From NCBI RefSeq assembly GCF_009650215.1, contig NZ_CP045851.1, positions 2,941,001 through 3,005,000 of the forward strand: a stretch of DNA of 64,000 nt. The letters run 5' to 3'. The notes beneath the pieces were generated by a model. The model was not told where the DNA came from and searched no databases. It saw only the letters and a list, made by a program, of their open reading frames with translations. Below are positions 1-64,000 of this stretch, one piece after another. The position numbers and the translations under genes are program-made. Source of the DNA: Actinomarinicola tropica. GTDB taxonomy: Bacteria > Actinomycetota > Acidimicrobiia > Acidimicrobiales > SKKL01. How positions within the stretch are numbered: position 1 is the first letter of the stretch; every line of letters starts with the position of its first letter.

Positions 1-107
1 AGCCGGTCACGGCGGTGAAGGCGCTCCAGCACCGGGCGCTCGCCACCCTCGCCCGCCGGCTCCGCGAGACCGGCAGTATCCCCGACGACCCCGGGAGCGA
101 TAGCTGA
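1..107 (+). CDS. RNA polymerase sigma factor, C-terminal end (partial)
   Basis: The first 35 codons visible read as the end of an ECF-type sigma-70 factor. The segment VKALQHRALATLARRL matches the recognition helix and tail of region 4, which contacts the -35 element; a short polar tail and TGA at 105-107 follow. The start lies outside the window. The next gene begins 3 bp downstream, so the two are surely co-transcribed, and that neighbour has the single membrane segment expected of a sigma-linked regulator. The region 4 identification rests on a short stretch, so the subfamily cannot be named. Confidence 0.7.
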   Translation, partial: PVTAVKALQHRALATLARRLRETGSIPDDPGSDS

Positions 108-110
108 GCG

Positions 111-1139
111 ATGGGCACGACACCTCGCACCCCGACGCCTGACGGCGCCCCCGAGCCCGAGCCGACGCTCGCGGCCGAGCTCGGCGCGCTCCTCGGCGAC
201 GCCGGTGCGGCCGAGGAGGTGCTCGCAGGACTCCGCGAGGCGGCCGTCGAACCGGTCGCCGAGGACGTCGCCGCCCGCCACCTCGCGGCGATGTTCGCCG
301 CCGCCGGTCCCGGCGACGTCGACCTGACCGGCGGTCCCGACGCCGCGGGCGACGACCCCGACGGCGGCGCGGTCATCGACCTCACGGCCCGCCGCAGCAA
401 GCGGGCCGCCGTCGGCGGTGTGATCGCCATCGCCGCCCTCTCCCTCACCGGGGGCCTGGCGGCGGCGGGCACGTTGCCCGCCCCGTTGCAGAACACCGTC
501 GCCCGTGTGGCCGACGCGTTCTCCATCCCCGTCCCCACCGCGGACGAGCGCGACCACGTGGACGTCGACGACGCACCGCCGACCTCCACGTCCGCCGACG
601 ACACCTCCACCACCACGCGCCCGGGTCAGTCCGGCGACACGCCGGGCGCGACGGCACCGGGCCGCACAGGTGAGACGCCCGGCCAGTCCGGCGACACGCC
701 GGGCGCCACCGCCCCCGGCCGCACCGGCGACACGCCCGGCCAGTCCGGCGAGACGCCCGGCCAGTCCGGCGACACCCCCGGCCAGAGCGGCAACCCACCC
801 GGCCAGTCCGGCGACGCGCCGGGCCAGAGCGGCGAGGCCCCCGGCCAGTCCGGCTCCACCCCCGGCGCCACCGCACCCGGCCAGACGGGTGGTCCGCCAC
901 CCGGCCAGTCGGGCTCGACGCCCGGCGCCACCGCCCCCGGCCAGGGCACTCCTCCCAACCCTCCGACCGGCCCGGACGAGCGTCCGGGCTCCGGCGCGTC
1001 CGGCGGCAACCAGGGGACCAACGGCCAGGGCAACGGCAACCAGAGCGGCGGCAACGGCCAGGGCAACGGCAACCAGGGCAACGGCAACCAGGGCAACGGC
1101 AACCAGGGCAACGGCAACGGCAACCCCGGGCGACCCTGA
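111..1139 (+). CDS. sigma-linked single-pass membrane protein with PGQSG / GNGNQ repeat tail
   Basis: This 342-residue protein has three parts. An acidic cytoplasmic domain covers about residues 1-95, with small helices rich in Ala and Glu. One hydrophobic segment lies near residues 98-122 (VGGVIAIAALSLTGGLAAAG). A long outer region is almost entirely low complexity: about a dozen Pro-Gly-Gln-Ser-Gly units interspersed with PGATAPG, then Asn/Gly/Gln-rich GNGNQ units to the C-terminus. It sits 3 bp behind a sigma factor, so it may act as an anti-sigma or accessory protein. I see no zinc-binding ZAS motif. The repeats could vary in number between strains. The function is an inference from context only. 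Confidence 0.7.
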   Translation: MGTTPRTPTPDGAPEPEPTLAAELGALLGDAGAAEEVLAGLREAAVEPVAEDVAARHLAAMFAAAGPGDVDLTGGPDAAGDDPDGGAVIDLTARRSKRAAVGGVIAIAALSLTGGLAAAGTLPAPLQNTVARVADAFSIPVPTADERDHVDVDDAPPTSTSADDTSTTTRPGQSGDTPGATAPGRTGETPGQSGDTPGATAPGRTGDTPGQSGETPGQSGDTPGQSGNPPGQSGDAPGQSGEAPGQSGSTPGATAPGQTGGPPPGQSGSTPGATAPGQGTPPNPPTGPDERPGSGASGGNQGTNGQGNGNQSGGNGQGNGNQGNGNQGNGNQGNGNGNPGRP

Positions 1140-1298
1140 ACCCCGAGGATTTTCTCGGTCCGCCCGTATCCCCCGGGCCGGCAGCGTCGTTCACTCCCTC
1201 GTAGGCGCTCCACGGCGCACAGATCGCATCGGCCAGCGGGAGCGACCACCCTCGCCACCCGCACACCACCGGTCCCGCCGCCGGTCTGGCCGAGCGTT

Positions 1299-1333
1299 CG
1301 GGGGCCCGGTACTCGTGGCGTACCGGGCCCCCG
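1299..1333 (+). terminator. Rho-independent terminator
   Basis: A perfect 14-bp inverted repeat (1299-1312 with 1320-1333) with a 7-nt loop is followed by a pyrimidine-rich tract (TCTTCTTCCC). It lies between the repeat-tailed membrane protein and the next gene and should end the sigma-factor operon. The rest of the 283-bp gap shows nothing else recognisable. Confidence 0.75.
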
Positions 1334-1422
1334 TCTTCTTCCCGGGGCCTTCCCGCCCGCCTGCAGCCGGGGACCGCGGCCCGGCCGGTACCGTGTCGGG
1401 CGATGATCCACGGAGGCGCCCG

Positions 1423-2550
1423 GTGTACGAGCTGATCGCCCGCAACCGCCGGATGAGCTGGTTGCTGCTGGCGGTGTCGTTCGCCTTCCTCGTGCTCGTC
1501 GCCGGTGCAGTCAGCGTGTACCTGCAGACCGGCGTCGTCGGCGTGGTGATCGGCGTCGTCGTGGCCTGCGCGATGACCTTCAGCGCCTACTGGTCGTCGG
1601 ACAAGGTCGCGCTGGCGGCCACGCGGGCCCAGCCGGCCTCGATCGAGCAGTTCGGCCAGCTCCACAACATCGTCGAGGGCCTGTCGATCGCCGCGGGCAT
1701 CCCCAAGCCTCGCGTCTACGTCGTCGACGATCCGGCACCCAACGCCTTCGCCACCGGCCGGGACCCGGACCACGCGGCCATCGCCGTCACGACGGGCCTG
1801 CTCCGTCTGATGAACCGCACCGAGCTCGAGGGCGTCATCGCTCACGAGCTCTCCCACGTGCGCAACTACGACATCCGGGTGAGCACGATCGCGGTCGCCA
1901 CCGCCGGCGCCATCGCCATCATCGCCGACATCTTCTGGCGGATGATGTGGTTCGGCGGCGCCCGCCGCCGTGGCAACGACAACGGCGGCAACCCCATCGC
2001 CCTCATCGGCCTCATCATCGTGATCGTCCTCGCCCCGGTCGCGGCGACGCTCATCAAGGCCGCCGTCAGCCGGCGGCGCGAGGCCCTGGCCGACGCGACT
2101 GCGGTCGAGCTGACGCGCTACCCCACCGGGCTCCGCCAGGCGTTGGAGAAGCTCGCCACCAACACCTCGGTCGTCCAGCACACGTCCCACGCCACCGCCC
2201 ACCTCTGGATCGAGTCGCCGCTCGAGCGGGGTCGCGAGAACCAGAGCTCCAAGCTGAACAGCCTCTTCGACACCCACCCCCCGCTCGCGGAGCGCATCGC
2301 CGCCCTGCGCGAGCTCGAGGGCATCGACGCCTGGGACGGATCCGCACCGGACACGCCAGGCGGGCTCGGCGTGGATCTGGGTGGCGTCACCGGCGCCCAG
2401 GGCGCGGGCGCCGGCGCGGCGGCGGCACGCGGCCCTCAGGGATCCCCGAACCAGCCGCCACCCGGGTGGTACGACGACCCGGCCGGCCAGCACGGCACGC
2501 TCCGCTTCTGGGACGGGAGCACCTGGACCGATCAGGTCCGCCCGGCCTGA
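1423..2550 (+). CDS. htpX: HtpX-like M48 metalloprotease with C-terminal DUF2510
   Basis: This 375-residue membrane zinc protease should degrade damaged or misfolded membrane proteins. Two hydrophobic segments lie near residues 13-34 and 37-56, and a further pair near 153-173 and 191-215. The catalytic zinc motif HELSH is at 141-145, with the third ligand Glu at about 220 in REALAD. After a Gly/Ala-rich linker, residues about 345-374 form a DUF2510 unit (PPPGWYDDP...LRFWDGSTWT), a domain common in actinobacterial membrane proteins. The GTG at 1423 is chosen because GGAGG lies 6-7 bases upstream; the open frame extends further up but only through non-coding sequence and a terminator. Confidence 0.9.
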   Translation: MYELIARNRRMSWLLLAVSFAFLVLVAGAVSVYLQTGVVGVVIGVVVACAMTFSAYWSSDKVALAATRAQPASIEQFGQLHNIVEGLSIAAGIPKPRVYVVDDPAPNAFATGRDPDHAAIAVTTGLLRLMNRTELEGVIAHELSHVRNYDIRVSTIAVATAGAIAIIADIFWRMMWFGGARRRGNDNGGNPIALIGLIIVIVLAPVAATLIKAAVSRRREALADATAVELTRYPTGLRQALEKLATNTSVVQHTSHATAHLWIESPLERGRENQSSKLNSLFDTHPPLAERIAALRELEGIDAWDGSAPDTPGGLGVDLGGVTGAQGAGAGAAAARGPQGSPNQPPPGWYDDPAGQHGTLRFWDGSTWTDQVRPA

Positions 2551-2553
2551 TCC

Positions 2554-3396
2554 ATGCCGGAGCTGCCCGAGGTCGAGACGATCCGCCGCCAGCTCGAACC
2601 CGTCGTGCGGGGCCGCTGGATCGGCGCCGCCGGCGGGCACCCGTCGGGGAAGTTCGCCCCCGCCGTCGACGCGGCCGGCGCCCACGTCGAGGGCGTGCGC
2701 CGGCGGGGCAAGTACCTCCTCGTCGACCTGGACGAGGACCGCGAGCTCGTGGTGCACCTGGGCATGACCGGACGGCTCCAGGTCGTCGCCCCGGACAGCA
2801 CCCCGAGCCCCTACGTCCGGGCCTGGTGGGACCTCGGCCCGTCGCCCGGCGCACCGGCGACCGGTCGGCTCGAGCTCCACGACGTCCGCCGGTTCGGCCG
2901 CGTCGCCGTCCTGCCCCGTGGCGACCACGTCAGCCTCCCCACGCTCCACCGCCTCGGTCCCGAGCCCTTCGATCCGGCCTTCACCGGTGACCACCTCTGG
3001 CGGGCGCTCCAGGCGAGCCGGGCGGCGGTGAAGACGCAGCTGCTGAGCCAGCGGCCGGTCGCCGGGGTCGGGAACATCTACGCCGACGAGGCGCTGTGGC
3101 GCGCCGGCGTGCACCCCGCGGCCCGCCGGGTCGGGCGCGAGCGGGCGGGCGCGCTCCGTGACGAGATCGTCGCCGTGCTCGCCGCGTCGATCGACCGGGG
3201 CGGGACCACGCTGCGCGACTACCGCACCGTCGAGGGGGCGACGGGGACGAACCAGCTCCACCTGGAGTGCTACGGACGGGCCGGCGAGCCGTGCCTGCGC
3301 TGCGGCGAGCCGCTGCGGCGACTCGTCGTCGACGGCCGGGGGACGACGTGGTGCGGCACGTGCCAGTCGCTCCGCCGGCGTGTTGACAATTCCTGA
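2554..3396 (+). CDS. mutM: formamidopyrimidine-DNA glycosylase
   Basis: This enzyme removes oxidised purines such as 8-oxoguanine from DNA and nicks the abasic site. The 280-residue protein starts MPELPEVETI, giving the catalytic Pro2 and Glu3. The conserved beta-hairpin Lys is near residue 53 (RGKYLL), and a C-terminal zinc finger has CLRC (247-250) and CGTC (267-270). The length is normal for the family. It begins 3 bases after the htpX stop, so the two are probably one transcript. No anomaly is seen. Confidence 0.95.
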   Translation: MPELPEVETIRRQLEPVVRGRWIGAAGGHPSGKFAPAVDAAGAHVEGVRRRGKYLLVDLDEDRELVVHLGMTGRLQVVAPDSTPSPYVRAWWDLGPSPGAPATGRLELHDVRRFGRVAVLPRGDHVSLPTLHRLGPEPFDPAFTGDHLWRALQASRAAVKTQLLSQRPVAGVGNIYADEALWRAGVHPAARRVGRERAGALRDEIVAVLAASIDRGGTTLRDYRTVEGATGTNQLHLECYGRAGEPCLRCGEPLRRLVVDGRGTTWCGTCQSLRRRVDNS

Positions 3397-3411
3397 CTGA
3401 ACTGATCGACT
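3383..3411 (+). promoter_or_regulatory. possible promoter for siroheme genes
   Basis: A perfect TTGACA (3383-3388) overlaps the end of mutM and lies in a locally AT-rich patch just before the ATG at 3422. With a 17-base spacer the -10 would be TCGACT (3406-3411), a weak match. The start point would fall close to the ATG, implying a leaderless message. No Shine-Dalgarno is visible before that ATG, which agrees. Confidence 0.35.
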
Positions 3412-3421
3412 TTCACGTCCG

Positions 3422-4090
3422 ATGCCGCCCTCCGCTCCCGCCCCCCACCGCACGTCGACGCGTCCCGGCCTCACCGTCGCTCTGCACCTCGACGGGCGCC
3501 GCGCCGTCGTCGTCGGCGCCGGCCACGTGGGCGTCCGCCGGGCTCTCCAGCTGGCCGAGGTCGGCGCGGACGTCACGCTCGTGTCACCCGAGGTCTGGCC
3601 CAGGTCGTCGATCGACGAGCTGCTCTCCCAGGGCATCACGTGGTTCGCCCGGGAGTACGAGCCGGCCGACGTCGAGGGCGCCACGATCGTCGTCGCCGCG
3701 ACCGGGCGGTCCGACGTCGACGCCGCCGTGCTGCGCGACGCCGCCGCTGCCGGCGCCATGGCCAACCACGTCGCCGACGCCACCGCCGGGGACTTCTCGC
3801 TCGTCGCCACCACCGATCTCGGCCACATCCAGGTCTCCGTCTCCACCGCCGGCCGCACGCCCGCCCTCACCCGCTGGATCCGCGACCGCCTCGCCGCCGA
3901 GCTGAGCGACGGCTACCCCGCCCTCGTCGAGCTGTTCGCCGAGGTCCGCGAGGAGCTGCGCGCCGCCGGTCGACCGACCCGCCACCGCGGCTGGGAGGAC
4001 GCCCTCTCCGGCGGCGTCCTCGACCAGGTCCGCGCCGGCGACGTGGAGGGCGCCAGGGTGCAGCTCCGCCGGCACCTGGAGCTCGCGTGA
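3422..4090 (+). CDS. precorrin-2 dehydrogenase / sirohydrochlorin ferrochelatase (CysG N-terminal type)
   Basis: This bifunctional enzyme of siroheme synthesis oxidises precorrin-2 with NAD+ and inserts iron. The 222-residue protein opens with a Rossmann dinucleotide-binding motif, VVVGAGHVGVRRALQL, about residues 30-45, followed by VTLVSPE, then the ANHVADATAGDFSL segment typical of the family. It lacks the methyltransferase half of CysG, which is supplied by the next gene, overlapping here by 4 bases (GTGA). Siroheme is the cofactor of the sulfite reductase encoded near 27.5-29.3 kb. Confidence 0.9.
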   Translation: MPPSAPAPHRTSTRPGLTVALHLDGRRAVVVGAGHVGVRRALQLAEVGADVTLVSPEVWPRSSIDELLSQGITWFAREYEPADVEGATIVVAATGRSDVDAAVLRDAAAAGAMANHVADATAGDFSLVATTDLGHIQVSVSTAGRTPALTRWIRDRLAAELSDGYPALVELFAEVREELRAAGRPTRHRGWEDALSGGVLDQVRAGDVEGARVQLRRHLELA

Positions 4091-4812
4091 CGGTCCACCT
4101 CGTCGGCGCCGGCCCCGGTGACCCGGGGTTGCTGACCCTCCGCGGCGGCGAGCTGCTCCGGGAGGCCGACGTCGTCGTGCACGACCGCCTGGTCCGTCCC
4201 GAGATGCTGGCGCTCGCCCGGTCCGACGCCGAGCTGATCGACGTCGGCAAGAGCCCCGGCGGCCCGAGCACCACCCAGGACGACATCAACGCGCTCCTCG
4301 TCGAGCTCGGCCGCAGCGGCCGCTCGATCGTGCGGCTCAAGGGGGGCGACCCCTACGTGTTCGGTCGCGGCGGGGAGGAGGCCGAGGTGCTGCGCCGGGC
4401 CGGCATCGCCTACGAGGTCGTGCCGGGCATCACCTCGGCCGTCGCCGCTCCCGCCGCCGCCGGGATCCCGGTCACGCACCGGGACCACGCCAGCGGCTTC
4501 GCCGTCATCACCGCGCACCAGGACCCGGCCACCGATCGCAGCCTCGACTGGGAGGCGCTGGCCCGGTCACGGCTCACCCTCGTCGTGCTGATGGGTGCCT
4601 CCCGGGCTGCCGCCATCGCCGAGCGGCTCGTGGACGCCGGGCTGGCACCGGACACGCCGGCAGCCGCCGTCCACCGCGGCACCCAGCCCGACCAGCAGGT
4701 GTGGCGCGGACGTCTGGCCGACCTCGGGAGCGAGCCGATCCGCCCACCGGCGACGCTCGTCATCGGGTCGGTCGCCGACGAGGACCTGCGGGACCTCACC
4801 CAGCCGGGCTGA
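4087..4812 (+). CDS. cobA: uroporphyrinogen-III C-methyltransferase
   Basis: This enzyme makes precorrin-2 by two SAM-dependent methylations of uroporphyrinogen III, feeding siroheme synthesis. The 241-residue protein has the tetrapyrrole methylase signatures VHLVGAGPGDPGLLTLRG at the N-terminus, VVHDRLV, RLKGGDPYVFGRGGEE and VVPGITSAVAAPA. GTG at 4087 is the start because it overlaps the upstream stop in a GTGA junction. The gene ends 17 bases inside the convergent alanine dehydrogenase gene. The name sumT would serve equally. Confidence 0.93.
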   Translation: MTVHLVGAGPGDPGLLTLRGGELLREADVVVHDRLVRPEMLALARSDAELIDVGKSPGGPSTTQDDINALLVELGRSGRSIVRLKGGDPYVFGRGGEEAEVLRRAGIAYEVVPGITSAVAAPAAAGIPVTHRDHASGFAVITAHQDPATDRSLDWEALARSRLTLVVLMGASRAAAIAERLVDAGLAPDTPAAAVHRGTQPDQQVWRGRLADLGSEPIRPPATLVIGSVADEDLRDLTQPG

Positions 4813-5920
4813 GCACCTCGTCGAGCGGCACGTGCGGCCGACCGAGAGCCGCCGCGACGGCCTCGTTCGTCACGTGGCCGGCGTGCACGTTGACCCCCGC
4901 GCCCAGCGCGGCATCGGCGGCCACCGCCTCGGCCGGTCCGAGGCGGGCCAGCTCGACGACGTAGGGCAGGGTGGCGTTCGTCAGCGCTCGGGTCGACGTG
5001 TTCGGCACCGCGCCGGGGATGTTGCCCACCGCGTAGTGCACGACCCCGTGGCGCTCGTAGGTCGGCGCGTGGTGCGTCGTCTCGTGCGCGGTCTCGACGC
5101 ACCCTCCCTGGTCGATCGCGACGTCGACGATGACCGAACCGGGGAGCATCCCCTCGACCATCTCCTCGGTGACCACGGTCGGGGCCCGCCCGCCGGGGAC
5201 GAGCACCGCGCCGATCACCAGGTCGGCCTCCGACACCGCACGTTCGACCGCGCCGCGGTTCGACGCCAGCGTCGTGATGCGCCCTCGGTGGATCTGGTCG
5301 ACGAAGCGCAGGCGGTCGAGGTTCTTGTCGAGGAGGTGCACGTCGGCCTCGAGGCCGGCAGCGAGCCACGCTGCGTTCCAGCCCACGTTCCCGGCGCCGA
5401 GCACGACGACCCGAGCCGGCCGCACCCCCGGGACGCCGCCGAGCAGCACGCCGCGACCGCCGTGGTGACGCTCCAGGCAGCTGGCGCCGACCTGCACGGC
5501 CATGCGGCCGGCGACCTCGCTCATCGGCGCGAGCAGCGGCAGAGCGCCGGACTCGAGCTGCACCGTCTCGTAGGCCACGCCGGTGACCTTCCGGGCCAGC
5601 AGCTCGTCGGCGACCTCCGGGTACGCCGCGAGGTGCAGGTAGGTGAACAGCACGAGCCCGGGGCGCATGCGGTCCATCTCCTCGTCCTGCGGCTCCTTCA
5701 CCTTGCACACGAGGTCGGCCCGCTCCCACACCTCGTCCACAGGAGCGAGCGCCGCGCCCGCACGCCGGTACTCGTCGTCGGTGATGCTCGAGCCGGCGCC
5801 GGCGCCCTCCTCCACCACGACGTCGAGGCCCGCCGCGATCGCTTCGCGGACGCCGTCGGGCGTCATCGCCACCCGGTTCTCGTCGTCCTTCAGCTCCCGG
5901 GGGACACCGATCGTCGTCAT
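4796..5920 (-). CDS. ald: alanine dehydrogenase
   Basis: This enzyme oxidises L-alanine to pyruvate and ammonia with NAD+. The 374-residue protein has the family N-terminus (MTTIGVPRELKDDENRVAMT), the catalytic Lys region CKVKEP, the Rossmann motif VVVLGAGNVGWNAAW and the C-terminal motif VGNIPGAVPNTSTRALTNA. Its length matches characterised alanine dehydrogenases (about 370). It is convergent with cobA and overlaps its end. The ATG at 5920 is chosen because family homology begins exactly there, although the open frame runs further upstream. Confidence 0.95.
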   Translation of the reverse strand: MTTIGVPRELKDDENRVAMTPDGVREAIAAGLDVVVEEGAGAGSSITDDEYRRAGAALAPVDEVWERADLVCKVKEPQDEEMDRMRPGLVLFTYLHLAAYPEVADELLARKVTGVAYETVQLESGALPLLAPMSEVAGRMAVQVGASCLERHHGGRGVLLGGVPGVRPARVVVLGAGNVGWNAAWLAAGLEADVHLLDKNLDRLRFVDQIHRGRITTLASNRGAVERAVSEADLVIGAVLVPGGRAPTVVTEEMVEGMLPGSVIVDVAIDQGGCVETAHETTHHAPTYERHGVVHYAVGNIPGAVPNTSTRALTNATLPYVVELARLGPAEAVAADAALGAGVNVHAGHVTNEAVAAALGRPHVPLDEVLSPAG

Positions 5921-5928
5921 GGCACGAG

Positions 5929-6795
5929 TCAACGGGACGGCCGGTCGGGACGCAAGGGGCGGGCGACGAGCACCGCCGCGAACGCGACCCCGGTCAACTG
6001 GTAGGGGAAGAGGATGGCCATGATCGCCAGGACGCCGAGGTGGAAGAGCCACGCACCGGCGACCCACGCCCGTCGCAGCCGGCCGCCGAGGAGCGCGAGT
6101 GGTGCGGCCAGCTCGACGACGAGCGACAGCGCCGCCATCGGCCGGAACACCCACGGGTGCCCGACGGCCCACGCACCGATCGGTGAGTACCAGTCGCCGA
6201 CGAGCACCTTGCGGAGGTTGTCGTGGGCCACGTGGTGCAGCAGCGCGTCGCCGCTCACCCAGCCCCACCCGCTGGCGCGCAGCTTGGCCCAGCCCGCGAG
6301 CACGTAGGCCACGACGACGACCACGGCCATCGCTCGTGGTGCGAGCTCGCCGGTGCGACGGGCACCGGTCCCGCCGTCCACCACGGCCGCGGCCGCCAAC
6401 ACCAGGAGGTGGAGGACGAGGAGGTTCTCGGTGTGGAAGACCTGCCCCCACGAGCTGGCGTAGCTGGTGAGCAGCAGGACGCCGACGGCGGCGGCCGGTG
6501 CCGTGATCGACCAGGCACGACCGAGGAGCGCCGACAGACCGACGACGATCGTGAGGGGCACCAGGGCCCGCACGGCGCTCGGAGGCCACGGCTCGGCGAC
6601 GAAGGTGAACGGACCGACCGGCGACCACCGGCCCGGCGCATCGTCGGCCAATGCGGCGAGGTCCCACAGGTGGGGGGCACGGATCAGGAGGTAGCCGACT
6701 GCGTAGCCGGTGACGAGGACCCGCAGCAGGGCGAGGCGCGCCGCGTCGTCGCCGGTCGCGAGCCGCCGCACGGCCGCGACGGAGGGCCGGCTCAC
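5929..6795 (-). CDS. HTTM-like multipass membrane protein
   Basis: This protein of about 288 residues is almost wholly hydrophobic, with about seven or eight predicted membrane helices. Short conserved-looking loops include WSPVGPFTF, SSWGQVFHTENLLVLHL, AGWAKLRASGWGWVSGDALLHHV and WVFRPMAALSLVVELAAP. The pattern resembles the HTTM superfamily, which includes vitamin K-dependent gamma-carboxylase relatives. The GTG at 6795 forms a GTGA junction with the gene before it; an ATG at 6813 is possible. The substrate is unknown. The tight coupling to the small anchored protein upstream suggests they act together. Confidence 0.75.
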   Translation of the reverse strand: MSRPSVAAVRRLATGDDAARLALLRVLVTGYAVGYLLIRAPHLWDLAALADDAPGRWSPVGPFTFVAEPWPPSAVRALVPLTIVVGLSALLGRAWSITAPAAAVGVLLLTSYASSWGQVFHTENLLVLHLLVLAAAAVVDGGTGARRTGELAPRAMAVVVVVAYVLAGWAKLRASGWGWVSGDALLHHVAHDNLRKVLVGDWYSPIGAWAVGHPWVFRPMAALSLVVELAAPLALLGGRLRRAWVAGAWLFHLGVLAIMAILFPYQLTGVAFAAVLVARPLRPDRPSR

Positions 6796-7235
6796 CGTGT
6801 CGGCACCGCGCACGTGGCGTGCACCTCCACGTCGAGGGGCGGCGCGTCGTCGACGAAGTGGGCGACGGCGTCATGGGTCTCGACGACGACCTCGATCGCC
6901 GCGACCGGCTCGCCGCCGTCGGTCGTGCCGGAGGCCCGCCGTGCCACCTCGCCGCACCACGTGTCGGCGTCGTCGGACGCCACGGCACGTCGGGCGGTGC
7001 TCACGGCCAGCATCGGCTCGTCCGTGCCCGCCAGGACCTCCGGCGACAGCCGCACCCGTTGGCCGTCCGGCGTGCGGCCGACGGCGGTGGCGACCACCGA
7101 CTCGGCGCCCCGGTCGCTCGCGAACATCGGGTAGGTCGACAACGGGAAGCCGTCGGTGGGCGGACGCCGCAGGGCGGGCCAGGCGACGACCAGCGCCACC
7201 ACCACGAGCACGACCGCCTGCCACCTCCTGGACAC
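6792..7235 (-). CDS. small membrane-anchored partner of HTTM protein
   Basis: This 147-residue protein has an N-terminal signal anchor (VSRRWQAVVLVVVALVVAW) and an outer beta-rich domain containing FPLSTYPMFAS, a motif I associate with proteins encoded beside HTTM genes. One Cys occurs in TWCGEVARR and another close to the C-terminus. The GTG at 7235 is preferred over upstream starts because it begins exactly at the anchor and leaves a 55-bp divergent gap to the next gene. It overlaps the HTTM gene by 4 bases. No catalytic motif is recognised. Confidence 0.7.
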   Translation of the reverse strand: MSRRWQAVVLVVVALVVAWPALRRPPTDGFPLSTYPMFASDRGAESVVATAVGRTPDGQRVRLSPEVLAGTDEPMLAVSTARRAVASDDADTWCGEVARRASGTTDGGEPVAAIEVVVETHDAVAHFVDDAPPLDVEVHATCAVPTR

Positions 7236-7290
7236 GGGCCGAGGGTAGGCGTCGCCGTCCCGATCGTCCCGGACCGGTAGCGTCGCCGCG

Positions 7291-8514
7291 ATGCGGGAGG
7301 GAGGGGTGCGCCGGCGTGCGCTGGGCGCAGCAGGCGCGTGGGTGCTCGTCGTCGTGGTGGTGCGGGGCGTGGTCCTGCTGCCCGAGCACTGCCCGCCGCT
7401 CGACGCGGCGGAGGCCCGGAGCCACGCCCAGGCCGCCGTCGACTGGCTCACACGGAACCAGCGCGCCGACGGCACCTGGCTCTACCGCTACGACCGGGCC
7501 GCCGACGAGGTCGTCCCCGGCTACAACACGGTGCGCCACGCCGGCGTGGCGATGTCGCTCTACCAGGCCGCGGCGCACGACGTCGACGGGGCGCTCGACA
7601 GCGCCGACCGCGGCGTGGCGTACGCGCTCGACCACCTGGTGCGCCACGACGGGTGGGCGGCGTTCGAGCCGTCGTCGACCCGGGTCACCTCGGGCGCGTC
7701 GGCCCTCCTCGTCGCCGGCCTGGCGGAGCGGCGCCGCCACACCGGCGAGACGACCCACGACGAGGTGATGGCCGAGCTCAGCCGCTTCCTCGTCGCCCTG
7801 ACCGAGCCGTCGGGCGCGGTGCTCGACTCCTGGGACGCCGCCTCCGAGACGCCGAACGACGGCCGCTACTCGCCGTTCTTCACCGGGGAGGTGTTCTGGG
7901 CCCTCGCTCTCATGCACGAGCAGTTCCCCGAGGACGGCTGGGACGAGCCCGCTCGTCGCATCGGCCGCTACCTGGCCCTCGAGCGCGACGAGGTCGAGGG
8001 GTACTGGCCCGACGTCCCCGACCACTGGGCGGCCTACGGGTTCGCGGTCGTCGCGACGGGCGAGGCGCCGTGGGCGCCGCTGTCCGACGACGAGCTCGCC
8101 TACCTCGAGCGCCAGGCCGCGCTGGGCGGCGTCCAGGTGCGCTACGAGTCCCAGCGCGTCGACGACTTCCCTCGGTGGCTGCTGCGCGGTCGACGCACGC
8201 TCGGCGCCGGGCTCGGCACCGTGGGCGAGCAGCTCGGCGGCCTGCACGCCGTGGCCCGGGTCGAGCCGGCGATGGCGGACCTCGTCGACCCGATCGGCGA
8301 GCGGCTGGCGTGCACCGCGGGGATGCTCGCCGCACGGCAGGTGGACGCCGGCGAGGCCGAGGCGTGGGACGACCCCGCGGCAACCCGCGGGGCGTGGTTC
8401 CAGTTCGACGTGACCCAGATGGACGACCAGCAGCACGCCCTCTCGGCGCTCCTCCTCGCCCTGCCCGTGCTGGAGGCGCCCGACCTGGCCGCAGGTGGGA
8501 GGAGCAGGCCGTGA
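7291..8514 (+). CDS. membrane-anchored alpha/alpha-toroid protein
   Basis: This 407-residue protein has an N-terminal signal anchor (about residues 13-31) followed by a helical domain with repeated motifs of the prenyltransferase/squalene-cyclase toroid type: AVDWLTRNQRADGTWLYRYD, GYNTVRHAGVAMSLYQAA, VAYALDHLVRHDG and DGRYSPFFTGEVFWALALMHE. I do not see a DxDD or QW catalytic set strong enough to call a terpene cyclase; such toroids also occur in glycan and lantibiotic enzymes. It is divergent from the HTTM pair and overlaps the next membrane protein by 4 bases. The function is unknown. Confidence 0.7.
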   Translation: MREGGVRRRALGAAGAWVLVVVVVRGVVLLPEHCPPLDAAEARSHAQAAVDWLTRNQRADGTWLYRYDRAADEVVPGYNTVRHAGVAMSLYQAAAHDVDGALDSADRGVAYALDHLVRHDGWAAFEPSSTRVTSGASALLVAGLAERRRHTGETTHDEVMAELSRFLVALTEPSGAVLDSWDAASETPNDGRYSPFFTGEVFWALALMHEQFPEDGWDEPARRIGRYLALERDEVEGYWPDVPDHWAAYGFAVVATGEAPWAPLSDDELAYLERQAALGGVQVRYESQRVDDFPRWLLRGRRTLGAGLGTVGEQLGGLHAVARVEPAMADLVDPIGERLACTAGMLAARQVDAGEAEAWDDPAATRGAWFQFDVTQMDDQQHALSALLLALPVLEAPDLAAGGRSRP

Positions 8515-9074
8515 CCGTCGCAGGAGCCCTCGTCGTGGTGGCGGTGGTGGCGGCGGCCAACCCGGCCCGACTCGCCCGTGCCGCCGGCACCGCCCCGGAG
8601 GGCACGGCCGTCCGTCGGCCCGTCGCCACCGGTGGCGCCGCCGCTGCGGTCGCCGTGGTCGTGCTGGCGCTGCTCGGCAGCTCGGCCTGGACGTGGCTCG
8701 ACGTGAGCGACCCGACGGGCGTGGTGGCCGCCGGCCTCGTGCTCGCCCTCGCCGGCGCCTGGAGCCTCCTCGCTCCGCTCCCGTCGTGGGAGCCCGCTCT
8801 CGACGGGGGTCGCGCGGCGCTGCTGCCCGTCGCCGTGCCGCTCGTGCTGCGGCCCGAGCTCGCCCTCCTCGCCCTCGCCGCAGGAGCCGACGGCCACGTG
8901 CCCGCCGTGGTGGTGGGGATGGTGATCGCGGTGGCGTCGGCGGTCGGGGGGACGGTGGAGAGCTCCGGTGGCGACGCGCGCGATCGTCTCTGGTCCTGGG
9001 CGGCGAGGGGGACCGGTGCGGTGGTGGTGGCCGCCGGCGTCGCCATGGCGGTGGCCGGCGTCTACAGCGTCTGA
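8511..9074 (+). CDS. small multipass membrane protein
   Basis: This 187-residue hydrophobic protein has about five membrane helices, for example GALVVVAVVAAANPARLARA at the N-terminus and AVVVAAGVAMAVAGVYSV at the C-terminus. The NPAR motif in the first helix is faintly reminiscent of MarC/TerC-like exporters, but this is not enough to assign it. The GTG at 8511 overlaps the preceding stop (GTGA), with GGAGGAG 6-7 bases upstream. It presumably works with the toroid protein. Confidence 0.65.
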   Translation: MTVAGALVVVAVVAAANPARLARAAGTAPEGTAVRRPVATGGAAAAVAVVVLALLGSSAWTWLDVSDPTGVVAAGLVLALAGAWSLLAPLPSWEPALDGGRAALLPVAVPLVLRPELALLALAAGADGHVPAVVVGMVIAVASAVGGTVESSGGDARDRLWSWAARGTGAVVVAAGVAMAVAGVYSV

Positions 9075-9179
9075 CCCCGAGGCACGCGCCGTCTCGCGCG
9101 TCTCTGAGCAGCGACGGGGACAGGGCCCGTGCTCAGCCCTTCACGGACTGCCGACGTGGCGGGATGGTGGCGAGGTGGG

Positions 9180-9449
9180 TCAGCTGGCGCGCACGCCGCG
9201 GAACGCACGCGAGAGCATCGGGCTGTCGGCGTCGAGCTTCGGCAACGGCGGCCGGTTGGCCCGCACGTCCTCCATCCGCCAGCCCCGCGGGGCGGAGAGC
9301 CGCTCACCGTGCTCCGCGCACAGGTCGTGGCCCGGTGCGGTGGCATCCGGTGCCAGGTCGCCGACCCACACGACGAGCGCGTCGGGTTCGAAGGTGAAGG
9401 TCACCGTGGCCGGTGCCGAGCAACCCGGGCGGGAGCAGACGCGCGCCAT
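9180..9449 (-). CDS. DUF3499-like zinc-ribbon protein
   Basis: This 89-residue protein begins MARVCSRPGCSAPATVTFTF, followed by DLCAEHGERLSAPRGWRMEDVR. The CSRPGC and CxEH pairs suggest one structural zinc site. The pattern is the actinobacterial DUF3499 family, of unknown function. The inner ATG at 9449 is used because the family starts there; the longer frame adds 17 atypical residues. Confidence 0.75.
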   Translation of the reverse strand: MARVCSRPGCSAPATVTFTFEPDALVVWVGDLAPDATAPGHDLCAEHGERLSAPRGWRMEDVRANRPPLPKLDADSPMLSRAFRGVRAS

Positions 9450-9509
9450 GCGCTCACGGTACCGCGCACCGTGCTGCCGGGAGCGGAGCCCCCCGACCAC
9501 TCGGTCCGG

Positions 9510-10445
9510 TCAGACGGCGCGGCGGAGGCGCTCGTCGAGGAGCGCGAGCACCGCGTCGGCGTCGACCCCGACCGCGACGTCGACGAGCGGACGCCCGCGC
9601 GGTGCACCGTCGACGACGGTGGCGCCGTCGGTGCCGTCCCCCGTCGACACCACCACCGGCAACGCCTCGGTGGTGAAGAGGTCGGGCCGCAGCATCCACG
9701 CCACCGCCGCGGCGTCGTGGCAGTGGATGCCCTCGAGCCCGTCGGTGTCGCGGTGGAACCGCAGGTAGACGGGCGCCGTCTCCACCACGATCCGGGCGGC
9801 GGGTGTGCCGGCGCCCGTCAGCGCGTCGATCCACGCCGTGGTCGCGGTCACCTGGTGGGTGACGTCGAGCCCGATCATCGTGATCGGCCAACCCGCGCCG
9901 AACACCACCTCCGCGGCCTCGGGGTCCGACCAGATGTTGGCCTCCGCCGTCGGGGTGATGTTCCCCGGCACCCGTGCCGCGCCGCCCATCACCACGACCC
10001 GATCGACGAGCTGGGCGAGGCGCGGCTCGATCTCGAGGGCCAGTGCGAGGTTGGTGAGCGGGCCGATCGGCACCAGCGTCACCTCGCCCGGCCGGGCGCG
10101 CACCGTGTCGACGATGAACGTCGCGGCGTCGACGTCGCGCACCGCCGAGCGGGTCGACGGCGGGTAGCCGACGTCGCCGAGTGCGTCGTCGCCGTGGACG
10201 AACGTGGCCGGCGGCGTGGACGGCCGCCCGATCGGCCCACCGGCCCCGGCGACGACGGGCACGTCCGCCCTCTCGAGCAGGTCGAGGATCCGCAGGGCGT
10301 TGGCGGTGGTGACGTCGACCTCGTGGTTGCCGTGCACGGTGGTGAGCGCCAGGACGTCGAGCTCGGGCGACGCCAGCGCCACCGCGATGGCCATCGCGTC
10401 GTCGATCCCGGGGTCGGTGTCGATGATGACGGGCCGAGGGGTCAC
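9510..10445 (-). CDS. ribonucleoside hydrolase (IU-NH family)
   Basis: This enzyme hydrolyses the N-glycosidic bond of nucleosides to free base and ribose for salvage. The 311-residue protein carries the calcium-binding signature DTDPGIDDA at residues 9-17, VHGN near 38, the VMGGA strand, NIWSDPEAA, and the C-terminal HCHDAAAVAWML that supplies catalytic His and metal-binding Asp residues. Whether it prefers inosine/uridine or is pyrimidine-specific cannot be told. It stands alone in its local context. Confidence 0.92.
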   Translation of the reverse strand: MTPRPVIIDTDPGIDDAMAIAVALASPELDVLALTTVHGNHEVDVTTANALRILDLLERADVPVVAGAGGPIGRPSTPPATFVHGDDALGDVGYPPSTRSAVRDVDAATFIVDTVRARPGEVTLVPIGPLTNLALALEIEPRLAQLVDRVVVMGGAARVPGNITPTAEANIWSDPEAAEVVFGAGWPITMIGLDVTHQVTATTAWIDALTGAGTPAARIVVETAPVYLRFHRDTDGLEGIHCHDAAAVAWMLRPDLFTTEALPVVVSTGDGTDGATVVDGAPRGRPLVDVAVGVDADAVLALLDERLRRAV

Positions 10446-10457
10446 GCCCTCAGCGTG

Positions 10458-10865
10458 TCACGACCCCGCAGGCGACGACGGCAGACTTCCGCGCACCTGC
10501 CCGGCCTCGGCCTGGAGGGCCTCGGCGGCCGCCTCCCGTGCGGCGACGGCGTCCCCCCCTGCCGGCGCCGGGGCGGCTGTGCGCGCCTCCGGCATCTCGT
10601 GCGCCTCCGGCACGCGCCGACGGGTCGTCACGTCGGCCTCCGGTGGCAGCTGCACCGGTGTCTGGAGGCCGATCAGGTCGAAGGGCCCGGCGATGAAGCC
10701 CCGGACGTTGCCCTTGTCGAGCACGTTGATGGTGCCGTCGGGCAGCTGGCGGACCTCGTCGACACGGAACCAGCCGTCGTGGCGGTTGGCGTCGCGGGAC
10801 ACGACGTCGCCCTTGCGGACGTCACGGGCGCGCATGAGGACGACGTGCACGTGCCACCTCGTCAT
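10458..10865 (-). CDS. hypothetical protein with KOW-like N-terminal fold
   Basis: This 135-residue protein has a compact beta-rich half (residues about 10-75: VRKGDVVSRDANRHDGWFRVDEV, DGTINVLDKG) and a disordered Ala/Glu-rich tail. The GDVV start is like SH3/KOW-type RNA- or protein-binding modules, but I cannot name a family. GGAGGTGA lies 5 bases before the ATG. It is followed by the nucleoside hydrolase at 12 bases and may share its transcript. Confidence 0.55.
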   Translation of the reverse strand: MTRWHVHVVLMRARDVRKGDVVSRDANRHDGWFRVDEVRQLPDGTINVLDKGNVRGFIAGPFDLIGLQTPVQLPPEADVTTRRRVPEAHEMPEARTAAPAPAGGDAVAAREAAAEALQAEAGQVRGSLPSSPAGS

Positions 10866-10964
10866 CCGCTCACCTCCGCGCTGGTCGTGCCGGCGCCGCT
10901 CGCCGACCGCGGTTCCTGTCGGCAGCGGTGCCCCCGACCGTGAGGATCTGCGACCGATCGGCGA

Positions 10965-13832
10965 TCAGCGGCCGTAGGCCTCGATCGGCGGGCACGAGCA
11001 CATGACGTTGCGGTCGCCGTGGGCCTGGTCGATCCGGCTCACCGGCGGCCAGTACTTGCGGGCGGGGTCGACCCCGTCGGGGAAGGCGCCTGCCTGGCGG
11101 TCGTAGGCCCGCTCCCACGCTCCGAGCAGGTCCGCGGCGGTGTGCGGGGCCCGCACGAGCGGGTTGTCGTCCCGCGGGAGGTCGCCCTTGGCCACGGCCT
11201 CGATCTCGCCGCGGATCGACGCCATGGCGTCGCAGAACCGGTCGAGCTCGTCGAGGTCCTCGGACTCCGTCGGCTCGATCATCAACGTCCCGGCCACGGG
11301 GAACGACATCGTCGGGGCGTGGAAGCCGTGGTCCATCAGCCGCTTGGCGATGTCGTCGACGCTGACCCCCGCCTCGTCCTTCAGCGGACGGGTGTCGAGG
11401 ATGCACTCGTGGGCCACGAAGCCCTCGGGCCCCGCGTAGAGGACCGGGTAGTGGGGCGCGAGCACGCGAGCCACGTAGTTGGCGGAGAGGATGGCGACCT
11501 GCGTGGCGCGCAGGAGCCCCTCGGCGCCCATCATCCGGACGTACATCCACGAGATCGGCAGGATGCTCGCCGATCCCCAGGGCGCCGACGCGACCGGGCC
11601 GACGCCGCCCTCGCCCGGTGCTGGTCCGTCGTGGGGCGGCACGACGCCGTGCCCGGGCAGGAAGGGGGCGAGGTGGGACCGCACGCCGATCGGCCCGACA
11701 CCAGGACCGCCGCCGCCGTGGGGGATGCAGAAGGTCTTGTGCAGGTTGAAGTGGGACACGTCGGCCCCGAACCGACCGGGTTGGCCGATGCCGACGAGGG
11801 CGTTCAGGTTGGCGCCGTCGAGGTACACCTGGCCGCCGTGCGAGTGCACCAGGTCGCACACCTCCCGCACGGTGGACTCGTACACGCCGTGCGTCGACGG
11901 GTAGGTGATCATCAGCGCCGCGAGCTCGGCGCCGTGCCGGTCGATCTTCGCCCGCAGGTCGTCGACGTCGATGTTGCCGTCGTCGTCGCAACCGACGACG
12001 ACGACGTCCATGCCCGCGAGCACCGCGCTGGCGGCGTTCGTGCCGTGGGCCGAGGAGGGGATGAGGCAGACGGTGCGGCCCTCGTCGCCCCGGCTGCGGT
12101 GGTACGCCCGGATGGCGAGCAGGCCGGCGTACTCGCCCTGCGACCCGGCGTTGGGCTGCATCGACACCGCGTCGTAGCCGCTGATCTCGGCGAGCCACGC
12201 CTCGAGGTCGCCGATGATGCGCCGGTAGCCCCGGGCCTGCTCGACCGGCGCGAACGGGTGGAGGTGGGCGAGCTCGGGCCAGGTGATCGGCGCCATCTCC
12301 GCGGTGGCGTTGAGCTTCATGGTGCACGAGCCGAGCGGGATCATCGTCCGGTCGAGCGCGAGGTCGGCGTCGGCCAGGCGGCGCAGGTACCGCAGCATCG
12401 ACGTCTCCGAGCGGTGCCGGTGGAAGACCGGGTGGTCGAGGTACGACGAGGTGCGGCGCAGACCCTCGGGGATGCCCCACTCCCCCTCGACGCCGACCGT
12501 GGAGGCGGCGGCGCCGGACGCCCCGGTGGCGGCTGCGACGGCGTCGAGCACCCGGGCGACGACCTCGGGCGTCGTGGTCTCGTCGAAGGTGAGCCCCACG
12601 GCGTCGGGCCCGAGCGGACGCAGGTTCAGGCGCCGCTCGTGGCCGGCGGCGACGACGGCGTCGCCGGCACCGGGCACGTCGAGGACGAGGGTGTCGAACA
12701 CCTCCCGGCTGCGCACGGCCACGCCCATCGACGCCAGCGCGTCGGCCGCGCCGGTGGTGAGGCGGTGGACGCGCTCGGCGATCGCCCGGAGCCCGTCGGG
12801 GCCGTGGTAGGTGGCGTAGAAGCCGGCGATGTTGGCGAGGAGCACCTGCGCGGTGCAGATGTTGCTCGTGGCCTTCTCGCGCCGGATGTGCTGCTCGCGG
12901 GTCTGGAGGGCGAGGCGCAGCGCGGTGCGGCCCTCGGTGTCGACCGAGACGCCGACCAACCGGCCGGGCAGCGCGCGGGCGTAGGTGGACCGGGTGGCCA
13001 TGAACGCGGCGTGGGGGCCGCCGTAGCCCATCGGCACGCCGAAGCGCTGGGCGGACCCGACCACGATGTCGGCGCCGTGCTCCCCCGGCGGGACGACGAG
13101 GGTGCAGGCGAGCAGGTCGGCGGCGACGACGAGGAGGCCACCCGCGGCGTGGACCCGCTCGGCGATGGCGGCGAGGTCGCGCAGGCGGCCGTCGGTGGCC
13201 GGGTCCTGGACGAGGACGCCGAACGCGACCTCGGGGTCGAGGTCGGTCTCGGGGTCACCGACGATCAGCTCGATGCCGAGCGGTTCGGCCCGGGTCCGCA
13301 CGACGTCGATCGTCTGGGGGTGGGCGGCGGCGTCGACGAAGAACGCCGTGCCCGGGTGACGCCCGACGCGGCGGCACATCGTCATCGCCTCGGCCGCCGC
13401 GGTGCCCTCGTCGAGGAGCGACGCGTTGGCGAGGTCCATGCCCGTGAGGTCCGCGACCATCGTCTGGAAGTTGAGGAGCGCCTCGAGCCGGCCCTGGGAG
13501 ATCTCGGGCTGGTAGGGCGTGTAGCTCGTGTACCAGGCGGGGTTCTCGAGCACGTTGCGCTGGATCACGCCGGGCAGCACCGTCCCGACGTAGCCCATGC
13601 CGATGAGCGAGGTCATCACCTCGTTCTCGGCCGCGATCGACCGCAGCTCGCCGAGGGCCTCCTCCTCGGAGAGCGCGGCGGGCAGGTCGAGGGGGGCGTC
13701 CTGTCGGATCGTGGACGGGACGGCGGCGTCGACCAGGGCCTCGAGGGAGTCGATGCCGACGACGTCGAGCATGCGCCGCAGCGCCTCGTCGTCGGGACCG
13801 ATGTGGCGATCGGCGAAGGGGCGGGAGGTCAC
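10965..13832 (-). CDS. gcvP: glycine dehydrogenase (decarboxylating), P protein
   Basis: This is the PLP-dependent P protein of the glycine cleavage system. It decarboxylates glycine and passes aminomethyl to lipoyl-H protein. The 955-residue single-chain form has both halves: N-terminal RHIGPDD and MIGMGYVGT-like motifs, and a C-terminal half with [20 protein letters not shown] and [16 protein letters not shown]. The PLP lysine is at residue 699. GTG at 13832 overlaps the gcvT stop by 4 bases with an AGGAG upstream. gcvH is not in the window. Confidence 0.96.
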
Positions 13833-14977
13833 GAGCGCTCCTGGGGTCGGGCGGCGGTGCGGCGGTAGCGGGCGGGGACGAACGGCAGGTCGACGACCCG
13901 GGCGGCGAGCTCCTTGCCACGGACGAGGGCGACGAGCTCGTCGGCCGTGACGTCGGCAGCCACGTAGCCCATCGCCACGGGGCCGTCGACGGTCGGACCG
14001 AAGCCACCCGAGGTGACGACGCCGACCTCGGCGCCGTCGACGTGCAGGGTCGCGCCGTCGCGGATGGGTTGACGCCCGACGGCCCGCAGACCGATCCGAC
14101 GTCGTGGAGGCCCGTCGGCGAGCTGCTGTCGGACGACGTCGGCGCCGAGGAAACCGCCCTCCTCGCGACGCCGACGAGGGATCGACCACGTGAGACCGGC
14201 CTCGACCGGGGTGGTCTGCTCGTCGAGCTCGTGCCCGTACAAGCACAGCCCGGCCTCGAGCCGCAGGGAGTCGCGGGCCGCCAGGCCGGCGGGCTGGACG
14301 ACGCCACCGGCCAGCAGGGCCCGGGCGACGTCGACCGCCGCGTCGGCAGGCACCTGGATCTCGACGCCGTCCTCGCCGGTGTACCCGGAGCGGCTGATGC
14401 GGCACGGCACACCCGAGAGGACGACGTCGCGGACGTCCATGAACGCCGTGTCGCTCACCGTGGCCGCGTCGTCGGCCAGGGCGGCGACGGCGTCGACCGC
14501 GGCCGGCCCCTGCACCGCGAGCAGGGCCAGATCGCTGCGCTCGACGACCTCGACGTCGTCCGCCAGGTGCGCCCTGAGGTGGGCGAGGTCGACGACGCGC
14601 CGGGCGGCGTTGACGACGAGCCCCAGCTCGCCGCCGACCCGGGCGACCATGAGGTCGTCGATCGTCCCGCCCGACTCGTTCGTGAGCTGGGTGTAGCGCT
14701 GCCGGCCGTCGCCCAGCCCCGCGACGTTCGTCGGGGCCAGCGCCTCGAGCGCCCGGGCCCGGGCCTCGAACGGTCCGCCTCTCAGGTCGACGATCCCCAT
14801 GTGGCTGACGTCGAACATCGATGCCGCGGTGCGGGTCCGGACGTGCTCGGCGACGGGGCCGGGCTCGTAGCGCACGGGCAGCGCCCAGCCGGCGAAGTCG
14901 ACGAGGCGGCCGCCGAGCTCGAGGTGGAGGTCGTGCAGCGGCGTCCTGCGCAGCTCGGTGGGGGTCGGGTCGCCCAT
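13829..14977 (-). CDS. gcvT: glycine cleavage system aminomethyltransferase, T protein
   Basis: The T protein releases ammonia from aminomethyl-lipoate and transfers the C1 unit to tetrahydrofolate. The 382-residue protein has [44 protein letters not shown] and [10 protein letters not shown], all typical. The ATG at 14977 has GGAAGGA at a good distance; the frame upstream is leader sequence that belongs to the glycine riboswitch region. It is the first gene of a gcvT-gcvP operon. Confidence 0.95.
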
Positions 14978-15005
14978 GAGCGGTCCTTCCGTGAGAGGTG
15001 TGGGA

Positions 15006-15020
15006 CCGAGCGACGCTCGG
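15006..15020 (-). promoter_or_regulatory. hairpin between riboswitch and gcvT (expression platform)
   Basis: A 6-bp perfect stem (CCGAGC with GCTCGG) with a 3-nt loop sits between the aptamer and the gcvT ribosome binding site. There is no U tract after it, so it would more likely affect translation or Rho access than act as an intrinsic terminator. Its role is inferred from position. Confidence 0.4.
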
Positions 15021-15045
15021 CCTCCCCCTCTGTCACGCACCAGTG

Positions 15046-15155
15046 CTGTTCCAGAGTCGCCCCACCCGCGCGGTCCGGGGGCCTGAGAGATTCCGGGGAG
15101 GTTGCTCCTTCGGCGCCTCGACCTGGTGGCCGGGGACTCTCCCGTGCGGGTGCAT
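15046..15155 (-). promoter_or_regulatory. glycine riboswitch aptamer upstream of gcvT
   Basis: Read on the minus strand from about 15155 downwards, the leader has the conserved glycine aptamer blocks in order: CGGGAGAGTC, then GCGCCGAAGGAGCAA, then AATCTCTCAGGC, then the closing GGGGCGACTCTGGA. These are the family's most conserved segments, and the element sits directly before gcvT-gcvP, the classical targets. Only one aptamer is evident rather than the usual tandem pair. In known systems glycine binding switches the cleavage genes on. Confidence 0.9.
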
Positions 15156-15176
15156 CGGCGCCGTCAGGCTACCTCG

Positions 15177-16370
15177 TCACTGACCGTTGACGGACCAGTG
15201 CCACGGCTCGCTCGGCAGGTTCCTGAAGCCGTAGCTCGAGGCGTTCGCGGCGAGCCACTGGTAGCAGGCGGTGCTGCGCGTGGAGCAGTTGTTGAAGTCG
15301 ATGGCGAGCCCGCGCTCGTGGTTCGACGTGCCGGGGACGGCGGTCGGCGGGCGGCACTGGCTGGACGGCATCTGGTAGATCGCGTACTGCGAGGTGCCGC
15401 AGTGGGCCCGGCGGAGGGCGATCTGGGACGACGAGTCGCGGTAGCCGCCACCGGTGAGGGTGATGCCGTCGGCGGCCGCCGCGTCGATCATGGCCGCGAG
15501 CTGGTCGGCGATCGAGGCGTCGACGACGATGCCGCGCACCCGCACGAGGTTGGCGGAACCCCCGCCGTTCGGCAGCTCGACCGGCCCGCGCCGGGCGTTG
15601 GCCTCGTCGAGCTGGCGCTGGAGCTCGGCCAGGCGGGCCTCCTCGCGCCGCTGGAGCTCGGAGTCGATCTGCGAGCGGCTGCTCTCCAGGTCGGCGAGCT
15701 GGCTGCGCATCTCGTGCAGGCGGAGGTTGGCCTGGGCGGCGAGCTCGGATTGCTGCTGGCGGGCCGCTTGCACCTCGCCCAGGCGCCGCTCGACCTCCTC
15801 GCGGCCCTCGCGGGCCCGCTGCTCGGCCTGGCGGGCGTTCTCGGCCTGGATGGCGAGGTCCTCCTGCGCGGCCCGGAACCGCTCGAGCACGTCGGAGGTG
15901 TCGGACGCCCGGATGTCGAGCAGCGCCTGGCGCTCGGGGGCCGAACCGAGGTCGCCGTCGAGCATGACCTGGAGGGTGTCGGTCTGGGGCGGGGAGACGT
16001 AGGCGTCGACGGCGATGGTGGCCATCGTCTGGCGGAGCTCCTCGACCTCGGCTTCGGTGGCGGCCTGCGCCTCCTGGGACCGCACGACCTCGGCCTCGGC
16101 GGCGGCGACGGCGGCCTCCGCCTGCTCGAGCTGGGACTCCTGGAGCCGGACGTTGGCGTCGATCTCGGCGAGGGCCGTCGTGATCTGCTCGAGGTCCGCC
16201 TGGGTGACGTCGATGTTGGACGCCACGGCCGCCTGCTCGGCCTGCAGGCGCTCACGCTCGGCCCGCAGGTCGGCGTCGGACTGCTCGGCACCCGCGGTGA
16301 CGGTGCTGACGGCCATGAGGGTGGCGAGCACCGCCGCCGCCCATCGAGTCCGCTCCAGCCAGTACCGCAT
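15177..16370 (-). CDS. secreted M15B D-alanyl-D-alanine carboxypeptidase with coiled coil
   Basis: This 397-residue exported protein has a signal peptide at residues about 1-27 and a long heptad-rich coiled coil from about 30 to 240. A C-terminal LAS/VanY-type peptidase domain carries the zinc motif SNHERGLAIDFN and the EPWHW motif, giving the His-Asp-His ligand set that cleaves D-Ala-containing cell-wall peptides. The coiled coil resembles those of NlpC/P60 and EnvC-type division hydrolases. ATG at 16370 follows GGGAGGGG. It is separated from gcvT by the riboswitch and has its own long leader. Confidence 0.85.
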   Translation of the reverse strand: MRYWLERTRWAAAVLATLMAVSTVTAGAEQSDADLRAERERLQAEQAAVASNIDVTQADLEQITTALAEIDANVRLQESQLEQAEAAVAAAEAEVVRSQEAQAATEAEVEELRQTMATIAVDAYVSPPQTDTLQVMLDGDLGSAPERQALLDIRASDTSDVLERFRAAQEDLAIQAENARQAEQRAREGREEVERRLGEVQAARQQQSELAAQANLRLHEMRSQLADLESSRSQIDSELQRREEARLAELQRQLDEANARRGPVELPNGGGSANLVRVRGIVVDASIADQLAAMIDAAAADGITLTGGGYRDSSSQIALRRAHCGTSQYAIYQMPSSQCRPPTAVPGTSNHERGLAIDFNNCSTRSTACYQWLAANASSYGFRNLPSEPWHWSVNGQ

Positions 16371-16546
16371 GCCCCTCCCAGGGTCGTCCGTCGTCGTCCG
16401 GGGGCATGAGCCCCGCCTGACCATCGGCATGGCTGGACCTCGACCTGAGGGTTCAGCCCCGCCGTCCGTCATGAAACCGTAACGAACCTAGCGGATGCCG
16501 CGAGCGCGGTGTGACACCTGCCCCGCCGCCCGTCCTCGTGCCGGCG

Positions 16547-17362
16547 TCAGGACACGCCGCACGCCGCCCCCGCGGCGGCCAGCGCCTCGGTGGCCGCCGG
16601 GTCCGCCTGGCCGGTGCCGCTGGCCACGCCCTGGAAGAGGGTCACCGCCACCTCGTCGTCGAGCTCGGCAGCGAGGCACTCCGACTGCGCCGCCGTGATC
16701 GTCCCGTCGCTGGTGAGCCACTGAAGCAGCACCTGCTCCGCGCACGTCGGCGTCAGCGACTGGAAGATCGCGATGCCGAAGTCCTCACCCAGCGCCACGG
16801 CGTCGGAGTCCTCGACGATCGCCCGGGCGAGCAGCATCTCCGCGTCGCCGGTGCCGATGCTGTCGGACATGCACGTCACGTCGACCCCCGCCGGCGCCTC
16901 GGCGGCGAGCGCACCGAGGATGATGGCGCCGGCGTCGAAGCACTGCGAGATGTCCTCGGCGAGGCGCGCGGTGGCGCCGTCGGGGATCTCCACGTCGATC
17001 GAACGGAAGCCGTCGGGCGACGCGGCGAACTGCGCAGGTGACACGCCCGCGTCGGCGAGGGCGTCCGCGCCGACGACGTCGATGACGGCACCGGCGAAGC
17101 AGTCGGCGTCGGGGGGATCGAGCTCGACGCCCGCGCTCAGCTCGGTCAGCTGCGGGGCCAGAGCTGCGACGTACTCGTCGCGATCCGCCCCGGGCGCGGT
17201 GGTCGTGGTTGCCTCGGTCGTGCTCGTCGTGGTGGTCGTCTCGTCGATGAGGTCGGCGAGGCTGCGCTCCTCGCCGGGACCACCGTCGTCCCCGCACGAC
17301 GCGAGGAGGCCGACGGCGAGGACGAGGACGAGCGCGAACGATCGAGGCATGCGTGGCGACAT
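16547..17362 (-). CDS. hypothetical lipoprotein
   Basis: This 271-residue protein has a lipoprotein signal peptide ending in LLASCGDD (Cys near residue 23), a Thr-rich linker, and two similar acidic helical halves. The halves carry related motifs: DCFAGAVIDVVGADALADAGV, then CLAAELDDEVAVTLFQGVASG with TCAEQVLLQWLT. Five or more Cys residues in the mature part may form disulfides. Start at 17362; an ATG 12 bases downstream is also possible. This looks like an actinobacteria-specific cell-surface protein and I cannot give a function. Confidence 0.7.
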   Translation of the reverse strand: MSPRMPRSFALVLVLAVGLLASCGDDGGPGEERSLADLIDETTTTTSTTEATTTTAPGADRDEYVAALAPQLTELSAGVELDPPDADCFAGAVIDVVGADALADAGVSPAQFAASPDGFRSIDVEIPDGATARLAEDISQCFDAGAIILGALAAEAPAGVDVTCMSDSIGTGDAEMLLARAIVEDSDAVALGEDFGIAIFQSLTPTCAEQVLLQWLTSDGTITAAQSECLAAELDDEVAVTLFQGVASGTGQADPAATEALAAAGAACGVS

Positions 17363-17408
17363 GAGGTGTGACCCTAGGCAACCGGCGACACGGGTGCCCC
17401 GCCCGGGG

Positions 17409-18059
17409 TCAGTCGGCCGAGGTGAGCCCCACGGGGCAGGAGACGCCGGTGCCGCCGATGCCGCAGTACCCGTTGGGGTTCTTGTCGAGGTACTGCTGGT
17501 GGTACGGCTCGGCGTAGTAGAAGGGCCCGGCGGCGCGGATCTCGGTGGTGATCTCGCCGTAGCCGGCCGCCTCGAGCACCGACTGGTAGGCGTCGCGGGT
17601 GCGCTCGGCCGCCTCCCGCTGGGCCTCGGACGTCCAGTAGACGCCCGAGCGGTACTGCGTGCCGATGTCGTTGCCCTGGCGCATCCCCTGGGTGGGGTCG
17701 TGGCCCTCCCAGAACGTGCGCAGGACGTCCTCGTAGGAGAGGCGCGAGGGATCGAAGACGACGAGCACGGCCTCGGTGTGACCGGTGAGGCCGCTGCACA
17801 CCTCCTCGTAGGTGGGGTTGGGGGTGTGGCCCCCGACGTACCCGACGGCGGTGGTGTGCACGCCGTCGAGCTGCCAGAACAGCCGCTCGGCACCCCAGAA
17901 GCAGCCCAGGCCGACGATCGCCTGCTCGAACCCCTCGGGGAACGGCGGCGTCAGAGGGGTGTCGAGCACGGTGTGGCGGTCGGGGACCGGCATCGTCTCC
18001 GACCGACCGGGCAGCGCCTCCTCGGGGCTCGGGATGTCGAGTCGCTTGCGTCCGAACAC
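17409..18059 (-). CDS. msrA: peptide-methionine (S)-S-oxide reductase
   Basis: This enzyme repairs oxidised methionine. The 216-residue protein has the catalytic GCFWG (Cys53), [17 protein letters not shown] and the C-terminal [15 protein letters not shown] that supplies the resolving cysteines, the three-Cys arrangement of E. coli MsrA. GTG at 18059 has GGAGGTG upstream. It precedes the lipoprotein gene by 47 bases. Confidence 0.95.
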
Positions 18060-18222
18060 GTCGCACCTCCAGATCGGTCGCCGGCCGACGCCGGCGTGGT
18101 CCCAGGCTACGAGCACCACCCGCCGCGGCCGCCCCCTCCCACCGGGTTCTCACCTTCGACCGGTGCCCCGCTCACCGTCGGACCCGACGATCGGGAGACC
18201 CGACGACCCAGGAGGCCGAGCG

Positions 18223-18684
18223 ATGGCAGCCCACGTACCGTCCGACGACCGCACCGACCGCTCCCGCGCCGCCCACCCGGCCGGTTCGGCCCGCCAGGGG
18301 CGCAGCCGGCGGAGCGACGCCCTGATCGCTGCGGCCGGCGCCGGCGCCGGCGCCCTCGCCGTCCTCACGCTCGGACTCGGCACGCCGTCGGTGGCCGGCG
18401 CGGCGTCCGACGACGCAGGCGAGACCACCACCGACGCGTGCCGCCACGGTGGCCGGCCGGTCGCCGCTGTCGCCGACGCGCTCGACATGACCCCGGCCGA
18501 GCTGCGTGCCGAGCTGCGCGCCGGCGCCACCCTCGCCGAGCTGGCCGAGGAGCGCGGTGTCGACATCGACGAGCTCGCGGACGCCATGCTGTCGGGCATG
18601 GAGGAGCGCCTGGCCGAGAGGCTCGCCGACGGCAGGACCGACCACGACCGGCTGCCCCGTCACGAGGGGCGATGGGGGGCCTGA
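18223..18684 (+). CDS. hypothetical exported helical protein
   Basis: This 153-residue protein has a charged N-terminus, a Tat-less hydrophobic segment near residues 35-60 ending AGAAS, and a C-terminal helical part: DALDMTPAELRAELRAGATL followed by AELAEERGVDIDELADAM. This helix-turn-helix-like repeat is common in secreted actinobacterial proteins of unknown role. AGGAGG stands 7-8 bases before the ATG. It overlaps the next gene, a response regulator, by 13 bases, which suggests the two-component system senses something at this protein's location. Confidence 0.6.
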   Translation: MAAHVPSDDRTDRSRAAHPAGSARQGRSRRSDALIAAAGAGAGALAVLTLGLGTPSVAGAASDDAGETTTDACRHGGRPVAAVADALDMTPAELRAELRAGATLAELAEERGVDIDELADAMLSGMEERLAERLADGRTDHDRLPRHEGRWGA

Positions 18685-19367
18685 ACCCCCGCATCCTCGT
18701 CGTCGACGACGACCGGGCGATCCGTGAGTCCCTCGGCCGCGCCCTGACGCTCGAGGGCTACGAGGTCGACCTGGCCGCCGACGGCGCCGCCGCGCTCGAG
18801 TCGCTGCGCACCGATCCCCCCGAGGCGGTCGTGCTCGACGTGATGATGCCCAACGTCGACGGGCTCACGGTCTGCCGCGTCCTGCGCGCCGAGGGCAACC
18901 GCACGCCGATCCTCATGCTGACGGCGCGCACCGAGACGGCCGAGCGCGTCGCCGGCCTCGACGCGGGCGCCGACGACTACATGCCGAAGCCGTTCGACCT
19001 CGACGAGCTGCTCGCCCGGCTGCGCGCCCTCCTGCGTCGCACCCGGCCGCCCCAGGACGGCGATGCCCCCGTGCTCCAGGTCGGCGACCTCCGGGTCGAC
19101 CCCGCGTCGCGCCGGGTCTGGCGCGGCGACGAGGAGATCGACCTGACCAAGACCGAGTTCGACCTGCTCGAGCTCCTCGCCCGCAACGAGGGGATCGTCC
19201 TCGACCACACGACGATCTACGAGCGCATCTGGGGCTACGACTTCGGGCCCGACTCGAAGAACCTGGCGGTCTACATCGGCTACCTGCGTCGCAAGATCGA
19301 GACCGACGACCGACCGAAGCTCCTCCACACCGTGCGCGGCGTCGGCTACACCCTGCGGTCCGGGTGA
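18672..19367 (+). CDS. OmpR/PhoB-family response regulator (MprA-like)
   Basis: This 231-residue DNA-binding regulator has a receiver domain at residues about 6-118, with the acidic pair DDD near 12-14, the phospho-acceptor Asp in VVLDVMMPN and Lys in MPKPFD. A winged-helix effector domain covers about 133-230 (TKTEFDLLELLARNEG, GYLRRKIE, TVRGVGYTLR). The sequence is close in style to MprA. It overlaps its kinase by 4 bases (GTGA). Confidence 0.92.
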   Translation: MGGLNPRILVVDDDRAIRESLGRALTLEGYEVDLAADGAAALESLRTDPPEAVVLDVMMPNVDGLTVCRVLRAEGNRTPILMLTARTETAERVAGLDAGADDYMPKPFDLDELLARLRALLRRTRPPQDGDAPVLQVGDLRVDPASRRVWRGDEEIDLTKTEFDLLELLARNEGIVLDHTTIYERIWGYDFGPDSKNLAVYIGYLRRKIETDDRPKLLHTVRGVGYTLRSG

Positions 19368-20791
19368 GCCGCTCCGTGGCCGGTCCCTCTCGCAGCGGCC
19401 CCACCGAGCACCGGCTGATCCACATCCCGATCACGCTGCGGCTCAAGCTGGTGGTCGCCCTGGCCAGCCTGGCGACCCTCGCCACGGTGGCGATCGGCGC
19501 CACCAGCTACCGCACGACGATGATCCAGCTCGATGCCGAGGTCGACCGCTCGCTGCGCCAGGCGCTCGACTCGATCGAGTCCCGTGTGAGCAGCAGCGGC
19601 CAGCGGGTGACCATCCTCGACATCGTGCCGGCGAACCGGCCGGCGCGGCCCCGCTCCTTCGACCGCATCCTCGTGCAGGTCGTCGACGCCGACGGCAGCG
19701 TGCGAGCCACCAGCGCGGAGACCCCCCTCCCCGTGTCGGCCGTCGACGTGGCCATCGCCTCGGGGTCGCGCGAGGAGACGACGCGCTCGATCACGATCGA
19801 CGGCGAGCCGTTCCGCGTCCTGACGAGCCCCGTCGCGAGCGGCGTCGCGGTGCAGTTCGCCCGCAGCACCGAGGAGGTCAACCGGGTCCTCACGACGATC
19901 CGCAACCGCACCCTCGTCTCGGTCTCGCTCATCGTGGCCATGGCGACCATCGGTGGCTGGCTCATCGCCAACCGGGCGACGCGACGCCTCGAGCGGCTGA
20001 TCCGCGCCGCCGAGGAGGTCGCCGAGACCGGGCGGCTCGACGTGCCGGCCCCGAACGTGGGCGACGACGAGGTCGGCCGACTCGGTGCCGCGTTCGCCGA
20101 GATGCTCGCGGCCCTCCGCAGCTCGCGAGAGGCCCAGACCCAGCTCGTGCAGGACGCGGGACACGAGCTGCGCACCCCGCTGACGAGCCTGCGCACCAAC
20201 ATCGCCCTGCTCCGCCGGGCCGATCAGCTGCCCGAGGACGTCCTGCGCCAGGTGATCGCCGACCTCGACTCCGAGGCGCGGGAGCTGTCGGCGCTCGTCG
20301 ACGAGATCGTCGAGCTGGCCACCGAGCAGCCGCGAGACGAACCGGAGGGGCCGGTCGACCTGGCCGATCTGGCGCGGGTCGTCGCCGATCGCGCCGGTCG
20401 ACGCACCGGCCGCACGATCGACGTGGCGGTCGAGGGCCGGGCGCCGGTCACCGGCCGCGCCGGTTCGATCGAGCGGGCCCTGTCGAACCTGATCGACAAC
20501 GCGGCGAAGTTCTCCGAACCCGACAGCCCGATCGAGGTCGTCGTCGACGGCGGCCGGGTCGAGGTGCACGACCGCGGGATCGGGATCAGCGACGCCGACC
20601 GGCGCCGGGTGTTCGATCGGTTCTACCGCTCGGTCGACGCTCGCAGCAGACCCGGCTCGGGGCTCGGGCTGGCGATCGTTCAGGCGGTCGCCGAGTCCCA
20701 CGGCGGCCGGGCCGAGGCTCGCCCGAGGGAGGGGGGCGGCACGACGATGCTCCTCGAGCTGCCGACCGACGACGTCCCCGACGAGGACTGA
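19364..20791 (+). CDS. sensor histidine kinase (MprB-like)
   Basis: This 475-residue membrane kinase has two membrane helices (about 27-47 and 183-203) flanking an external sensor domain and a HAMP linker to about 255. The phospho-acceptor His267 lies in QDAGHELRTPLTSL. The N box is LSNLIDNAAKFSE, the G1 box VHDRGIGIS and the G2 box GSGLGLAIVQAV. Its partner regulator is immediately upstream. MprAB-type systems respond to envelope stress; the signal here is unknown. Confidence 0.93.
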   Translation: MSRSVAGPSRSGPTEHRLIHIPITLRLKLVVALASLATLATVAIGATSYRTTMIQLDAEVDRSLRQALDSIESRVSSSGQRVTILDIVPANRPARPRSFDRILVQVVDADGSVRATSAETPLPVSAVDVAIASGSREETTRSITIDGEPFRVLTSPVASGVAVQFARSTEEVNRVLTTIRNRTLVSVSLIVAMATIGGWLIANRATRRLERLIRAAEEVAETGRLDVPAPNVGDDEVGRLGAAFAEMLAALRSSREAQTQLVQDAGHELRTPLTSLRTNIALLRRADQLPEDVLRQVIADLDSEARELSALVDEIVELATEQPRDEPEGPVDLADLARVVADRAGRRTGRTIDVAVEGRAPVTGRAGSIERALSNLIDNAAKFSEPDSPIEVVVDGGRVEVHDRGIGISDADRRRVFDRFYRSVDARSRPGSGLGLAIVQAVAESHGGRAEARPREGGGTTMLLELPTDDVPDED

Positions 20792-20819
20792 CGCGACCCG
20801 CCTGTCCCCGGACGCGGAA

Positions 20820-20852
20820 CGGTCGAGCCAGGCGTGGTGCCCGACTCGACCG
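20820..20852. terminator. possible bidirectional terminator
   Basis: An 8-bp inverted repeat (CGGTCGAG at 20820-20827 with CTCGACCG at 20845-20852), loop 17 nt, lies between the convergent histidine kinase and SDR genes. The loop is long and there is no clear U tract, so the assignment is weak. Confidence 0.35.
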
Positions 20853-20888
20853 CTCTCCCCTGTCCAGAGGCCGTTGCCCGCGCCTCGA

Positions 20889-21797
20889 TCAGCGCTGCCG
20901 CGGCGGTGGGAGCTGCGTCCCGGCCTCCTCGACGAGTCCCGGCACCACCGAGCCGAGCTCGGCCGGGTCCCAGCGTGCGCCCTTGTCCACGCCGGGGCCC
21001 CGCTGCCAGTTGACCGCCACGTTCACGCGGCCGCCGCCGACGATGAACACCTGGCCGGTCACGTCCTTCGACTCCGAGGACGCCAGCCACGTGACGAGCG
21101 GTGCGATGTTGTCCGGCGACCGCTCGTCCCAGTCCCCCTCGGCGGGCTTCGACATGGCCCCGCCGAGGTTCTCGGTCATGCGCGTGCGGGCGCCCGGGGC
21201 GATGGCGTTGGCCGTCACGCCGTACTTGCCCATCTCCTTCGCCGCGATGATCGTCAGGCTCGCGATGCCGGACTTCGCTGCGCCGTAGTTGCCCTGGCCG
21301 GGGTTGGCGAAGATGCCCGACGTCGACGAGGTGTTGATGATCCGGGCGTCGACCGGCTCCCCGGCCTTGGCCTTCTCCCGCCAGTAGGAGGCGGCCCACC
21401 GCATGAGGGCGAACGTGCCCTTCAGGTGCACGGCGATGACCGCGTCCCACTCCTCCTCGGTCATGTTGAACACCATCCGGTCCCGCAGGATGCCGGCGTT
21501 GTTCACCACGACGTCGAGCGTGCCGTAGGTCTCGATCGCCTGGTTGATCATCCGCTGGGCGCCCTCCCAGTCGGAGACCGAGTCGGTGTTGGCCACCGCG
21601 TCGCCGCCCATGGCGACGATCTCGTCGACCACCTGCTGGGCCGGGCCCACGTCGGTGCCCGACCCGTCGACGGCGCCGCCGATGTCGTTGACGACGACCT
21701 TGGCGCCCTGGCGGGCGAGCTCGAGGGCGTGCCCCCGACCGATGCCCCGTCCCGCGCCGGTGACGATGGCGACGCGCCCCTCGCAGATCCCGCTCAC
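20889..21797 (-). CDS. SDR-family 3-hydroxyacyl-CoA dehydrogenase-like
   Basis: This 302-residue classical short-chain dehydrogenase has the NAD-binding TGAGRGIG near residues 13-20, NNAG near 90, a catalytic Ser in INTSSTSG, and YGAAKSG with the catalytic Tyr and Lys. The wide spacing after VVVNDIGG and the C-terminal extension resemble the dehydrogenase domain of multifunctional enzyme 2, which oxidises 3-hydroxyacyl-CoA. Last of a four-gene set read leftwards, it overlaps the ligase gene by 4 bases. Confidence 0.85.
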   Translation of the reverse strand: MSGICEGRVAIVTGAGRGIGRGHALELARQGAKVVVNDIGGAVDGSGTDVGPAQQVVDEIVAMGGDAVANTDSVSDWEGAQRMINQAIETYGTLDVVVNNAGILRDRMVFNMTEEEWDAVIAVHLKGTFALMRWAASYWREKAKAGEPVDARIINTSSTSGIFANPGQGNYGAAKSGIASLTIIAAKEMGKYGVTANAIAPGARTRMTENLGGAMSKPAEGDWDERSPDNIAPLVTWLASSESKDVTGQVFIVGGGRVNVAVNWQRGPGVDKGARWDPAELGSVVPGLVEEAGTQLPPPRQR

Positions 21798-23407
21798 GCT
21801 CCTGCTCCTCCCTCGGCCTGGGCGGCCGCTCGGTACTCGTCCCTCAGCAGACGCTTGTAGAGCTTCCCGTTGTCGTGACGGGGCAGCTCGGGCCGGAAGT
21901 CGACCTGGCGCGGGCACTTGTAGTGGGCCAGGTGCTCCCGGGCGAAGGCGATGATCTCCTGCGCGAGCTCCGGCGTCGGCTCGACGTCGGGCTGCGGCTC
22001 GATCACCGCGACGACCTTCTCGCCCCACTCCTCGTCGGGCACGCCGATGACCGCGACGTCGCCGACCGCCGGGTGGGCGATGAGCTCGGCCTCGACCTCG
22101 GCGGGGTACACGTTCACGCCGCCGGAGATGATGAGGTTCGCCGAGCGGTCGGTGAGGAAGAGGAAGCCGTCCTCGTCGAGGTAGCCGACGTCGCCCAGCG
22201 TGTAGTGGGTGTCGCGGTAGCTGCTCTCGGTCTTGGCCGGGTCCTTGTAGTACTCGAACCGACCGGGAGGTGCCTTCAGGAACACGGTGCCGATCTCCCC
22301 CGGCGGGAGGTCGTTGCCCTCCTCGTCGAGGATCCGGATGTGGTCCGGCGTCGGCGGCTTGCCGACCGTGCCCGGCTTCTCGAGCCACTGGTGGCTGTCG
22401 ACGGTGGTGCCGGCGCCCTCGGTGGCCGCGTAGTACTCGTGCACCACGGGGCCGAACCACTCGATGATGGCCTTCTTGACGCTCACCGGGCAGGGGGCGG
22501 CGCCGTGGATGATGTAGTGCACCGACGACACGTCCGCGGCCTCTCGGACGTCGGCGGGCAGCGACAGGAGCCGGTGGAACATCGTCGGCACCATGTGGGT
22601 GTGGGTCACCTTGTGGCGCTGCATCAGCTCGAGCGTCTCGGCTGCGCTCCAGCCGTCCATCAGCACGACCGTCGCACCCATGGCGAGCGGCGCCGACAGC
22701 GAGAAGGCGAGCGGGGCCGCGTGGTACAGCGGTCCCGTGCACAGGTTGACGGACTCGCCGGGCACGTAGCCGGCGGGCGACGCCAGCTGGGCGGCGGCGG
22801 TCAGCTTGGCCACCTCGGGCGAGCGGGGCCGGTTGACGCCCTTCGGTCGTCCCGTCGTGCCCGAGGTGTAGAGCATCTGGCTCCCGACCTCGGGGTCGGG
22901 GATGTCGCTGCCGTCCTCGTCGGCGATCAGCGACTCGTAGGTCTCGAAGCCGTCGATCTCGCCGCCGACGGAGACGAGCACCGTGGCGCCCGGTGCGTGG
23001 GTGGCCGCCTCCCTGGCCGCTGCGGCGAAGCGGGCATCGGCGACGAAGACCTTGGCCTCGCAGTCGTCGAGGATGTAGCCGGCCTCCTCCCCCGTGAGGT
23101 GCCAGTTGATCGTCGTCATCCGCAGCCCGGCGCGCAGCGTGGTGTTCACCACCTCCGCGAACTCGGGCCGGTTGGCCATCATGAAGCCGAGCGAGTCGCC
23201 GGCCCCGACGCCACGGGCCCGCAGGGCGCGGGTCAGCTTGTTGGCGTTGGCGTTGAGCTCGGCGAACGTCCGGTCCCCGTGCTCGCAGACGATGGCCGCC
23301 ACGTCGGGCTGACGAGCCGCCCAGAACGCCGCGAGCATCCCCTGCCCCGCCGCCTCGAGGAACGCCTCCTTGTCCGCCTCGGTCAACGTGGTCGCCACGT
23401 CGGTCAC
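21794..23407 (-). CDS. acyl-CoA synthetase (AMP-forming)
   Basis: This 537-residue ligase activates a carboxylic acid to its CoA ester. The ANL motifs are clear: YTSGTTGRPKGV (A3), the YYAATEGAG motif (A5), GDVGYLDEDGFLFLTDR (A7-A8) and the C-terminal KLYKRLLRDEYR with the catalytic Lys. The GTG start has AGAGGGGG upstream. It sits 46 bases downstream of the DUF35 gene and overlaps the SDR gene. The substrate may be a branched or steroid-derived acid given the thiolase/DUF35 pair, but the sequence does not tell. Confidence 0.9.
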   Translation of the reverse strand: MTDVATTLTEADKEAFLEAAGQGMLAAFWAARQPDVAAIVCEHGDRTFAELNANANKLTRALRARGVGAGDSLGFMMANRPEFAEVVNTTLRAGLRMTTINWHLTGEEAGYILDDCEAKVFVADARFAAAAREAATHAPGATVLVSVGGEIDGFETYESLIADEDGSDIPDPEVGSQMLYTSGTTGRPKGVNRPRSPEVAKLTAAAQLASPAGYVPGESVNLCTGPLYHAAPLAFSLSAPLAMGATVVLMDGWSAAETLELMQRHKVTHTHMVPTMFHRLLSLPADVREAADVSSVHYIIHGAAPCPVSVKKAIIEWFGPVVHEYYAATEGAGTTVDSHQWLEKPGTVGKPPTPDHIRILDEEGNDLPPGEIGTVFLKAPPGRFEYYKDPAKTESSYRDTHYTLGDVGYLDEDGFLFLTDRSANLIISGGVNVYPAEVEAELIAHPAVGDVAVIGVPDEEWGEKVVAVIEPQPDVEPTPELAQEIIAFAREHLAHYKCPRQVDFRPELPRHDNGKLYKRLLRDEYRAAAQAEGGAGA

Positions 23408-23453
23408 CGTCGATCCCCCTCTGTGATCTGTCGTTGGTTCGTCCTGCCTGCGC

Positions 23454-23867
23454 TCACGCCGATCCCTCCGGGGCCGGCTGGAACATCGGGAGCTTCCGGC
23501 CGTCGGAGAGCTCGTGCCACGAGACCCGCACGGCCATCCCCACGGTCACCTCGTGCGGTTCGCACCCGACGACGTTGCTCATGATGCGCACGCCCTCGGG
23601 CAGGTCGATCAGCGCGACCGCGTAGGGCCCGTCGGCCGGCTCACGGCCGGGTCCGGGCTTGTGCTGGACGCTGACGGCGTAGACCGTCCCCTCGCCGCTG
23701 GCCTCGCGCCACTCGACCTCTCCGTGGAGCGTCCCCGGCGCGAACTCGCGCGGGTACCAGAACGGCTCGCCGGTTGAGGCGTCGTGCGGGACGAGGAGCC
23801 GCTCCTCACGGGTGGCGTCCCAGAAGGGGCGCCCGTGCTCCGACTGGGGCGGTTCGAGCAGCGTCAC
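23454..23867 (-). CDS. DUF35 / OB-fold acyl-CoA-associated protein
   Basis: This 137-residue protein matches the DUF35 layout of a short rubredoxin-like part followed by an OB fold. FWDATREERLLVPHDASTGE, FWYPREFAP, VYAVSVQHKPGPG, YAVALIDLPEGVRIMSNVVG and VRVSWHEL all fit. The usual zinc-binding Cys pairs are absent here, so the ribbon may not bind metal. Such proteins form complexes with thiolase-fold partners (for example ChsH2 with Ltp2). It overlaps its thiolase-like partner by 4 bases. Confidence 0.85.
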   Translation of the reverse strand: MTLLEPPQSEHGRPFWDATREERLLVPHDASTGEPFWYPREFAPGTLHGEVEWREASGEGTVYAVSVQHKPGPGREPADGPYAVALIDLPEGVRIMSNVVGCEPHEVTVGMAVRVSWHELSDGRKLPMFQPAPEGSA

Positions 23868-25066
23868 AGCGTCGCCTCCGTGCCGAGCACCAGCGTGCCC
23901 ATCGTCGAGAGCAGGCCGCCCGAGCCGTGGGCGACCGCGATCTCCGGTCCGTCGAGCTGACGCTCGCCCGACTCCCCGCGGAGCTGGCGGACGGCCTCGA
24001 CGATCAGGAACATGCCGTACATGCCGGGATGCGTGTAGGAGAGCCCGCCGCCGTTGGTGTTCATCGGCAGCGACCCACCCGGGCCGAGCTTGCCGTCCTC
24101 GACGAACGCCCCGCCCTCGCCCTTGCCGCAGAAGCCGAGGTCCTCGAGGTGGAGGAGCGCGGTGATCGTGAAGCTGTCGTAGCCCATCAGCAGGTCGACG
24201 TCGTCGGGCTTCACGCCCGCCATCGCGAACGCCGCCGGACCGGAGACCGCCCCGGCGGTGGTGGTGAGGTCGGGCATCTGGCTGATCATCGAGTGGTCGC
24301 CGCAGGTCGCGGCGCCGAGGACGAGCACCGGCGGCTTGGCCAGCGACGCGGCGCGCTCGGGCGTGGTCATCACGAAGGCCCCGGCACCGTCGGTGACGAG
24401 GCAGCAGTCGAGGAGGTGCAGCGGCGACGCCTGCAGCGGCGAGGCGAGCACGTCGTCGATCGTGATCGGGTCCTGGAACCGGGCGTTCGGGTTCATCGAC
24501 GCCCAGCGCCGGGTGTCGACGGCGATCTGGGCCAGCTGCTCCGACGTCGTCCCGTACTCGTACATGTGGCGGCTGGCGGCCAGGGCGTAGGCGCCCATCG
24601 GCGTGCGCAGCCCGTAGGGCATCTCCCACTCGAGCCCCGGGTTCGGTCCGCCCATCATCCCCGGCCCGCCGCCCCGTCGGCCCCGTCCGCCGCCGGCGGC
24701 TGCCGCGTCGGCGGCGCGCTGGCGGTCACCCCGCGGCGTGGCGGCGTAGACGCCGATCACGACCTCGCAGAGACCGGCCGCGATGGCTGCGGCCGCGTGC
24801 TCGACGTGGAGCTCGTAGCTCGAGCCGCCCACGTTGGTGCCGTCGAGGTAGCGCGGATGGATGCCGAGGTGCTCGGCGAGCTGGGCCGGGCCGTTGGCGC
24901 AGGTGACGCCGTCGACGTCGGCCAGCGTGAGCCCGGCGTCGGCGAGCGCCGCGCTGATCATGGCGGCCTCCAGCGCCCGGCCGTGCCGGTCGAGCACGCC
25001 GGTCGGCGACGCGGCATCGGCCACGCCGACGATCGCCGCCGCCCCACGAAGGGTGCGTTCGGTCAC
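23864..25066 (-). CDS. thiolase-fold protein of the lipid-transfer/Ltp2 type
   Basis: This 400-residue thiolase-fold enzyme starts ERTLRGAAAIVGVADAAS. Where degradative thiolases have the nucleophilic Cys, this one reads NVGGSSYELHVEHA, with Ser. The second-Cys loop reads VAHGSGGLLSTMG, also without Cys. The active-site His motif is kept (SYTHPGMYG), and MGYDSFTITALLHLEDLGFC resembles the region holding the catalytic Tyr of Ltp2-type aldolases. Thiolysis is therefore unlikely; carbon-carbon cleavage by retro-aldol reaction with the DUF35 partner is more plausible. A Gly/Arg-rich insertion lies around residues 120-145. Confidence 0.8.
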   Translation of the reverse strand: MTERTLRGAAAIVGVADAASPTGVLDRHGRALEAAMISAALADAGLTLADVDGVTCANGPAQLAEHLGIHPRYLDGTNVGGSSYELHVEHAAAAIAAGLCEVVIGVYAATPRGDRQRAADAAAAGGGRGRRGGGPGMMGGPNPGLEWEMPYGLRTPMGAYALAASRHMYEYGTTSEQLAQIAVDTRRWASMNPNARFQDPITIDDVLASPLQASPLHLLDCCLVTDGAGAFVMTTPERAASLAKPPVLVLGAATCGDHSMISQMPDLTTTAGAVSGPAAFAMAGVKPDDVDLLMGYDSFTITALLHLEDLGFCGKGEGGAFVEDGKLGPGGSLPMNTNGGGLSYTHPGMYGMFLIVEAVRQLRGESGERQLDGPEIAVAHGSGGLLSTMGTLVLGTEATL

Positions 25067-25102
25067 TCCAGTATCCCCCCGGATGAGATGTCCCCCCTGC
25101 AG

Positions 25103-25119
25103 CGGGTGCTCGGCACCCG
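25103..25119 (-). terminator. hairpin between two minus-strand genes
   Basis: A perfect 7-bp stem (CGGGTGC / GCACCCG) with a 3-nt loop lies downstream of the gene ending at 25181 and upstream of the thiolase-like gene. No U-rich tract follows, so this is only a possible terminator. Confidence 0.35.
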
Positions 25120-25180
25120 ACCTCGGTCACACTACGGATCGAGCCGTGACCCGCGCCACTCCGTCGGTGGTCGGGGTCTC

Positions 25181-25657
25181 TCAGACGGTGAGGGTGACGG
25201 CGAGGGGTGCGTGGTACGGCGTGCGCAGCTGGACGACGACGGCGTCGGCGGCCACCCGCACCTCCGACACGACGAGCGGCTCCCGGCGGGCGAGCGCTGC
25301 GGCCCGGCGCAGGATGCGGCCGTCCCGCGCGTGCACCTGCACCTCGGCGCCCCCGGTGAAGGTCAGGACCCACACACCGGTGCGGCCGACGGGACGCGCG
25401 CTCGCCATGGGCGTGCCGTCCCATGCCAGCCGGTCCAGCCGATCGACGAGGTGCGCCAGCTCGTCGCGGTCGCTGCGCTCGACGATGGCGGCGACTGTGG
25501 CGGCGTCGAGGTCGGCCTCGTGGCGACGACGCTGCGCGTCCGAGCCGTAGTAGCCGGCCCGCTCGTGCTCGTCGCGGCTCAGCACGACCGCCACCGCCAA
25601 GGCGGCGACGAGCGCACCACCGAGGCACAGCGCGAGGAGCACGACGATCCCGTCCAC
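25181..25657 (-). CDS. hypothetical single-pass membrane protein
   Basis: This 158-residue protein has an N-terminal membrane helix (VDGIVVLLALCLGGALVAALAV), a charged linker (LSRDEHERAGYYGSDAQRRR), a helical stretch (VERSDRDELAHLVDRLDRLA) and a beta-rich end (VWVLTFTGGAEVQVHARDG, VAADAVVVQLRTPYHAPL). GTG at 25657 starts exactly at the membrane helix; the longer frame upstream crosses the hairpin-rich intergenic block and is not coding. I recognise no family. Confidence 0.6.
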   Translation of the reverse strand: MDGIVVLLALCLGGALVAALAVAVVLSRDEHERAGYYGSDAQRRRHEADLDAATVAAIVERSDRDELAHLVDRLDRLAWDGTPMASARPVGRTGVWVLTFTGGAEVQVHARDGRILRRAAALARREPLVVSEVRVAADAVVVQLRTPYHAPLAVTLTV

Positions 25658-25713
25658 CGACCCATCTTGCCCCTGGCGGACGGGGCGCACACCTCGCCCG
25701 GCCCGGGGCGCGG

Positions 25714-25825
25714 GACGGCCCCGCGAGCACCGGGCGGGGTCGGTGGTCGCGGGGCCGTCGGGAGGGCCGCCGCCCGGCGGGGAGGGCGGCGGCCACGCCG
25801 AGGCGGACGGGACGGCGCCCGTCCG
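25714..25825. repeat. cluster of three perfect inverted repeats
   Basis: Between two minus-strand genes, 112 bases hold three perfect hairpins in a row: a 13-bp repeat (25714-25726 with 25747-25759), a 10-bp repeat (25765-25774 with 25785-25794) and an 8-bp repeat (25804-25811 with 25818-25825). The last is just past the stop of the acidic small protein and may be its terminator. The density exceeds what one terminator needs. Confidence 0.6.
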
Positions 25826-25832
25826 CGGGTGC

Positions 25833-26069
25833 TCAGCTGGTCTCGGGCTTGCCCTGCTCCTCGCGGGCGGGCGCTCCGGCCGACTCCTCCTCGAAGCGCT
25901 TCTCGGCCTCCGCGGTGTCACCGCCGGTCTCGTCCATCAGCTCGTCGGCCAGCTCCTGGTCCTCGTTGCCGGCCTGGCCGATCGACTTGTCCTCGTAGCC
26001 GGGCTCGGCGTACTTGGCGTCCGGGTCGGTGCCGGTCGGCGTGTCCTGCCCAGGCGTCTGATCGCTCAT
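25833..26069 (-). CDS. small acidic hydrophilic protein
   Basis: This 78-residue protein is highly charged and probably disordered: MSDQTPGQDTPTGTDPDAK, then DKSIGQAGNEDQELADELMD and KRFEEESAGAPAREEQGKP. It has no membrane segment or Cys. AGGAG stands 8-10 bases before the ATG. The amino-acid make-up suggests a stress or hydrophilin-like role, but there is no direct evidence. Confidence 0.6.
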   Translation of the reverse strand: MSDQTPGQDTPTGTDPDAKYAEPGYEDKSIGQAGNEDQELADELMDETGGDTAEAEKRFEEESAGAPAREEQGKPETS

Positions 26070-26177
26070 CGGGTGAGGCTCCTGAATCGTCGAGTGCTGG
26101 TCGCCAGGCCCTACCGCGGGGCGCCAGCCACGAAACCGACGCGTCCGACCCCCGTGCGCGCCTGAGACGATGGCGGC

Positions 26178-26477
26178 ATGATCGCTGCGTTCTCCATCAG
26201 CCCGTCAGGAGTCGGCCCCTCGGTCAGCGCGTCGGTGGCGCGCGCCGTGAAGATCGTGCGCGAGAGCGGACTGCCGAACGAGACCAACGCCATGTTCACC
26301 AACATCGAGGGCGAGTGGGACGAGGTGATGGGCGTCATCAAGGCCTGCGTCGACGAGCTGTCCAAGGACTCGCCCCGGGTCGGCGTCGTCATCAAGATCG
26401 ACCACAAGCCCGGCGTGACCAACGGCCTGCAGACGAAGGTCGAGTCGGTCGAGCGCCGCCTCGCCGACGAGGCGTAG
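26178..26477 (+). CDS. MTH1187 / YkoF-type thiamine-binding protein
   Basis: This 99-residue protein matches the small MTH1187-like (formerly DUF77) family. It has an N-terminal beta strand (IAAFSISPSGVGPSVSASVA), TNIEGEWDEVMGVIKACVDEL and VGVVIKIDHKPG, with a ferredoxin-like fold expected. Members form tetramers and some bind thiamine or its pyrimidine part. It is alone, convergent with the next gene across a strong hairpin. Confidence 0.82.
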   Translation: MIAAFSISPSGVGPSVSASVARAVKIVRESGLPNETNAMFTNIEGEWDEVMGVIKACVDELSKDSPRVGVVIKIDHKPGVTNGLQTKVESVERRLADEA

Positions 26478-26517
26478 CGGTTCGCAGGCTCCCGCCCGCG
26501 CCGCTCTCGCAGCTCTG

Positions 26518-26554
26518 TGAAGGATCGCGCAGCGTTTCGCTGTCGGATCCTTCA
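26518..26554. terminator. bidirectional hairpin terminator
   Basis: A perfect 9-bp outer stem (TGAAGGATC at 26518-26526 with GATCCTTCA at 26546-26554) encloses a second 5-bp stem (CAGCG-TTT-CGCTG). It lies between convergent genes ending at 26477 and 26596, so it can serve both strands. Confidence 0.65.
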
Positions 26555-26595
26555 GAGACGCGCCGGCGAGTCGCCGGGCGGCGACGCGGGAGGGC

Positions 26596-26895
26596 TCAGC
26601 CGAACAGGGCGTGGAGCCCCGCCGCCTCCGACGCCGGGTAGGTGACGTAGCCGACCGGGACCCGGCCGCCCACCTGCTCGACGACCCGCGCCGCGTCGGC
26701 GGGGCCGAACGCGCCGCAGAGCTCGATGAGCTCGACGCCGTCGTCGATGAGCTCGTCGATCACCTCGGCGTCGACGGCCGGCGTCGGGACGCCGACGGTG
26801 ACCAGCTCGCAGGCCTTGCTGCCGGTGGTGGCCGTCACCGCCGACCCGTCGCCGTCCCCGTCACCGGACGTGTAGATGAACGCCCACTTCTCCAT
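26596..26895 (-). CDS. DUF6506 family protein
   Basis: This 99-residue protein starts MEKWAFIYTSGDGDGDG and contains CELVTVGVPTPA, DDGVELIELCGAFGPADAARV and GGRVPVGYVTYP. This pattern agrees with DUF6506, a family of small alpha/beta proteins of unknown function. Two Cys residues lie in the core. The ATG at 26895 gives the expected family start. Confidence 0.75.
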   Translation of the reverse strand: MEKWAFIYTSGDGDGDGSAVTATTGSKACELVTVGVPTPAVDAEVIDELIDDGVELIELCGAFGPADAARVVEQVGGRVPVGYVTYPASEAAGLHALFG

Positions 26896-26946
26896 GTGTC
26901 CCCCCGTGGCACCGCCCGCCGTCTGATGCGGCGACCGTAGCGCGGG

Positions 26947-27537
26947 TCACCCCAGCGCTTCGGTGAGCGCGTCGCGCGCCGAGTCGTCGAGGGGGATCTC
27001 GGCGACGAGGGAGAGCGCAGCGGGGGTCATCTTCGCCGCGGTGCGCCGCAGGGCCCGGAGCAGGGTGTCCCGGTCCAGGCGCGCCGCCACGTCGGCGAGC
27101 TGGGTCTCCAGGAACGCCAGGCACGCGGCGTCCTCGATCGTCTGGGTGCCGCTCGCCTCGTCGATCCGCACCCGCCGCAGCAGCACCTGGACCCGGTTGA
27201 CCGTGGCCTCGTCGTAGCCCGCGCCGAGGAGGATCGGCACGACCTCCTGGGCGTGGCGGTCCTTCTGGTCGCGCCGCCACCGCAGGTACGCGGCCCGACC
27301 CTCCGGGTACGAGCTGCGGGGCACCTCCCACCGGCGCAGGTGGTGGGCGCGTGCCGCGAGCACGAGCGCGTCGTCGGCGTCGGGGACCAGCCGCCCGACC
27401 CACTCCGAGGCCAAGCGACCGTGGGCGAGCGCGAGCGGCAGATCCTCGCCGCGGACGACGACGGTGTTCGGGTCCTCGGCGTTCGCCGCGTCGATCGCGT
27501 CGATCGCCGAGGACAGCCGCTCGCTCAGACCGCGCAC
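26947..27537 (-). CDS. DUF4202 family protein
   Basis: This 196-residue protein matches DUF4202: SSAIDAIDAANAEDPN, LAHGRLASEWVGRLVPDADDAL, AARAHHLRRWEVPRSSYPEG, YLRWRRDQKDRHAQEV and EDAACLAFLETQLADV. The HHLRRW and KxxHA elements look like an HD-type metal site. GTG at 27537 overlaps the sulfite reductase end by 13 bases, so it is translated from the same message. Family members often neighbour sulfur-assimilation genes; the molecular role is not known. Confidence 0.82.
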   Translation of the reverse strand: MRGLSERLSSAIDAIDAANAEDPNTVVVRGEDLPLALAHGRLASEWVGRLVPDADDALVLAARAHHLRRWEVPRSSYPEGRAAYLRWRRDQKDRHAQEVVPILLGAGYDEATVNRVQVLLRRVRIDEASGTQTIEDAACLAFLETQLADVAARLDRDTLLRALRRTAAKMTPAALSLVAEIPLDDSARDALTEALG

Positions 27538-29315
27538 TCCGAGTCGCCGACCTCGGCGGAGAAGGGCCCGGTCTCGTCGTAGTCGATGAAGAAGTGCGGG
27601 GCCTCGTCCGGCGTCGGGAAGTGGTCGAGGTCCTTCAGGTCCGCGGCCACGCCCTTGGCGCCGCCGGAGCGGTCGAGCCACGAGCGGAACGTCTCGCCCG
27701 CCTCGCGCTCGGCCGCGAACCGGCGCACGACCCGCACCGCGGCCTCGGGGGCCGCCTTGGCGGGGAGCCGGAGCGCCTTGTCGCCGAAGTGGATCGACTC
27801 CTGGCCGACGTAGCCCCCGAGCAGCATCTGGTAGCCGGGCGCGGACTGGCCGTGAGCCCGACGCTCGGCGCCGAAGAAGCCGATGTCGGAGGCGTGGTGC
27901 TGGCCGCAGGAGTTGGTGCAGCCGGAGATGTTGATGCGGATGCCGCCCACCTCGGCCAGGCCCTCCTCCTCGAGCAGGTCGCCGATGGCCTTGCCGAGGC
28001 CACGGGACTGGGTGACCGCGATGTTGCACGTGTCGGCGCCCGGGCACGACACGACGTCGCGAGCCAGCTCGGCGCCCGGCCGGGCCATGCCGATCTGCTC
28101 GAGGCGGTCGTACAGAGGACGCACCTGGCTCTCCGAGAGGCCACGGAACACGAGGTTCTGGCGGTTCGTGAGCCGGACGTCGGCACCGAGCTCGCGCTGG
28201 ATCGCGGCGAGGGCCCGGAACTGGTCCGAGGTGATGTCGCCGAGCGCGGCGTAGGCGACGGCGGAGACGGTGCCGTTGGCGGCGCCCCGGATCACCGACG
28301 TGGCCTCCCAACGCTGGAACGGGTCGCTCGACAGGAGCTGCACCGACACGCCCTGGCCGACGGGCGTGATCTCGCCGGAGTCGGTGCGGCCGGCGGGCTC
28401 GTCGCCGGCCTTGGCGACGATGGCGGGGATGCCGCCGGGCCACGAGGACGACGCGGGCAGGGTCGAGCGCAGCTTCAGGACCCGGCGCTGCACCTCGTCC
28501 CAGCCGAGCGTGTCGATGACCCACTTCATCCGGGCCCGCAGCTTGTTGTCCCGGTTGCCGGTCTGCTCGAACACCCGCAGGATCGCCTCGAGCGTGGGGA
28601 GGAGGTCCTCGCGGGTGGTGAACTCCTCGAGCAGCAGCGCCGGGTGCGGGTTGGCGCCGAGCCCGCCAGCGACGAACACGCGGAAGCCGTGCTCGAGCGT
28701 GCCGTCCTCGCGGCGGCGCACCGAGGCGACGACGCCGGCGTCGTTGAACATCGCCTGGCCGCAGTCGGTCTCGCAGCCGGAGAAGTTGATCTTGAACTTG
28801 CGAGGGAGGCGCTGGCCGATCGGGTTGCGGACGAAGTGCTCGAAGGCGGCCTCGGCCCACGGCGTGACGTCGAGCTTCTCGTAGGGGCAGGCACCGGCCA
28901 GGTGGCAGGCCATGACGTTGCGCACCGTGTCGCCGCACGCCTCGCGCGTCGTGAGACCGACCGAACCGACCTTCCGCATCACCTCGGGCACCTTGTCGAG
29001 CTGCACGTAGTGCATCTGGATGTTGTGGCGCGTGGTGATGTGGGCCCAGCCGCGCGAGTAGGTCTCGGCGAGGTGGGCGATCATCTCCAGCTGCTCCGGC
29101 GTCGCCGGGCCCGCCGGGAACTTGATGCGCACCATCTGGTTGATGCCGCCCTGGCGCTGGCCGTAGATGCCGTTGTTGAGGCGCATCACGCGGAACACGT
29201 CCTCGTCGATCTCGCCGGCCAGGTACTGCGCCACGGCGGCCTCGAACCTCTCGATGTCGCGCTGCTGCTCGGCATCGAGGTCCCGGGGCGCGGGCACGAT
29301 GGGGGTGATCGTCAC
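27525..29315 (-). CDS. sirA: ferredoxin-dependent sulfite reductase
   Basis: This 596-residue siroheme and [4Fe-4S] enzyme reduces sulfite to sulfide (nitrite is an alternative substrate). The cluster ligands are Cys424 and Cys430 (CPGADTC) and Cys466 and Cys470 (SGCTNSC). Two repeated ferrite-like halves are seen, with NNGIYGQRQGGINQMVRIKF, TTRHNIQMHYV and INFSGCETDCGQA in the first and LTNRQNLVFRGL in the second. GTG at 29315 follows GGGAG. The layout is that of mycobacterial SirA. Siroheme genes lie at 3.4-4.8 kb, and an operator array precedes it. Confidence 0.88.
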   Translation of the reverse strand: MTITPIVPAPRDLDAEQQRDIERFEAAVAQYLAGEIDEDVFRVMRLNNGIYGQRQGGINQMVRIKFPAGPATPEQLEMIAHLAETYSRGWAHITTRHNIQMHYVQLDKVPEVMRKVGSVGLTTREACGDTVRNVMACHLAGACPYEKLDVTPWAEAAFEHFVRNPIGQRLPRKFKINFSGCETDCGQAMFNDAGVVASVRRREDGTLEHGFRVFVAGGLGANPHPALLLEEFTTREDLLPTLEAILRVFEQTGNRDNKLRARMKWVIDTLGWDEVQRRVLKLRSTLPASSSWPGGIPAIVAKAGDEPAGRTDSGEITPVGQGVSVQLLSSDPFQRWEATSVIRGAANGTVSAVAYAALGDITSDQFRALAAIQRELGADVRLTNRQNLVFRGLSESQVRPLYDRLEQIGMARPGAELARDVVSCPGADTCNIAVTQSRGLGKAIGDLLEEEGLAEVGGIRINISGCTNSCGQHHASDIGFFGAERRAHGQSAPGYQMLLGGYVGQESIHFGDKALRLPAKAAPEAAVRVVRRFAAEREAGETFRSWLDRSGGAKGVAADLKDLDHFPTPDEAPHFFIDYDETGPFSAEVGDSECAV

Positions 29316-29342
29316 GGTGGGGCTCTCCCGCGTTGCGAAATG

Positions 29343-29383
29343 CGACCTGGGAGGTCGGGTACAAATCCGACCTGCGGGGTCAA
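29343..29383 (-). promoter_or_regulatory. promoter/operator of the sulfite reductase operon
   Basis: Three half-sites alternate in orientation: CGACCT (29343-29348), AGGTCGG (29352-29358) and CCGACCT (29367-29373). The last two form a perfect 7-bp inverted repeat with an 8-base spacer; the first two form a 6-bp repeat with a 3-base spacer. On the minus strand a TTGACC (29383-29378) stands at -35 distance from the central half-site. A dimeric repressor or activator bound here would cover the promoter. Confidence 0.6.
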
Positions 29384-29421
29384 CTATAGGGCCGCGGTCA
29401 ACCCCCGACGCCAGCGGGACC

Positions 29422-29679
29422 TCAGGGGCCGGGCTCGGCGCCGATCTCGGCGAGCCCGTCGCGCAGCGCCACCCGCAGACGTCGGACGTGCTCGGGGAGC
29501 ATGTGCAGCACCAGCCCGGCACCTGCCCGGCCGACCTCCTCGAGAGTGAGGACGACGCGGGGTTCGCCGTCCTCGTAGTCGTCGCTGATCGCCACGGCCC
29601 ACGAGAGCTGCTGGACGTCCTCGTCGTCGGGCGGCAGCTCCTCCGGGGAGAACGGGTGGTCGTCGATCGATCGGCGCAT
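29422..29679 (-). CDS. hypothetical small protein
   Basis: This 85-residue protein has an acidic N-terminus (MRRSIDDHPFSPEELPPDDE), a beta-rich middle (WAVAISDDYEDGEPRVVLTL) and a C-terminal helix (LPEHVRRLRVALRDGLAEIG). The final helix resembles those of small actinobacterial DUF proteins that dimerise. The gene is convergent in neither direction; it lies upstream of sirA on the same strand with 106 bases between. Function unknown. Confidence 0.55.
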   Translation of the reverse strand: MRRSIDDHPFSPEELPPDDEDVQQLSWAVAISDDYEDGEPRVVLTLEEVGRAGAGLVLHMLPEHVRRLRVALRDGLAEIGAEPGP

Positions 29680-29752
29680 GGCGCCAGCGTCGCGCAGCGT
29701 CGGCGGTCGAGCACCGTTACCCTCGGGCGACGGCGAGAGGAGGGTCGCACCG

Positions 29753-31009
29753 ATGCAGGTCGACCGCAGCAGCACCGGCCACCACGGACCGCGCGACGAG
29801 CCGCGCCCGGCACCGGCGCTGGCCGTCGCAGCGCTCGCGTCGCTCGGCGCGGGGGCGATCCACGCCGTCGCCGCCGGCGCGCACAGCGAGCACCGGACCG
29901 CGGTGTGGACGTTCGTCGCGCTGGCCGTGGCCCAGATCGGGTGGGGGGCGCTCGCGCTGCGTGCCGGCACGAAGGCCCACGCCGCGGCGGGGGCAGCCCT
30001 AGCGATCGTCGCCCTCGCCGGGTGGGCGGCCGCCAAGACCACCGGCATCCCTGTCGTCGACGGCCTGGGCGACGCCGAGGCCGTGCAGTGGGCCGACGGG
30101 CTGGCGGCCGGACTCGCGCTCGTCGCTCTCCTCGGCAGCCTGGTCGCGATGTTCGGGCTGCGGCTCCCGGCCGCCCATCGGGTCGTGCCCGTGGCGGCCG
30201 TCGCACTGGTCGCCGCCAGCGTCGGCGGCATGGCGCTCGCCGGCGACCACGCCCACGAGGGTTCCCACGGCGACGACGTCGCGCACGCCGACGACCACAC
30301 CGACGGCTCGACGCTCGCGCACGCCGACGACGTCGACCACGACGCCAACGCCCCGCACGCCGACGACGATGCAGGACACGACGACGCCACCCACGAGGCA
30401 GCCGTCGTGCCGCCCGCGCCGTACGACCCCGCCCTGCCGATCGACCTCAGCGGCGTCGACGGTGTCAGCCCCCAGCAGCAGGCCGCGGCCGAGAACCTCA
30501 TCGCCGTCACGCTCCTGCGGCTGCCCCAGTTCGCCGATCCCGCCGAGGCCGAAGCGCGAGGGTGGCGATCGATCGGCGACGGCTTCACCGGCTACGAGCA
30601 CTACGTGAACTGGGACCTCGTCGACGACGACGTCGTGCTCGACCCCGACCAGCCCGAGTCGCTCGTCTACCAGGTGATCGACGGCGAGAAGACCCTCGTC
30701 GCCGCCATGTTCATGCTCCCCGACGGGGTCGGCCTCGACGAGGTGCCCGAGCTCGGCGGGCGGCTCACCCAGTGGCACGTCCACGACGACCTCTGCTACA
30801 CGCCGGACCCTGTCGCGCCACGCGTGGCGGGTCTGCGCGAGCCCGGCGGACCCTGCGGCCCCGGCCTGGTGCCCGGGCGGGAGAACGCCATGATCCACGT
30901 CTGGATCGTCCCCCACGAGTGCGGGCCGTTCGCCGCCCTCGAGGGCGTGGGTGGCGGGACGATCGCCGAGGGCGAGGAGCGCTGGTGCGACCACGCGCAC
31001 GGCGCGTGA
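29753..31009 (+). CDS. membrane protein with His/Asp-rich metal-binding linker
   Basis: This 418-residue protein has four membrane helices in residues about 20-165, then a linker from about 163 to 215 that is very rich in His and Asp (GDHAHEGSHGDDVAHADDHT and more), then an outer domain. That domain carries GFTGYEHYVNWDLVDDDVV, LTQWHVHDDLCY, AMIHVWIVPHECGPFAALEG and a final CDHAHG. The linker looks like a metal buffer, and the repeated His residues of the outer domain suggest a metal site. ATG at 29753 is preceded by AGGAGGG. No named family is certain. Confidence 0.7.
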   Translation: MQVDRSSTGHHGPRDEPRPAPALAVAALASLGAGAIHAVAAGAHSEHRTAVWTFVALAVAQIGWGALALRAGTKAHAAAGAALAIVALAGWAAAKTTGIPVVDGLGDAEAVQWADGLAAGLALVALLGSLVAMFGLRLPAAHRVVPVAAVALVAASVGGMALAGDHAHEGSHGDDVAHADDHTDGSTLAHADDVDHDANAPHADDDAGHDDATHEAAVVPPAPYDPALPIDLSGVDGVSPQQQAAAENLIAVTLLRLPQFADPAEAEARGWRSIGDGFTGYEHYVNWDLVDDDVVLDPDQPESLVYQVIDGEKTLVAAMFMLPDGVGLDEVPELGGRLTQWHVHDDLCYTPDPVAPRVAGLREPGGPCGPGLVPGRENAMIHVWIVPHECGPFAALEGVGGGTIAEGEERWCDHAHGA

Positions 31010-31037
31010 CGCGTCGGGCCCGTCCTGACCGACTCGC

Positions 31038-32378
31038 TCAGGCGGCGGTCGGGACGCGCCGGATGACGAGCACGCAGACGTCGTCCTCGTAGCCCTCGTC
31101 GGGGCGGTCGAACGCGGCGGCGCACAGCGCGTCGGCCGACGGATCGACCACCGCGAGCAGCGACCGCTCGAGCGCCGCGATCCCCTCGTCGATCCCCGTG
31201 TCGCGCCGCTCGACGAGCCCGTCGGTGAAGAGCACCAGCGCGTCGCCGGGGGCGAGCCGACCTCTGCCCGTGGGGCTGGCGACGCTGCTGTCGGCGCCGA
31301 GCAGGATGCCGTGCGGCTCCCCCAGCTGCACCGCGGTGCCGGCGTGCAGGTGGAGGAGCGGCGGGTGACCGGCGGACACCCACTCGAACGTGCCCGCGTC
31401 GGGCTCGACGCGGAGGTCGATCATCGAGGCGTACTGGTCGTCGCCGGTGGACTCCAGGAGGCACGACAGGAGCCCGATCACCTCCGGCGGCCCGTGGCCC
31501 TCGACCGCGTAGGCGCGCAGGGCGTTGCGCAGCTGACCCATCGTCGACGCCGCGGTGAGCCCGTGGCCGCTGACGTCGCCGATCGTGATCGCGACGTTCC
31601 GGTCCGGGAGCACCAGCGCGTCGTACCAGTCGCCCCCGACCCGGACGTTGCTCTGCGCCGGCACGTAGCGGGCGGCGATCTCGTAGCCCGGCACGTCGGG
31701 GAGCGACGCCGGGAGGACCGACGACTGGAGGGCCAGGGCGACCTCGCGCTCGTGCTCCAGGAGCAACCCGCCGACGAGGGCCGACGCCGACCGGCCGGCG
31801 AGCTCGACCGCCATCGCGATGCCCTCGTCGGACTCGACCGCCTGGGGGTCGTTGAACCCGAGCGACAGCACACCGAGGGTCTCGCCCCCTGCCTGGATGG
31901 GCACGCTCACCCACGACCGCAGGCCGAAGACCTCGATCGTCTGGCGGAGGTAGTCGGGCAGGCGGGCGTCCGGCTGGATCTGGCTCGCCGTGTTGATCTG
32001 CAGCTTCCCCGTGCGGAAGGCGACCGGCCCGACACCCTCGCTGTCGAGGGACTGGATGGTGCCGAGGACGTACCGGCGGCCCAGCGCGGCCGCCTCGGGC
32101 TCCCTGTGGGCCACCGCCACGCGCTCGAGCGCACCGCCCCGCGGCAGGAGCGCCAGGCCGGCGTCGGCGATGCGGGGCACGGCCAGGTCGAGCACCGCCT
32201 GGAGGACGGCCGCGTGGTCGGCGGTGGCCGCGACGGTGCGACTGACGTCGACGAGGAACGACAGGCGGTCGTGGGCGGCAGCGGCGTCGGCTCGGGCCCG
32301 AGCCAGCGCGGCGCGGAGCGCGGTCTCGTCACCGGGCTCGTCGACTGCGCCGTCGGTTCCGCGCCCGCCGTCCCTCAT
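31038..32378 (-). CDS. GAF-domain PP2C (SpoIIE/RsbU) phosphatase
   Basis: This 446-residue protein has a GAF sensor domain at about residues 55-200, with a short coiled coil before it, and a PP2C domain at about 215-445. The metal-binding motifs are VGGDWYDAL, IGDVSGHGLTAAS, WVSAGHPPLLHL, LVLFTDGLVERR and the terminal GYEDDVCVLVIRR. Such enzymes dephosphorylate anti-anti-sigma factors in general-stress cascades. No partner switch gene adjoins it. ATG at 32378 leaves 157 bases to the divergent YhhN gene. Confidence 0.88.
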   Translation of the reverse strand: MRDGGRGTDGAVDEPGDETALRAALARARADAAAAHDRLSFLVDVSRTVAATADHAAVLQAVLDLAVPRIADAGLALLPRGGALERVAVAHREPEAAALGRRYVLGTIQSLDSEGVGPVAFRTGKLQINTASQIQPDARLPDYLRQTIEVFGLRSWVSVPIQAGGETLGVLSLGFNDPQAVESDEGIAMAVELAGRSASALVGGLLLEHEREVALALQSSVLPASLPDVPGYEIAARYVPAQSNVRVGGDWYDALVLPDRNVAITIGDVSGHGLTAASTMGQLRNALRAYAVEGHGPPEVIGLLSCLLESTGDDQYASMIDLRVEPDAGTFEWVSAGHPPLLHLHAGTAVQLGEPHGILLGADSSVASPTGRGRLAPGDALVLFTDGLVERRDTGIDEGIAALERSLLAVVDPSADALCAAAFDRPDEGYEDDVCVLVIRRVPTAA

Positions 32379-32535
32379 CCCTGCCTGCCGATCTCCGCCG
32401 AGGTCCTGCTCGTCCCGCCAACCACCCGTCGCGAAGCACGCTACTCCTTCGCCACGCCGAGCGCCGGGGGACCCGCGTCCGGTGAGGAGACGCGACGGAC
32501 GGCCCGGCGGCGGCCACGCACCTAACGTGCCCGCC

Positions 32536-33177
32536 ATGTCCTCGCTGGCCTGGGCCCTCGCCGCGCTCGCCGCTGCCAGCGCGCTCACCGACTGGTGGGC
32601 CGTGGCTGCCGAGCGACCCTCCGTCCGCCACGTCGCGAAGCCGGCGACGCTGGTCGCCCTCGTCGGCGTCGCGCTGGCCGTCGACCCGGCGCAGGCCGAC
32701 GTCCGGGCGTGGATGGTGGCGGGGCTGATCCTCTCCCTCGTCGGCGACGTGGTGCTGATGCTGCCGGAGCGCTGGTTCGTCGGGGGCCTCGTCGCGTTCC
32801 TCCTCGGACACGTCGCCTACGTCGTGGGCCTCCAGCTCGCACCCACCGACCTGGCGTGGACGCTCATCGGCATCTCCGTGGTCGGCGCCGCGGCCGGCAC
32901 GATCGGCCGTGAGATCGTGCGACGGGTCGCAGCCGGGCGCCACCGCGCCCTCACCGGTCCCGTGATCGCCTACCTCGTCGTGATCTCGGCGATGGTCGTG
33001 TCGGCGTTCGGGACGACCTCGCTCGTCGCCGCCGTCGGAGCGCTCCTCTTCTACGCCTCCGACGCCACCCTCGCGTGGAACAGGTTCGTCGAGCCGCTCC
33101 GGTACGGGCCGCTCGCGGTGATGGTCACCTACCACCTCGGCCAGGCGGGGCTCGTCGCCTGGATCGCGACCGGCTGA
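32536..33177 (+). CDS. YhhN family membrane protein (lysoplasmalogenase-like)
   Basis: This 213-residue protein has eight predicted helices. The family signatures are HVAKPATLVALVGVAL near residue 33, GLILSLVGDVVLMLP, GGLVAFLLGHVAYVVGL and GALLFYASDATLAWNRF. YhhN/TMEM86 proteins hydrolyse the vinyl-ether bond of lysoplasmalogens in animals; the bacterial substrate is uncertain. Convergent with the DinB-like gene across a tandem repeat. Confidence 0.85.
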   Translation: MSSLAWALAALAAASALTDWWAVAAERPSVRHVAKPATLVALVGVALAVDPAQADVRAWMVAGLILSLVGDVVLMLPERWFVGGLVAFLLGHVAYVVGLQLAPTDLAWTLIGISVVGAAAGTIGREIVRRVAAGRHRALTGPVIAYLVVISAMVVSAFGTTSLVAAVGALLFYASDATLAWNRFVEPLRYGPLAVMVTYHLGQAGLVAWIATG

Positions 33178-33183
33178 GCGTGG

Positions 33184-33285
33184 CCCCACGGGTCGGGCGC
33201 GGTTGGCGTCACATGGGCCGGATGTCGCGCCCAACCCCACGGGTCGGGCGCGGTTGGCGTCACATGCGCCGGATGTCGCGCCCAA
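33184..33285. repeat. tandem 51-bp hairpin-forming repeat
   Basis: Two copies of a 51-base unit stand back to back at 33184-33234 and 33235-33285, with one difference seen in the centre (GGG against GCG after CACAT). Each unit can fold: GGTTGG pairs with CCAACC around a partly paired CGTCACAT / ATGTCGCG middle. They lie between convergent genes and may be terminators or a dispersed palindromic repeat. Confidence 0.8.
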
Positions 33286-33304
33286 CCCCGGAGGGGCGCA
33301 CCGG

Positions 33305-33901
33305 CTAGCTGGTCATGCCGCCGAGGCCGACGAGGCCGCGGGCCAGCTCGACCTCGCCCATGTGGCGGAGGCCGTGCTGGTAGATCCAGCACTCGACGGC
33401 GTCGAGCACGGTGATGCCCTCCGGGCCGGCGACGCGGGCCGAGTAGGTGTTCGCCACCTTCTCCGGCAGGGGCCGGGGCACGATCACCCGACGCAGCTCG
33501 GCCGGGTCGAGCTCGGCGAGCCACGCCTCGGTGCGGCCGAAAACCGCCCGCTGGTACTCCTTCATCGCCTCGTAGTCGCCGACCCGCTGGTGGATCATGT
33601 CGGAGACGGGGCGCTCCTTGCCGTGGTCGTCGATCGCCATCTGCACCCGCGCCTGCCACTCGCCGTTCCAGATCGGCATCTGGCCGGTGATCGCCATGAA
33701 CGACGCGTCCTGCATGTTCGTGTAGTGGAACAGCGAGAAGGCGATCGGCAGGACGCCCTCGCGTTCGAAGTGGTTGACGTGGGACAGGTCCATCGTCGCC
33801 ACCGCGTCGTACCAGAGCGAGTGCATCGCGGCCATGCGCCGGCGGAGCGAGTCGAGGTGGAGGGCGTCACCGTCGAGGGCGGTGCTGGTCTGGGCCGACA
33901 T
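33305..33901 (-). CDS. DinB-like four-helix protein
   Basis: This 198-residue protein is helical, with MHSLWYDAVATMDLSHVNHF, PIAFSLFHYTNMQDASFMAI and LDAVECWIYQHGLRHMGEVE. The spaced His residues (HVNH, HY, QHGLRHMGE) suit the metal site of the DinB/YfiT superfamily, often thiol-dependent S-transferases. It is divergent from the TetR gene across a shared palindrome, so it is probably controlled by that regulator. ATG at 33901 follows GGGGGA. Confidence 0.7.
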   Translation of the reverse strand: MSAQTSTALDGDALHLDSLRRRMAAMHSLWYDAVATMDLSHVNHFEREGVLPIAFSLFHYTNMQDASFMAITGQMPIWNGEWQARVQMAIDDHGKERPVSDMIHQRVGDYEAMKEYQRAVFGRTEAWLAELDPAELRRVIVPRPLPEKVANTYSARVAGPEGITVLDAVECWIYQHGLRHMGEVELARGLVGLGGMTS

Positions 33902-33930
33902 GAGGGTCCCCCTTCGTCGTGGTTCGACGG

Positions 33931-33973
33931 CCACCGTAACAATTGACAGGATTCCTGACAATACTTACGGTGG
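33931..33973. promoter_or_regulatory. nested palindromic operator, TetR/DinB divergent promoter
   Basis: An inner near-perfect palindrome, ATTGACAGGA-T-TCCTGACAAT (33942-33962, one mismatch pair), is centred at 33952. An outer perfect 9-bp repeat, CCACCGTAA (33931-33939) with TTACGGTGG (33965-33973), has exactly the same centre. It also contains TTGACA. The position just before the TetR ATG (33978) and the divergent DinB-like gene suits an autoregulatory TetR operator. Confidence 0.75.
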
Positions 33974-33977
33974 GCGC

Positions 33978-34616
33978 ATGACGGTGACCTCGGAGGCCCT
34001 GACGGCGGCGTCGACCGGCGACGACGGGCGGCGGGCGCGCCGCTCGCGCAACCGGGAGACGGTCATCGACGCGCTGCTGACCCTCCACGACGAGGGCGAC
34101 CTCGCGCCGAGCGCCGAGGCCATCGCCGCCCGTGCCGGCGTGTCCGCTCGCTCGGTGTGGCGGTACTTCGACGACGTCGAGGACATGGCACGCGCGGCGA
34201 TCGCCCGCCAGCAGGAACGGCTCGCGCCGGTGGTGCAGCGTCCGATCGACGTCGGCGGGTCGCGCCACGAGCGGGTGCGCCGGGCGGTCGCCCACCGCGT
34301 CGACCTCGTGGCGGCGATGGGCAACGTCGGCAAGGTCGCACGGCTCCGCGCCCCGTTCAACGACGCGGTGGCGGCCGAGCTCCGCCGGGTGCGCGCCGAG
34401 CTGCGCCACCTGCTCGGCGCCGCCCTGCGGCCCGACCTGGCGCCGCTCCCCCGCGAGCGGGCCGAGATGACGCTCGCCGCGATCGACGTGGCGCTCTCCT
34501 ACGAGGCGATCGAGCTGCTCCGCGACGACCACGGCCTCGACGCCGACGTGCTCACCGCTCTGCTCGTCGACGTCGTCCACGCCCACCTCGCCGCGGCCGA
34601 GGCGGGGTCGCGATGA
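33978..34616 (+). CDS. TetR-family transcriptional regulator
   Basis: This 212-residue regulator has an N-terminal helix-turn-helix at about residues 25-70 (NRETVIDALLTLHDEGDLAP, AIAARAGVSARSVWRYFDDV) and a helical ligand-binding domain. The ATG at 33978 lies 4 bases after the palindrome, so the protein likely represses itself, the genes downstream and the divergent DinB-like gene. The stop overlaps the SRPBCC gene (ATGA). Confidence 0.88.
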   Translation: MTVTSEALTAASTGDDGRRARRSRNRETVIDALLTLHDEGDLAPSAEAIAARAGVSARSVWRYFDDVEDMARAAIARQQERLAPVVQRPIDVGGSRHERVRRAVAHRVDLVAAMGNVGKVARLRAPFNDAVAAELRRVRAELRHLLGAALRPDLAPLPRERAEMTLAAIDVALSYEAIELLRDDHGLDADVLTALLVDVVHAHLAAAEAGSR

Positions 34617-35041
34617 GGGCGAGCATCCGCCGCGAGGGGCGCATCGCCCGATCGGCCGACGAGGTCTGGGCGGTCGTCGGACGTCCGGAGCTGCTCCACC
34701 TCTGGTTCCCGGGGATCACCGCGTGCCGGGTCGACGGCGACAGCCGCACGATCACCACCGGCACCGGCGTCGAGATGCCCGAGCAGATCCTCACCAACGA
34801 CCCGATCCAACGACGCTTCCAGTACCGGATCACCTCGCCGCTCGTGCGCGAGCACCTCGCGACCATCGACGTGATCGACCTCGGCGACGGCACGTGCCTC
34901 GTCGTCTACTCCACCGACGCCGACCCGGCGACGATGGCCCTCGTCATCTCCGGCGGCACCGGCGGGGCCATCGAGCAGCTGCGCCGCCAGCTCGAGTCCG
35001 GCGCCGGCCCCGCCCTCGACGCCCTCCAGGGAGGCACCTGA
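34613..35041 (+). CDS. SRPBCC (polyketide cyclase-like) family protein
   Basis: This 142-residue protein has the START/SRPBCC layout: SADEVWAVVGRPELLHLWFP at the start, alternating strands (CRVDGDSRTITTGTGVEMPE, RFQYRITSPLVREHLATIDV, TCLVVYSTDAD) and a long C-terminal helix that closes a hydrophobic cavity. The ligand is unknown. It is translationally coupled both ways, by ATGA with the TetR gene and TGATG with the sulfatase, so it probably processes or binds a compound of the same pathway. Confidence 0.82.
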   Translation: MRASIRREGRIARSADEVWAVVGRPELLHLWFPGITACRVDGDSRTITTGTGVEMPEQILTNDPIQRRFQYRITSPLVREHLATIDVIDLGDGTCLVVYSTDADPATMALVISGGTGGAIEQLRRQLESGAGPALDALQGGT

Positions 35042-36609
35042 TGGGACGCAAGATCCTCTTCGTCACCACCGACCAGCAGCGCTACGACACCCTCGGGTGC
35101 AACGGCGGCCAGGTCGCCCGCACGCCGGTGATCGACCGCCTCGCGGCCGAGGGGATCCGCTACGAGCGCGCCGTCCCGCAGTCGGTCGTGTGCATGCCCT
35201 CGCGATCGACGATGCTCACCGGCCAGCACCCCCGCACCCACGGCGTGTGGATGAACGGCGTCCCGCTCCCCGTCGACGCACCGTCGGTGGCCGCCGAGCT
35301 GCATCGCGCCGGCTACCGGACGGCGCTCGTCGGCAAGCCGCACTTCGAGCCGTTCCTCGACCCCTTCGCCCGCTTCGTCGAGAACCGCCTCTCGAGGGAG
35401 GGTGTGTTCACCGTCGACTCGCCGTGGCACGACGGCACGATCGGTCCGCACCGGGGCTTCGAGCACATGGAGCTCGCCACGCACGGCGCCGCCGGTCCGC
35501 TCCACTACGCCCGGTGGCTGAACGCCGAGCACCCCGAGGCGGTGGGCGGCTTCTACGCCGTGCTCGACCAGGACCTCGAGGTGAACGCCGACGGCGGGGG
35601 GTCCACCGGCGCCCCGCAGGTGAAGGACAACCCGATCCCGCGGGAGTGGTACCACACCGACTGGGTGGCCGACCGCACGATCGGCTGGCTCGACTCGCTC
35701 GACGCCGACGACGACTGGTTCTGCTGGATGAGCTTCCCCGACCCCCACCACCCGTGGGACCCGCCGGCGTCGGAGCTCGGTCGCGTCGACTGGCGGGAGG
35801 TGCCGCTCCCCGAGGGCTACCCGGAGGACCGCGCCGAGAGGGAGGCGCTGCTCGACGCCAAGCCCCGCCACTGGCGCCGGTGGTACGACGGCTCGCTGGT
35901 GTCGAACTACGAGGCACCGTCGCGCTGGGTGCCCGCCACGCTGACCGCGGACCAGGTGCGCGAGGTGAACGCCCGGAACGCGATCGAGGTCGAGCTGATC
36001 GACGAGGCCCTTGGCCGAGTGCTCGCCGCGATCGAGGCCCGTGGCTGGACCGACGACGTCGACGTCGTGTTCACCACGGACCACGGCGAGCTCCAGGGCG
36101 ACTTCGGGCTCCTCTTCAAGGGGCCGTACCACGTCGATGGGCTGATGCGGCTACCGCTCGTCTGGCGGCCGGCACCCTCCGCCAGCATCGCCCCTGCGGT
36201 CGTCAGCCAGCCCGTGGGCCTGGTCGACCTCGCACCGACGTTCTGCGAGGTCGCCGGCCTCGCCGCCCCGGACTGGATGGAGGGATCGGTCCTGCCGACC
36301 GACGACGATGCCGCCGTCGCCGCTCGCGACGGCGCGCAGCTCACCGAGTGGGACAGCGAGCTGTTCGGCGTGGGCGTGCACCTGCGCACGATCACTCGCG
36401 ACGGCTGGGTCTGCACGGTGTACCGGCCGGGCACGGTCCACGACGGCACGGAGGGCGAGCTCTACGACCTCTCCGACGATCCGCTCCAGCGGGTGAACCG
36501 CTGGGACGACCCCGCGTGCGCCGCCGTGCGCTCCGACCTCGTCGCGGACCTCGAGGACCGGCTGCGACCGAGGCCCTCGCCCCGGCGTCCGCTCGACGCC
36601 CCGGTCTGA
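35041..36609 (+). CDS. sulfatase (Cys-type, formylglycine)
   Basis: This 522-residue hydrolase cleaves sulfate or phosphonate-type esters. The activating motif CMPSR lies at residues 51-55, where Cys would be oxidised to formylglycine, followed by TMLTGQHP. Metal ligands come from TTDQQ near 10-13 and FTTDHGELQGD. There is no signal peptide, so it acts in the cytoplasm, as in choline-sulfatase-like and phosphonate monoester hydrolase relatives. No formylglycine-generating enzyme gene lies in the window. Confidence 0.88.
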   Translation: MGRKILFVTTDQQRYDTLGCNGGQVARTPVIDRLAAEGIRYERAVPQSVVCMPSRSTMLTGQHPRTHGVWMNGVPLPVDAPSVAAELHRAGYRTALVGKPHFEPFLDPFARFVENRLSREGVFTVDSPWHDGTIGPHRGFEHMELATHGAAGPLHYARWLNAEHPEAVGGFYAVLDQDLEVNADGGGSTGAPQVKDNPIPREWYHTDWVADRTIGWLDSLDADDDWFCWMSFPDPHHPWDPPASELGRVDWREVPLPEGYPEDRAEREALLDAKPRHWRRWYDGSLVSNYEAPSRWVPATLTADQVREVNARNAIEVELIDEALGRVLAAIEARGWTDDVDVVFTTDHGELQGDFGLLFKGPYHVDGLMRLPLVWRPAPSASIAPAVVSQPVGLVDLAPTFCEVAGLAAPDWMEGSVLPTDDDAAVAARDGAQLTEWDSELFGVGVHLRTITRDGWVCTVYRPGTVHDGTEGELYDLSDDPLQRVNRWDDPACAAVRSDLVADLEDRLRPRPSPRRPLDAPV

Positions 36610-36659
36610 CCCCAACCGCACGGCCCTCCGCGCCACCTCCGTCCCTACACTCGCCGTCC

Positions 36660-37391
36660 ATGGATCGAGGGGTCTGTGTGATCACCGGCGGCGGTCGCGG
36701 CATCGGTGCGGCCACGGTCCGCCGGGTCGCGGCGATGGGCTGGCGGCCCTGCGTGTCCTGGCGCGAGGACGAGCGCTCCGCCACCGACCTCGCCGCCGAG
36801 CTCGGCGGTGTCGCGGTGCGTGCCGACGTCGCCTCGGAGGACGACGTCGTCCAGCTGTTCGCCCGCGCCCGGGAGCTGGGGCCGGTCACCGCCGCTGTGG
36901 CCAACGCCGGGATCGTCGCGCCGACCGCCCGGCTCGACGAGATGTCGTCGGACCGCATCCGCCGCATGTTCGACGTGAACGCCGTCGGCGCCGTGCTCAC
37001 CTGCCGGGAAGCCGTGCGCCACATGTCGCCTCGGCACGGCGGCGCCGGCGGGTCGATCGTGGCGGTGTCGTCGGTGGCGGCCGTCCTCGGGTCGCCGGGC
37101 ACGTACGTCGACTACGCAGCGAGCAAGGGAGCCGTCGACACCCTGGTCGTGGGCCTCGGCCGCGAGGTCGCCGGCGAGGGCATCAGGGTGAACGGCGTCC
37201 GGCCGGGGATCATCGACACCGAGATCCACGCCGACTCCGGCCAGCCCGAACGGGCGCGCGAGGTCGGGCCTCGCCTGCCGATGGGCCGCGTGGGCACGGC
37301 GGAGGAGGTCGCCGACGTGATCGCCTGGCTGCTGTCCGACGACGCCGCCTACGTGACGGCGACCCTCGTCGACGTCGCCGGCGGTCGGTAG
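36660..37391 (+). CDS. SDR-family oxidoreductase
   Basis: This 243-residue classical short-chain dehydrogenase has TGGGRGIG near residues 10-17, ANAGIVAP near 82, the catalytic Ser in VAVSSVAAV, and YAASKGA with Tyr and Lys. The PG motif is RPGIIDTEIH and the C-terminus is VTATLVDVAGGR. It stands 50 bases after the sulfatase with no visible terminator, so it may be in the same operon, but the substrate cannot be told. Confidence 0.9.
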   Translation: MDRGVCVITGGGRGIGAATVRRVAAMGWRPCVSWREDERSATDLAAELGGVAVRADVASEDDVVQLFARARELGPVTAAVANAGIVAPTARLDEMSSDRIRRMFDVNAVGAVLTCREAVRHMSPRHGGAGGSIVAVSSVAAVLGSPGTYVDYAASKGAVDTLVVGLGREVAGEGIRVNGVRPGIIDTEIHADSGQPERAREVGPRLPMGRVGTAEEVADVIAWLLSDDAAYVTATLVDVAGGR

Positions 37392-37392
37392 C

Positions 37393-38151
37393 TCAGCCGC
37401 CCTGCAAGCGGACGGCCTCGACGTCGTCGGGCCGGAACCCACCGCCGTCGACGGGCACGAGGACGTCCTGGTCGACCATGGCCTGGACGTCCTCCTCGCT
37501 GACCCCGAGTCGCTCGGCCGCGGCGTCGACGTCGAGGAGGTCCTGGCCGTCGGCGCGCGTCAGGTCGACGACCGGCTCACCGCTCGGCGTGCGCTCGGTG
37601 GCACCGCCCTCCTGGACGTTGGCGCCCAGTGCGTAGGAGAGGTGCCCGCCCAGGTAGCCGGTGAAGGTGGCGGCGCCGGCGCCGAGCGCACCCCACACGA
37701 GGCCCCGCAGGTGGTGGCCGCGGCGACGGGAGCGCCACGAGCGGAAGTAGAGGAGCATCACGCCGACGTTCCCGAGCCCGTGGACGACGCCGACACGCCG
37801 GATGCGGGGGTCCGAGTGGGCGGCTCGGTAGTCGACCGCGCCGGCCATGGCGGTGGGGACGGCGCTGAGCAGTCCCATGCCGATGAGCCGGCGGGCGACG
37901 ACACGGCCGGCCTTCCCTCCGATCAGATCGACGACCGCCGCCGAGGTGAAGAAGCCGATCGGCAGGTCGGTGAGCATGGGGTGCGCCCGGTGACCGAGCG
38001 GCTCACCACGGAGGGCCGGGCCGAGCGGGCCCTCGTCGAGGGGAGCGGCGGCGTCGGCGATGGTGCGGCCGATCGAGTCGAGGCGGGCGTCGTTCTCCTG
38101 CCGATCGATGAGATCGACCAGCCACGGTGGCATGGCACGGCGCGTCTGCAT
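37393..38151 (-). CDS. DUF2231 membrane protein
   Basis: This 252-residue protein has four membrane helices at about residues 60-175. The DUF2231 signature is HRAHPMLTDLPIGFFTSAAVVDLIGG, given here in two parts: HRAHPMLTDLPIGFF then TSAAVVDLIGG. A soluble C-terminal tail contains DVDAAAERLGVSEEDVQAMV, which looks like a small helix-turn-helix module. Many homologues couple a Rieske domain at this place; here none is present. GGAGGTGACCC precedes the ATG. Confidence 0.85.
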   Translation of the reverse strand: MQTRRAMPPWLVDLIDRQENDARLDSIGRTIADAAAPLDEGPLGPALRGEPLGHRAHPMLTDLPIGFFTSAAVVDLIGGKAGRVVARRLIGMGLLSAVPTAMAGAVDYRAAHSDPRIRRVGVVHGLGNVGVMLLYFRSWRSRRRGHHLRGLVWGALGAGAATFTGYLGGHLSYALGANVQEGGATERTPSGEPVVDLTRADGQDLLDVDAAAERLGVSEEDVQAMVDQDVLVPVDGGGFRPDDVEAVRLQGG

Positions 38152-38249
38152 GGGTCACCTCCGGATCGTGGTGCCCCGCCTCGTACCCCGTCGGTCCGCC
38201 CGTCACGCTCCGGTTTGCGCCGCGGGTGGACGCGGGTACCGGTGGCGCC

Positions 38250-38333
38250 ATGATCCGCACCCTGCTCATCATCCTGCTCATCCTCCTCATCGTCGGCGCC
38301 ATCGGTGGCGTCGGCTTCGGGCGTCGCCGCTAG
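38250..38333 (+). CDS. 27-residue hydrophobic small protein
   Basis: A short frame encodes a single membrane helix, MIRTLLIILLILLIVGAIGG, ending VGFGRRR. The pattern of Leu/Ile-rich helix plus a basic tail recalls DUF3309-type small membrane proteins. No strong ribosome binding site is seen. It lies between DUF2231 (divergent) and the surface protein gene. Confidence 0.5.
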   Translation: MIRTLLIILLILLIVGAIGGVGFGRRR

Positions 38334-38451
38334 ACCCTCCCGAGGTCTCCTGGACGGCGGGGCGCCCCCGCCGACGATTGGGCCGTTGGCCCCATGGATC
38401 GACCCGTCGCCCCGCCGATGGAGCACGGATCGTCCCCCGTCCAGGAGACCC

Positions 38452-41400
38452 ATGCTCACCGCACGCCGGAACCGACGCCTCGCGGCCGCCATCGCCCTGC
38501 TCTGTCTGATCGGGGTCCTCGCACCCACAGGCGTCGACGCCAGCGTCGGCTCGGCGGTGATGATCGACGACTTCGAGGGCGGGGCCGACGCGCTCCCCTC
38601 CCGGTCGGTCTCGACGTTGCCCCAGGGCGACTCGACGACGTCCAACGGCGGCACCTACACGTTCGCCGACGGCAAGATGCAGATCACGACCGGCGGCAAC
38701 GGCAACACCGCCGGCGCCGTGATCGCCACGTGGTCCGGCGGCCCGATCGACCTCACCGGCGGGGCCAACAACACCCAGCTGCTGCTGGAGCTCGACCAGG
38801 TGCAGCGCACCAACCCCCAGAACGACTGGGAGTCCGCCGCGTCGATCACCGTGGAGGTGTTCGACACCTACGGCACGCAGGCGACGAGCGGCTCGATCGG
38901 GATCTCCAACACCTTCGCCCACAACATCGCCATCCCGTTCGAGTGCACGGGCGGGTCGACGACGTGCCTGTCGCCGACGCCCCACTGGGACGCGATCACC
39001 TCGGTCCGGCTGTCGATCCACCACCCGACGAACTACGACGGATCGCGCACCACGTCCACCGTCGTCAACCGACTGTGGGCGACGCCTCCCGGCGGCATCG
39101 CACCGGCTCCGCCGACGGCGACGATCGACGTGCCGTCCACGGTGTTCGCGCCGAGCGAGGAGGGCGTGACCTTCGACGTGGGGTTCACCTCGGGTGGCCT
39201 GCCCGCGCCGGTCACCGCCGTGCCCCAGACCGACGCCGGCCTCACCGCCGACGGGCTGACCGTCGGCGGCACCGCCCCCGGCCCGCGGAACCTGGCGATC
39301 TCCGGCGGACCGTCGCACTACACCGTGCAGGTCACCGGGATGACCGGCGACGGGACGGTCACGCTGGCGGTCGACGAGGGCGCCGTGGCCGACGCGTGGA
39401 GCCAGGACAACCCGGCCTCGACGACGGCCAGCAGCGCGTTCACCCTCGCGGTGCCGCCGACGCTGGCCGATGACCCGCTGTCGACGACGACCGCGCTCGC
39501 CGGCACGCCCTTCTCCGCGACCCTGAGCGCGGGCGGGCACCCGACGCCGACCCTCACGGCCGCCGGCCTGCCGTCCGGCCTGAGCCTCAGCGACCACGGC
39601 GACGGCACCGGCACGGTGAGCGGCACGGTCGCCGCCGGGGCCCCGGGCTCGGTGGACGTGACGTTCACGGCCACAAACGTCGCCGGCAGCGCGTCGCAGA
39701 CGGTCACCCTGACGATCCACGAGCTCCTCTCCGTCGCCTCCGGTCCCGACGACGTCCTCTGGGTCGACGGCGTCGCGGACGCCGCGACGTGGACCTTCGC
39801 CGGCAACCCTGCCGTCGGGGCCGCGACCGTCACCGAGCGGGCCGGCCACACCCTCGACGGGGCCACGCTCGACACGTCCGGCGACGAGCTCTCCGTCACC
39901 TACGACGGCAGCGGCGTCGCCGTCGGCGACCACGTCATCGACGTCGACCTCACGACCGAGGCCGGCACCACGCGGTTCACTCGCGACGTGCGGGTCGTCG
40001 AACCCATCGTCCTCACGAGCCCGACCGTGCTCGCAGGTGCCGTCGGCGACGAGCTGACCCACGACATCATCGCCACGGGCACCGGCCCGCTCGCCGTCAC
40101 CGCCACGGGTCTGCCCGCGTGGGCCACGCTCGAGGACCACGGCGACGGCACCGCGACGATCTCCGGCACACCGCCCGTCGGCGCGGCCGGGGTGTCGTCC
40201 TTCACGATCGACGTGGTCGGCGCGGCCGGCACGCTCACCGAGTCCCACGACCTCACGATCACGAGCGGACCCGTCGCCGTCGAGTCGGCGTCGACCACGA
40301 TCTCGACCGGCGACGCCCTCGACCTGGCGCTCGGCGTCGACCTCGGGTACCCCGTCGCCGACGTCACCACGAGTGGGCTGCCGACGTGGATGACCGCCGT
40401 CGTCGAGGACGGCGACGTCGTCCTCACGTCCGACCCGACGACCCCGGCCCAGGCCGGCGTCCACGAGCTGACCGTCACCCTGTCGAACGTGCACGGCACG
40501 CAGGTCGTGGACGTGACCGTCACCGTCCTCGATCCGGCCGGGATCGTCCCGGCCACCCCCGTGATGGAGGCCGGACGCAGCGGGAGCGCCACGATCACCG
40601 CGGACGGCTTCCCGCTCCCGAGCCTCAGCGCATCGGGCCTCCCCACCTGGCTGGACCTCCTCGACCTCGGCGACGGCACCGCGACGCTGACCGGTGACGT
40701 GCCCGTCGGCGCCGGCGGCATCCACGACATCTCCGTCACCGCCGACAACGGGCACTCGACCGACACCGCGGTCGTCGCGGTCACCGTGGTCGAGGCGCCG
40801 CAGATCGCCGATCCCGGCACCATCCGCGTGGCGGCGCACGGCACCCTGGACGGCACCTTCGCCGTGCGCGGCTGGCCGGTGCCGACCCTCGAGGTCGCCG
40901 GACTGCCCGACGGCATCACCGCGACGATCGACGGGCGCAGCCTGCGGATGACAGGCACCCCGACGGCGACGGGTCGCCACGAGGTCGACCTGACCTTCAC
41001 CAACGACCACGGGACCCACGCCGCGACCCTGGTGCTCGAGGTCACGGCCGCGCCGAACCTCTCGGGTCCCGCGACGGCGTCGATGACCGCCGGCAGCGCG
41101 GCCGAGGTCCAGCTCACGGCCACCGGGTGGGAGCAGCCGACCGTGTCGGTCGCCGCGCCCCTGCCCGCCGGTCTGTCACTCGCCGACCACGGGGGCGGCG
41201 ACGTGCGCATCTCCGGCACCCCCGCCCCCGGATCCGGTGGCGTCCACGCGATCACCGTCACCGCGGCCAACCCGTCTGGTGACGACGCCCACACGATCAC
41301 CGTGACGATCGACGAGGCACCGACGTGGGGCACGCTCGCCCCGGCCGCAGTCACCGTCGGCGGCGCCCCCGCCGCGCACACCGTCCAGGTGGGCGGCTAC

Positions 41401-42645
41401 CCCGTGCCGACGATCTCGGCCACCGCGCCCCTCCCGTCCGGCCTCACCCTGACCGACAACGGCGACGGCACGGCCACGCTCTCCGGCACCCCTGCGCCGG
41501 GCACGGGCGGCGCCTACGCGGTGCCGCTGCGCGCCACCAACCGGGCCGGTGACGAGTCGACCCACCTCTCGCTCACCGTCGCCGAGGCGTCGGTCGTGCC
41601 CGAGGCCCCCACCGACGGCGGCGACGTCGACCCCGATGAGCCCCTCGACGTGACGATCGGGGCCACCGGCCACCCGACGCCGACACTGACCCCCGCGGCA
41701 CCACTCCCGTCGGGGCTCACCTTCGTCGACAACGGCGACGGCACCGGCACGCTCGCGGGCACCCCGGCGCGCGGCGCCGGCGGCCGCCACGAGATCGTCA
41801 TCGTCGTCGACAACGGCGTCGGCACGCCCCAGCAGCAGACGATCGTCGTCGAGATCTTCGAGGGCGCCGACCTCGACGATCCGGGCCGCCCCGCACCAGC
41901 GCCCCTCGGCGAGGCGATCGACCTCCGCTTCCGGTCGGTCGGCTGGCCCCGCCCCGCCCTCTCCCTCGACCCGCCCGCAGGGCCGGTCGGGCTGGCGAGC
42001 CTCGCCGGCGTCCGGCCGGCCGCCACGTCGAGCGGGCTGCCCGACGGGCTGACCTTCGTCGACAACGGCGACGGCACCGCCTCGATCGTCGGCACACCGG
42101 GCCCCGGCACCGCCGGTCGCCACACCCTCACGGTGTACGCCAGCAACGAGCACGGCACCTCGAGCCTTCCGTTCACCTTCGAGATCCACGAGGCGGCGAC
42201 GGTGTCCGTCGCCGACCTCGACGGCACCTCACGGCGCACGACCGCCGGTCACCCGGTGGAGCTGACGGTCACGACGACCGGCTTCCCGGTCGCCGCGATC
42301 ACCGCGTCGGGGCTGCCCCCCGGGCTCCGCCTGGTGGACCACGGAGACGGCACGGCCACGATCTCCGGCACGGTCGCCGTCGACGCCGTCGCCACCTGGC
42401 CGGTGCGCGTCGTCGCCGACAACGGCGCCGGCGATCCGCAGGCCGCCACGTTCGACCTGATCGTGGTGGCGCCGCCCGCCGCGCCGGCCGACGACGAGCG
42501 TCCCGCCGGCCGTCGCGACGCACTCGGGGGCCAGAGCCTGCCGCGCACCGGCAGCGACGCCCGAGCCCCGATCGTGGCCGGACTCGGCCTGGTCGTCCTC
42601 GGCGCCGGGCTCGTCGTCGGGGGGCGCCGCCGTCGCACGGCCTGA
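38452..42645 (+). CDS. large LPxTG cell-surface protein with Ig-like repeats
   Basis: This 1397-residue exported protein has a signal peptide at residues about 1-30 and an N-terminal beta-sandwich domain to about 215 (DDFEGGADALPSRS, QLLLELDQVQRTNPQNDW). About twelve putative Ig domains of the He_PIG type follow, each near 85-95 residues, with recurring blocks like GLPSGLSLSDHGDGTGTVSG. The end is LPRTG (1363-1367), a membrane helix and RRRR, the sorting signal for sortase anchoring. AGGAGA precedes the ATG. Likely an adhesin or scaffold; no catalytic motif is seen. Confidence 0.85.
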   Translation: MLTARRNRRLAAAIALLCLIGVLAPTGVDASVGSAVMIDDFEGGADALPSRSVSTLPQGDSTTSNGGTYTFADGKMQITTGGNGNTAGAVIATWSGGPIDLTGGANNTQLLLELDQVQRTNPQNDWESAASITVEVFDTYGTQATSGSIGISNTFAHNIAIPFECTGGSTTCLSPTPHWDAITSVRLSIHHPTNYDGSRTTSTVVNRLWATPPGGIAPAPPTATIDVPSTVFAPSEEGVTFDVGFTSGGLPAPVTAVPQTDAGLTADGLTVGGTAPGPRNLAISGGPSHYTVQVTGMTGDGTVTLAVDEGAVADAWSQDNPASTTASSAFTLAVPPTLADDPLSTTTALAGTPFSATLSAGGHPTPTLTAAGLPSGLSLSDHGDGTGTVSGTVAAGAPGSVDVTFTATNVAGSASQTVTLTIHELLSVASGPDDVLWVDGVADAATWTFAGNPAVGAATVTERAGHTLDGATLDTSGDELSVTYDGSGVAVGDHVIDVDLTTEAGTTRFTRDVRVVEPIVLTSPTVLAGAVGDELTHDIIATGTGPLAVTATGLPAWATLEDHGDGTATISGTPPVGAAGVSSFTIDVVGAAGTLTESHDLTITSGPVAVESASTTISTGDALDLALGVDLGYPVADVTTSGLPTWMTAVVEDGDVVLTSDPTTPAQAGVHELTVTLSNVHGTQVVDVTVTVLDPAGIVPATPVMEAGRSGSATITADGFPLPSLSASGLPTWLDLLDLGDGTATLTGDVPVGAGGIHDISVTADNGHSTDTAVVAVTVVEAPQIADPGTIRVAAHGTLDGTFAVRGWPVPTLEVAGLPDGITATIDGRSLRMTGTPTATGRHEVDLTFTNDHGTHAATLVLEVTAAPNLSGPATASMTAGSAAEVQLTATGWEQPTVSVAAPLPAGLSLADHGGGDVRISGTPAPGSGGVHAITVTAANPSGDDAHTITVTIDEAPTWGTLAPAAVTVGGAPAAHTVQVGGYPVPTISATAPLPSGLTLTDNGDGTATLSGTPAPGTGGAYAVPLRATNRAGDESTHLSLTVAEASVVPEAPTDGGDVDPDEPLDVTIGATGHPTPTLTPAAPLPSGLTFVDNGDGTGTLAGTPARGAGGRHEIVIVVDNGVGTPQQQTIVVEIFEGADLDDPGRPAPAPLGEAIDLRFRSVGWPRPALSLDPPAGPVGLASLAGVRPAATSSGLPDGLTFVDNGDGTASIVGTPGPGTAGRHTLTVYASNEHGTSSLPFTFEIHEAATVSVADLDGTSRRTTAGHPVELTVTTTGFPVAAITASGLPPGLRLVDHGDGTATISGTVAVDAVATWPVRVVADNGAGDPQAATFDLIVVAPPAAPADDERPAGRRDALGGQSLPRTGSDARAPIVAGLGLVVLGAGLVVGGRRRRTA

Positions 42646-42668
42646 TCAGACGGCGGTCGGACCGGCGC

Positions 42669-43937
42669 TCACCCGCCGGCTCCGGCCGCCCGCGCCCGAC
42701 CGAGCAGGTGGCGCCTCTCGGCCACGTTCCCGGTCCTCGCCGCCGCGGCTGTGAACGCGTCGACCGCGGCGGGCGCGTCGCCGAGTCGGGCGAGCAGATC
42801 CCCGCGCGTCGCGTGCCACAGGTGGTGCTCACGCAGGTCGAGGTCGTCGACCAGCTCCAGCGCCGCCGCGGGACCGACGACCTCGGCGACCGCGACGGCG
42901 CGGTTGAGCGCCACGATCGACGTGGGCGTGACCGCGAGCAGCTGGTCGTAGAGGGCGAGGATCTGGTCCCACGCGGTGGCCTCCCACGTGGGGGCGTCGC
43001 AGTGGACCGCGTTGATCGCGGCCTGGAGCTGGTGGGGTCCGGGCCGTCCCTCGCGGAGGCACCCACGGACGAGGGCCAACCCCTCGTCGACGAGCGCCCG
43101 GTCCCAGCGGGTCCGATCCTGCTCGGCCAGCGGGACGAGCGAGCCGTCGGCGGCGACCCGCGCCGGACGCCGCCCCGCCACCAGCAGCAGGAGGGCGAGG
43201 AGCCCGCGGACCTCCGGCTCGTCCGGCGCCAGGCGGGCCAGCACGCGCGCGAGGTGGATCGCCTCGTCGCACAGGTCGACGCGGTCGAGCCCCTCCCCTG
43301 CCGTGGCGACGTAGCCCTCGTCGAAGACGAGCAGGACGACGGCGAGGACCGCGCCCAGCCGATCGGGCAGCTCGTGGGCGTCCGGCACGCGGAACGGGAT
43401 GCTCGCGGCGCGGATCTTCCGCTTGGCCCGCACGAGCCGCTGCGCCATCGTCGCCTCCGACACGAGGAAGGCACGGGCGATCTCACCGGTCTGGAGGCCG
43501 CCGACCAGCCGCAGGGTGAGCGCCACCTGCGACGGCTGGTCGAGGGCCGGGTGGCAGCAGGTGACCACGAGCCGCAGCTGGTCGTCCTCGATCGTCTCCC
43601 CGCCGCCATCGAGTCCCGGCCAGGTCGCGGCCGTCGCCGCGCCGCGCGCCGTCCGCCGGTGGCGGTCGTCGCGCGTCGCGTCCCGCCGGAGGCGGTCGAT
43701 CGCACGTCGCCGAGCGGTCGTCGTCAGCCAGCCGCCGGGGTTCGGGGGCACGCCGGCCCGGGGCCAGGCCCGCGCCGCCTCGGCGAAGGCCTCCTGCGCG
43801 GCGTCCTCGGCGAGGTCGAGGTCGCCGAACGCCCGGGCGAGGGCGCCCACGACCCGGCTCCACTCCTCACGGAAGGTGCCGCCCAGCGCGTCGCCGACGT
43901 CGTGGGTCTGCCGGAGGGACGAGGGCTCGGGGCTCAC
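42669..43937 (-). CDS. ECF sigma factor of the SigJ-like/DUF6596 group
   Basis: This 422-residue protein has sigma region 2 near residues 20-90 ([56 protein letters not shown]) and region 4 near 120-180 ([20 protein letters not shown]). A long helical C-terminal domain ([34 protein letters not shown]) is typical of this group. It is encoded just after a YCII-like partner, overlapping by 4 bases (GTGA), the standard arrangement. Confidence 0.9.
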
Positions 43938-44284
43938 GGCCCGTCCACGAACGGCCGGACCTCGATCGGGCAGGTCGTTGCCGCCGACATGCGCTCGGCC
44001 CAGCGCAGCGCGTCGTCGAGGTCGGGGACGTCGATGATGCTGAGCCCGCCGATCACCTCCTTGGTCTCGACGAACGGACCGTCGTGGGTCACCGTCGAGC
44101 CGTCGCGTGCGGTCACGACCGTCGAGGCGCTCGGGTCGTGGAGGCCGCCGCCGAAGACCCACGAGCCCTGGGACGCGAGCGCGTCGTGAACCTCGGTGAC
44201 GTCCCTCGTGATCTGCTCCAGCTCCTCGGGGGACGGGGCGGTCGAGCCCTCGGGGTAGCAGACCGACATCAGGTAGCGCGCCAT
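43934..44284 (-). CDS. YCII-related (DGPF) protein
   Basis: This 116-residue protein has the family signature [20 protein letters not shown], with [14 protein letters not shown] at the start and the C-terminal CPIEVRPF. Such proteins almost always precede a sigma factor of the above type and are thought to work with it; how is unknown. GAGGAGC before the ATG is a good ribosome binding site. Confidence 0.9.
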
Positions 44285-44399
44285 GTGGTGCTCCTCTCGG
44301 TGCGGGATCGGCCCGGTGCCGATCTTCCACCATGACGACGTACGACCGTCGGCCGGATCGACAGGTCCGTGCAGATCGCGGCGAGGAGGTCGTGCCGGC

Positions 44400-45436
44400 T
44401 CAGGGGAGGATGAGGTGCACGTCGCCGAACTCGTGCCAGAGGTAGCGCTGCTCGATCGCCGCGGCGTAGGAGCGCTCCAGCAGCTCCCGGCCCGCGATCG
44501 CCTCGAGCATCAGCAGGTGCGAGGCCTCGGGCTCGTGCCAGCCGGTGAGCAGCCCGTCGACGGCCCTGACACCCCGCTCCGGCGTCACGACGACGTCGGT
44601 CCAGCCGTCGAACGGTCGCACGCACCCCTCCGGGTCCACCGCGGATTCCAGCGCCCGGACAGTGGTCGTGCCGACGGCCACGACGCGCCCGCCCGCACGT
44701 CGGGTGGCGCGGACGCGTGCAGCGGTGACGGCGGGGACGTGGGCGTGCTCGGGATAGGGCCACTCGTCGGCCTCCAGGGAGGCGACGCCGGTGTGGAGCA
44801 CGACGGGGGTGATGCCCACCCCCTTGCTCACGAGCCGGGTGATGACGTCGGCGGTGAACGGGCGGCCGGCGCTCGCCATCTCGGCGCTGCCCGGCTCACG
44901 GGCGTAGACGTTCTGGTAGGCCGACAGTGGCCACCGGTCCTCGACGTAGCCGTAGCGGATCGGTCGGCCGTGAGCGGCGAGCACCCCAGCGGATCCCCGG
45001 GCACCTCGAGGGTGGCCACCCAGAGGCGGTCGCTCCCGAGGTGGGGGCCCTCCAGGCGCGCGACCCCGTCGGCGGGGAGGTGGATCGTCGTGGGCGGTGG
45101 CTCACCGCGCCAGCGCACGGTGCCCTCCCGCGTCGGGCGCCGCGGTTCGACGACCCAACGCCGGTCGCCGAGCCGGGTGGACAGGTGGACGGTCACCTGT
45201 GCGCCGTCGTCGCCCCGGCCGTCCACCGCCCCGGGGATCGTGGCCGAGGTGTTCACGACGACGAGGTCGCGTGGGTCGAGCAGGTCCGGGAGGTCGGCGA
45301 AGCGCCGGTGGTCGACCTTCACGGAGCCCCGGTGGGCGACCATCATCCGCACGCCGTCGCGGGGGATGCCCCGCGCCTCGGGCGGTCGGTCTGCCGCGAG
45401 CTCGGCGGGGAGGTGGAAGGCCAGCCGGCCGCTCAT
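44400..45436 (-). pseudogene. queA: QueA-like S-adenosylmethionine:tRNA ribosyltransferase-isomerase, frameshifted
   Basis: QueA makes epoxyqueuosine on tRNA from SAM. The N-terminal part reads LPAELAADRPPEARGIPRDG, RRFADLPDLLDPRDLVVVNT, then WVATLEVPGDPLG and leaves frame. The C-terminal part resumes in another frame as VLAAHGRPIRYGYV, then WPLSAYQNVYA, FTADVITRLVSKG and VGTTTVRALES. One extra G in the run of four (CCCC on the plus strand at 44984-44987) restores a single 345-residue reading frame, the usual family length. This may be a real mutation or a homopolymer sequencing error. The start overlaps the SDR stop by 4 bases. Confidence 0.85.
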
Positions 45437-46137
45437 CGGGTCACCTCCGACAGCAGGTCGGCGGCGACGAGGCGGCCGCTCGGGGGCCGGAGGTCGATGA
45501 TCGCCGCCAGCGCCGGCACGACGTCCTCGGGCGCCGGACGGTCCGAGATGTCCTCACCCGGGAAGGCGGCCTGGTGCATCTCGGTGCGCATGTCGCCCGG
45601 GTCGACGGACCACACCCGCAGCTGCGGGTGGGAGTCGTCGAGCTCCGCCGCGAGGACGCGCACGGCGTGGTCCAGCGCGGCCTTGGACGCGCCGTAGCCA
45701 CCCCACGCGGGGTAGGCCTCGACGGCGGCGTCGGAGGAGATCGACAGGACCGCCCCCGCGGTCGGGTCGAGGTGGGGCAGGGCCGCCTGGGTCAGCGCGA
45801 GCGGTGCCACGACGTTGACCTCGAGGATCCGACGGAGCGCCTCGAGACCGAGGTCGGCCAGCGGGGGCAGCGGGGACGGGCCGAGCTCGCTGGCGTTGTT
45901 GACGACGAGCTGGAGGTCGTGGTCGGCAGCGCCCGCAGCCACAAGCTGGCGGCGGTGATCGGGATCGGTGACGTCGCCCGTGATGGTGACGACGCCGGAC
46001 CCGAGGGACGCGGCGACCTGGACGAGGCGGTCGGGATCCCGCCCGTCGATCACGACGCGCCAGCCGTCACGGACGAGGTGGTCGGTCAGGGCCCGGCCGA
46101 GGCCGCGGCTCCCTCCGGTGATGATCGCAGTAGCCAT
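45433..46137 (-). CDS. SDR-family oxidoreductase under a SoxR/MerR-like promoter
   Basis: This 234-residue short-chain dehydrogenase has ITGGSRGLG near residues 6-14, VVNNAS, the catalytic Ser in SISSDAAVE, and YGASKAAL with Tyr and Lys. It ends with PSGRLVAADLL. The ATG at 46137 starts about one base after the predicted transcription start, so the message is probably leaderless. It overlaps queA by 4 bases, so the two are co-transcribed. Confidence 0.88.
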   Translation of the reverse strand: MATAIITGGSRGLGRALTDHLVRDGWRVVIDGRDPDRLVQVAASLGSGVVTITGDVTDPDHRRQLVAAGAADHDLQLVVNNASELGPSPLPPLADLGLEALRRILEVNVVAPLALTQAALPHLDPTAGAVLSISSDAAVEAYPAWGGYGASKAALDHAVRVLAAELDDSHPQLRVWSVDPGDMRTEMHQAAFPGEDISDRPAPEDVVPALAAIIDLRPPSGRLVAADLLSEVTR

Positions 46138-46144
46138 GTGCGGC

Positions 46145-46176
46145 AACGTACGATCTCAACCTCGCTTGAGGTCAAG
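46145..46176 (-). promoter_or_regulatory. SoxR/MerR-type promoter with 19-bp spacer
   Basis: On the minus strand TTGACC (46175-46170) and TACGTT (46150-46145) are separated by exactly 19 bases, the overlong spacer characteristic of MerR-family activated promoters. The spacer holds an inverted repeat CTCAA-N6-TTGAG, the same arm sequence and spacing as the SoxR box (CCTCAA-N6-TTGAGG). The start site would be about 46138, next to the SDR ATG. No SoxR gene lies in the window. Confidence 0.7.
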
Positions 46177-46197
46177 GGCGTGCAGGCGTGAACGGCG

Positions 46198-47265
46198 TCA
46201 CCCGGCGAGACGCCGCCCGCTCTCGCTCAGCAGATCGCGGACCATCGGGATCACCTCGGTGCCGTAGAGCTCGATCGAGCGCATCGCCTGCCCGTGCGGC
46301 AACGGGCCGTTGCTGTACTTCAGGTCGAAGCGGTCGACCCCGAGCGTCTCGACCGTGCGGGCGATCTTGCGAGCGACGGTCTCGGGCGACCCCACGTACA
46401 GGGAGCCGTTCGGGCCCGCCTCCCGCTCGAACTCGCGGCGCCCCATCGGAGGCCAGCCCCGCTCGGCGCCGATGCGGTCGCGGTTGGCCTTGAAGTGGGG
46501 GAAGAGCTCCTCGAGCGCCTGCTCGTCGGTCGGAGCGACGTGCCCCGGCGAGTGGACCCCGACCGGAAGGGTCGGAGCGCCATCCTCCTCCAGGGCCCGA
46601 CGGTAGAGGTCGACGTACGGCCGGAAGCGGCCCGGATCGCCGCCGATGATGGCGAGCATCATCGGAAGCCGGTGGCCTGCGGTGCGGAGCACCGACTGCG
46701 GGCTCCCGCCGACGCCGACCCAGGCACGCAGGGTGCCGGACTCGACCGCGGGGTGGACGGTCTGGTCCCGCAGCGGCGCCCGCGTCGTTCCCGACCACGT
46801 GACCGGCCCGCCCTCGCGGAGGCGGGCGAAGAGGTCGAGCTTCTCCTCGAAGAGGACCTCGTACTGCGACAGGTCGTAGCCGAAGAGGGGGAAGGACTCG
46901 GTGAACGAGCCACGGCCGACGGTGACCTCGGCCCGGCCGCCGGAGACGGCGTCGAGGGTGGCGAACCGCTCGAAGACCCGGACGGGGTCGTCCGAGCTGA
47001 GGACGGTCACAGCCGAGCCGAGGAGGATCCGCTCGGTGCGGGCCGCGATGGCGGCGAGCACGACGTCGGGCGACGTCACGGCGTAGTCGTCGCGGTGGTG
47101 CTCGCCGATCCCGATCGCGTCGACCCCCACCTGGTCGGCGAGGACGCCCTCCTCGACGACGTCGCGGATGACCTGCGCCGGATGCACGCGCTCGCCGTCG
47201 ACGCGCTCTGTGACGTCACCGAAGGTGTCCAGCCCGAACGCCACCTGCTCGCTGCTCTGCTCCAT
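46198..47265 (-). CDS. LLM-class flavin-dependent oxidoreductase
   Basis: This 355-residue (beta/alpha)8 enzyme of the luciferase-like monooxygenase family shows FGLDTFGDV, IGIGEHHRDDYAVTSPDVVL, TERILLGSAVTVLSSDDPVR, RAEVTVGRGSFTESFPLFGY and VGSPETVARKIART. The EHH motif is typical. It would use reduced FMN or F420; the substrate is unknown. The ATG at 47265 has GGAGG 6 bases upstream, better spaced than a GTG three bases before. It lies 61 bases upstream of the SDR gene start. Confidence 0.9.
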   Translation of the reverse strand: MEQSSEQVAFGLDTFGDVTERVDGERVHPAQVIRDVVEEGVLADQVGVDAIGIGEHHRDDYAVTSPDVVLAAIAARTERILLGSAVTVLSSDDPVRVFERFATLDAVSGGRAEVTVGRGSFTESFPLFGYDLSQYEVLFEEKLDLFARLREGGPVTWSGTTRAPLRDQTVHPAVESGTLRAWVGVGGSPQSVLRTAGHRLPMMLAIIGGDPGRFRPYVDLYRRALEEDGAPTLPVGVHSPGHVAPTDEQALEELFPHFKANRDRIGAERGWPPMGRREFEREAGPNGSLYVGSPETVARKIARTVETLGVDRFDLKYSNGPLPHGQAMRSIELYGTEVIPMVRDLLSESGRRLAG

Positions 47266-47268
47266 CAC

Positions 47269-47583
47269 ATGCCTCCGTCCACTTGCACGCGTTGTTCAAG
47301 ATTCAACTTCTTGAACCTGCTTGCTTCGGACCGGAGCTTCCCGGGGCCTCGACAGTTCGTGGTCCTCTCGCAGAGGCCGCAGCTCCTGTCCCACGAGGCC
47401 GTCGCGTTCGCTGTCCTTCACCACCTCTCGAACGTCGTCCGGTACCGCCCATCCGACGCAGAGCGCATCCTGACGATGCGGAACGCTTGGCTGCTAACTA
47501 GCTGGGTCGACCGTTCATGCGAGAACCTCCTCCTGAATCTCGCCTCACGCATCACCAACGAAGAGCACGTCATCGCTCGCTGA
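47269..47583 (+). pseudogene. C-terminal remnant of a YaaC-like protein
   Basis: The frame ending at 47583 reads HEAVAFAVLHHLSNVVRYRP, then SDAERILTMRNAWLLTSWVD and LLLNLASRITNEEHVIAR. This looks like the end of a YaaC/HEPN-like helical protein, with the VRYxP motif near the middle of the fragment. An ATG at 47269 would give only 104 residues with an unrelated start, and no ribosome binding site is seen, so the 5' part seems to have been lost. Base composition is lower in GC than the upstream genes. It marks the start of the accessory region. Confidence 0.5.
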
Positions 47584-47587
47584 CTCC

Positions 47588-47935
47588 TCAGACTGCGAGA
47601 TACCGACCCCGGGCTGGGCGCTGCACAACGCTCGCCTTGAGCAGGTAGGACAACGTCGCCGTCACCGACGGATACCCGTCGGAGCGGCCAGCCGCGTGCA
47701 GAGCGCTCGTGATCTCGGACGGCGACATGGTTGTCCCCGCCCGCCGGAGCACCGCGAGAATGGCATCTGTCCGACTCATTCGGGTCAGGGTCCCGGGCCC
47801 GGCACCAGCTGCGACGGCTCGGACCGACGCGAGCTCCAGTTCCGCTGCTCGGAACGCGGCAGCTGCTTCGGCGAGTTCCAATCGGCGCTCGTCGAGAGCC
47901 TCTTCGAGGCGGCGGATCGTGTCGGTGAAGCTCAC
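47588..47935 (-). CDS. coiled-coil plus winged-helix DNA-binding protein
   Basis: This 115-residue protein has an N-terminal coiled coil (DTIRRLEEALDERRLELAEA) and a C-terminal winged-helix domain: RTDAILAVLRRAGTTMSPSE, ITSALHAAGRSDGYPSVTAT, LSYLLKASVVQRPARGRYLA. The wing fold is like those of small restriction- or island-associated regulators. GTG start at 47935, with a TTGACA on the same strand about 40 bases upstream as a possible -35. The target is unknown. Confidence 0.7.
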   Translation of the reverse strand: MSFTDTIRRLEEALDERRLELAEAAAAFRAAELELASVRAVAAGAGPGTLTRMSRTDAILAVLRRAGTTMSPSEITSALHAAGRSDGYPSVTATLSYLLKASVVQRPARGRYLAV

Positions 47936-48084
47936 GACGCAAGGCTACCAAACAAATCCCATGTCAACTCTTTGCGTTTCGTTGGTGGCCTCGGATCACG
48001 GTTCCGGGACCATCGCCGCATGGAAGTACCCTTCGACTCAGCAGGACGCGCGGAGCTTCACGCGGAGCTTCACACGGAGGTCCC

Positions 48085-48157
48085 GCCCTCGTAGCTCAGG
48101 GGATAGAGCGTCGGTTTCCTAAACCGTGTGTCGCATGTTCGAATCATGCCGGGGGCA
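48085..48157 (+). tRNA. tRNA-Arg (anticodon CCT)
   Basis: A 73-nt cloverleaf is complete: acceptor stem GCCCTCG / CGGGGGC with one G-T pair, D arm GCTC...GAGC, anticodon loop TTCCTAA giving CCT (reads AGG), and T arm GCATG-TTCGAAT-CATGC. The anticodon stem has a T-T mismatch at its first pair. CCA is not encoded. tRNA-Arg genes are frequent integration sites, and the sequence on both sides here is accessory in character. Confidence 0.95.
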
Positions 48158-48172
48158 CAACGCAATTGGTGT

Positions 48173-48198
48173 CTGACCAGCGCAAATGCGCTGGTCAG
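48173..48198. terminator. perfect 12-bp inverted repeat after tRNA-Arg
   Basis: CTGACCAGCGCA (48173-48184) and its complement TGCGCTGGTCAG (48187-48198) are separated by two bases, allowing an 11-bp stem with an AAAT loop. It lies 16 bases past the tRNA and probably ends its transcript, though no U tract follows. It could alternatively be part of an integration scar. Confidence 0.6.
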
Positions 48199-48251
48199 CG
48201 CGTTGACCGGTTGACCGCCAGCGCCCGCCACTTCCCACGATTCACCGTGCT

Positions 48252-48273
48252 CAGTGGGACCACAGTGGGACCA
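48252..48273. repeat. 11-bp tandem direct repeat near tRNA-Arg
   Basis: CAGTGGGACCA occurs twice without a gap (48252-48262 and 48263-48273), followed by a third CAG. Read on the minus strand it encodes SLWSHCGPT, which recalls to me the tail of some actinobacterial integrase reading frames, but no integrase body is present. It could be a scar of a lost element. Confidence 0.45.
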
Positions 48274-48308
48274 CAGCGATGTGTCAGGTGGCGTCGTACC
48301 ATCGCTCC

Positions 48309-48860
48309 GTGCCTGCCGTTCCGCCTGCGGACGCCCCGGACTTCGCGACGCTGTACGCGTCGACGCCGCTCGCGCCGCGGATGGCTGCCCGGCTCTGGGA
48401 TGTCGCCGGCCTGATCTTGGACGAGCTTCGCGATGACGACATGGCCGAGATGTGGATCGATGAGCTTCCGATCGTGGCAAGGCCGTACCTCGACGACCGG
48501 TTCATCGCGGCGTTCGCGTCACGGTTCGAAGTCCTCGCCGGCCGCCTTGCCCGAGGGCTCAACGAGCTGACTGGCCTCGCGTCGTGCACGGCCGACGAGA
48601 TCGCACTCCACCTCGTCATCGATCGAACCGAAGAGCTACATGAGGAGGCCGGACTGGACTGGGAGTGGGTCGACGCCTTGCCCATCCATCCGGCGGATGA
48701 CGACTACGTCGGCATCAAGGATCTCCTGTTCCGCGACCTGGACGTGATGTTCCTCTACGAGCCTGCATTCGACGGCGTCGACGATCCAGAGTCCGAGACC
48801 TATCGGACCCAGGGCTTCGCTCACCTGCACCCCCGCGACTGGTTCAAGACCTTGATGTAG
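48309..48860 (+). CDS. hypothetical protein
   Basis: This protein of about 183 residues is acidic and mostly helical: FATLYASTPLAPRMAARLWD, VAGLILDELRDDDMAEMWID, FASRFEVLAGRLARGLNELT, ending FAHLHPRDWFKTLM. Neither the GTG at 48309 nor an ATG at 48279 has a clear ribosome binding site; the GTG avoids the direct-repeat DNA. Codon use is less GC-biased than the genes left of 47 kb. I recognise no family. Its place next to the tRNA fits island cargo. Confidence 0.55.
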   Translation: MPAVPPADAPDFATLYASTPLAPRMAARLWDVAGLILDELRDDDMAEMWIDELPIVARPYLDDRFIAAFASRFEVLAGRLARGLNELTGLASCTADEIALHLVIDRTEELHEEAGLDWEWVDALPIHPADDDYVGIKDLLFRDLDVMFLYEPAFDGVDDPESETYRTQGFAHLHPRDWFKTLM

Positions 48861-49278
48861 GAATGCCAGCGCCCCGGGATGACGGAGCGACAACAATCCA
48901 GACGCAGCGTCCCTTGCCAAGGCCAGCGGAACGGGTCATCAGAGGTGAGACGCCATGGGCGCGGATGGTTGCGTTGGCCAGGGGCGTCTCCCTCGGCTGA
49001 GGTTGATCCATGTCGATCTGCCCCGCCGCACTGCACCTTGGGACACCGGCCGGCATCGGGAGCAGTCGGCTCCTAACGCGAAGACGTTCACTCGGTGAAG
49101 CAACTCTTGGTGTCTCAAGGTCAGGTCGGCCCGTCGACTTCGGTGATCACCTCGTAGCCGCTGCCGATGCGCTCGGGGACGGAGGCGGATGTGAGCCTCG
49201 ATCCCCTGGCCCAAGGCTGCTGACGATCGAAGATCCGTGCCCGACGCGCCGCGTCACCCCACCCAGAAGAATGAGACG
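48861..49278. other. 418-bp stretch without a convincing gene
   Basis: No frame here has good coding character on either strand. On the minus strand a short open stretch ends SASVPERIGSGYEVITEVDG-PT before a stop near 49125, and could be the worn end of a deleted gene. No tRNA, hairpin with U tract or repeat was recognised. The composition suits decayed island DNA between the hypothetical gene and ynfA. Confidence 0.4.
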
Positions 49279-49614
49279 ATGTACGTCACCAGAACGCTGC
49301 TCCTGTTCCTCGTGTCCGCCGTCGCAGAGCTGCTCGGATCGTGGCTGGTTTGGCAAGGCATCCGCGAGCACCGCGGATGGATCTGGGTCGGCCTCGGCAT
49401 CGTCGCCTCCGGCGTCTACCCGATCGCCGCGACTCTGCAGCAAGACCCGGACTTCGGCCGGATCCTGGCCGCATACGGCGGCGTGTTCATCGCCGCAGCC
49501 TTCATTTGGGGCATGGTTCTCGACGGCTTCCGACCCGACCGCTTCGACGTCGCCGGCGCGGTGATCTGCCTCATTGGGGTCGCCGTGATCATGTTCGTCC
49601 CTCGCCCCGCCTGA
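49279..49614 (+). CDS. YnfA family small membrane protein (UPF0060)
   Basis: This 111-residue protein has four membrane helices with the YnfA pattern: [55 protein letters not shown] and [20 protein letters not shown]. The length is that of the family (about 108-112). YnfA proteins belong near the small multidrug resistance transporters. The ATG at 49279 is chosen because the family starts there. Confidence 0.9.
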
Positions 49615-49676
49615 GCGCGAACGTCGCCCGATTCTCACCTCGCGCGGACACAGCGGGCTCGCAGACCGACCGGCCG

Positions 49677-50468
49677 TCAGCCAGCGCTGCGACGCTTCCA
49701 CATGAGGAGCCCGCCACCAACGATGACCACGGCCGCGCCGGCGAGCACTGGGATTGCCAATGGGATGCCGTCATCCTCGGATGGCCCGTCCGGGGCATCT
49801 GGCTCGGCGGACCGGACAGTCGACGTGGTCACGCCGGAAGAGTCGTCGCTCGACGCAGTGGTCTGCGTGGTACTGGGGGCGGTCGCCGGCGTGGGGTCAA
49901 CGATCGAGGTGAGCAGCTCACGGCCGGGCGTTCCGGCCGGCACGTCGTCAATCGTCGCGGCGGGCACCGAGCCGGGCGGCAGGATGAGCAGCCGCGGGGC
50001 GGGGTACTCGGAGCCGGGGTCACCGCTGATCCATGGGAGCTCGTCACCGTTCTCGCAGACTTGGACCGAGGGAAAGAGGAGCAGCTCACCGACCGAGTCC
50101 GGCGCAATGAACGTGACCGGGAACGCGCCGATCTCCTCGGTCGGCAGCACGCCATCCGCCCATTCGAGGACGGTCTGGCCCTCGCCGTACCCCTCTGACG
50201 TCGCGTTCCAGCCGTCGACTGGCTCGGCCGTGGCGCCCTCCAGGGGAGCGAGGATGGCCACCTCGATGGTCGGGGAGTCGCCGCATCCGTGGTTCGGCCG
50301 GAGGTTCAGGGTCACCTGCTCACCTGCGGCCACGCCGATGATGTCGGCCTCGGTGTGGGCGCCGGCAACTCCCTGGACAGCAGCTGCGGCGAGCACCGAA
50401 GCCACGACGCCGACGACGATCTTCGGGACCAGCTGGTTCAGGCCGCGGGACCGCGGCGCGGCGTTCAT
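49677..50468 (-). CDS. YcnI-like copper-binding protein (DUF1775)
   Basis: This 263-residue exported protein has a signal peptide cleaved before AHTEADIIG, so His would become the second or first residue of the mature chain; the mature N-terminal His binds copper in YcnI. The DUF1775 core includes LNLRPNHGCGDSPTIEVAIL and VGELLLFPSVQVCENGDELP. A Thr/Ser-rich linker and a C-terminal membrane helix (IPVLAGAAVVIVGGGLLMWK) anchor it. It overlaps the Sco1 gene by 4 bases, so this is one copper-handling operon. Confidence 0.85.
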   Translation of the reverse strand: MNAAPRSRGLNQLVPKIVVGVVASVLAAAAVQGVAGAHTEADIIGVAAGEQVTLNLRPNHGCGDSPTIEVAILAPLEGATAEPVDGWNATSEGYGEGQTVLEWADGVLPTEEIGAFPVTFIAPDSVGELLLFPSVQVCENGDELPWISGDPGSEYPAPRLLILPPGSVPAATIDDVPAGTPGRELLTSIVDPTPATAPSTTQTTASSDDSSGVTTSTVRSAEPDAPDGPSEDDGIPLAIPVLAGAAVVIVGGGLLMWKRRSAG

Positions 50469-51115
50469 CTGAAGGTCCCCTCTGCGAGGAGTGGCAGGTC
50501 GTGGACGAGCTCTTCGACGCTGACGTCGTAGCCGTACAGGCGATGTGCGGTGTTGTCCGGCGAGAACACGGCCGCGCGTGCGTAGTGACCGACTTCATAG
50601 GCACCGGCCTCATCGGGCGCGCCGATGACGATCGACGGGAAGTAGAGAGCGTCGTTCGCTGCTGCGATCGCGGTCTCCGTCCCGGTGAGGCCGATGAAGG
50701 TGGGATCGAACCGGTCGAGGTAGGTGTCGAGCACCTCGGGGGTGTCGCGGGCGACGTCGACGCCCACGAACAGGACCTGGGGATCGCTGCCCGGCCCCGA
50801 TCCGATCTCCTCCAGGGCTCGGGCGACCGTGTTCAACCAGATCGGGCAAACGTCGGGGCAGTTGGTGAACCCGAAGAACAGCATGGTGAGCTTCCCCGAG
50901 GTCGCGTCTCGGAACGGGAAGGGCTGTCCGTCGGTTGTCTGGAGTGTGACGTCCGGCTTGTCGAGGGGCGGGTCGACGAGCACGCCTCCCCACTCCTCGG
51001 GCGGCGTCGCCGCCGGTGAGCTTGGATTGGACCCGCACCCGGCCAGCACGGCGGCGGCAGAGGCTCCGCCCATCAGACCGAGGAACCGTCGCCGGGTCCA
51101 GGGGAGCTCAACCAT
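50465..51115 (-). CDS. SCO1/SenC copper chaperone lipoprotein
   Basis: This 216-residue protein has a twin-arginine signal (TRRRFLGLMGG) ending in a lipobox LAGCGS, then a thioredoxin fold with the copper motif FTNCPDVCP, the sequence LFVGVDVARDTPEVLDTYL, and the distal His in YEVGHYARAAVFSP. Sco proteins deliver copper to the CuA site of cytochrome c oxidase or reduce its cysteines. It lies between the PCuAC and YcnI genes, overlapping both. Confidence 0.92.
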   Translation of the reverse strand: MVELPWTRRRFLGLMGGASAAAVLAGCGSNPSSPAATPPEEWGGVLVDPPLDKPDVTLQTTDGQPFPFRDATSGKLTMLFFGFTNCPDVCPIWLNTVARALEEIGSGPGSDPQVLFVGVDVARDTPEVLDTYLDRFDPTFIGLTGTETAIAAANDALYFPSIVIGAPDEAGAYEVGHYARAAVFSPDNTAHRLYGYDVSVEELVHDLPLLAEGTFR

Positions 51116-51603
51116 GGTGTTCCTCCATCTCGCCGGCGCTCGTGCCCGGTTCGACCACAGGCACGAGCAATGGTGCGCTCGCCGGCGTTCTCGAAGGTGA
51201 ACGTCAGTGAGATCTCGTCGCCGACTTGAAGGTCGCTGACCGGCTCCTCGAGCATTACGTGGAGACCGCCCGGCGCGAACTCGACTGCCTCGCCAGCGGG
51301 AAGCTCGAGACGCTCGACCGGTTCCATCGTGGCCCGTCCGGCGTCGTCGACCCCGGAGCGGTGGACCGAGGCGCGAGCCGCATCTGGGCTGGACACGGCG
51401 ACCAGCGCATCGCTCGTGCCGGTTCCGTTCTCGATGGTGAGTCGAACCGCCGCCACGTCGGGATTGGCGGGCCGGTCGACTCGTGCGGCGCTGATGCTCA
51501 ACACGCCCGCCTGAGCCTCGTCTGCGCAACTTACAGCGAGCAGCACAACGGCGAGAAGCGCGAGCAGTGAGCCGAACCGATCCACCCTGATGCGCCGCTT
51601 CAC
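51073..51603 (-). CDS. PCuAC copper chaperone lipoprotein, frameshifted near its end
   Basis: A lipoprotein signal (LLALLAVVLLAVSCADE) leads to a PCuAC domain with copper ligands in ASVHRSGVDDAGRATMEPV and PGGLHVMLEEPVSDL. The reading frame is good to LTFTFENAGER, then runs on as an unlikely tail for about 30 residues into the Sco1 gene. The next frame reads PLLVPVVEPGTSAGEMEEHH and stops at 51108, exactly where an operon partner should. One extra base near 51163-51178 explains this; corrected length is 164 residues. It may be a real lesion or a sequencing error. Confidence 0.85.
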   Translation of the reverse strand: MKRRIRVDRFGSLLALLAVVLLAVSCADEAQAGVLSISAARVDRPANPDVAAVRLTIENGTGTSDALVAVSSPDAARASVHRSGVDDAGRATMEPVERLELPAGEAVEFAPGGLHVMLEEPVSDLQVGDEISLTFTFENAGERTIARACGRTGHERRRDGGTPWLSSPGPGDGSSV

Positions 51604-51773
51604 CGTGACTCCGGCCAACGAACGCTGCCGTGGGGGTCGACGCGCGGGTAGGTCGACATCGTGCATGACGGCCGCATGGTCGCCGACCGCACGCGCCAGC
51701 GGCAAGTCCCGCTTCGCGGAGGCCGAGAGCGACATCGCCACCTTGCGACCAACAGCGCTCCCTTGCGTGGCCA

Positions 51774-52601
51774 CTACTGCGGCGAACCAAGCGCGCACGT
51801 GCCGGACGAACGGGGGAACAACTGCGCGAGGTCCAGTTGGCCGAGTGCCGCAACCGATCCAGTCCTCGGAGGTGCGGTCCCCGGGTCGAGGGAGCCGAAC
51901 CGGATCGACCAACCCGCCGCGTTGCCATCCTCTCGACCTGGAGGGCGGACTGTGACCTGGCTCACGCGGACATCATCGATGGTGAGCTCGATCACCGGAG
52001 GTGGCGCATCGCTCATCGACGGGTCGCCGACATCAGGACCTCCAGATTCGGCAGCGAACCGTTCGGCATCGAGCGTGACCCGGAAGGTGACGCCGTTCGC
52101 ATCCTCACTGAGCTGTTGGACCTCTTCGGCGATCTCGGCGCTGGCGGCGGCGATCGCCTCGCCCGAAGACGGAAGGTCCGGAGCGAGGAGGTACCCGGAC
52201 AGGTCAGCCCCCAGCACACGGCGGAGCACCTCCTCGCTGGCTGCGTCGATCGTCCGCAGATCGACCTCGACCCAGCTCGATGCCACGGCATCGGCCGCGA
52301 ACAGCGAGCGGTGCAGCATCACCACCTCGCCGTCGCGCTGTGCCAGGACAGTCCCATCGTCGGCGACGCGCGCGTCAACCCGCCGCGTCGATTGATCGAC
52401 CTCGAGTGTGAACGAACGGTTCGGGGCGAAGCAGTCGAGAACCTGGCTGCCGTGGGATAGGTAGGTCAGGGTGAACCGATCCGGCTCGTCGAGGTCGTCG
52501 AGCGCGGCGCGGAGGTCGCCGGCTGGGCCGGTTCGGTCAGCGCACCCCGCCAAAAGAGCCGAGACCACGACGACCGCGGTGGCCAGCGCTCGTACACTCA
52601 C
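51774..52601 (-). CDS. hypothetical lipoprotein
   Basis: This 275-residue protein has a lipoprotein signal peptide (ALATAVVVVSALLAGCADR) and a beta-rich mature part: DRFTLTYLSHGSQVLDCFAP, TLEVDQSTRRVDARVADDGT, VVMLHRSLFAADAVASSWVE. The curved-sheet pattern is like LppX/LprG or LolA-type lipid carriers, but the similarity is in secondary structure only. GTG at 52601 starts at the signal peptide. It is followed by the copper genes with 170 bases between. Confidence 0.65.
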   Translation of the reverse strand: MSVRALATAVVVVSALLAGCADRTGPAGDLRAALDDLDEPDRFTLTYLSHGSQVLDCFAPNRSFTLEVDQSTRRVDARVADDGTVLAQRDGEVVMLHRSLFAADAVASSWVEVDLRTIDAASEEVLRRVLGADLSGYLLAPDLPSSGEAIAAASAEIAEEVQQLSEDANGVTFRVTLDAERFAAESGGPDVGDPSMSDAPPPVIELTIDDVRVSQVTVRPPGREDGNAAGWSIRFGSLDPGTAPPRTGSVAALGQLDLAQLFPRSSGTCALGSPQ

Positions 52602-52726
52602 GTTCGCGGCCCCCGACGCTGCGCGAGGTTCGGGCCTCCAGCTCACGACGCCACGGTAGAGGCTGAACCGCTTCGCGGAACGCCGTCGAGTCGCGCGATC
52701 GCCGCTCGGTGATGGATCGCTCAGAG

Positions 52727-53680
52727 TCAGGTCCCCGACACGAGGGCAGCCGCCCCCACCACACCGGCAACAGCCAGGCGATACCAACCGAAGACCGCCA
52801 GGCCGCGCCGCTCGAGATACCGGACCATCCACGCAACGGCAGCGGCGGCCGAGATCAGCGATGCCAAGAAGCCAGCAGCGGGAGCGATGACGCCGAACTG
52901 GGAGATGAGCTGCGCGCCGTTGTCCCAGGCTTCATAGGTGGTGGCCGCTCCGAGGGTCACGACACCGAGCAAGAAGCTGAACTCCACTGCCGCGGCCATC
53001 GTGTAGCCGAGGATCAGTGCGGCCAGGATCGTGACGAGACTGCGGCTGACGCCCGGCCACATGGCGATCAACTGGATCACCCCGATCGCCGCTCCGTGGG
53101 CGACTGTCACATCTTTCAACGATCGCTTCCCCGACCTCGATGCGGTCGGCCACGCGAGCAGGACAACACCACCCACGGCCCAGGCGAGGATCGTGGGCCA
53201 CAGTCCGAAGAGGTGCTCTTTGATGAGGTCGCCCGCGACCAATCCGACGATGCCGGCGGGGACGAAGCCCATGACGAGAGCGAGCGCCAACCGGCGGTCG
53301 GGTTCGTGGCGGGCGCCCGGCTTGAACCCGTGCAGCATGGCAGCGATCCGGGTCCGGTAGAGGACCGCCACCGCCAGGATCGCGCCGGACTGGATGATGA
53401 TGGCGTAGGCGTCGGCCGAGCGCTCGGCGTCCGCTGAGGTGGTGAGGCCGAGAAGCTCTTGGACCACGGTGAGGTGACCGGTGGAGCTGACGGGAAGGAA
53501 CTCGGTCAGCCCTTCGATCACACCGAGAAGTAGGGCCTCGGGAATCGAGAGCGCCGTGTCGCCAGCCTCCATCGCGGCCATGCCCGCGAGGAGCAACAGG
53601 CCCAGGCCGACCGCCGCGGCGATCAGCCTCGTCGATCGGTGGATCCACTCGATCACAGGACTGTCGGAGGTGCCGATCAT
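52727..53680 (-). CDS. uppP: undecaprenyl-diphosphatase
   Basis: This BacA-type enzyme hydrolyses undecaprenyl diphosphate to recycle the cell-wall lipid carrier; extra copies give bacitracin resistance. The 317-residue protein has eight or so helices with the two signatures LGVIEGLTEFLPVSSTGHL near residue 50 and WPGVSRSLVTIL near 205. There is an N-terminal extension of about 25 residues. The ATG at 53680 gives the best start. It stands just downstream of the M56/BlaI pair, which in other bacteria senses cell-wall antibiotics. Confidence 0.92.
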   Translation of the reverse strand: MIGTSDSPVIEWIHRSTRLIAAAVGLGLLLLAGMAAMEAGDTALSIPEALLLGVIEGLTEFLPVSSTGHLTVVQELLGLTTSADAERSADAYAIIIQSGAILAVAVLYRTRIAAMLHGFKPGARHEPDRRLALALVMGFVPAGIVGLVAGDLIKEHLFGLWPTILAWAVGGVVLLAWPTASRSGKRSLKDVTVAHGAAIGVIQLIAMWPGVSRSLVTILAALILGYTMAAAVEFSFLLGVVTLGAATTYEAWDNGAQLISQFGVIAPAAGFLASLISAAAAVAWMVRYLERRGLAVFGWYRLAVAGVVGAAALVSGT

Positions 53681-53753
53681 CGTTCGAACCCCGAGCGGCA
53701 CCCGTCGCTCCGGCCGCGGAGCGGCTCGGCCCCACTCACGAGAGGGCTCCCCA

Positions 53754-54635
53754 TCAATGGAGCGCTAGGTACGGGGCGAAGTGGCCGCTGGTATGGAACG
53801 CGACAGACAGTGCACTCGCACCCACCAGTGCGATCCCGGCTGCCGCCGCGGCCACAAGCGGATGCGCCTCGGTCGGCGCAACCGCGAGCTGTCGGGCGCG
53901 AAACTGGGTCATCTCCGGTGCGCACGATGCCCGCACGTGCAGAGCCACACCTTGGATGTTGGCGGCAAGGCGCCGGCGCCGGGAGATCTCCGAACCCGCA
54001 GCGGCCTCATCGGCGGCACGTTCGATGGCCACCCTCATGGCCGCGGCAGTGCGCATGGCGAACGGGAGGAACGGCACCACCGCTTCGAGGGTGAGCGTGA
54101 GCACGGTCGCTCGGCGGTCCTTGGCGCGAAGGTGGGCACGCTCGTGATCGATCACGAAGTGCAACATGTCCTCGTCGAGTTGTTGGCGAAGGCCCTCGGA
54201 GATCACGATCTGCGAACGCCGTCCGGGAACGTTGTACGCAACTGGGATGGTGGTCGGCAGGACCACCAGGTCGTGCGTGTCGGTCCTGCGGTGCTCGCCG
54301 AGCCACCCGTCAGCGCGGGCCGCCTTGTGGGCACTCCTGGCGCGGATCAGCAACGGCGCCGTCCGGCAGATGATCCACACCGACAGCAGCGTCGCCACGA
54401 TCGATCCGCCGCGACCTCCAGGGGCGAGGTGTCCGGCGGTGGAGGCTGGTGAAGCCAGCAGCAGGTTCACCGCCGCCGAGAGAGCGAGAGCGGCCGCGAT
54501 GCACACCAATCCCATCGCCACTGCGACGGCGGAGAGTCGGGCGAACCACCGGGGGCTCGCTGCCACCAGCGGCCGAGGGCGGATCCCGGGCAACGCGACC
54601 GCGACCAGTCCGCACAGGAGCAGAAGGACGGTCAT
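53754..54635 (-). CDS. M56-family (BlaR1-like) membrane metalloprotease
   Basis: This 293-residue protein has four membrane helices, two at the N-terminus and others near 75-95 and 255-280. A zinc protease motif, VIDHERAHLRAKD, lies near residue 160, with the third ligand Glu in IERAADEAA. It lacks the penicillin-binding sensor domain of true BlaR1. M56 proteases cleave the paired BlaI-type repressor, encoded immediately upstream with a 4-base ATGA overlap. Confidence 0.9.
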   Translation of the reverse strand: MTVLLLLCGLVAVALPGIRPRPLVAASPRWFARLSAVAVAMGLVCIAAALALSAAVNLLLASPASTAGHLAPGGRGGSIVATLLSVWIICRTAPLLIRARSAHKAARADGWLGEHRRTDTHDLVVLPTTIPVAYNVPGRRSQIVISEGLRQQLDEDMLHFVIDHERAHLRAKDRRATVLTLTLEAVVPFLPFAMRTAAAMRVAIERAADEAAAGSEISRRRRLAANIQGVALHVRASCAPEMTQFRARQLAVAPTEAHPLVAAAAAGIALVGASALSVAFHTSGHFAPYLALH

Positions 54636-55006
54636 CGCGATCCTTCGTCGAGGATCTCGCGCACGCGACGACGGCGCCGAGCGTCCATACCGCCGAGGAA
54701 GTGGCTCAAGGCCGTCTCCGGGTCATCCGCCGCTTCGAGCAACCTGGTCATCCGCTCCGCGGTCTGCTCTCCTCGGCCCCGCACCGGGTGGTAGGTGAAC
54801 GCCCTGCCGGATCGTCGACGATCGACGATGCCCTTCTTCCACAGACGACGAAGGATCGTCATGACCGTCGAGTAGACGACAGGCGGCTCCGAGCCGACCC
54901 TCTCGAGGACCTGACGGGGTGTCATCCAGCCATCGCCGTCCCACAGGATCGACATGACCTCAGCCTCGAGCTCACCCATCCCTCGTCGACTCGGTCGGTT
55001 CGTCAC
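54632..55006 (-). CDS. BlaI/MecI/CopY-family repressor
   Basis: This 124-residue winged-helix repressor shows MGELEAEVMSILWDGDGWMT, PRQVLERVG, VVYSTVMTILRRLWKKGIVD and RRRSGRAFTYHPV, then a dimerisation helix with a likely protease-sensitive site. GTG at 55006 follows GGGAGAA. It faces the CPBP protease gene across 132 bases holding a related palindrome. The target set may include the DsbA-VKOR operon, which has a perfect version of that palindrome. Confidence 0.9.
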   Translation of the reverse strand: MTNRPSRRGMGELEAEVMSILWDGDGWMTPRQVLERVGSEPPVVYSTVMTILRRLWKKGIVDRRRSGRAFTYHPVRGRGEQTAERMTRLLEAADDPETALSHFLGGMDARRRRRVREILDEGSR

Positions 55007-55120
55007 CGCATGTTCTCCCGGTTGTCTCGTGAAACGCAGCGGCACTTCGGTGATCCCGAGTCGTGTCTCGCCACTCCTCCATGATCTCCTCGACCGTCGA
55101 TTTCGCCACGACCCGCGACG

Positions 55121-55137
55121 TGCGACACGCTGTACGA
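55121..55137. promoter_or_regulatory. imperfect palindrome TGCGACA-CGC-TGTACGA
   Basis: The right arm TGTACGA is identical to the site at 57450-57466 and the 3-base spacing is the same; the left arm matches in four of seven positions. It lies directly before the ATG of the CPBP gene (55139) and upstream of the divergent BlaI gene, a reasonable place for an autoregulatory operator. Confidence 0.5.
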
Positions 55138-55138
55138 C

Positions 55139-55837
55139 ATGACGTGCCAGAGAGTACCCGTGGCACCCTCGCCCGGGTTCGTCCGGTTCCTTCCGATCCT
55201 CGGCGGCTACGTCATGGCGGTGTTGGCGTCTGCGGTCACCGGCGGGATGGGTGCCGCGGCCAGTGGTGACGCCGATGGTGTTGTCGCGCTCGTCGCAGGT
55301 CAGATCGGCTTCTGGTCGATCCTCATCGGTGTGGTCGTGTACGCACGAGCACAGTTCGGCGTATGGGTGGTGGGCTCGACGGCCGCGGAACTTCGATGGA
55401 CCGATGTCCCGGTCGGCCTCGCCATCGGCGCGTTGACCCAGCTCGTGGCCCTGCCCGCCCTGTACCTCCCGTTCCGTTCGTTGTTCGACCTCAGCGAGAT
55501 GTCGGCGCCGGCCGATGAGCTGTTGGGCGACCTCGGTGGTGGCGGCCTCATCGTCGTGGGTCTCGGCGTGGTGATCATCGCACCCATCGTCGAGGAGCTC
55601 TTCTTTCGCGGATTGCTCCTTCGAACCATGCGCGCACAGTGGGGCACGGCCACAGCGGTCCTCGGGTCATCGATCATCTTCGGCGCGACCCACTTTCAGC
55701 CACTGCAGTTCGCCGGCCTGACCCTGGCTGGCCTGATCTTCGCTGGCGCCACCGTCCGCACCGGGCGCCTCGGCTCCGCCATCGCGGTACACGTCGGGTT
55801 CAACGCCACGACCTTCGCTGCCCTCGTCCTGCTCTGA
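55139..55837 (+). CDS. CPBP-family intramembrane metalloprotease
   Basis: This 232-residue protein has about six to seven helices. The motifs of the CAAX-type/Abi family are VEELFFRGLLLRTMRAQWGT (EExxxR), FGATHFQP and HVGFNATT, which together form the membrane-embedded active site. Family members process prenylated proteins or bacteriocin factors. It is divergent from BlaI. Start at 55139 overlaps the palindrome, which would suit repression. Confidence 0.9.
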   Translation: MTCQRVPVAPSPGFVRFLPILGGYVMAVLASAVTGGMGAAASGDADGVVALVAGQIGFWSILIGVVVYARAQFGVWVVGSTAAELRWTDVPVGLAIGALTQLVALPALYLPFRSLFDLSEMSAPADELLGDLGGGGLIVVGLGVVIIAPIVEELFFRGLLLRTMRAQWGTATAVLGSSIIFGATHFQPLQFAGLTLAGLIFAGATVRTGRLGSAIAVHVGFNATTFAALVLL

Positions 55838-55867
55838 ACGCACGAGGCAGCCTCAGCGGCCGGCGTG

Positions 55868-56134
55868 TCACGAGGACCCACGGGGCACCGGCGGAGTTCC
55901 GCCGTCGTCGTGATCGTCGGTTCCGGGTCCAGAAGAGGGGCGCCCGGGCGGGTTGCCGACGGGATTCGACCGCGGCGGCACGGGCTGTCGACGTCGATGG
56001 CGGACGATCAGAACCACACAGATGAGGATCCACACGGCCGTCAGGGCGAACCCGGCGAGGGCAGCGACGTTGTTCGGGCTGTTCCCGCCGTTGGTGGCGC
56101 CTGCAGCGAAGAGCATCATGTGAGGTCCGTTCAT
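55868..56134 (-). CDS. small single-helix membrane protein
   Basis: This 88-residue protein has one hydrophobic helix (NVAALAGFALTAVWILICVV) followed by a basic, Pro-rich cytoplasmic tail (RHRRRQPVPPRSNPVGNPPG). It overlaps the VKOR gene by 4 bases (ATGA) and is the last gene of the DsbA-VKOR operon. It has no Cys in an external loop, so a direct thiol role is not evident; it may stabilise VKOR. Confidence 0.6.
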   Translation of the reverse strand: MNGPHMMLFAAGATNGGNSPNNVAALAGFALTAVWILICVVLIVRHRRRQPVPPRSNPVGNPPGRPSSGPGTDDHDDGGTPPVPRGSS

Positions 56135-56778
56135 GTCGACAGCAGCGATGACCAGTAGTCCCAGAACCGTTGCGCCACCAGGCCCGCGATGATGAGGTAC
56201 CAGCCGGTCAGCACCACCCCGTGGTATGTCCGTACCAACATCCGGACCCGGGCCGGAACCGGCACGATCCGCTGGTCGGCGTTGTGCAGCGTGGTGTACC
56301 AGAACAGCGGGATCATCACGGCCCACACGACCATGCAGTACGGGCACAGGGCGTCGATGCGGTAGAGGCTCTGGAAGATCAGCCAGTGCACGAAGACGAC
56401 CCCGAAGGTCACGCCCGCCTGGAGTCCGAGCCAGAACCAGCGCCTGAACGACGCTCCTGCGGCCATCGCCATCCCGACGACGACCACTCCCATGAACCCG
56501 GCAACGCCGATGATCGGGTTCGGGAAGCCGAACACCTCGGCCTGATCGGTGCGCATGATCGAGCCACAGCTCAATATGGGGTTGATGCTGCAGCTCGGGA
56601 CGTAGCTGGGGTCTTCGAGCAGGGCGATCGTCTCGATGAGCAGAGTGAAGGCCGCCACCAAGCCCACTGCGCCGGCCACGATCAACAACCAGGTCAGGCG
56701 CAGCTCGGACAAGGTGGCGACAGTCGACCCAGACGACCCACCGCGTGCATCCGCCGCACGGTGGAGTTGGTCAGCCAC
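56131..56778 (-). CDS. VKOR-family thiol-disulfide oxidoreductase
   Basis: This 215-residue membrane enzyme reoxidises DsbA with quinone. The VKOR marks are the loop pair CSINPILSC, the active-site LCPYCMVVW and the five-helix layout with Asn-Pro in FPNPIIGVAG. It is encoded next to a DsbA-type partner and overlaps it by 8 bases, the usual pairing in actinobacteria, which lack DsbB. Confidence 0.93.
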   Translation of the reverse strand: MADQLHRAADARGGSSGSTVATLSELRLTWLLIVAGAVGLVAAFTLLIETIALLEDPSYVPSCSINPILSCGSIMRTDQAEVFGFPNPIIGVAGFMGVVVVGMAMAAGASFRRWFWLGLQAGVTFGVVFVHWLIFQSLYRIDALCPYCMVVWAVMIPLFWYTTLHNADQRIVPVPARVRMLVRTYHGVVLTGWYLIIAGLVAQRFWDYWSSLLST

Positions 56779-57406
56779 CGATCGCCTGCTCGATCATGGC
56801 CTGGAGCTCCTCGAAGCTCTCCACCTCGACCTTCTCGCCATCGAGGAAGAAGGTCGGCGTGCCCGTGACGCCGAGTGCTTGGCCGTCGGCCTTGTCCCGG
56901 CGGATCTTCTCGAGCGTGGCGGGATCGTCGTAGACGCCACGGAACTGCTCCATGTCGAGACCGAGATCTTCCGCGAGGCCGAAGAACACGTCTTCTTGTG
57001 ACTGATCGCTCTCACCCCATTGGGGCTGTGTCTCGAACAGCAGGTCGTACATCTCTTCGAACCGTCCTTGCGCGGCCGCGGCCTCGGCCGCCTGCGCTGC
57101 CGCCTCGGAGTTGTTGTGCAGCGGGAAGTTCCGGACCACGAACGTCATGTCGTCCCCGTAGGCAGATCGCAACTGCTCGACCATCGGGTGCGCGGCGCGG
57201 CACGCCTCGCACTCGAAGTCGAGGAACTCCACGAACGTGGCGTCGGTGTCGCCCGTGGACAGACGTTGGCTGTCGGCGCGCACTACCTGCGGCCCCGCGG
57301 CATCCGGCGCGGTCCCGCCAGGATTGCCCTCGGTGTTGGCGACGATCAGAGCCACCCCAACAGCGGCGACGACCATCACCAACGAGATCTTCACGTTCCT
57401 GCTCAC
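56771..57406 (-). CDS. DsbA-like membrane-anchored thioredoxin-fold protein
   Basis: This 211-residue protein has an N-terminal signal anchor (VKISLVMVVAAVGVALIVA) and a DsbA domain with CEAC in FLDFECEACRAAHP, VRNFPLHNNSEAAAQAAEA and the cis-Pro loop GVTGTPTFFLDG. It introduces disulfides into exported proteins. GTG at 57406 is preferred because the anchor begins there; a farther upstream start would run through the palindrome. It is the first gene of the operon ahead of VKOR. Confidence 0.92.
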   Translation of the reverse strand: MSRNVKISLVMVVAAVGVALIVANTEGNPGGTAPDAAGPQVVRADSQRLSTGDTDATFVEFLDFECEACRAAHPMVEQLRSAYGDDMTFVVRNFPLHNNSEAAAQAAEAAAAQGRFEEMYDLLFETQPQWGESDQSQEDVFFGLAEDLGLDMEQFRGVYDDPATLEKIRRDKADGQALGVTGTPTFFLDGEKVEVESFEELQAMIEQAIGG

Positions 57407-57449
57407 GTCTCTCCGATCCGCCAGGCGGACAATGCCCGGCGCCACTAAG

Positions 57450-57466
57450 TCGTACACTATGTACGA
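57450..57466. promoter_or_regulatory. perfect palindrome TCGTACA-CTA-TGTACGA
   Basis: Seven-base arms with a 3-base centre lie 44 bases upstream of the DsbA start, in the divergent region shared with the ArsR-family gene. TACA-N-TGTA cores are the hallmark of BlaI/MecI/CopY operators, and a related site adjoins the BlaI gene at 55121-55137. Likely operator of the DsbA-VKOR operon. Confidence 0.6.
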
Positions 57467-57517
57467 GATGAGATCGCATCAGCATCGGGGCACTTGCGTC
57501 TCGCCCGCTCTCGTGAC

Positions 57518-57537
57518 ATCTTCACAGATGTGAAGAT
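57518..57537. promoter_or_regulatory. perfect 9-2-9 palindrome, ArsR/SmtB operator
   Basis: ATCTTCACA-GA-TGTGAAGAT is a perfect 20-bp palindrome that overlaps the proposed GTG start of the ArsR-family gene. SmtB/ArsR repressors bind such hyphenated dyads. TTGCGT at 57494 would be the -35 of a leaderless promoter covered by this site. Confidence 0.7.
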
Positions 57538-57937
57538 ATCGACGGAGCCTGCTTCGACACTGGACGCGTGTGCGGTCCGTTGTGTCGATCCCGACAAGGT
57601 GGCGGCGACTCGCGATGTCCTCTTGGCCGGACATGAGGCAGAAGCCTTGGCCGACTGCTTCAAGCTGCTCGGAGAACCGAACCGTGTGCGCATCCTCTAC
57701 GCGCTCCTCGAGGCTGGCGAGCTGTGCGTGTGCGACCTTGCTGCAACCGTCGGCGTCTCGGAGACCGCTGTCTCACACGCAATGCGCCTGCTGCGCGGCG
57801 CCGGCATCGTCCGCAACCGCCGTGACGGCCGGATGATCTACTACCGCCTCGACGATGCTCACGTCCGAATGCTTCTCGACCTGTCTCGAGAGCATCTCCT
57901 GCACGGAACCCCACCCGACGAGAGCGGAGACCGCTGA
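57530..57937 (+). CDS. ArsR/SmtB-family metal-responsive repressor
   Basis: This 135-residue winged-helix repressor has the ELCVCDLAATVGVSETAVSH helix with the metal-site Cys66 and Cys68, plus Cys14 and Cys18 near the N-terminus (DACAVRCVDPD), the four-Cys set seen in CadC-type sensors of Cd, Pb or Zn. The GTG at 57530 is chosen over an in-frame TTG at 57494 because the palindrome would otherwise lie inside the coding region. It is followed by TGATG-coupled CDF transporter, so it controls a metal-export operon. Confidence 0.88.
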   Translation: MKISTEPASTLDACAVRCVDPDKVAATRDVLLAGHEAEALADCFKLLGEPNRVRILYALLEAGELCVCDLAATVGVSETAVSHAMRLLRGAGIVRNRRDGRMIYYRLDDAHVRMLLDLSREHLLHGTPPDESGDR

Positions 57938-58875
57938 TGGGTGCCGACCACTCCCACAACCATGGTGGCGGCGCGTTGCGGGCCGGTGCTCGGCACCAGA
58001 AGCGCCTGGCGATCTCGTTCGTCCTGATCGCCACCTTCTTCGTCGTCGAGGCCGTCGGCGGAGTGCTCACCAACTCTCTCGCCCTCCTCTCCGATGCCGG
58101 GCACATGCTCACCGACGCCATCGGGATCGGCATGGCGCTGGCCGCCATCCAGCTCGCCTCCCGCCACGCCGAACGCGCCGCCACCGACCGGGGCATTGGG
58201 CAGAACACCTTTGGCCTCTACCGACTCGAGATCCTCGCCGCCTTCGTCAACTCGCTGCTCCTCTTCGGCATTGCCATCTACGTCCTCGTCGAGGCGGCCC
58301 AACGGATCACCGGCGAACCCGAGGTGCTCGGCATCCCGATGCTCGTCGTCGCGGGCCTCGGGCTCATCGTGAACCTGGTCGCTTTCGCGCTTCTCCGAGA
58401 AGGGTCCAAAGAGAGCCTCAACGTCGAGGGCGCCTACCTCGAGGTCCTCGCCGACACCCTCGGCTCGGTCGGTGTCATCGTCGCAGCCATCGTGCTCGAG
58501 GTGTCGGGATGGACCTGGGTCGATCCCGTGGTCGGGGCCGCCATCGGGCTCTGGATCCTGCCCCGCGCCTATCGCCTTGGCGGTCAGGCGGTGCGCATCC
58601 TGCTCCAAGCCGCGCCCCCCGATGTCGATCTCGAGGCCATGCGGGCAGAGCTCGGTGCGCTCTCCGGTGTGGTGGATGTCCACGACCTCCACGTCTGGAC
58701 CCTCACCTCTGAGATGGAGAACGCCTCGGCACACCTCATGGTGAGCGTCGGAACCGACACACACGACGTGCTCGACCAGGCTCGGGAGGTCCTGCAGACC
58801 CGGTTCGGCATCGCGCACGCCACCCTCCAGGTCGAGCCCGCCGACCACCAAGGATGCGACGAGCTCCAATGGTGA
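57937..58875 (+). CDS. CDF-family metal cation exporter (CzcD-like)
   Basis: This 312-residue protein has a His-containing N-terminus (GADHSHNHGGG), six membrane helices, and a cytoplasmic ferredoxin-like domain (VHDLHVWTLTSEMENASAHL). The helix 2 metal residues are conserved in LLSDAGHMLTDA (His, Asp). In helix 5 the family's HxxxD reads EVLADTLGS, with Glu for His, so ion selectivity may differ from Zn-specific members. It exports Zn, Cd or similar by proton antiport. Coupled by TGATG to its repressor. Confidence 0.92.
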   Translation: MGADHSHNHGGGALRAGARHQKRLAISFVLIATFFVVEAVGGVLTNSLALLSDAGHMLTDAIGIGMALAAIQLASRHAERAATDRGIGQNTFGLYRLEILAAFVNSLLLFGIAIYVLVEAAQRITGEPEVLGIPMLVVAGLGLIVNLVAFALLREGSKESLNVEGAYLEVLADTLGSVGVIVAAIVLEVSGWTWVDPVVGAAIGLWILPRAYRLGGQAVRILLQAAPPDVDLEAMRAELGALSGVVDVHDLHVWTLTSEMENASAHLMVSVGTDTHDVLDQAREVLQTRFGIAHATLQVEPADHQGCDELQW

Positions 58876-58942
58876 GCGACCACCGGAGCACGATCATCGT
58901 CGACCGCTCCGACGCTGATCGATGTATCTCGGGAGACTGCTG

Positions 58943-60886
58943 ATGAGCGATTCCTGCTGCGCTGGCCCAGCGAGAGAAGCGGGATCCGACTCCCCAAGTG
59001 GTTGGCAGGAAGGGTGGCGGACCATCGCCGCTGGCACCGCGGCGACCGCATGGCTGGTCGGGATCGTGGCCGGCATCTCCGATGCGGACACTGCCGCCGA
59101 TGTGGCGTTCGTGGTCGCGGTCGTGGCGGGCGGGTTGACGTTCGTCCCATCGTCGCTCAGGGCGCTGCGCGGTGGGCGTGTCGGTGTCGGCCTCTTGATG
59201 ACCATCGCCGGCGCCGGAGCGCTCGTCTTGGGTCAACTCGGTGAGGCGGCGGCATTGGCGTTCCTTTTCTCGGTGTCCGAAGCGCTCGAGGACTGGGCGG
59301 TGACGAGGGCCCGACGTGGTCTGCGCGCGGTGCTGGAGCTCGTCCCCGAGACCACGCTGGTGCGGCGCGACGGCGTAGTCGCCGAAGTCGCCACCGACGA
59401 CGTTCGCACTGGTGAGGTGATCGTGCTGCGTGCCGGAGCGCGCTTGGTGACCGACGGCCTCGTCTCAGAGGGCCAGTCGGTCCTCGACGTGTCGGCCGTG
59501 ACCGGCGAGTCGATCCCCGTCGAATGCACCGCTGGCGACCGGGTCGTCGCAGGGAGCATCAACGGCGGTGGGCAGCTCGACATCATCGCGACGGCCGCCC
59601 CCGCCGACAGCACCCTCGCCCGCATCGTTCACACGGTGGAGGAGGCCCAGGAGCACAAGAGCAACGCACAGCGCCTCGCCGACCGGGTAGCGCGGCCGTT
59701 GGTACCGGGGATCATGGTCCTCGCTGCCGCCATCGCGTTCGTGGGGTCCGTCGTCGGCGACCCAGATGTGTGGATCGAACGGGCGCTGGTGGTCCTCGTC
59801 GCCGCCGCACCGTGCGCGTTGGCGATCTCTGTTCCGGTCACCACCTTCGCGGCGATCGGCGCCGCCACCCGGACCGGCACGGTCATCAAGGGCGGCGCCG
59901 CCCTCGAAGCTCTCGCCCGAGTACGGGTCGTCGCCTTCGACAAGACCGGAACCCTCACCCGCAACCGGCCGGTGGTGGTCGACGTGGCGACCAACGGCAC
60001 CAGCCGCGACACCGTGCTCGGCCTCGCCGCCGCCCTCGAAGCCAACAGCGATCATCCCCTCGCCGCGGCGATCACCGCCGCTGGGCACCCGACCGGACCC
60101 GCATCAGATGTCCAGACGATCGCCGGCGCGGGCATCACCGGCCAGGTCGGTGACCACGACGTTCGTCTCGGCAGTCCCCGCTTCGTCCCCGGCGGCCCCC
60201 TCGACACCGAGGTCGCCCGAATGATGGAGTCCGGAGCCACCGTCGTCATCGTCGAGCGCGACCGGACACCCATCGGCGCGATCGCGGTGCGCGACGAGCT
60301 CCGCCCCGAAGTTCCCACCATCATCGAGTCGCTGCACCGCCTCGGCATCCACACGACGATGCTCACCGGCGACCACCGCGCCACCGCCGTCGCCATCGCT
60401 CGCGCCGCAGGGATCGACGACGTGCGCGCCGAGCTGCTTCCCGATGACAAGCAGACGGCGATCACCGAGCTGCGGAGCAGGGCGGCGGTGGCGATGGTCG
60501 GCGACGGCATCAACGATGCCCCGGCTCTCGCCACCGCCGATGTCGGGATCGCCATGGGCGCCCTCGGCTCCGATGTGGCGGTCGAAGCCGCCGATATCGC
60601 CATCATGGGCGACCAGCTCACCCACCTGCCCGCGCTGGTCGGCCACGCTCGGCGAACACGACGGATCATGGTCCAGAACCTGGTCCTGTCGGGTTTGATC
60701 ATCGCCGCCCTCGTCCCCATCGCCGCCGTCGGCATGCTCGGCCTCGGCACGGTGGTGGCCGTCCACGAAGGCGCCGAGATCCTCGTCATCGCCAACGCCA
60801 TGCGGGCGCGGTCCAACCCCGAGCGGCCTGCCGCTCGACCGATCCGAAACCGCGACCAGTCGGAACTCGCCCATGCCCACGCGTAG
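58943..60886 (+). CDS. P1B-type metal-transporting ATPase
   Basis: This 647-residue pump has TGES (188-191), the transmembrane metal motif APC (289-291, in VAAAPCALAIS), the phosphorylation site DKTGT with Asp333, HP in NSDHPLAAAI, and MVGDGINDAPAL. The last helix has HEGAEILVIAN. The HEG mark suggests the P1B-4-like group (usually SPC), here with APC. There is no N-terminal metal-binding domain, only SDSCC. GGGAG precedes the ATG at 58943. It probably shares substrate with the CDF exporter. Confidence 0.9.
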   Translation: MSDSCCAGPAREAGSDSPSGWQEGWRTIAAGTAATAWLVGIVAGISDADTAADVAFVVAVVAGGLTFVPSSLRALRGGRVGVGLLMTIAGAGALVLGQLGEAAALAFLFSVSEALEDWAVTRARRGLRAVLELVPETTLVRRDGVVAEVATDDVRTGEVIVLRAGARLVTDGLVSEGQSVLDVSAVTGESIPVECTAGDRVVAGSINGGGQLDIIATAAPADSTLARIVHTVEEAQEHKSNAQRLADRVARPLVPGIMVLAAAIAFVGSVVGDPDVWIERALVVLVAAAPCALAISVPVTTFAAIGAATRTGTVIKGGAALEALARVRVVAFDKTGTLTRNRPVVVDVATNGTSRDTVLGLAAALEANSDHPLAAAITAAGHPTGPASDVQTIAGAGITGQVGDHDVRLGSPRFVPGGPLDTEVARMMESGATVVIVERDRTPIGAIAVRDELRPEVPTIIESLHRLGIHTTMLTGDHRATAVAIARAAGIDDVRAELLPDDKQTAITELRSRAAVAMVGDGINDAPALATADVGIAMGALGSDVAVEAADIAIMGDQLTHLPALVGHARRTRRIMVQNLVLSGLIIAALVPIAAVGMLGLGTVVAVHEGAEILVIANAMRARSNPERPAARPIRNRDQSELAHAHA

Positions 60887-61241
60887 AGGCTCTCGATGGA
60901 CCACACCCGTCGAGATCGCCGACCTCATCGACGACGAGCTCACCGCTGCGAGGTCAGCGGACGATCCGTGGCCAACGCTCGAACGGGTGCACCAGTTGTC
61001 CCAACCGTGGGCGTGGCCGCACGTCCGGGTCCATGCCGCCATGTTGGCGGTCGCCCTCCGCCAACGTGACCGCCGAGAGGCCGTCGGCCAAGTCGTCCGT
61101 CGCGCCGCCGCGGGACCTGGCTCCCTCGTCGGCCGCTACCCCACCCGCAACACCGGGCGCACCGCGATGGGTCTCACCGATACCGCAGAGCTCCCCGACG
61201 AGGTCGCGACCGTGCTCCGACGCCACCTCCTCATCCCATGA
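60873..61241 (+). CDS. DUF3703 family protein
   Basis: This 122-residue protein shows the DUF3703 pattern: LTAARSADDPWPTLERVHQL, HVRVHAAMLAVALRQRDRRE, AVGQVVRRAAAGPGSLVGRY and PTRNTGRTAMG. The family occurs in mercury and other metal-resistance clusters; its role is not established. It overlaps the ATPase end by 14 bases and TlpA by 4 bases (ATGA), so it is certainly part of the operon. Confidence 0.85.
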   Translation: MPTRRGSRWTTPVEIADLIDDELTAARSADDPWPTLERVHQLSQPWAWPHVRVHAAMLAVALRQRDRREAVGQVVRRAAAGPGSLVGRYPTRNTGRTAMGLTDTAELPDEVATVLRRHLLIP

Positions 61242-61903
61242 GCGAGCCCGTCACCTCGGCCCGGTACGTCGATGCGACGCCGCCACGTCGGCGAACGGCG
61301 CTCATCGCCTCGAGTGTCGTCGGCATGGTGATGGTGGCGTTCGTCGTCATGCTCGCTCTCAGCGATGGCGGACCCGATGAGGACCGCAGCCCCCTCCTCG
61401 GACGCGCCGCTCCCGCTGTTGCGGGCCGAACGCTCGACGGCGGCACCTTCGACATCGACGACGAACGGGGGCGCTGGGTCCTCGTCAACTTCTTCGCCAC
61501 ATGGTGCGCGCCCTGCCGCGTGGAACATCCTGAGCTCGTCGCGTTCTACGAGGCTCATGCCGAGGCAGGCGATGTCGAGGTCGTCAGCGTGGCCTTTCAG
61601 AACGATCTTCCCGACATCGAGGCGTTCTTCGCCGAAAACGGCGGCGAGTGGCCGGTGCTCGCCGAAGATGTGAGCTCGCTCGCGGTGGACTGGGGGGTGA
61701 GGGCGCTCCCGGAGTCGTTCCTCGTCTCGCCGCAGGGCATCGTGGTCCACAAGTTCGTCGGCGGGGTCACGATGTCCGACCTCGAGTCGATCCTGGCCCA
61801 GGCCCGCGGGCTGCCGCCCGCACCGGCCGAACCCGACACCGAACCGGCCGGGACCGAGACCGACGAGGCGACCGACGACGAGACCGAACACCTGGGGGAG
61901 TAG
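61238..61903 (+). CDS. TlpA/ResA-like thiol-disulfide protein
   Basis: This 221-residue protein has an N-terminal membrane anchor (TALIASSVVGMVMVAFVVML) and a thioredoxin fold with WCAPC in NFFATWCAPCRVEHPELVAF, the segment SVAFQNDLPDIEAFFAENGG and cis-Pro near ALPESFLVSPQG. An acidic tail of about 30 residues follows. It would act outside the membrane, possibly in cytochrome c maturation or by keeping metal-binding cysteines reduced. Last gene of the metal operon. Confidence 0.9.
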   Translation: MSEPVTSARYVDATPPRRRTALIASSVVGMVMVAFVVMLALSDGGPDEDRSPLLGRAAPAVAGRTLDGGTFDIDDERGRWVLVNFFATWCAPCRVEHPELVAFYEAHAEAGDVEVVSVAFQNDLPDIEAFFAENGGEWPVLAEDVSSLAVDWGVRALPESFLVSPQGIVVHKFVGGVTMSDLESILAQARGLPPAPAEPDTEPAGTETDEATDDETEHLGE

Positions 61904-61906
61904 CGG

Positions 61907-61923
61907 CGCTGAGCGTCTCAGCG
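61907..61923. terminator. hairpin between convergent genes
   Basis: A perfect 7-bp stem CGCTGAG-CGT-CTCAGCG follows the stop of the TlpA gene by three bases, between convergent genes. There is no U tract, but the position suits a bidirectional terminator. Confidence 0.5.
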
Positions 61924-61963
61924 GGGCGGATCGTCGTCGAACGGCCCCTCCCCGGGTGGAGTG

Positions 61964-62651
61964 TCAGGGCCCTTCTGGTGCGTGCAGCTGTTGGTAGAGG
62001 TCGCGGCCGTAGGTGTGCTTGAGGTCCTCGGCGAACCCCTGGTTGTCGAGGAGGGCCTTGAAGATCTCGGCGTTGGTGTCCATCCGGCCGAGCACGACGT
62101 TCATGAACTTCGTGGCGAACACGATCATGAAGTTCTCGAACGTGTTTGCCTTCGCCGCGGCGACGAGCTCGGGGTCGCTTGACCAGTCGCCCTTGAACTG
62201 CTCGAAGAGCAGGGCGTCGGTGATCGAGAGTTGGAAGCCGTACTTCTCGTTGAGCCGACCCACGATGGCGGAGAGCCGCTCGGTCTGCGGGTCACCGGCG
62301 GGACCGGCTCCCTCTCCGGGGAAGGCGTCGAGCGGACCGGTGGCGTTGTCGGCGCTGGCGGCGTCGACGGTGCCTCGAGCCTCGATGCGGAGGTGGGTGA
62401 GCTCCACTTCGGAGCCGAGGTCGATCCCGGCGGCGCCGCTCCGAGCTGGCAGGTCGGCCAGTAGTGAGCGGGCGAACACGTAGAGCTTCTCGAGGTCGGT
62501 GTCGGTCCAGTCGACGATCTGGGAGAGGAACGCGTAGGCCCGGCCATACGCCTGGAGGTCGCTGCGGAACTGGTCTTGATCGCTCTCGTCGAGTTCGTCT
62601 GTGAAGCGCTGCCGCGGCCCCGCGAGCGCGGCGTAGAGGGCGCCGTTGCGC
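61964..62651 (-). pseudogene. C-terminal fragment of a type I restriction HsdR-like subunit
   Basis: About 228 residues match the C-terminal helical region of HsdR: ALYAALAGPRQRFTDELDES, YGRAYAFLSQIVDWTDTDLE, VELTHLRIEARG, AIVGRLNEKYGFQLSITDAL and NTFENFMIVFATKFMNVVLG. The ATPase and nuclease domains are missing. At about 62651 the sequence changes abruptly to a P1B ATPase in a different frame, so the gene lost its 5' part at that junction. No HsdM or HsdS gene is nearby. Confidence 0.8.
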
Positions 62652-64000
62652 GGCGGCGTCGTTGACGCCGTCGCCGACGTACACCACTCGATGCCCGTCG
62701 ACGCCGAGTCGGCGGATGGCGTCGGCCTTGCCGTCCGGCAGGAGGTCGTAAGCGTGGTGGTCGATGCCGACGGCAGTCGCGACCCGGCTGGCGCTGGTGA
62801 TGCGGTCGCCGGTGAGGAGCCAGGTCTCACGCACCCCTCCATCGACGAGACACGCGACGGTGCAACTGGCTTCGACGCGGATCTCGTCGTCAAGCGTGAG
62901 TCGGGCGCGGAGCGTGCCGTCGACCTCGATGCCGACGACGGTGTTGGCGTCGCCGGAATCGAGGTCACCGAGGAGTGCCGCGCCTCCGACCCGGACCCGT
63001 CGGCTGTCCACAGTGGCCTGTACGCCGCGCGAGGGAATCAACTCGACGTCGGTCGCTTCGGCGAGCGCAATGCCTCGTTCGGTGGCGGCGGTGACGATGG
63101 CCTGGCCGATGGGGTGTTCACTCCAGCGTTCAGCCGCCGCTGCGAGGCCGAGCAACGTGTCCTCGTCGAGTTGGTCGGCTGTGCCGGAGCGGCCGGAAAC
63201 GAGGGCGATGTCGACCACCTGGGGGGAGCCGATGGTGATGGTGCCGGTCTTGTCGAACGCGGCGAGGTCGACGGCGGCCAACCGTTCGAGGACCGCGCCG
63301 CCACGGATGAGGACGCCGTGTCGGGCGGCGGCGGCGAGCGCGGAGAGCGTGGTGGGCATGGTGGCGAGCACCACGGCGCAAGGGGATGCCACGACGAGGA
63401 AGGTCATGATCCGCATCACCGTGTCCTCGGTGGTCCACCCCCACCACCACGGCCCCACGACGACGAGGAGCACGGCGGTCGCGACGACACCGATCGAGTA
63501 GCGCTGCTCGAATCGCTCGATGAACAGTTGTGTGGGCGGCTGCTGTTCGATGGCCTCGTCCACTGCGGCGGCAAGGCGCGCCAAGGTGCTGTCGGCGGTC
63601 ACCTCGGTCGCCTCCACGACCAGGGCACCTTCGGTGACCGTCGCCCCGGCGAAGACCGTCCGGCCCGCAACCTTGCGAACCGGGAGCGGTTCGTCCGTGA
63701 GCGAGGACTCGTCGACAGCTGCCTCCCCGTCAACCACGACCCCGTCGCTCGGAATGCGGGCACCTGGTCGGACGAGGACCCGGTCGCCGACCAGCAGGTC
63801 GTCAGGCGCGACGTGAGTCGTCCCGCCATCCGCTTCGAGTCGCTCAGCCGACTCGGGGGCGTCGACCAGCAGAGCCCGCACGCCCGCTGCAGTGCGCTCG
63901 GTCGCCGCCTCTTCGAGTGCCCCGGTGGTCGCGAAGATGAAGATCAGCAACGAACCATCTCGCCACTGACCGAGCATCGCTGCCGCGACCGCGGCCACGA
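62652..64000 (-). pseudogene. P1B-type metal ATPase, truncated at the C-terminus and by the window edge
   Basis: The frame reads TDEPLPV at the TGE position, SPC in FLVVASPCAVVLATMPTTLS, the phosphorylation site AAFDKTGTITIGSPQV, HP in SEHPIGQAIVTAA, and ends at VVYVGDGVNDA. The expected PALA and the last two helices are replaced by the HsdR fragment out of frame. The 5' end lies beyond 64000. The SPC motif places it with P1B-4 pumps (Co, Fe or Zn). Without the last helices it should not transport, unless the join is an assembly error. Confidence 0.8.

Follow-up and report, generated by a model that had tools for sequence, protein, structure and literature searches.

What is a 43-base near-palindrome doing between two divergent genes of an actinobacterium, and what does its symmetry serve? 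The sequence in question lies in a 64-kb window of the Actinomarinicola tropica genome, the window being the whole stretch of DNA analyzed here. Counting base pairs around each centre in the window, we found 18 of 21 pairs around position 33952, the only centre with at least 18. The initial annotation had described a 43-base near-palindrome made of an inner 21-mer and outer 9-base arms that share this centre, situated between a TetR gene and a DinB-like gene, and on all these points it holds: the inner 21-mer (33942-33962) forms 9 of 10 pairs, and so is imperfect, the outer arms (33931-33939 and 33965-33973) form 9 of 9, the combined count is the best in the window, and the gene layout places the site between those two genes. 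The palindrome is thus confirmed, with the reservation that a best centre of 18 was also reached in 2 of 30 first-order Markov sequences of equal length, which makes such a pair count, taken by itself, only modestly unlikely. The 49-mer around the site, when folded as single-stranded DNA, reaches -18.2 kcal/mol (z = -8.0), a value matched by none of 200 shuffles. The site is also singular in its own genome. The pattern TTGWCA-N7-TGWCAA, with one mismatch allowed, occurs once in 3.7 Mb and has no control matches, and TTGWCAGGANTCCTGWCAA, with up to three mismatches, matches the window site only. We consider it likely that the palindrome is best read as two opposed, overlapping promoters around one repressor site, and that the core of this site became inverted in the lineage of the window.

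The genes that flank the site were assigned from family models that score close to or below their thresholds. The DinB-like protein reaches 23.3 bits against Pfam DinB_2, just under the curated cut-off of 24.8, and falls far under the cut-off of the NCBIfam mycothiol transferase model. The regulator reaches 23.2 bits (E 5.7e-5) against TetR_N, just under the gathering cut-off of 24.0, and weakly matches the KstR, BetI and FasR models as well as TetR-like chains in the PDB, including LfrR and KstR; neither PDB nor family searches gave a specific TetR subfamily or ligand. An S.RS.FRYF stretch in the recognition helix is common to most aligned TetR relatives and to two paralogues; the protein encoded in the window has W in place of F. 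Beyond the sulfatase, the next gene encodes an SDR protein. Downstream of the DinB-like gene lies a 51-bp tandem repeat (2.1 copies, 33184-33289), a 27-nt piece of which has 15 matches in the genome with up to three mismatches, many exactly 51 bp apart, and no control matches; on this pattern, the repeat is a dispersed short tandem-repeat family.

Features of the TetR/DinB intergenic region and flanking genes, in window coordinates; promoter and operator elements are predictions.
Feature	Position	Strand	Basis
DinB-like (DinB_2 / mycothiol-transferase-like) protein, 198 aa	33305..33901	-	Pfam and NCBIfam, both under cut-off
Shine-Dalgarno-like AAGGGGG, short leader of DinB-like gene	33908..33914	-	sequence
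43-bp near-palindrome, predicted operator and two overlapping divergent promoters	33931..33973	.	sequence, pair count
Predicted -10 box TACGGT, DinB-like gene promoter	33933..33938	-	left outer arm, 17-bp spacer
TGN before DinB-side -10 box (extended -10 type)	33939..33941	-	sequence; TGNTANNNT class (accessible part of PMC3898074)
Core whose reading is inverted relative to all 22 relatives	33940..33964	.	breakpoints placed in arms 33931-33939 and 33965-33973
Predicted operator core TTGACA-GGATTCC-TGACAA	33943..33961	+	half-sites conserved in relatives, 7-nt centre not
Predicted -35 box TTGACA, TetR operon promoter	33943..33948	+	sequence
Predicted -35 box TTGTCA, DinB-like gene promoter	33956..33961	-	sequence
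Predicted -10 box TACGGT (TANNNT type), TetR operon promoter	33966..33971	+	right outer arm, 17-bp spacer
TetR-like regulator (212 aa), mRNA predicted to be leaderless	33978..34616	+	Pfam TetR_N, under cut-off
SRPBCC (Polyketide_cyc2) protein	34613..35041	+	start overlaps TetR stop
Sulfatase	35041..36609	+	start overlaps SRPBCC stop

The positions of TTGACA, TTGTCA and the two TACGGT boxes divide the palindrome into promoter parts, with both predicted -35 boxes in the inner arms and both -10 boxes in the outer arms. The half-sites TTGNCA-N7-TGNCA thus coincide with the -35 boxes of two predicted, overlapping and divergent promoters, and each -35 box sits within the spacer of the opposite promoter. 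Each TTGNCA half-site would double as a -35 box, paired with a TANNNT -10 box across the centre in the opposite outer arm. A scan with the sigma-70 consensus gave no match, because these -10 boxes are of the TANNNT type and not TATAAT-like. According to the accessible part of PMC3160421, TANNNT about 12 bp before a start codon marks leaderless genes in bacteria, and Mycobacterium tuberculosis, as described in the accessible part of PMC3898074, has TANNNT -10 boxes and many leaderless transcripts. The TetR gene follows this rule: the first T of its TACGGT box lies 12 nt before the ATG at 33978, with 6 nt between box and ATG, and its mRNA is predicted to be leaderless. The window's DinB-like gene does not follow it, having a leader.

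Repressors of the TetR type attach as dimers to palindromic sites, where they block polymerase. At this site, one TetR dimer would occupy the inner operator and cover both -35 boxes, and when bound would silence both promoters. TetR would be autoregulated, SRPBCC and sulfatase would be repressed along with it, the DinB-like gene would be repressed too, and a ligand would relieve the repression. We infer both TetR binding and the transcription starts at the site from this layout. Divergent promoters that overlap and contain an operator are an already known kind of arrangement. The bioA/bioBFCD operator of E. coli is an imperfect palindrome over two divergent promoters, both of which are shut by one repressor, BirA; it resembles the window in having a palindromic operator that overlaps divergent promoters, and differs in repressor, sequence and genes. 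AcrR, in turn, is a TetR-family repressor. In the accessible part of their paper, Warman et al. (PMC12825309) describe bidirectional promoters in E. coli and other prokaryotes, name PacrR/acrA among them, and place the starts flanking or within a shared -10, commonly 10, 18 or 23 bp apart; where promoters share DNA, polymerase on one excludes polymerase from the other. The window site is like those promoters, so far as that part describes them, in its pseudo-symmetric DNA and, as its layout suggests, in two mutually exclusive directions, with RNA polymerase taking one direction at a time. It differs in that its -10 boxes (33933-33938 and 33966-33971) are separate and the predicted starts lie about 52 bp apart, which sets it outside the shared -10 type. 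Among open-access papers, we found no matching case for this operator in Acidimicrobiia.

DinB relatives of the window gene were found in 62 of the 298 genomes of the order (E <= 1e-20) and in 63 of the 395 genomes of the class (E <= 1e-60), where loci were taken at the best 30 of the 63 matched places. Genome contigs supplied 63 loci; most of their titles name Acidimicrobiia or other Actinomycetota, and a few are oddly labeled. After removal of duplicates there were 123 distinct loci, 120 of which had at least 150 nt upstream, and the other 3 were dropped from the counts. The motif search across the order required TTGACA, and the counts over loci allowed TTGWCA. The alignment comprised 23 sites including that of the window; L069 was left out, as its motif-like match lies 1.9 kb away, and L083 and L115, whose degenerate sites fall outside the pattern, were left unscored.

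The asymmetric letters of the site point towards the DinB operon in all 22 relatives. Near relatives have TAACAATTGACA-N7-TGACAATACTTA, or something close to it, pointing to the DinB operon, and in the window this reading points to TetR. Scored by log-odds for the DinB direction with the window outside the training set, the window site has -13.1 bits and the other 22 are all positive, ranging from +3.0 to +24.3 (three at just +3.0 to +3.5), and training on the eight nearest sites only gave -16.4 against +8.5 to +19.2 bits, although these scores overstate the evidence, because related sites (L077, L079 and L080 are near-identical) are not independent. Random column-wise draws were as low as the window in 10 of 1,000,000 cases, a guide and not a probability, since the draws assume independent columns and the sites share ancestry. 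At columns -9, -8, -3, +3, +8 and +9, which lie in the half-sites or next to them, the window has the mirror of the commonest letter among relatives in all six. Compared with its congener L085 (genome G001) over 28 core columns, the window has 9 mismatches as found and 3 when flipped.

The reversal most simply occurred on the window's own branch, since in a tree of DinB proteins the window and L085 are sisters (support 97/92), both belong to a ten-row clade (97/97), and the window is thus nested among unflipped relatives. Its core, which reads like the reverse complement of those of its relatives and is enclosed by inverted arms, is by this tree the derived state. Beyond the arms everything keeps its normal side: the DinB leader is still next to DinB and the leaderless start still next to TetR, and the breakpoints are accordingly placed within the arms. 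Apparently, then, the core of this one genome was inverted in place. The TTGACA promoter that faces DinB in relatives would now face TetR, and the TTGTCA promoter, with TGN before its -10 box, would now face DinB; in the congener L085, unlike in the window, TGN is on the TetR-facing side. The repressor site would have survived the inversion because the operator is symmetric.

From this pattern, template switching at the quasi-palindrome is the most likely cause, and it would also have made the arms near-perfect. In the accessible part of PMC8604942, Abraham and Hazkani-Covo report that template switching between imperfect inverted repeats homogenizes the arms and inverts the spacer, both together in one case. 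Their yeast genes resemble the window in that the core between inverted repeats is reversed and the arms have grown more similar on the derived branch. As far as that part of the paper goes, their cases are short spacers in coding genes, inverted only with arms longer than 9 bp, whereas in the window the arms measure 9 bp and the 25-bp core doubles as the predicted promoter and operator, making the match inexact. Searches of an open-access library gave no matching case of template-switch inversion of a bacterial operator.

Separate point mutations, selected for an altered balance between the TetR and DinB sides, could have produced the same two-way promoter and single-dimer operator with no inversion. 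The middle letter of the half-sites is A or T on the left, and on the right A in 14, T in 5 and C in 3 of the 22 relatives, so part of the asymmetry is changeable by point mutation; L064, which has TTGTCA on its DinB side, indicates that single changes do occur. However, independent changes would have to account for the mirroring of all six columns and for a score that so few random draws attained, and the arms and centre turned symmetric as well. We regard this explanation as unlikely, if the most serious of the alternatives to an inverted core.

Which parts of the palindrome are kept among relatives bears on how many repressors it seats. The letters TTG, CA, TG and CA of the half-sites are invariant in all 22 sites other than the window. 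The 7-8-nt centre has no common symmetry: most relatives form 0-1 of 3-4 possible pairs, a few form 2, and L145 forms all 3. In L041 and L074 the centre is 8 nt long and both spacers are 18 bp, meaning either that an additional base is acceptable in the operator or that the protein has adjusted to it. Symmetry of the outer arms ranges from 1 to 7 of 9 pairs in the relatives, against 9 of 9 in the window.

On the DinB-operon side, 22 of the 23 sites have a TANNNT -10 box at 17-18 bp, and 16 of these also have a start codon 11-14 nt further on. On the far side the box occurs at 14 of the 23 sites, 12 of which have a start codon. A gene starts 16-18 nt beyond the site in 12 cases (TetR in L002, L085, L040, L103, L066, L075, L074, L041, L065, L064 and L094, SRPBCC in L021; for L040, L041 and L021 the start codon was taken from the promoter scan), and 11 of these have the far-side box in register, all except L094, where TetR starts 17 nt beyond the site. 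Where TetR starts 33-78 nt beyond the site, the box is in register in none of five (L077, whose TetR start is uncertain at about 73 nt, L079, L080, L084 and L154). The far-side box thus appears to go with leaderless gene starts, limited to those 16-18 nt beyond the site. A far-side TANNNT is also present in L101, L145 and L147, despite a TetR more than 1 kb away, and in L037, L078 and L142 both the box and a nearby TetR are absent. At L101, L145 and L147, the site adjoins DinB, but about 1.2-1.4 kb of intervening sequence lies before the start of the TetR relative (longer stretches L157 for L145 and L156 for L147).

Half-sites that stay while -10 boxes come and go fit one dimer on the inner site. 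The initial annotation had suggested that two TetR dimers might sit on the inner and outer arms, as the two concentric arm pairs of the window, with outer pairing complete, would allow. This proposal was not borne out: outer arms coincide with the -10 boxes, their symmetry is not conserved in the 22 relatives, and the far-side box is missing at the five sites with a more distant TetR start. A second dimer therefore seems improbable to us.

Could the half-sites belong to a regulator other than the TetR of the locus? Within 1 kb upstream, TTGWCA-N7/8-TGWCA is present in 16 of the 26 loci that have a divergent TetR, SRPBCC or sulfatase relative, against 3 of the 94 without one, and one of those three, L147, has TetR-SRPBCC-sulfatase further out in its longer stretch. 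The strict motif is absent from 10 of the 26. Across the order, TTGACA-N7/8-TGACAATAC has 10 matches in 9 of the 298 genomes, 9 of them upstream of DinB genes or operons (8 directly, and one in G008 ahead of what appears to be a two-gene operon with DinB last); the tenth falls inside an unrelated reading frame. L037 and L142 carry the motif, and a TetR relative is absent from their fetched flanks, as would be expected if another protein bound it. Against this stand the association of the motif with the TetR/SRPBCC/sulfatase neighborhood, the conserved recognition-helix stretch, and the position of the motif next to TetR in L077, L079, L080, L084 and L154, where an extra gene parts TetR from DinB. 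Binding by a different regulator is, in our judgment, improbable. The initial annotation had the site controlling the TetR-SRPBCC-sulfatase operon and the divergent DinB-like gene at once, which position and linkage support, and the comparison of the intergenic region in relatives that it proposed found the half-sites kept where the divergent pair is kept.

Two side observations came with this comparison. One metagenome bin, G216, carries on two contigs two differing DinB/TetR/SRPBCC/sulfatase loci (L066 and L067), either because the bin is mixed or through duplication. In the window's own genome, L005 (around 1470-1510, C1 about 786450) carries a TetR paralogue (39% identity) that diverges from another sulfatase (36%) and has a TTGACA-N8-TGACAT site at its start; a regulator and site of this type may occur again there.

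The inverted orientation might instead be an error of sequencing or assembly, given that it is found in one genome only and at a strong hairpin; yet the flanks outside the arms lie on their usual sides and the predicted TetR-side promoter is intact, with its start codon at 12 nt, and we give an artefact very little credence. Action as a cruciform or hairpin, also raised by the initial annotation, is the least credible reading of all, for despite its folding energy in the window the structure is missing from the three relatives that were folded (z -1.29 to +0.50) and the centre is unconserved, so a strong hairpin confined to the window is not what selection keeps.

Extending the inverted-core reading, the quasi-palindrome could be a hinge that flips recurrently, so that promoter types swap sides repeatedly, perhaps within a population, with repression kept; we think this distinctly improbable. 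Invertons are promoters between inverted repeats that a recombinase flips, both orientations coexisting in a population. The window is similar in having a promoter in reversed orientation between inverted repeats, but its segment is far shorter.

A striking concentric palindrome can thus be read as -35 and -10 boxes, with a repressor footprint that is likely only in the middle. The unusual part is the apparent in-place inversion with the operator preserved, seen in one genome. It suggests an uncomplicated route for regulatory evolution, in which a symmetric operator allows its two promoters to be exchanged by one mutation while the repressor site is preserved.

Follow-up and report, generated by a model that had tools for sequence, protein, structure and literature searches.

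Two boxes lying 2.3 kb apart in the genome of Actinomarinicola tropica are, as comparison of sequences suggests and with a probability that we put at roughly 0.7, both operators of a BlaI/MecI-family repressor encoded beside one of them. In this reading, cleavage of the repressor by its M56 protease partner upon an envelope signal would derepress disulfide-bond formation together with neighboring envelope genes. The window is the whole stretch of DNA that was analyzed, 64,000 nucleotides of contig NZ_CP045851.1, and the features of interest within it are as follows.

53754..54635, minus strand: M56 membrane zinc protease without a sensor domain (PF05569; conserved HERAH and ERAAD)
54632..55006, minus strand: blaI, BlaI/MecI-family repressor (PF03965, E 7.6e-22; placed by the clade tree)
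55121..55137, no strand: box 2, TGCGACA-CGC-TGTACGA, between blaI and the CPBP gene
55139..55837, plus strand: CPBP/Rce1-like membrane protease (PF02517; ATG at 55139)
56131..56778, minus strand: vkor (PF07884, E 1.3e-44; overlaps dsbA)
56771..57394, minus strand: dsbA (PF13462 and PF01323; 76% over 172 amino acids with the homolog at locus L092)
57450..57466, no strand: box 1, TCGTACA-CTA-TGTACGA, a perfect 7-3-7 palindrome 56 to 72 bp upstream of the likely dsbA start
57494..57937, plus strand: divergent ArsR-type regulator (PF01022)
57518..57537, no strand: arsR-promoter palindrome, ATCTTCACA-GA-TGTGAAGAT, at the arsR start and separate from the BlaI box

Two boxes in a copper and cytochrome oxidase assembly neighborhood

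From the left, the gene order in the window is DUF1775, SCO1, PCuAC, BacA/UppP, M56, and BlaI (all minus strand), CPBP (plus), VKOR and DsbA (minus), and ArsR, a cation-efflux protein, and a P-type ATPase (plus). Both boxes sit in a copper and cytochrome oxidase assembly neighborhood: the SCO1, PCuAC, and DUF1775 genes share the window with them, and genes for CtaG, a P-type ATPase, and DUF305 are found beside the homologous BlaIs of relatives. The blaI open frame extends to 55045, and homologs point to a GTG at 55006 as the likely start. The M56 gene overlaps blaI by 4 bp and likewise follows blaI in relatives. The open frame of dsbA reaches 57457, which would overlap box 1; its start is likely the GTG at 57394, equivalent to the start of the L092 homolog. 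The dsbA and vkor genes likely form one operon, and box 1 might also act on arsR. Box 2 adjoins the CPBP start codon, and ∼115 bp separate it from the likely start of blaI.

The earlier note had described a perfect palindrome at 57450 and a second site at 55121 with the same right arm and spacing, and both sequences were found at these positions as described. The two boxes agree in their right arm, TGTACGA, and in having a 3-bp gap, and the three mismatches of box 2 to the box 1 palindrome all fall in the left arm. The genome scan that the note had suggested, carried out like all genome-wide counts as pattern searches, returned one perfect copy of TCGTACA-N3-TGTACGA in 3.7 Mb. The form common to both sites, TNNNACANNNTGTACGA (T-N3-ACA-N3-TGTACGA), which was fixed only after the homologs had been inspected, occurs in the genome at these two places only, and its reversed control gave 0 matches. 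Four near matches elsewhere (one or two mismatches; L002, L003, L004, and L009) were examined as regulon members and rejected, as all of them lie within genes. With up to three mismatches, three box 1-like matches are found in the window versus 0.85 expected from shuffles, and for the blaI-CPBP gap alone such a match arose in 14 of 3,000 shuffles. A scan for sigma-70-type promoters recognized none beside either box, a result that is uninformative for a GC-rich actinobacterium.

Recurrence of the box with one BlaI clade

The window BlaI was aligned with its 50% relative, and this alignment served as the query against 84,980 genomes. Ten loci were recovered, all titled Acidimicrobiia, Acidimicrobiales, or Acidimicrobiaceae. 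In a tree of 46 BlaIs, the window protein and these ten relatives form one clade (support 93/91; one change), whose signature around the helix is Y[SA]T[VA].TILRRLWKK. An order-wide search showed a score gap between the clade (∼180 bits and above) and other BlaIs (143 bits and below); judging from contig coordinates, the matches above the gap are apparently the same loci as those already found.

When up to two mismatches are allowed, the window palindrome occurs four times in the clade loci (102 kb), compared to 0.075 times in shuffles, and once in 374 kb of control loci with other BlaIs or box-free dsbA genes. The TNNNACANNNTGTACGA form occurs five times in the clade loci, compared to 0.007 times in shuffles, and in a 479-kb control it matches only the G083 site, which had itself been fetched for its matching palindrome. 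Because the second pattern was chosen with the homologs in view, it is the first test, with the window palindrome alone, that carries weight.

The boxes of relatives lie at genes that match those in the window. At L092, dsbA-vkor is preceded by the box GTCATACAGACTGTGCGAC, 73 bp upstream, and the order on one strand is dsbA-vkor-box-orf-ctaG-blaI-M56; this locus has a box before dsbA-vkor and another before ctaG-blaI-M56. The ctaG-blaI-M56 operon also has a box upstream at L090 and L091, and at L089 a box lies in the gap that separates blaI from a divergent gene for a lipoprotein. Boxes are found upstream of CPBP in the window, L091, and L093, with weak candidates in L090 and L092, and upstream of DUF305 in L088 and L091. 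A gene for a lipoprotein/thioredoxin-fold protein has identical boxes upstream in L092 and L093. Only two genomes, those of the window and L092, have a box at dsbA, since the remaining fetched loci yielded no dsbA. The dsbA orthologs of four further genomes (G238, G005, G325, and G247) have no box upstream, and searches did not find a BlaI of the clade in these genomes.

Among the closest relatives of the window BlaI (73 to 75% identity), no box was seen at L084 to L086; the sequences of L084 and L086 start at or within blaI, and that of L085 starts within the upstream operon. The metagenome-assembled genome ANT-92 (L084, L085, and L087) holds three blaI-M56 copies of the clade, each preceded by a relative of the lipoprotein/thioredoxin-fold protein, which has no Pfam match.

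Alignment of the boxes gives T-N3-ACA-G[AT]C-TGTACGA, in which one half is strong and the other is variable. Therefore, the right arm singled out in the earlier note is the conserved part. The note had also assigned the boxes a TACA/TGTA core, as in the dyads of the BlaI family. The dyads seen near blaI are instead ACA-N3-TGT with a variable left arm and one TGTACGA half, and they differ from the TACA-N2-TGTA arrangement of Firmicutes. The enrichment and the positions at matching genes are comparative sequence evidence in support of its central proposal, a single BlaI-type regulon covering CPBP/BlaI and DsbA-VKOR. Its view that such a regulon serves oxidative protein folding rather than a beta-lactamase agrees with the dsbA-vkor link and needs widening, since these genes are one part of a larger envelope copper/redox set within a copper-handling island.

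Other regulators considered for the boxes

Box 1 lies between the divergent dsbA and arsR genes, and it might instead belong to the arsR-CDF-ATPase operon (57494-60886), with dsbA a mere neighbor and BlaI or another factor controlling metal efflux. L092 lends this some support through a weak box, CTATTACACAGTGTCGCAA, 63 bp before its arsR match. We consider it unlikely, however, as dsbA of L092 keeps its box even though arsR is 9 kb distant, and arsR promoters carry a palindrome of their own, TTCACA-N2-TGTGAA (in the window, L100, and L089; imperfect in L092). Box 1 was also considered as the operator of ArsR and rejected: it is not conserved at the arsR promoters of relatives, which share the other palindrome. 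Since ArsR has its own conserved palindrome, it does not explain box 1.

Somewhat less likely still is that the boxes serve another regulator, such as a TetR-type protein or a BlaI paralog encoded at another locus. The A. tropica genome does hold at least two other BlaI paralogs, which fall outside the clade, and the single other perfect copy of the palindrome among 296 genomes of the class, in G083, is near an MFS-transporter-type gene. Against this, box enrichment is limited to loci with the clade of the window BlaI. The paralogs are associated with another box that shares the N3 gap and occurs at a multicopper oxidase gene, a blaI, and a gene for a DUF305 protein, with a variant before the gene for an HMA-type P-type ATPase in the same genome.

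A. tropica genome, 555-640 kb and 3024-3026 kb: CTACGACA-N3-TGTCGTAG sites (L059, L060, L078, L079, and L083), some copies within open frames

These sites probably represent a separate copper regulon. The helix of the paralogs (AYTTVMTIL) differs from that of the clade (YSTVMTILRRL), which fits the differing boxes, and the N3 gap of the paralog box argues for ACA-N3-TGT as the spacing of BlaI sites in the class. Apart from sites of the CTACGACA type, 8-bp dyads at the tested distance were mostly absent from the promoters of non-clade BlaIs. One of the paralogs (633783-634129 of the genome; L060) spans two reading frames and is therefore frameshifted or misassembled.

Least probable is the chance pairing, after the fact, of an unremarkable palindrome with a random half match, for although the left arm of box 2 matches at only 4/7 positions, three-mismatch matches are not rare genome-wide, and the pair was picked with both boxes in view, TNNNACANNNTGTACGA is unique to the two sites in 3.7 Mb, and the unaltered palindrome is enriched in relatives, where boxes recur at the same genes.

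A predicted BlaI/M56 switch and its relation to known systems

Actinobacterial genomes commonly encode BlaI/M56 pairs that lack a penicillin sensor, and for most of these pairs we know of no account of the genes under their control. The conserved box, which links a single clade with DsbA-VKOR and with copper and oxidase-assembly genes, defines a concrete, testable candidate regulon, and it suggests how some bacteria tune extracellular disulfide-bond formation. With BlaI as the regulator of both boxes, the reading we favor, a BlaI dimer would bind T-N3-ACA-N3-TGTACGA, repressing CPBP and probably also blaI-M56 from 55121, and dsbA-vkor from 57450. An envelope signal, most likely excess copper or thiol-redox imbalance, would reach M56, which would cut BlaI at a conserved His-Phe bond; loss of intact BlaI would then derepress disulfide-bond formation and neighboring envelope genes. 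Copper or thiol stress is a more likely signal than a beta-lactam because of the neighbors SCO1, PCuAC, CtaG, DUF305, and P-type ATPases. There is no beta-lactamase at the locus, and the genome's single class-A-type match is located ∼1 Mb away.

The window M56 protein has 293 amino acids, its domain matches are to M56/M48 only, and the zinc site residues of HERAH (HExxH) and ERAAD (ExxxD) are invariant in ten homologs. A C-terminal penicillin-binding sensor domain is absent from this protein and from the ten homologs. The window BlaI has a Penicillinase_R winged-helix domain (PF03965), also matches 2g9w and MecI, and contains no cysteine. A His-Phe pair is invariant in 11/11 BlaIs at the position that is cut as Asn-Phe in Staphylococcus aureus, where BlaR1 cleaves BlaI at Asn101-Phe102 (PMC9834060). 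The staphylococcal BlaI-BlaR1 and MecI-MecR1 systems share with the window a penicillinase-repressor protein with a Phe conserved at the cleavage position (a predicted one in the window), ACA/TGT dyads (candidate operators in the window), and an adjacent M56 protein with HExxH and ExxxD motifs, both of which BlaR1 carries (PMC9834060). In contrast, the window M56 is without the penicillin-binding sensor, the boxes have N3 spacing, and the candidate targets are dsbA-vkor, CPBP, and copper/oxidase-assembly genes.

The closest solved relative of the window BlaI is BlaI of Mycobacterium tuberculosis (Rv1846c; 2g9w, E 3.4e-14), also an actinobacterial protein. Its targets beyond beta-lactamase include, in the parts of the publications available to us, the ATP synthase operon, ftsQ, and sigC (PMC12565901, PMC8265638). 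A BlaI regulon with members other than lactamases therefore has a precedent. The same parts name no disulfide-bond or CPBP target, and overlap with the full M. tuberculosis regulon is possible. The CopY/CopR copper repressors resemble the window BlaI in DNA-binding family, copper setting, and ACA/TGT operators (putative ones in the window). CopY, however, senses copper by C-terminal CXC motifs and has the operator RNYKACANNYGTMRNY with N2 spacing (PMC7253601), whereas the window BlaI, without cysteine, has no CXC and the boxes have N3 spacing and do not match RNYKACANNYGTMRNY. The lack of cysteine makes copper sensing in the manner of CopY unlikely.

In the literature searched, with subscription journals mostly outside its scope, there was nothing direct on BlaI with DsbA, VKOR, CtaG, or copper, and dsbA or vkor was nowhere described as a BlaI target. 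CutRS of Streptomyces directly controls a VKOR gene, which shows that dedicated control of such a gene is possible in an actinobacterium (PMC10433416). CutRS resembles the regulator predicted here in acting on a VKOR gene in an actinobacterium, but it is a two-component system and not a BlaI/M56 pair.

A more specific version, which we offer tentatively and regard as somewhat doubtful, is that the sensor-less BlaI/M56 pair is an envelope copper/thiol switch in which M56 itself would sense the signal via conserved histidines and cut BlaI, derepressing DsbA-VKOR, CPBP, CtaG, and related envelope genes together. A role for H69 and H281 of M56 in metal sensing is speculation. Among the ten M56 homologs, H69, in an HLAP/HLSP loop, is present in nine, and H281, near the C terminus, is present in all ten.
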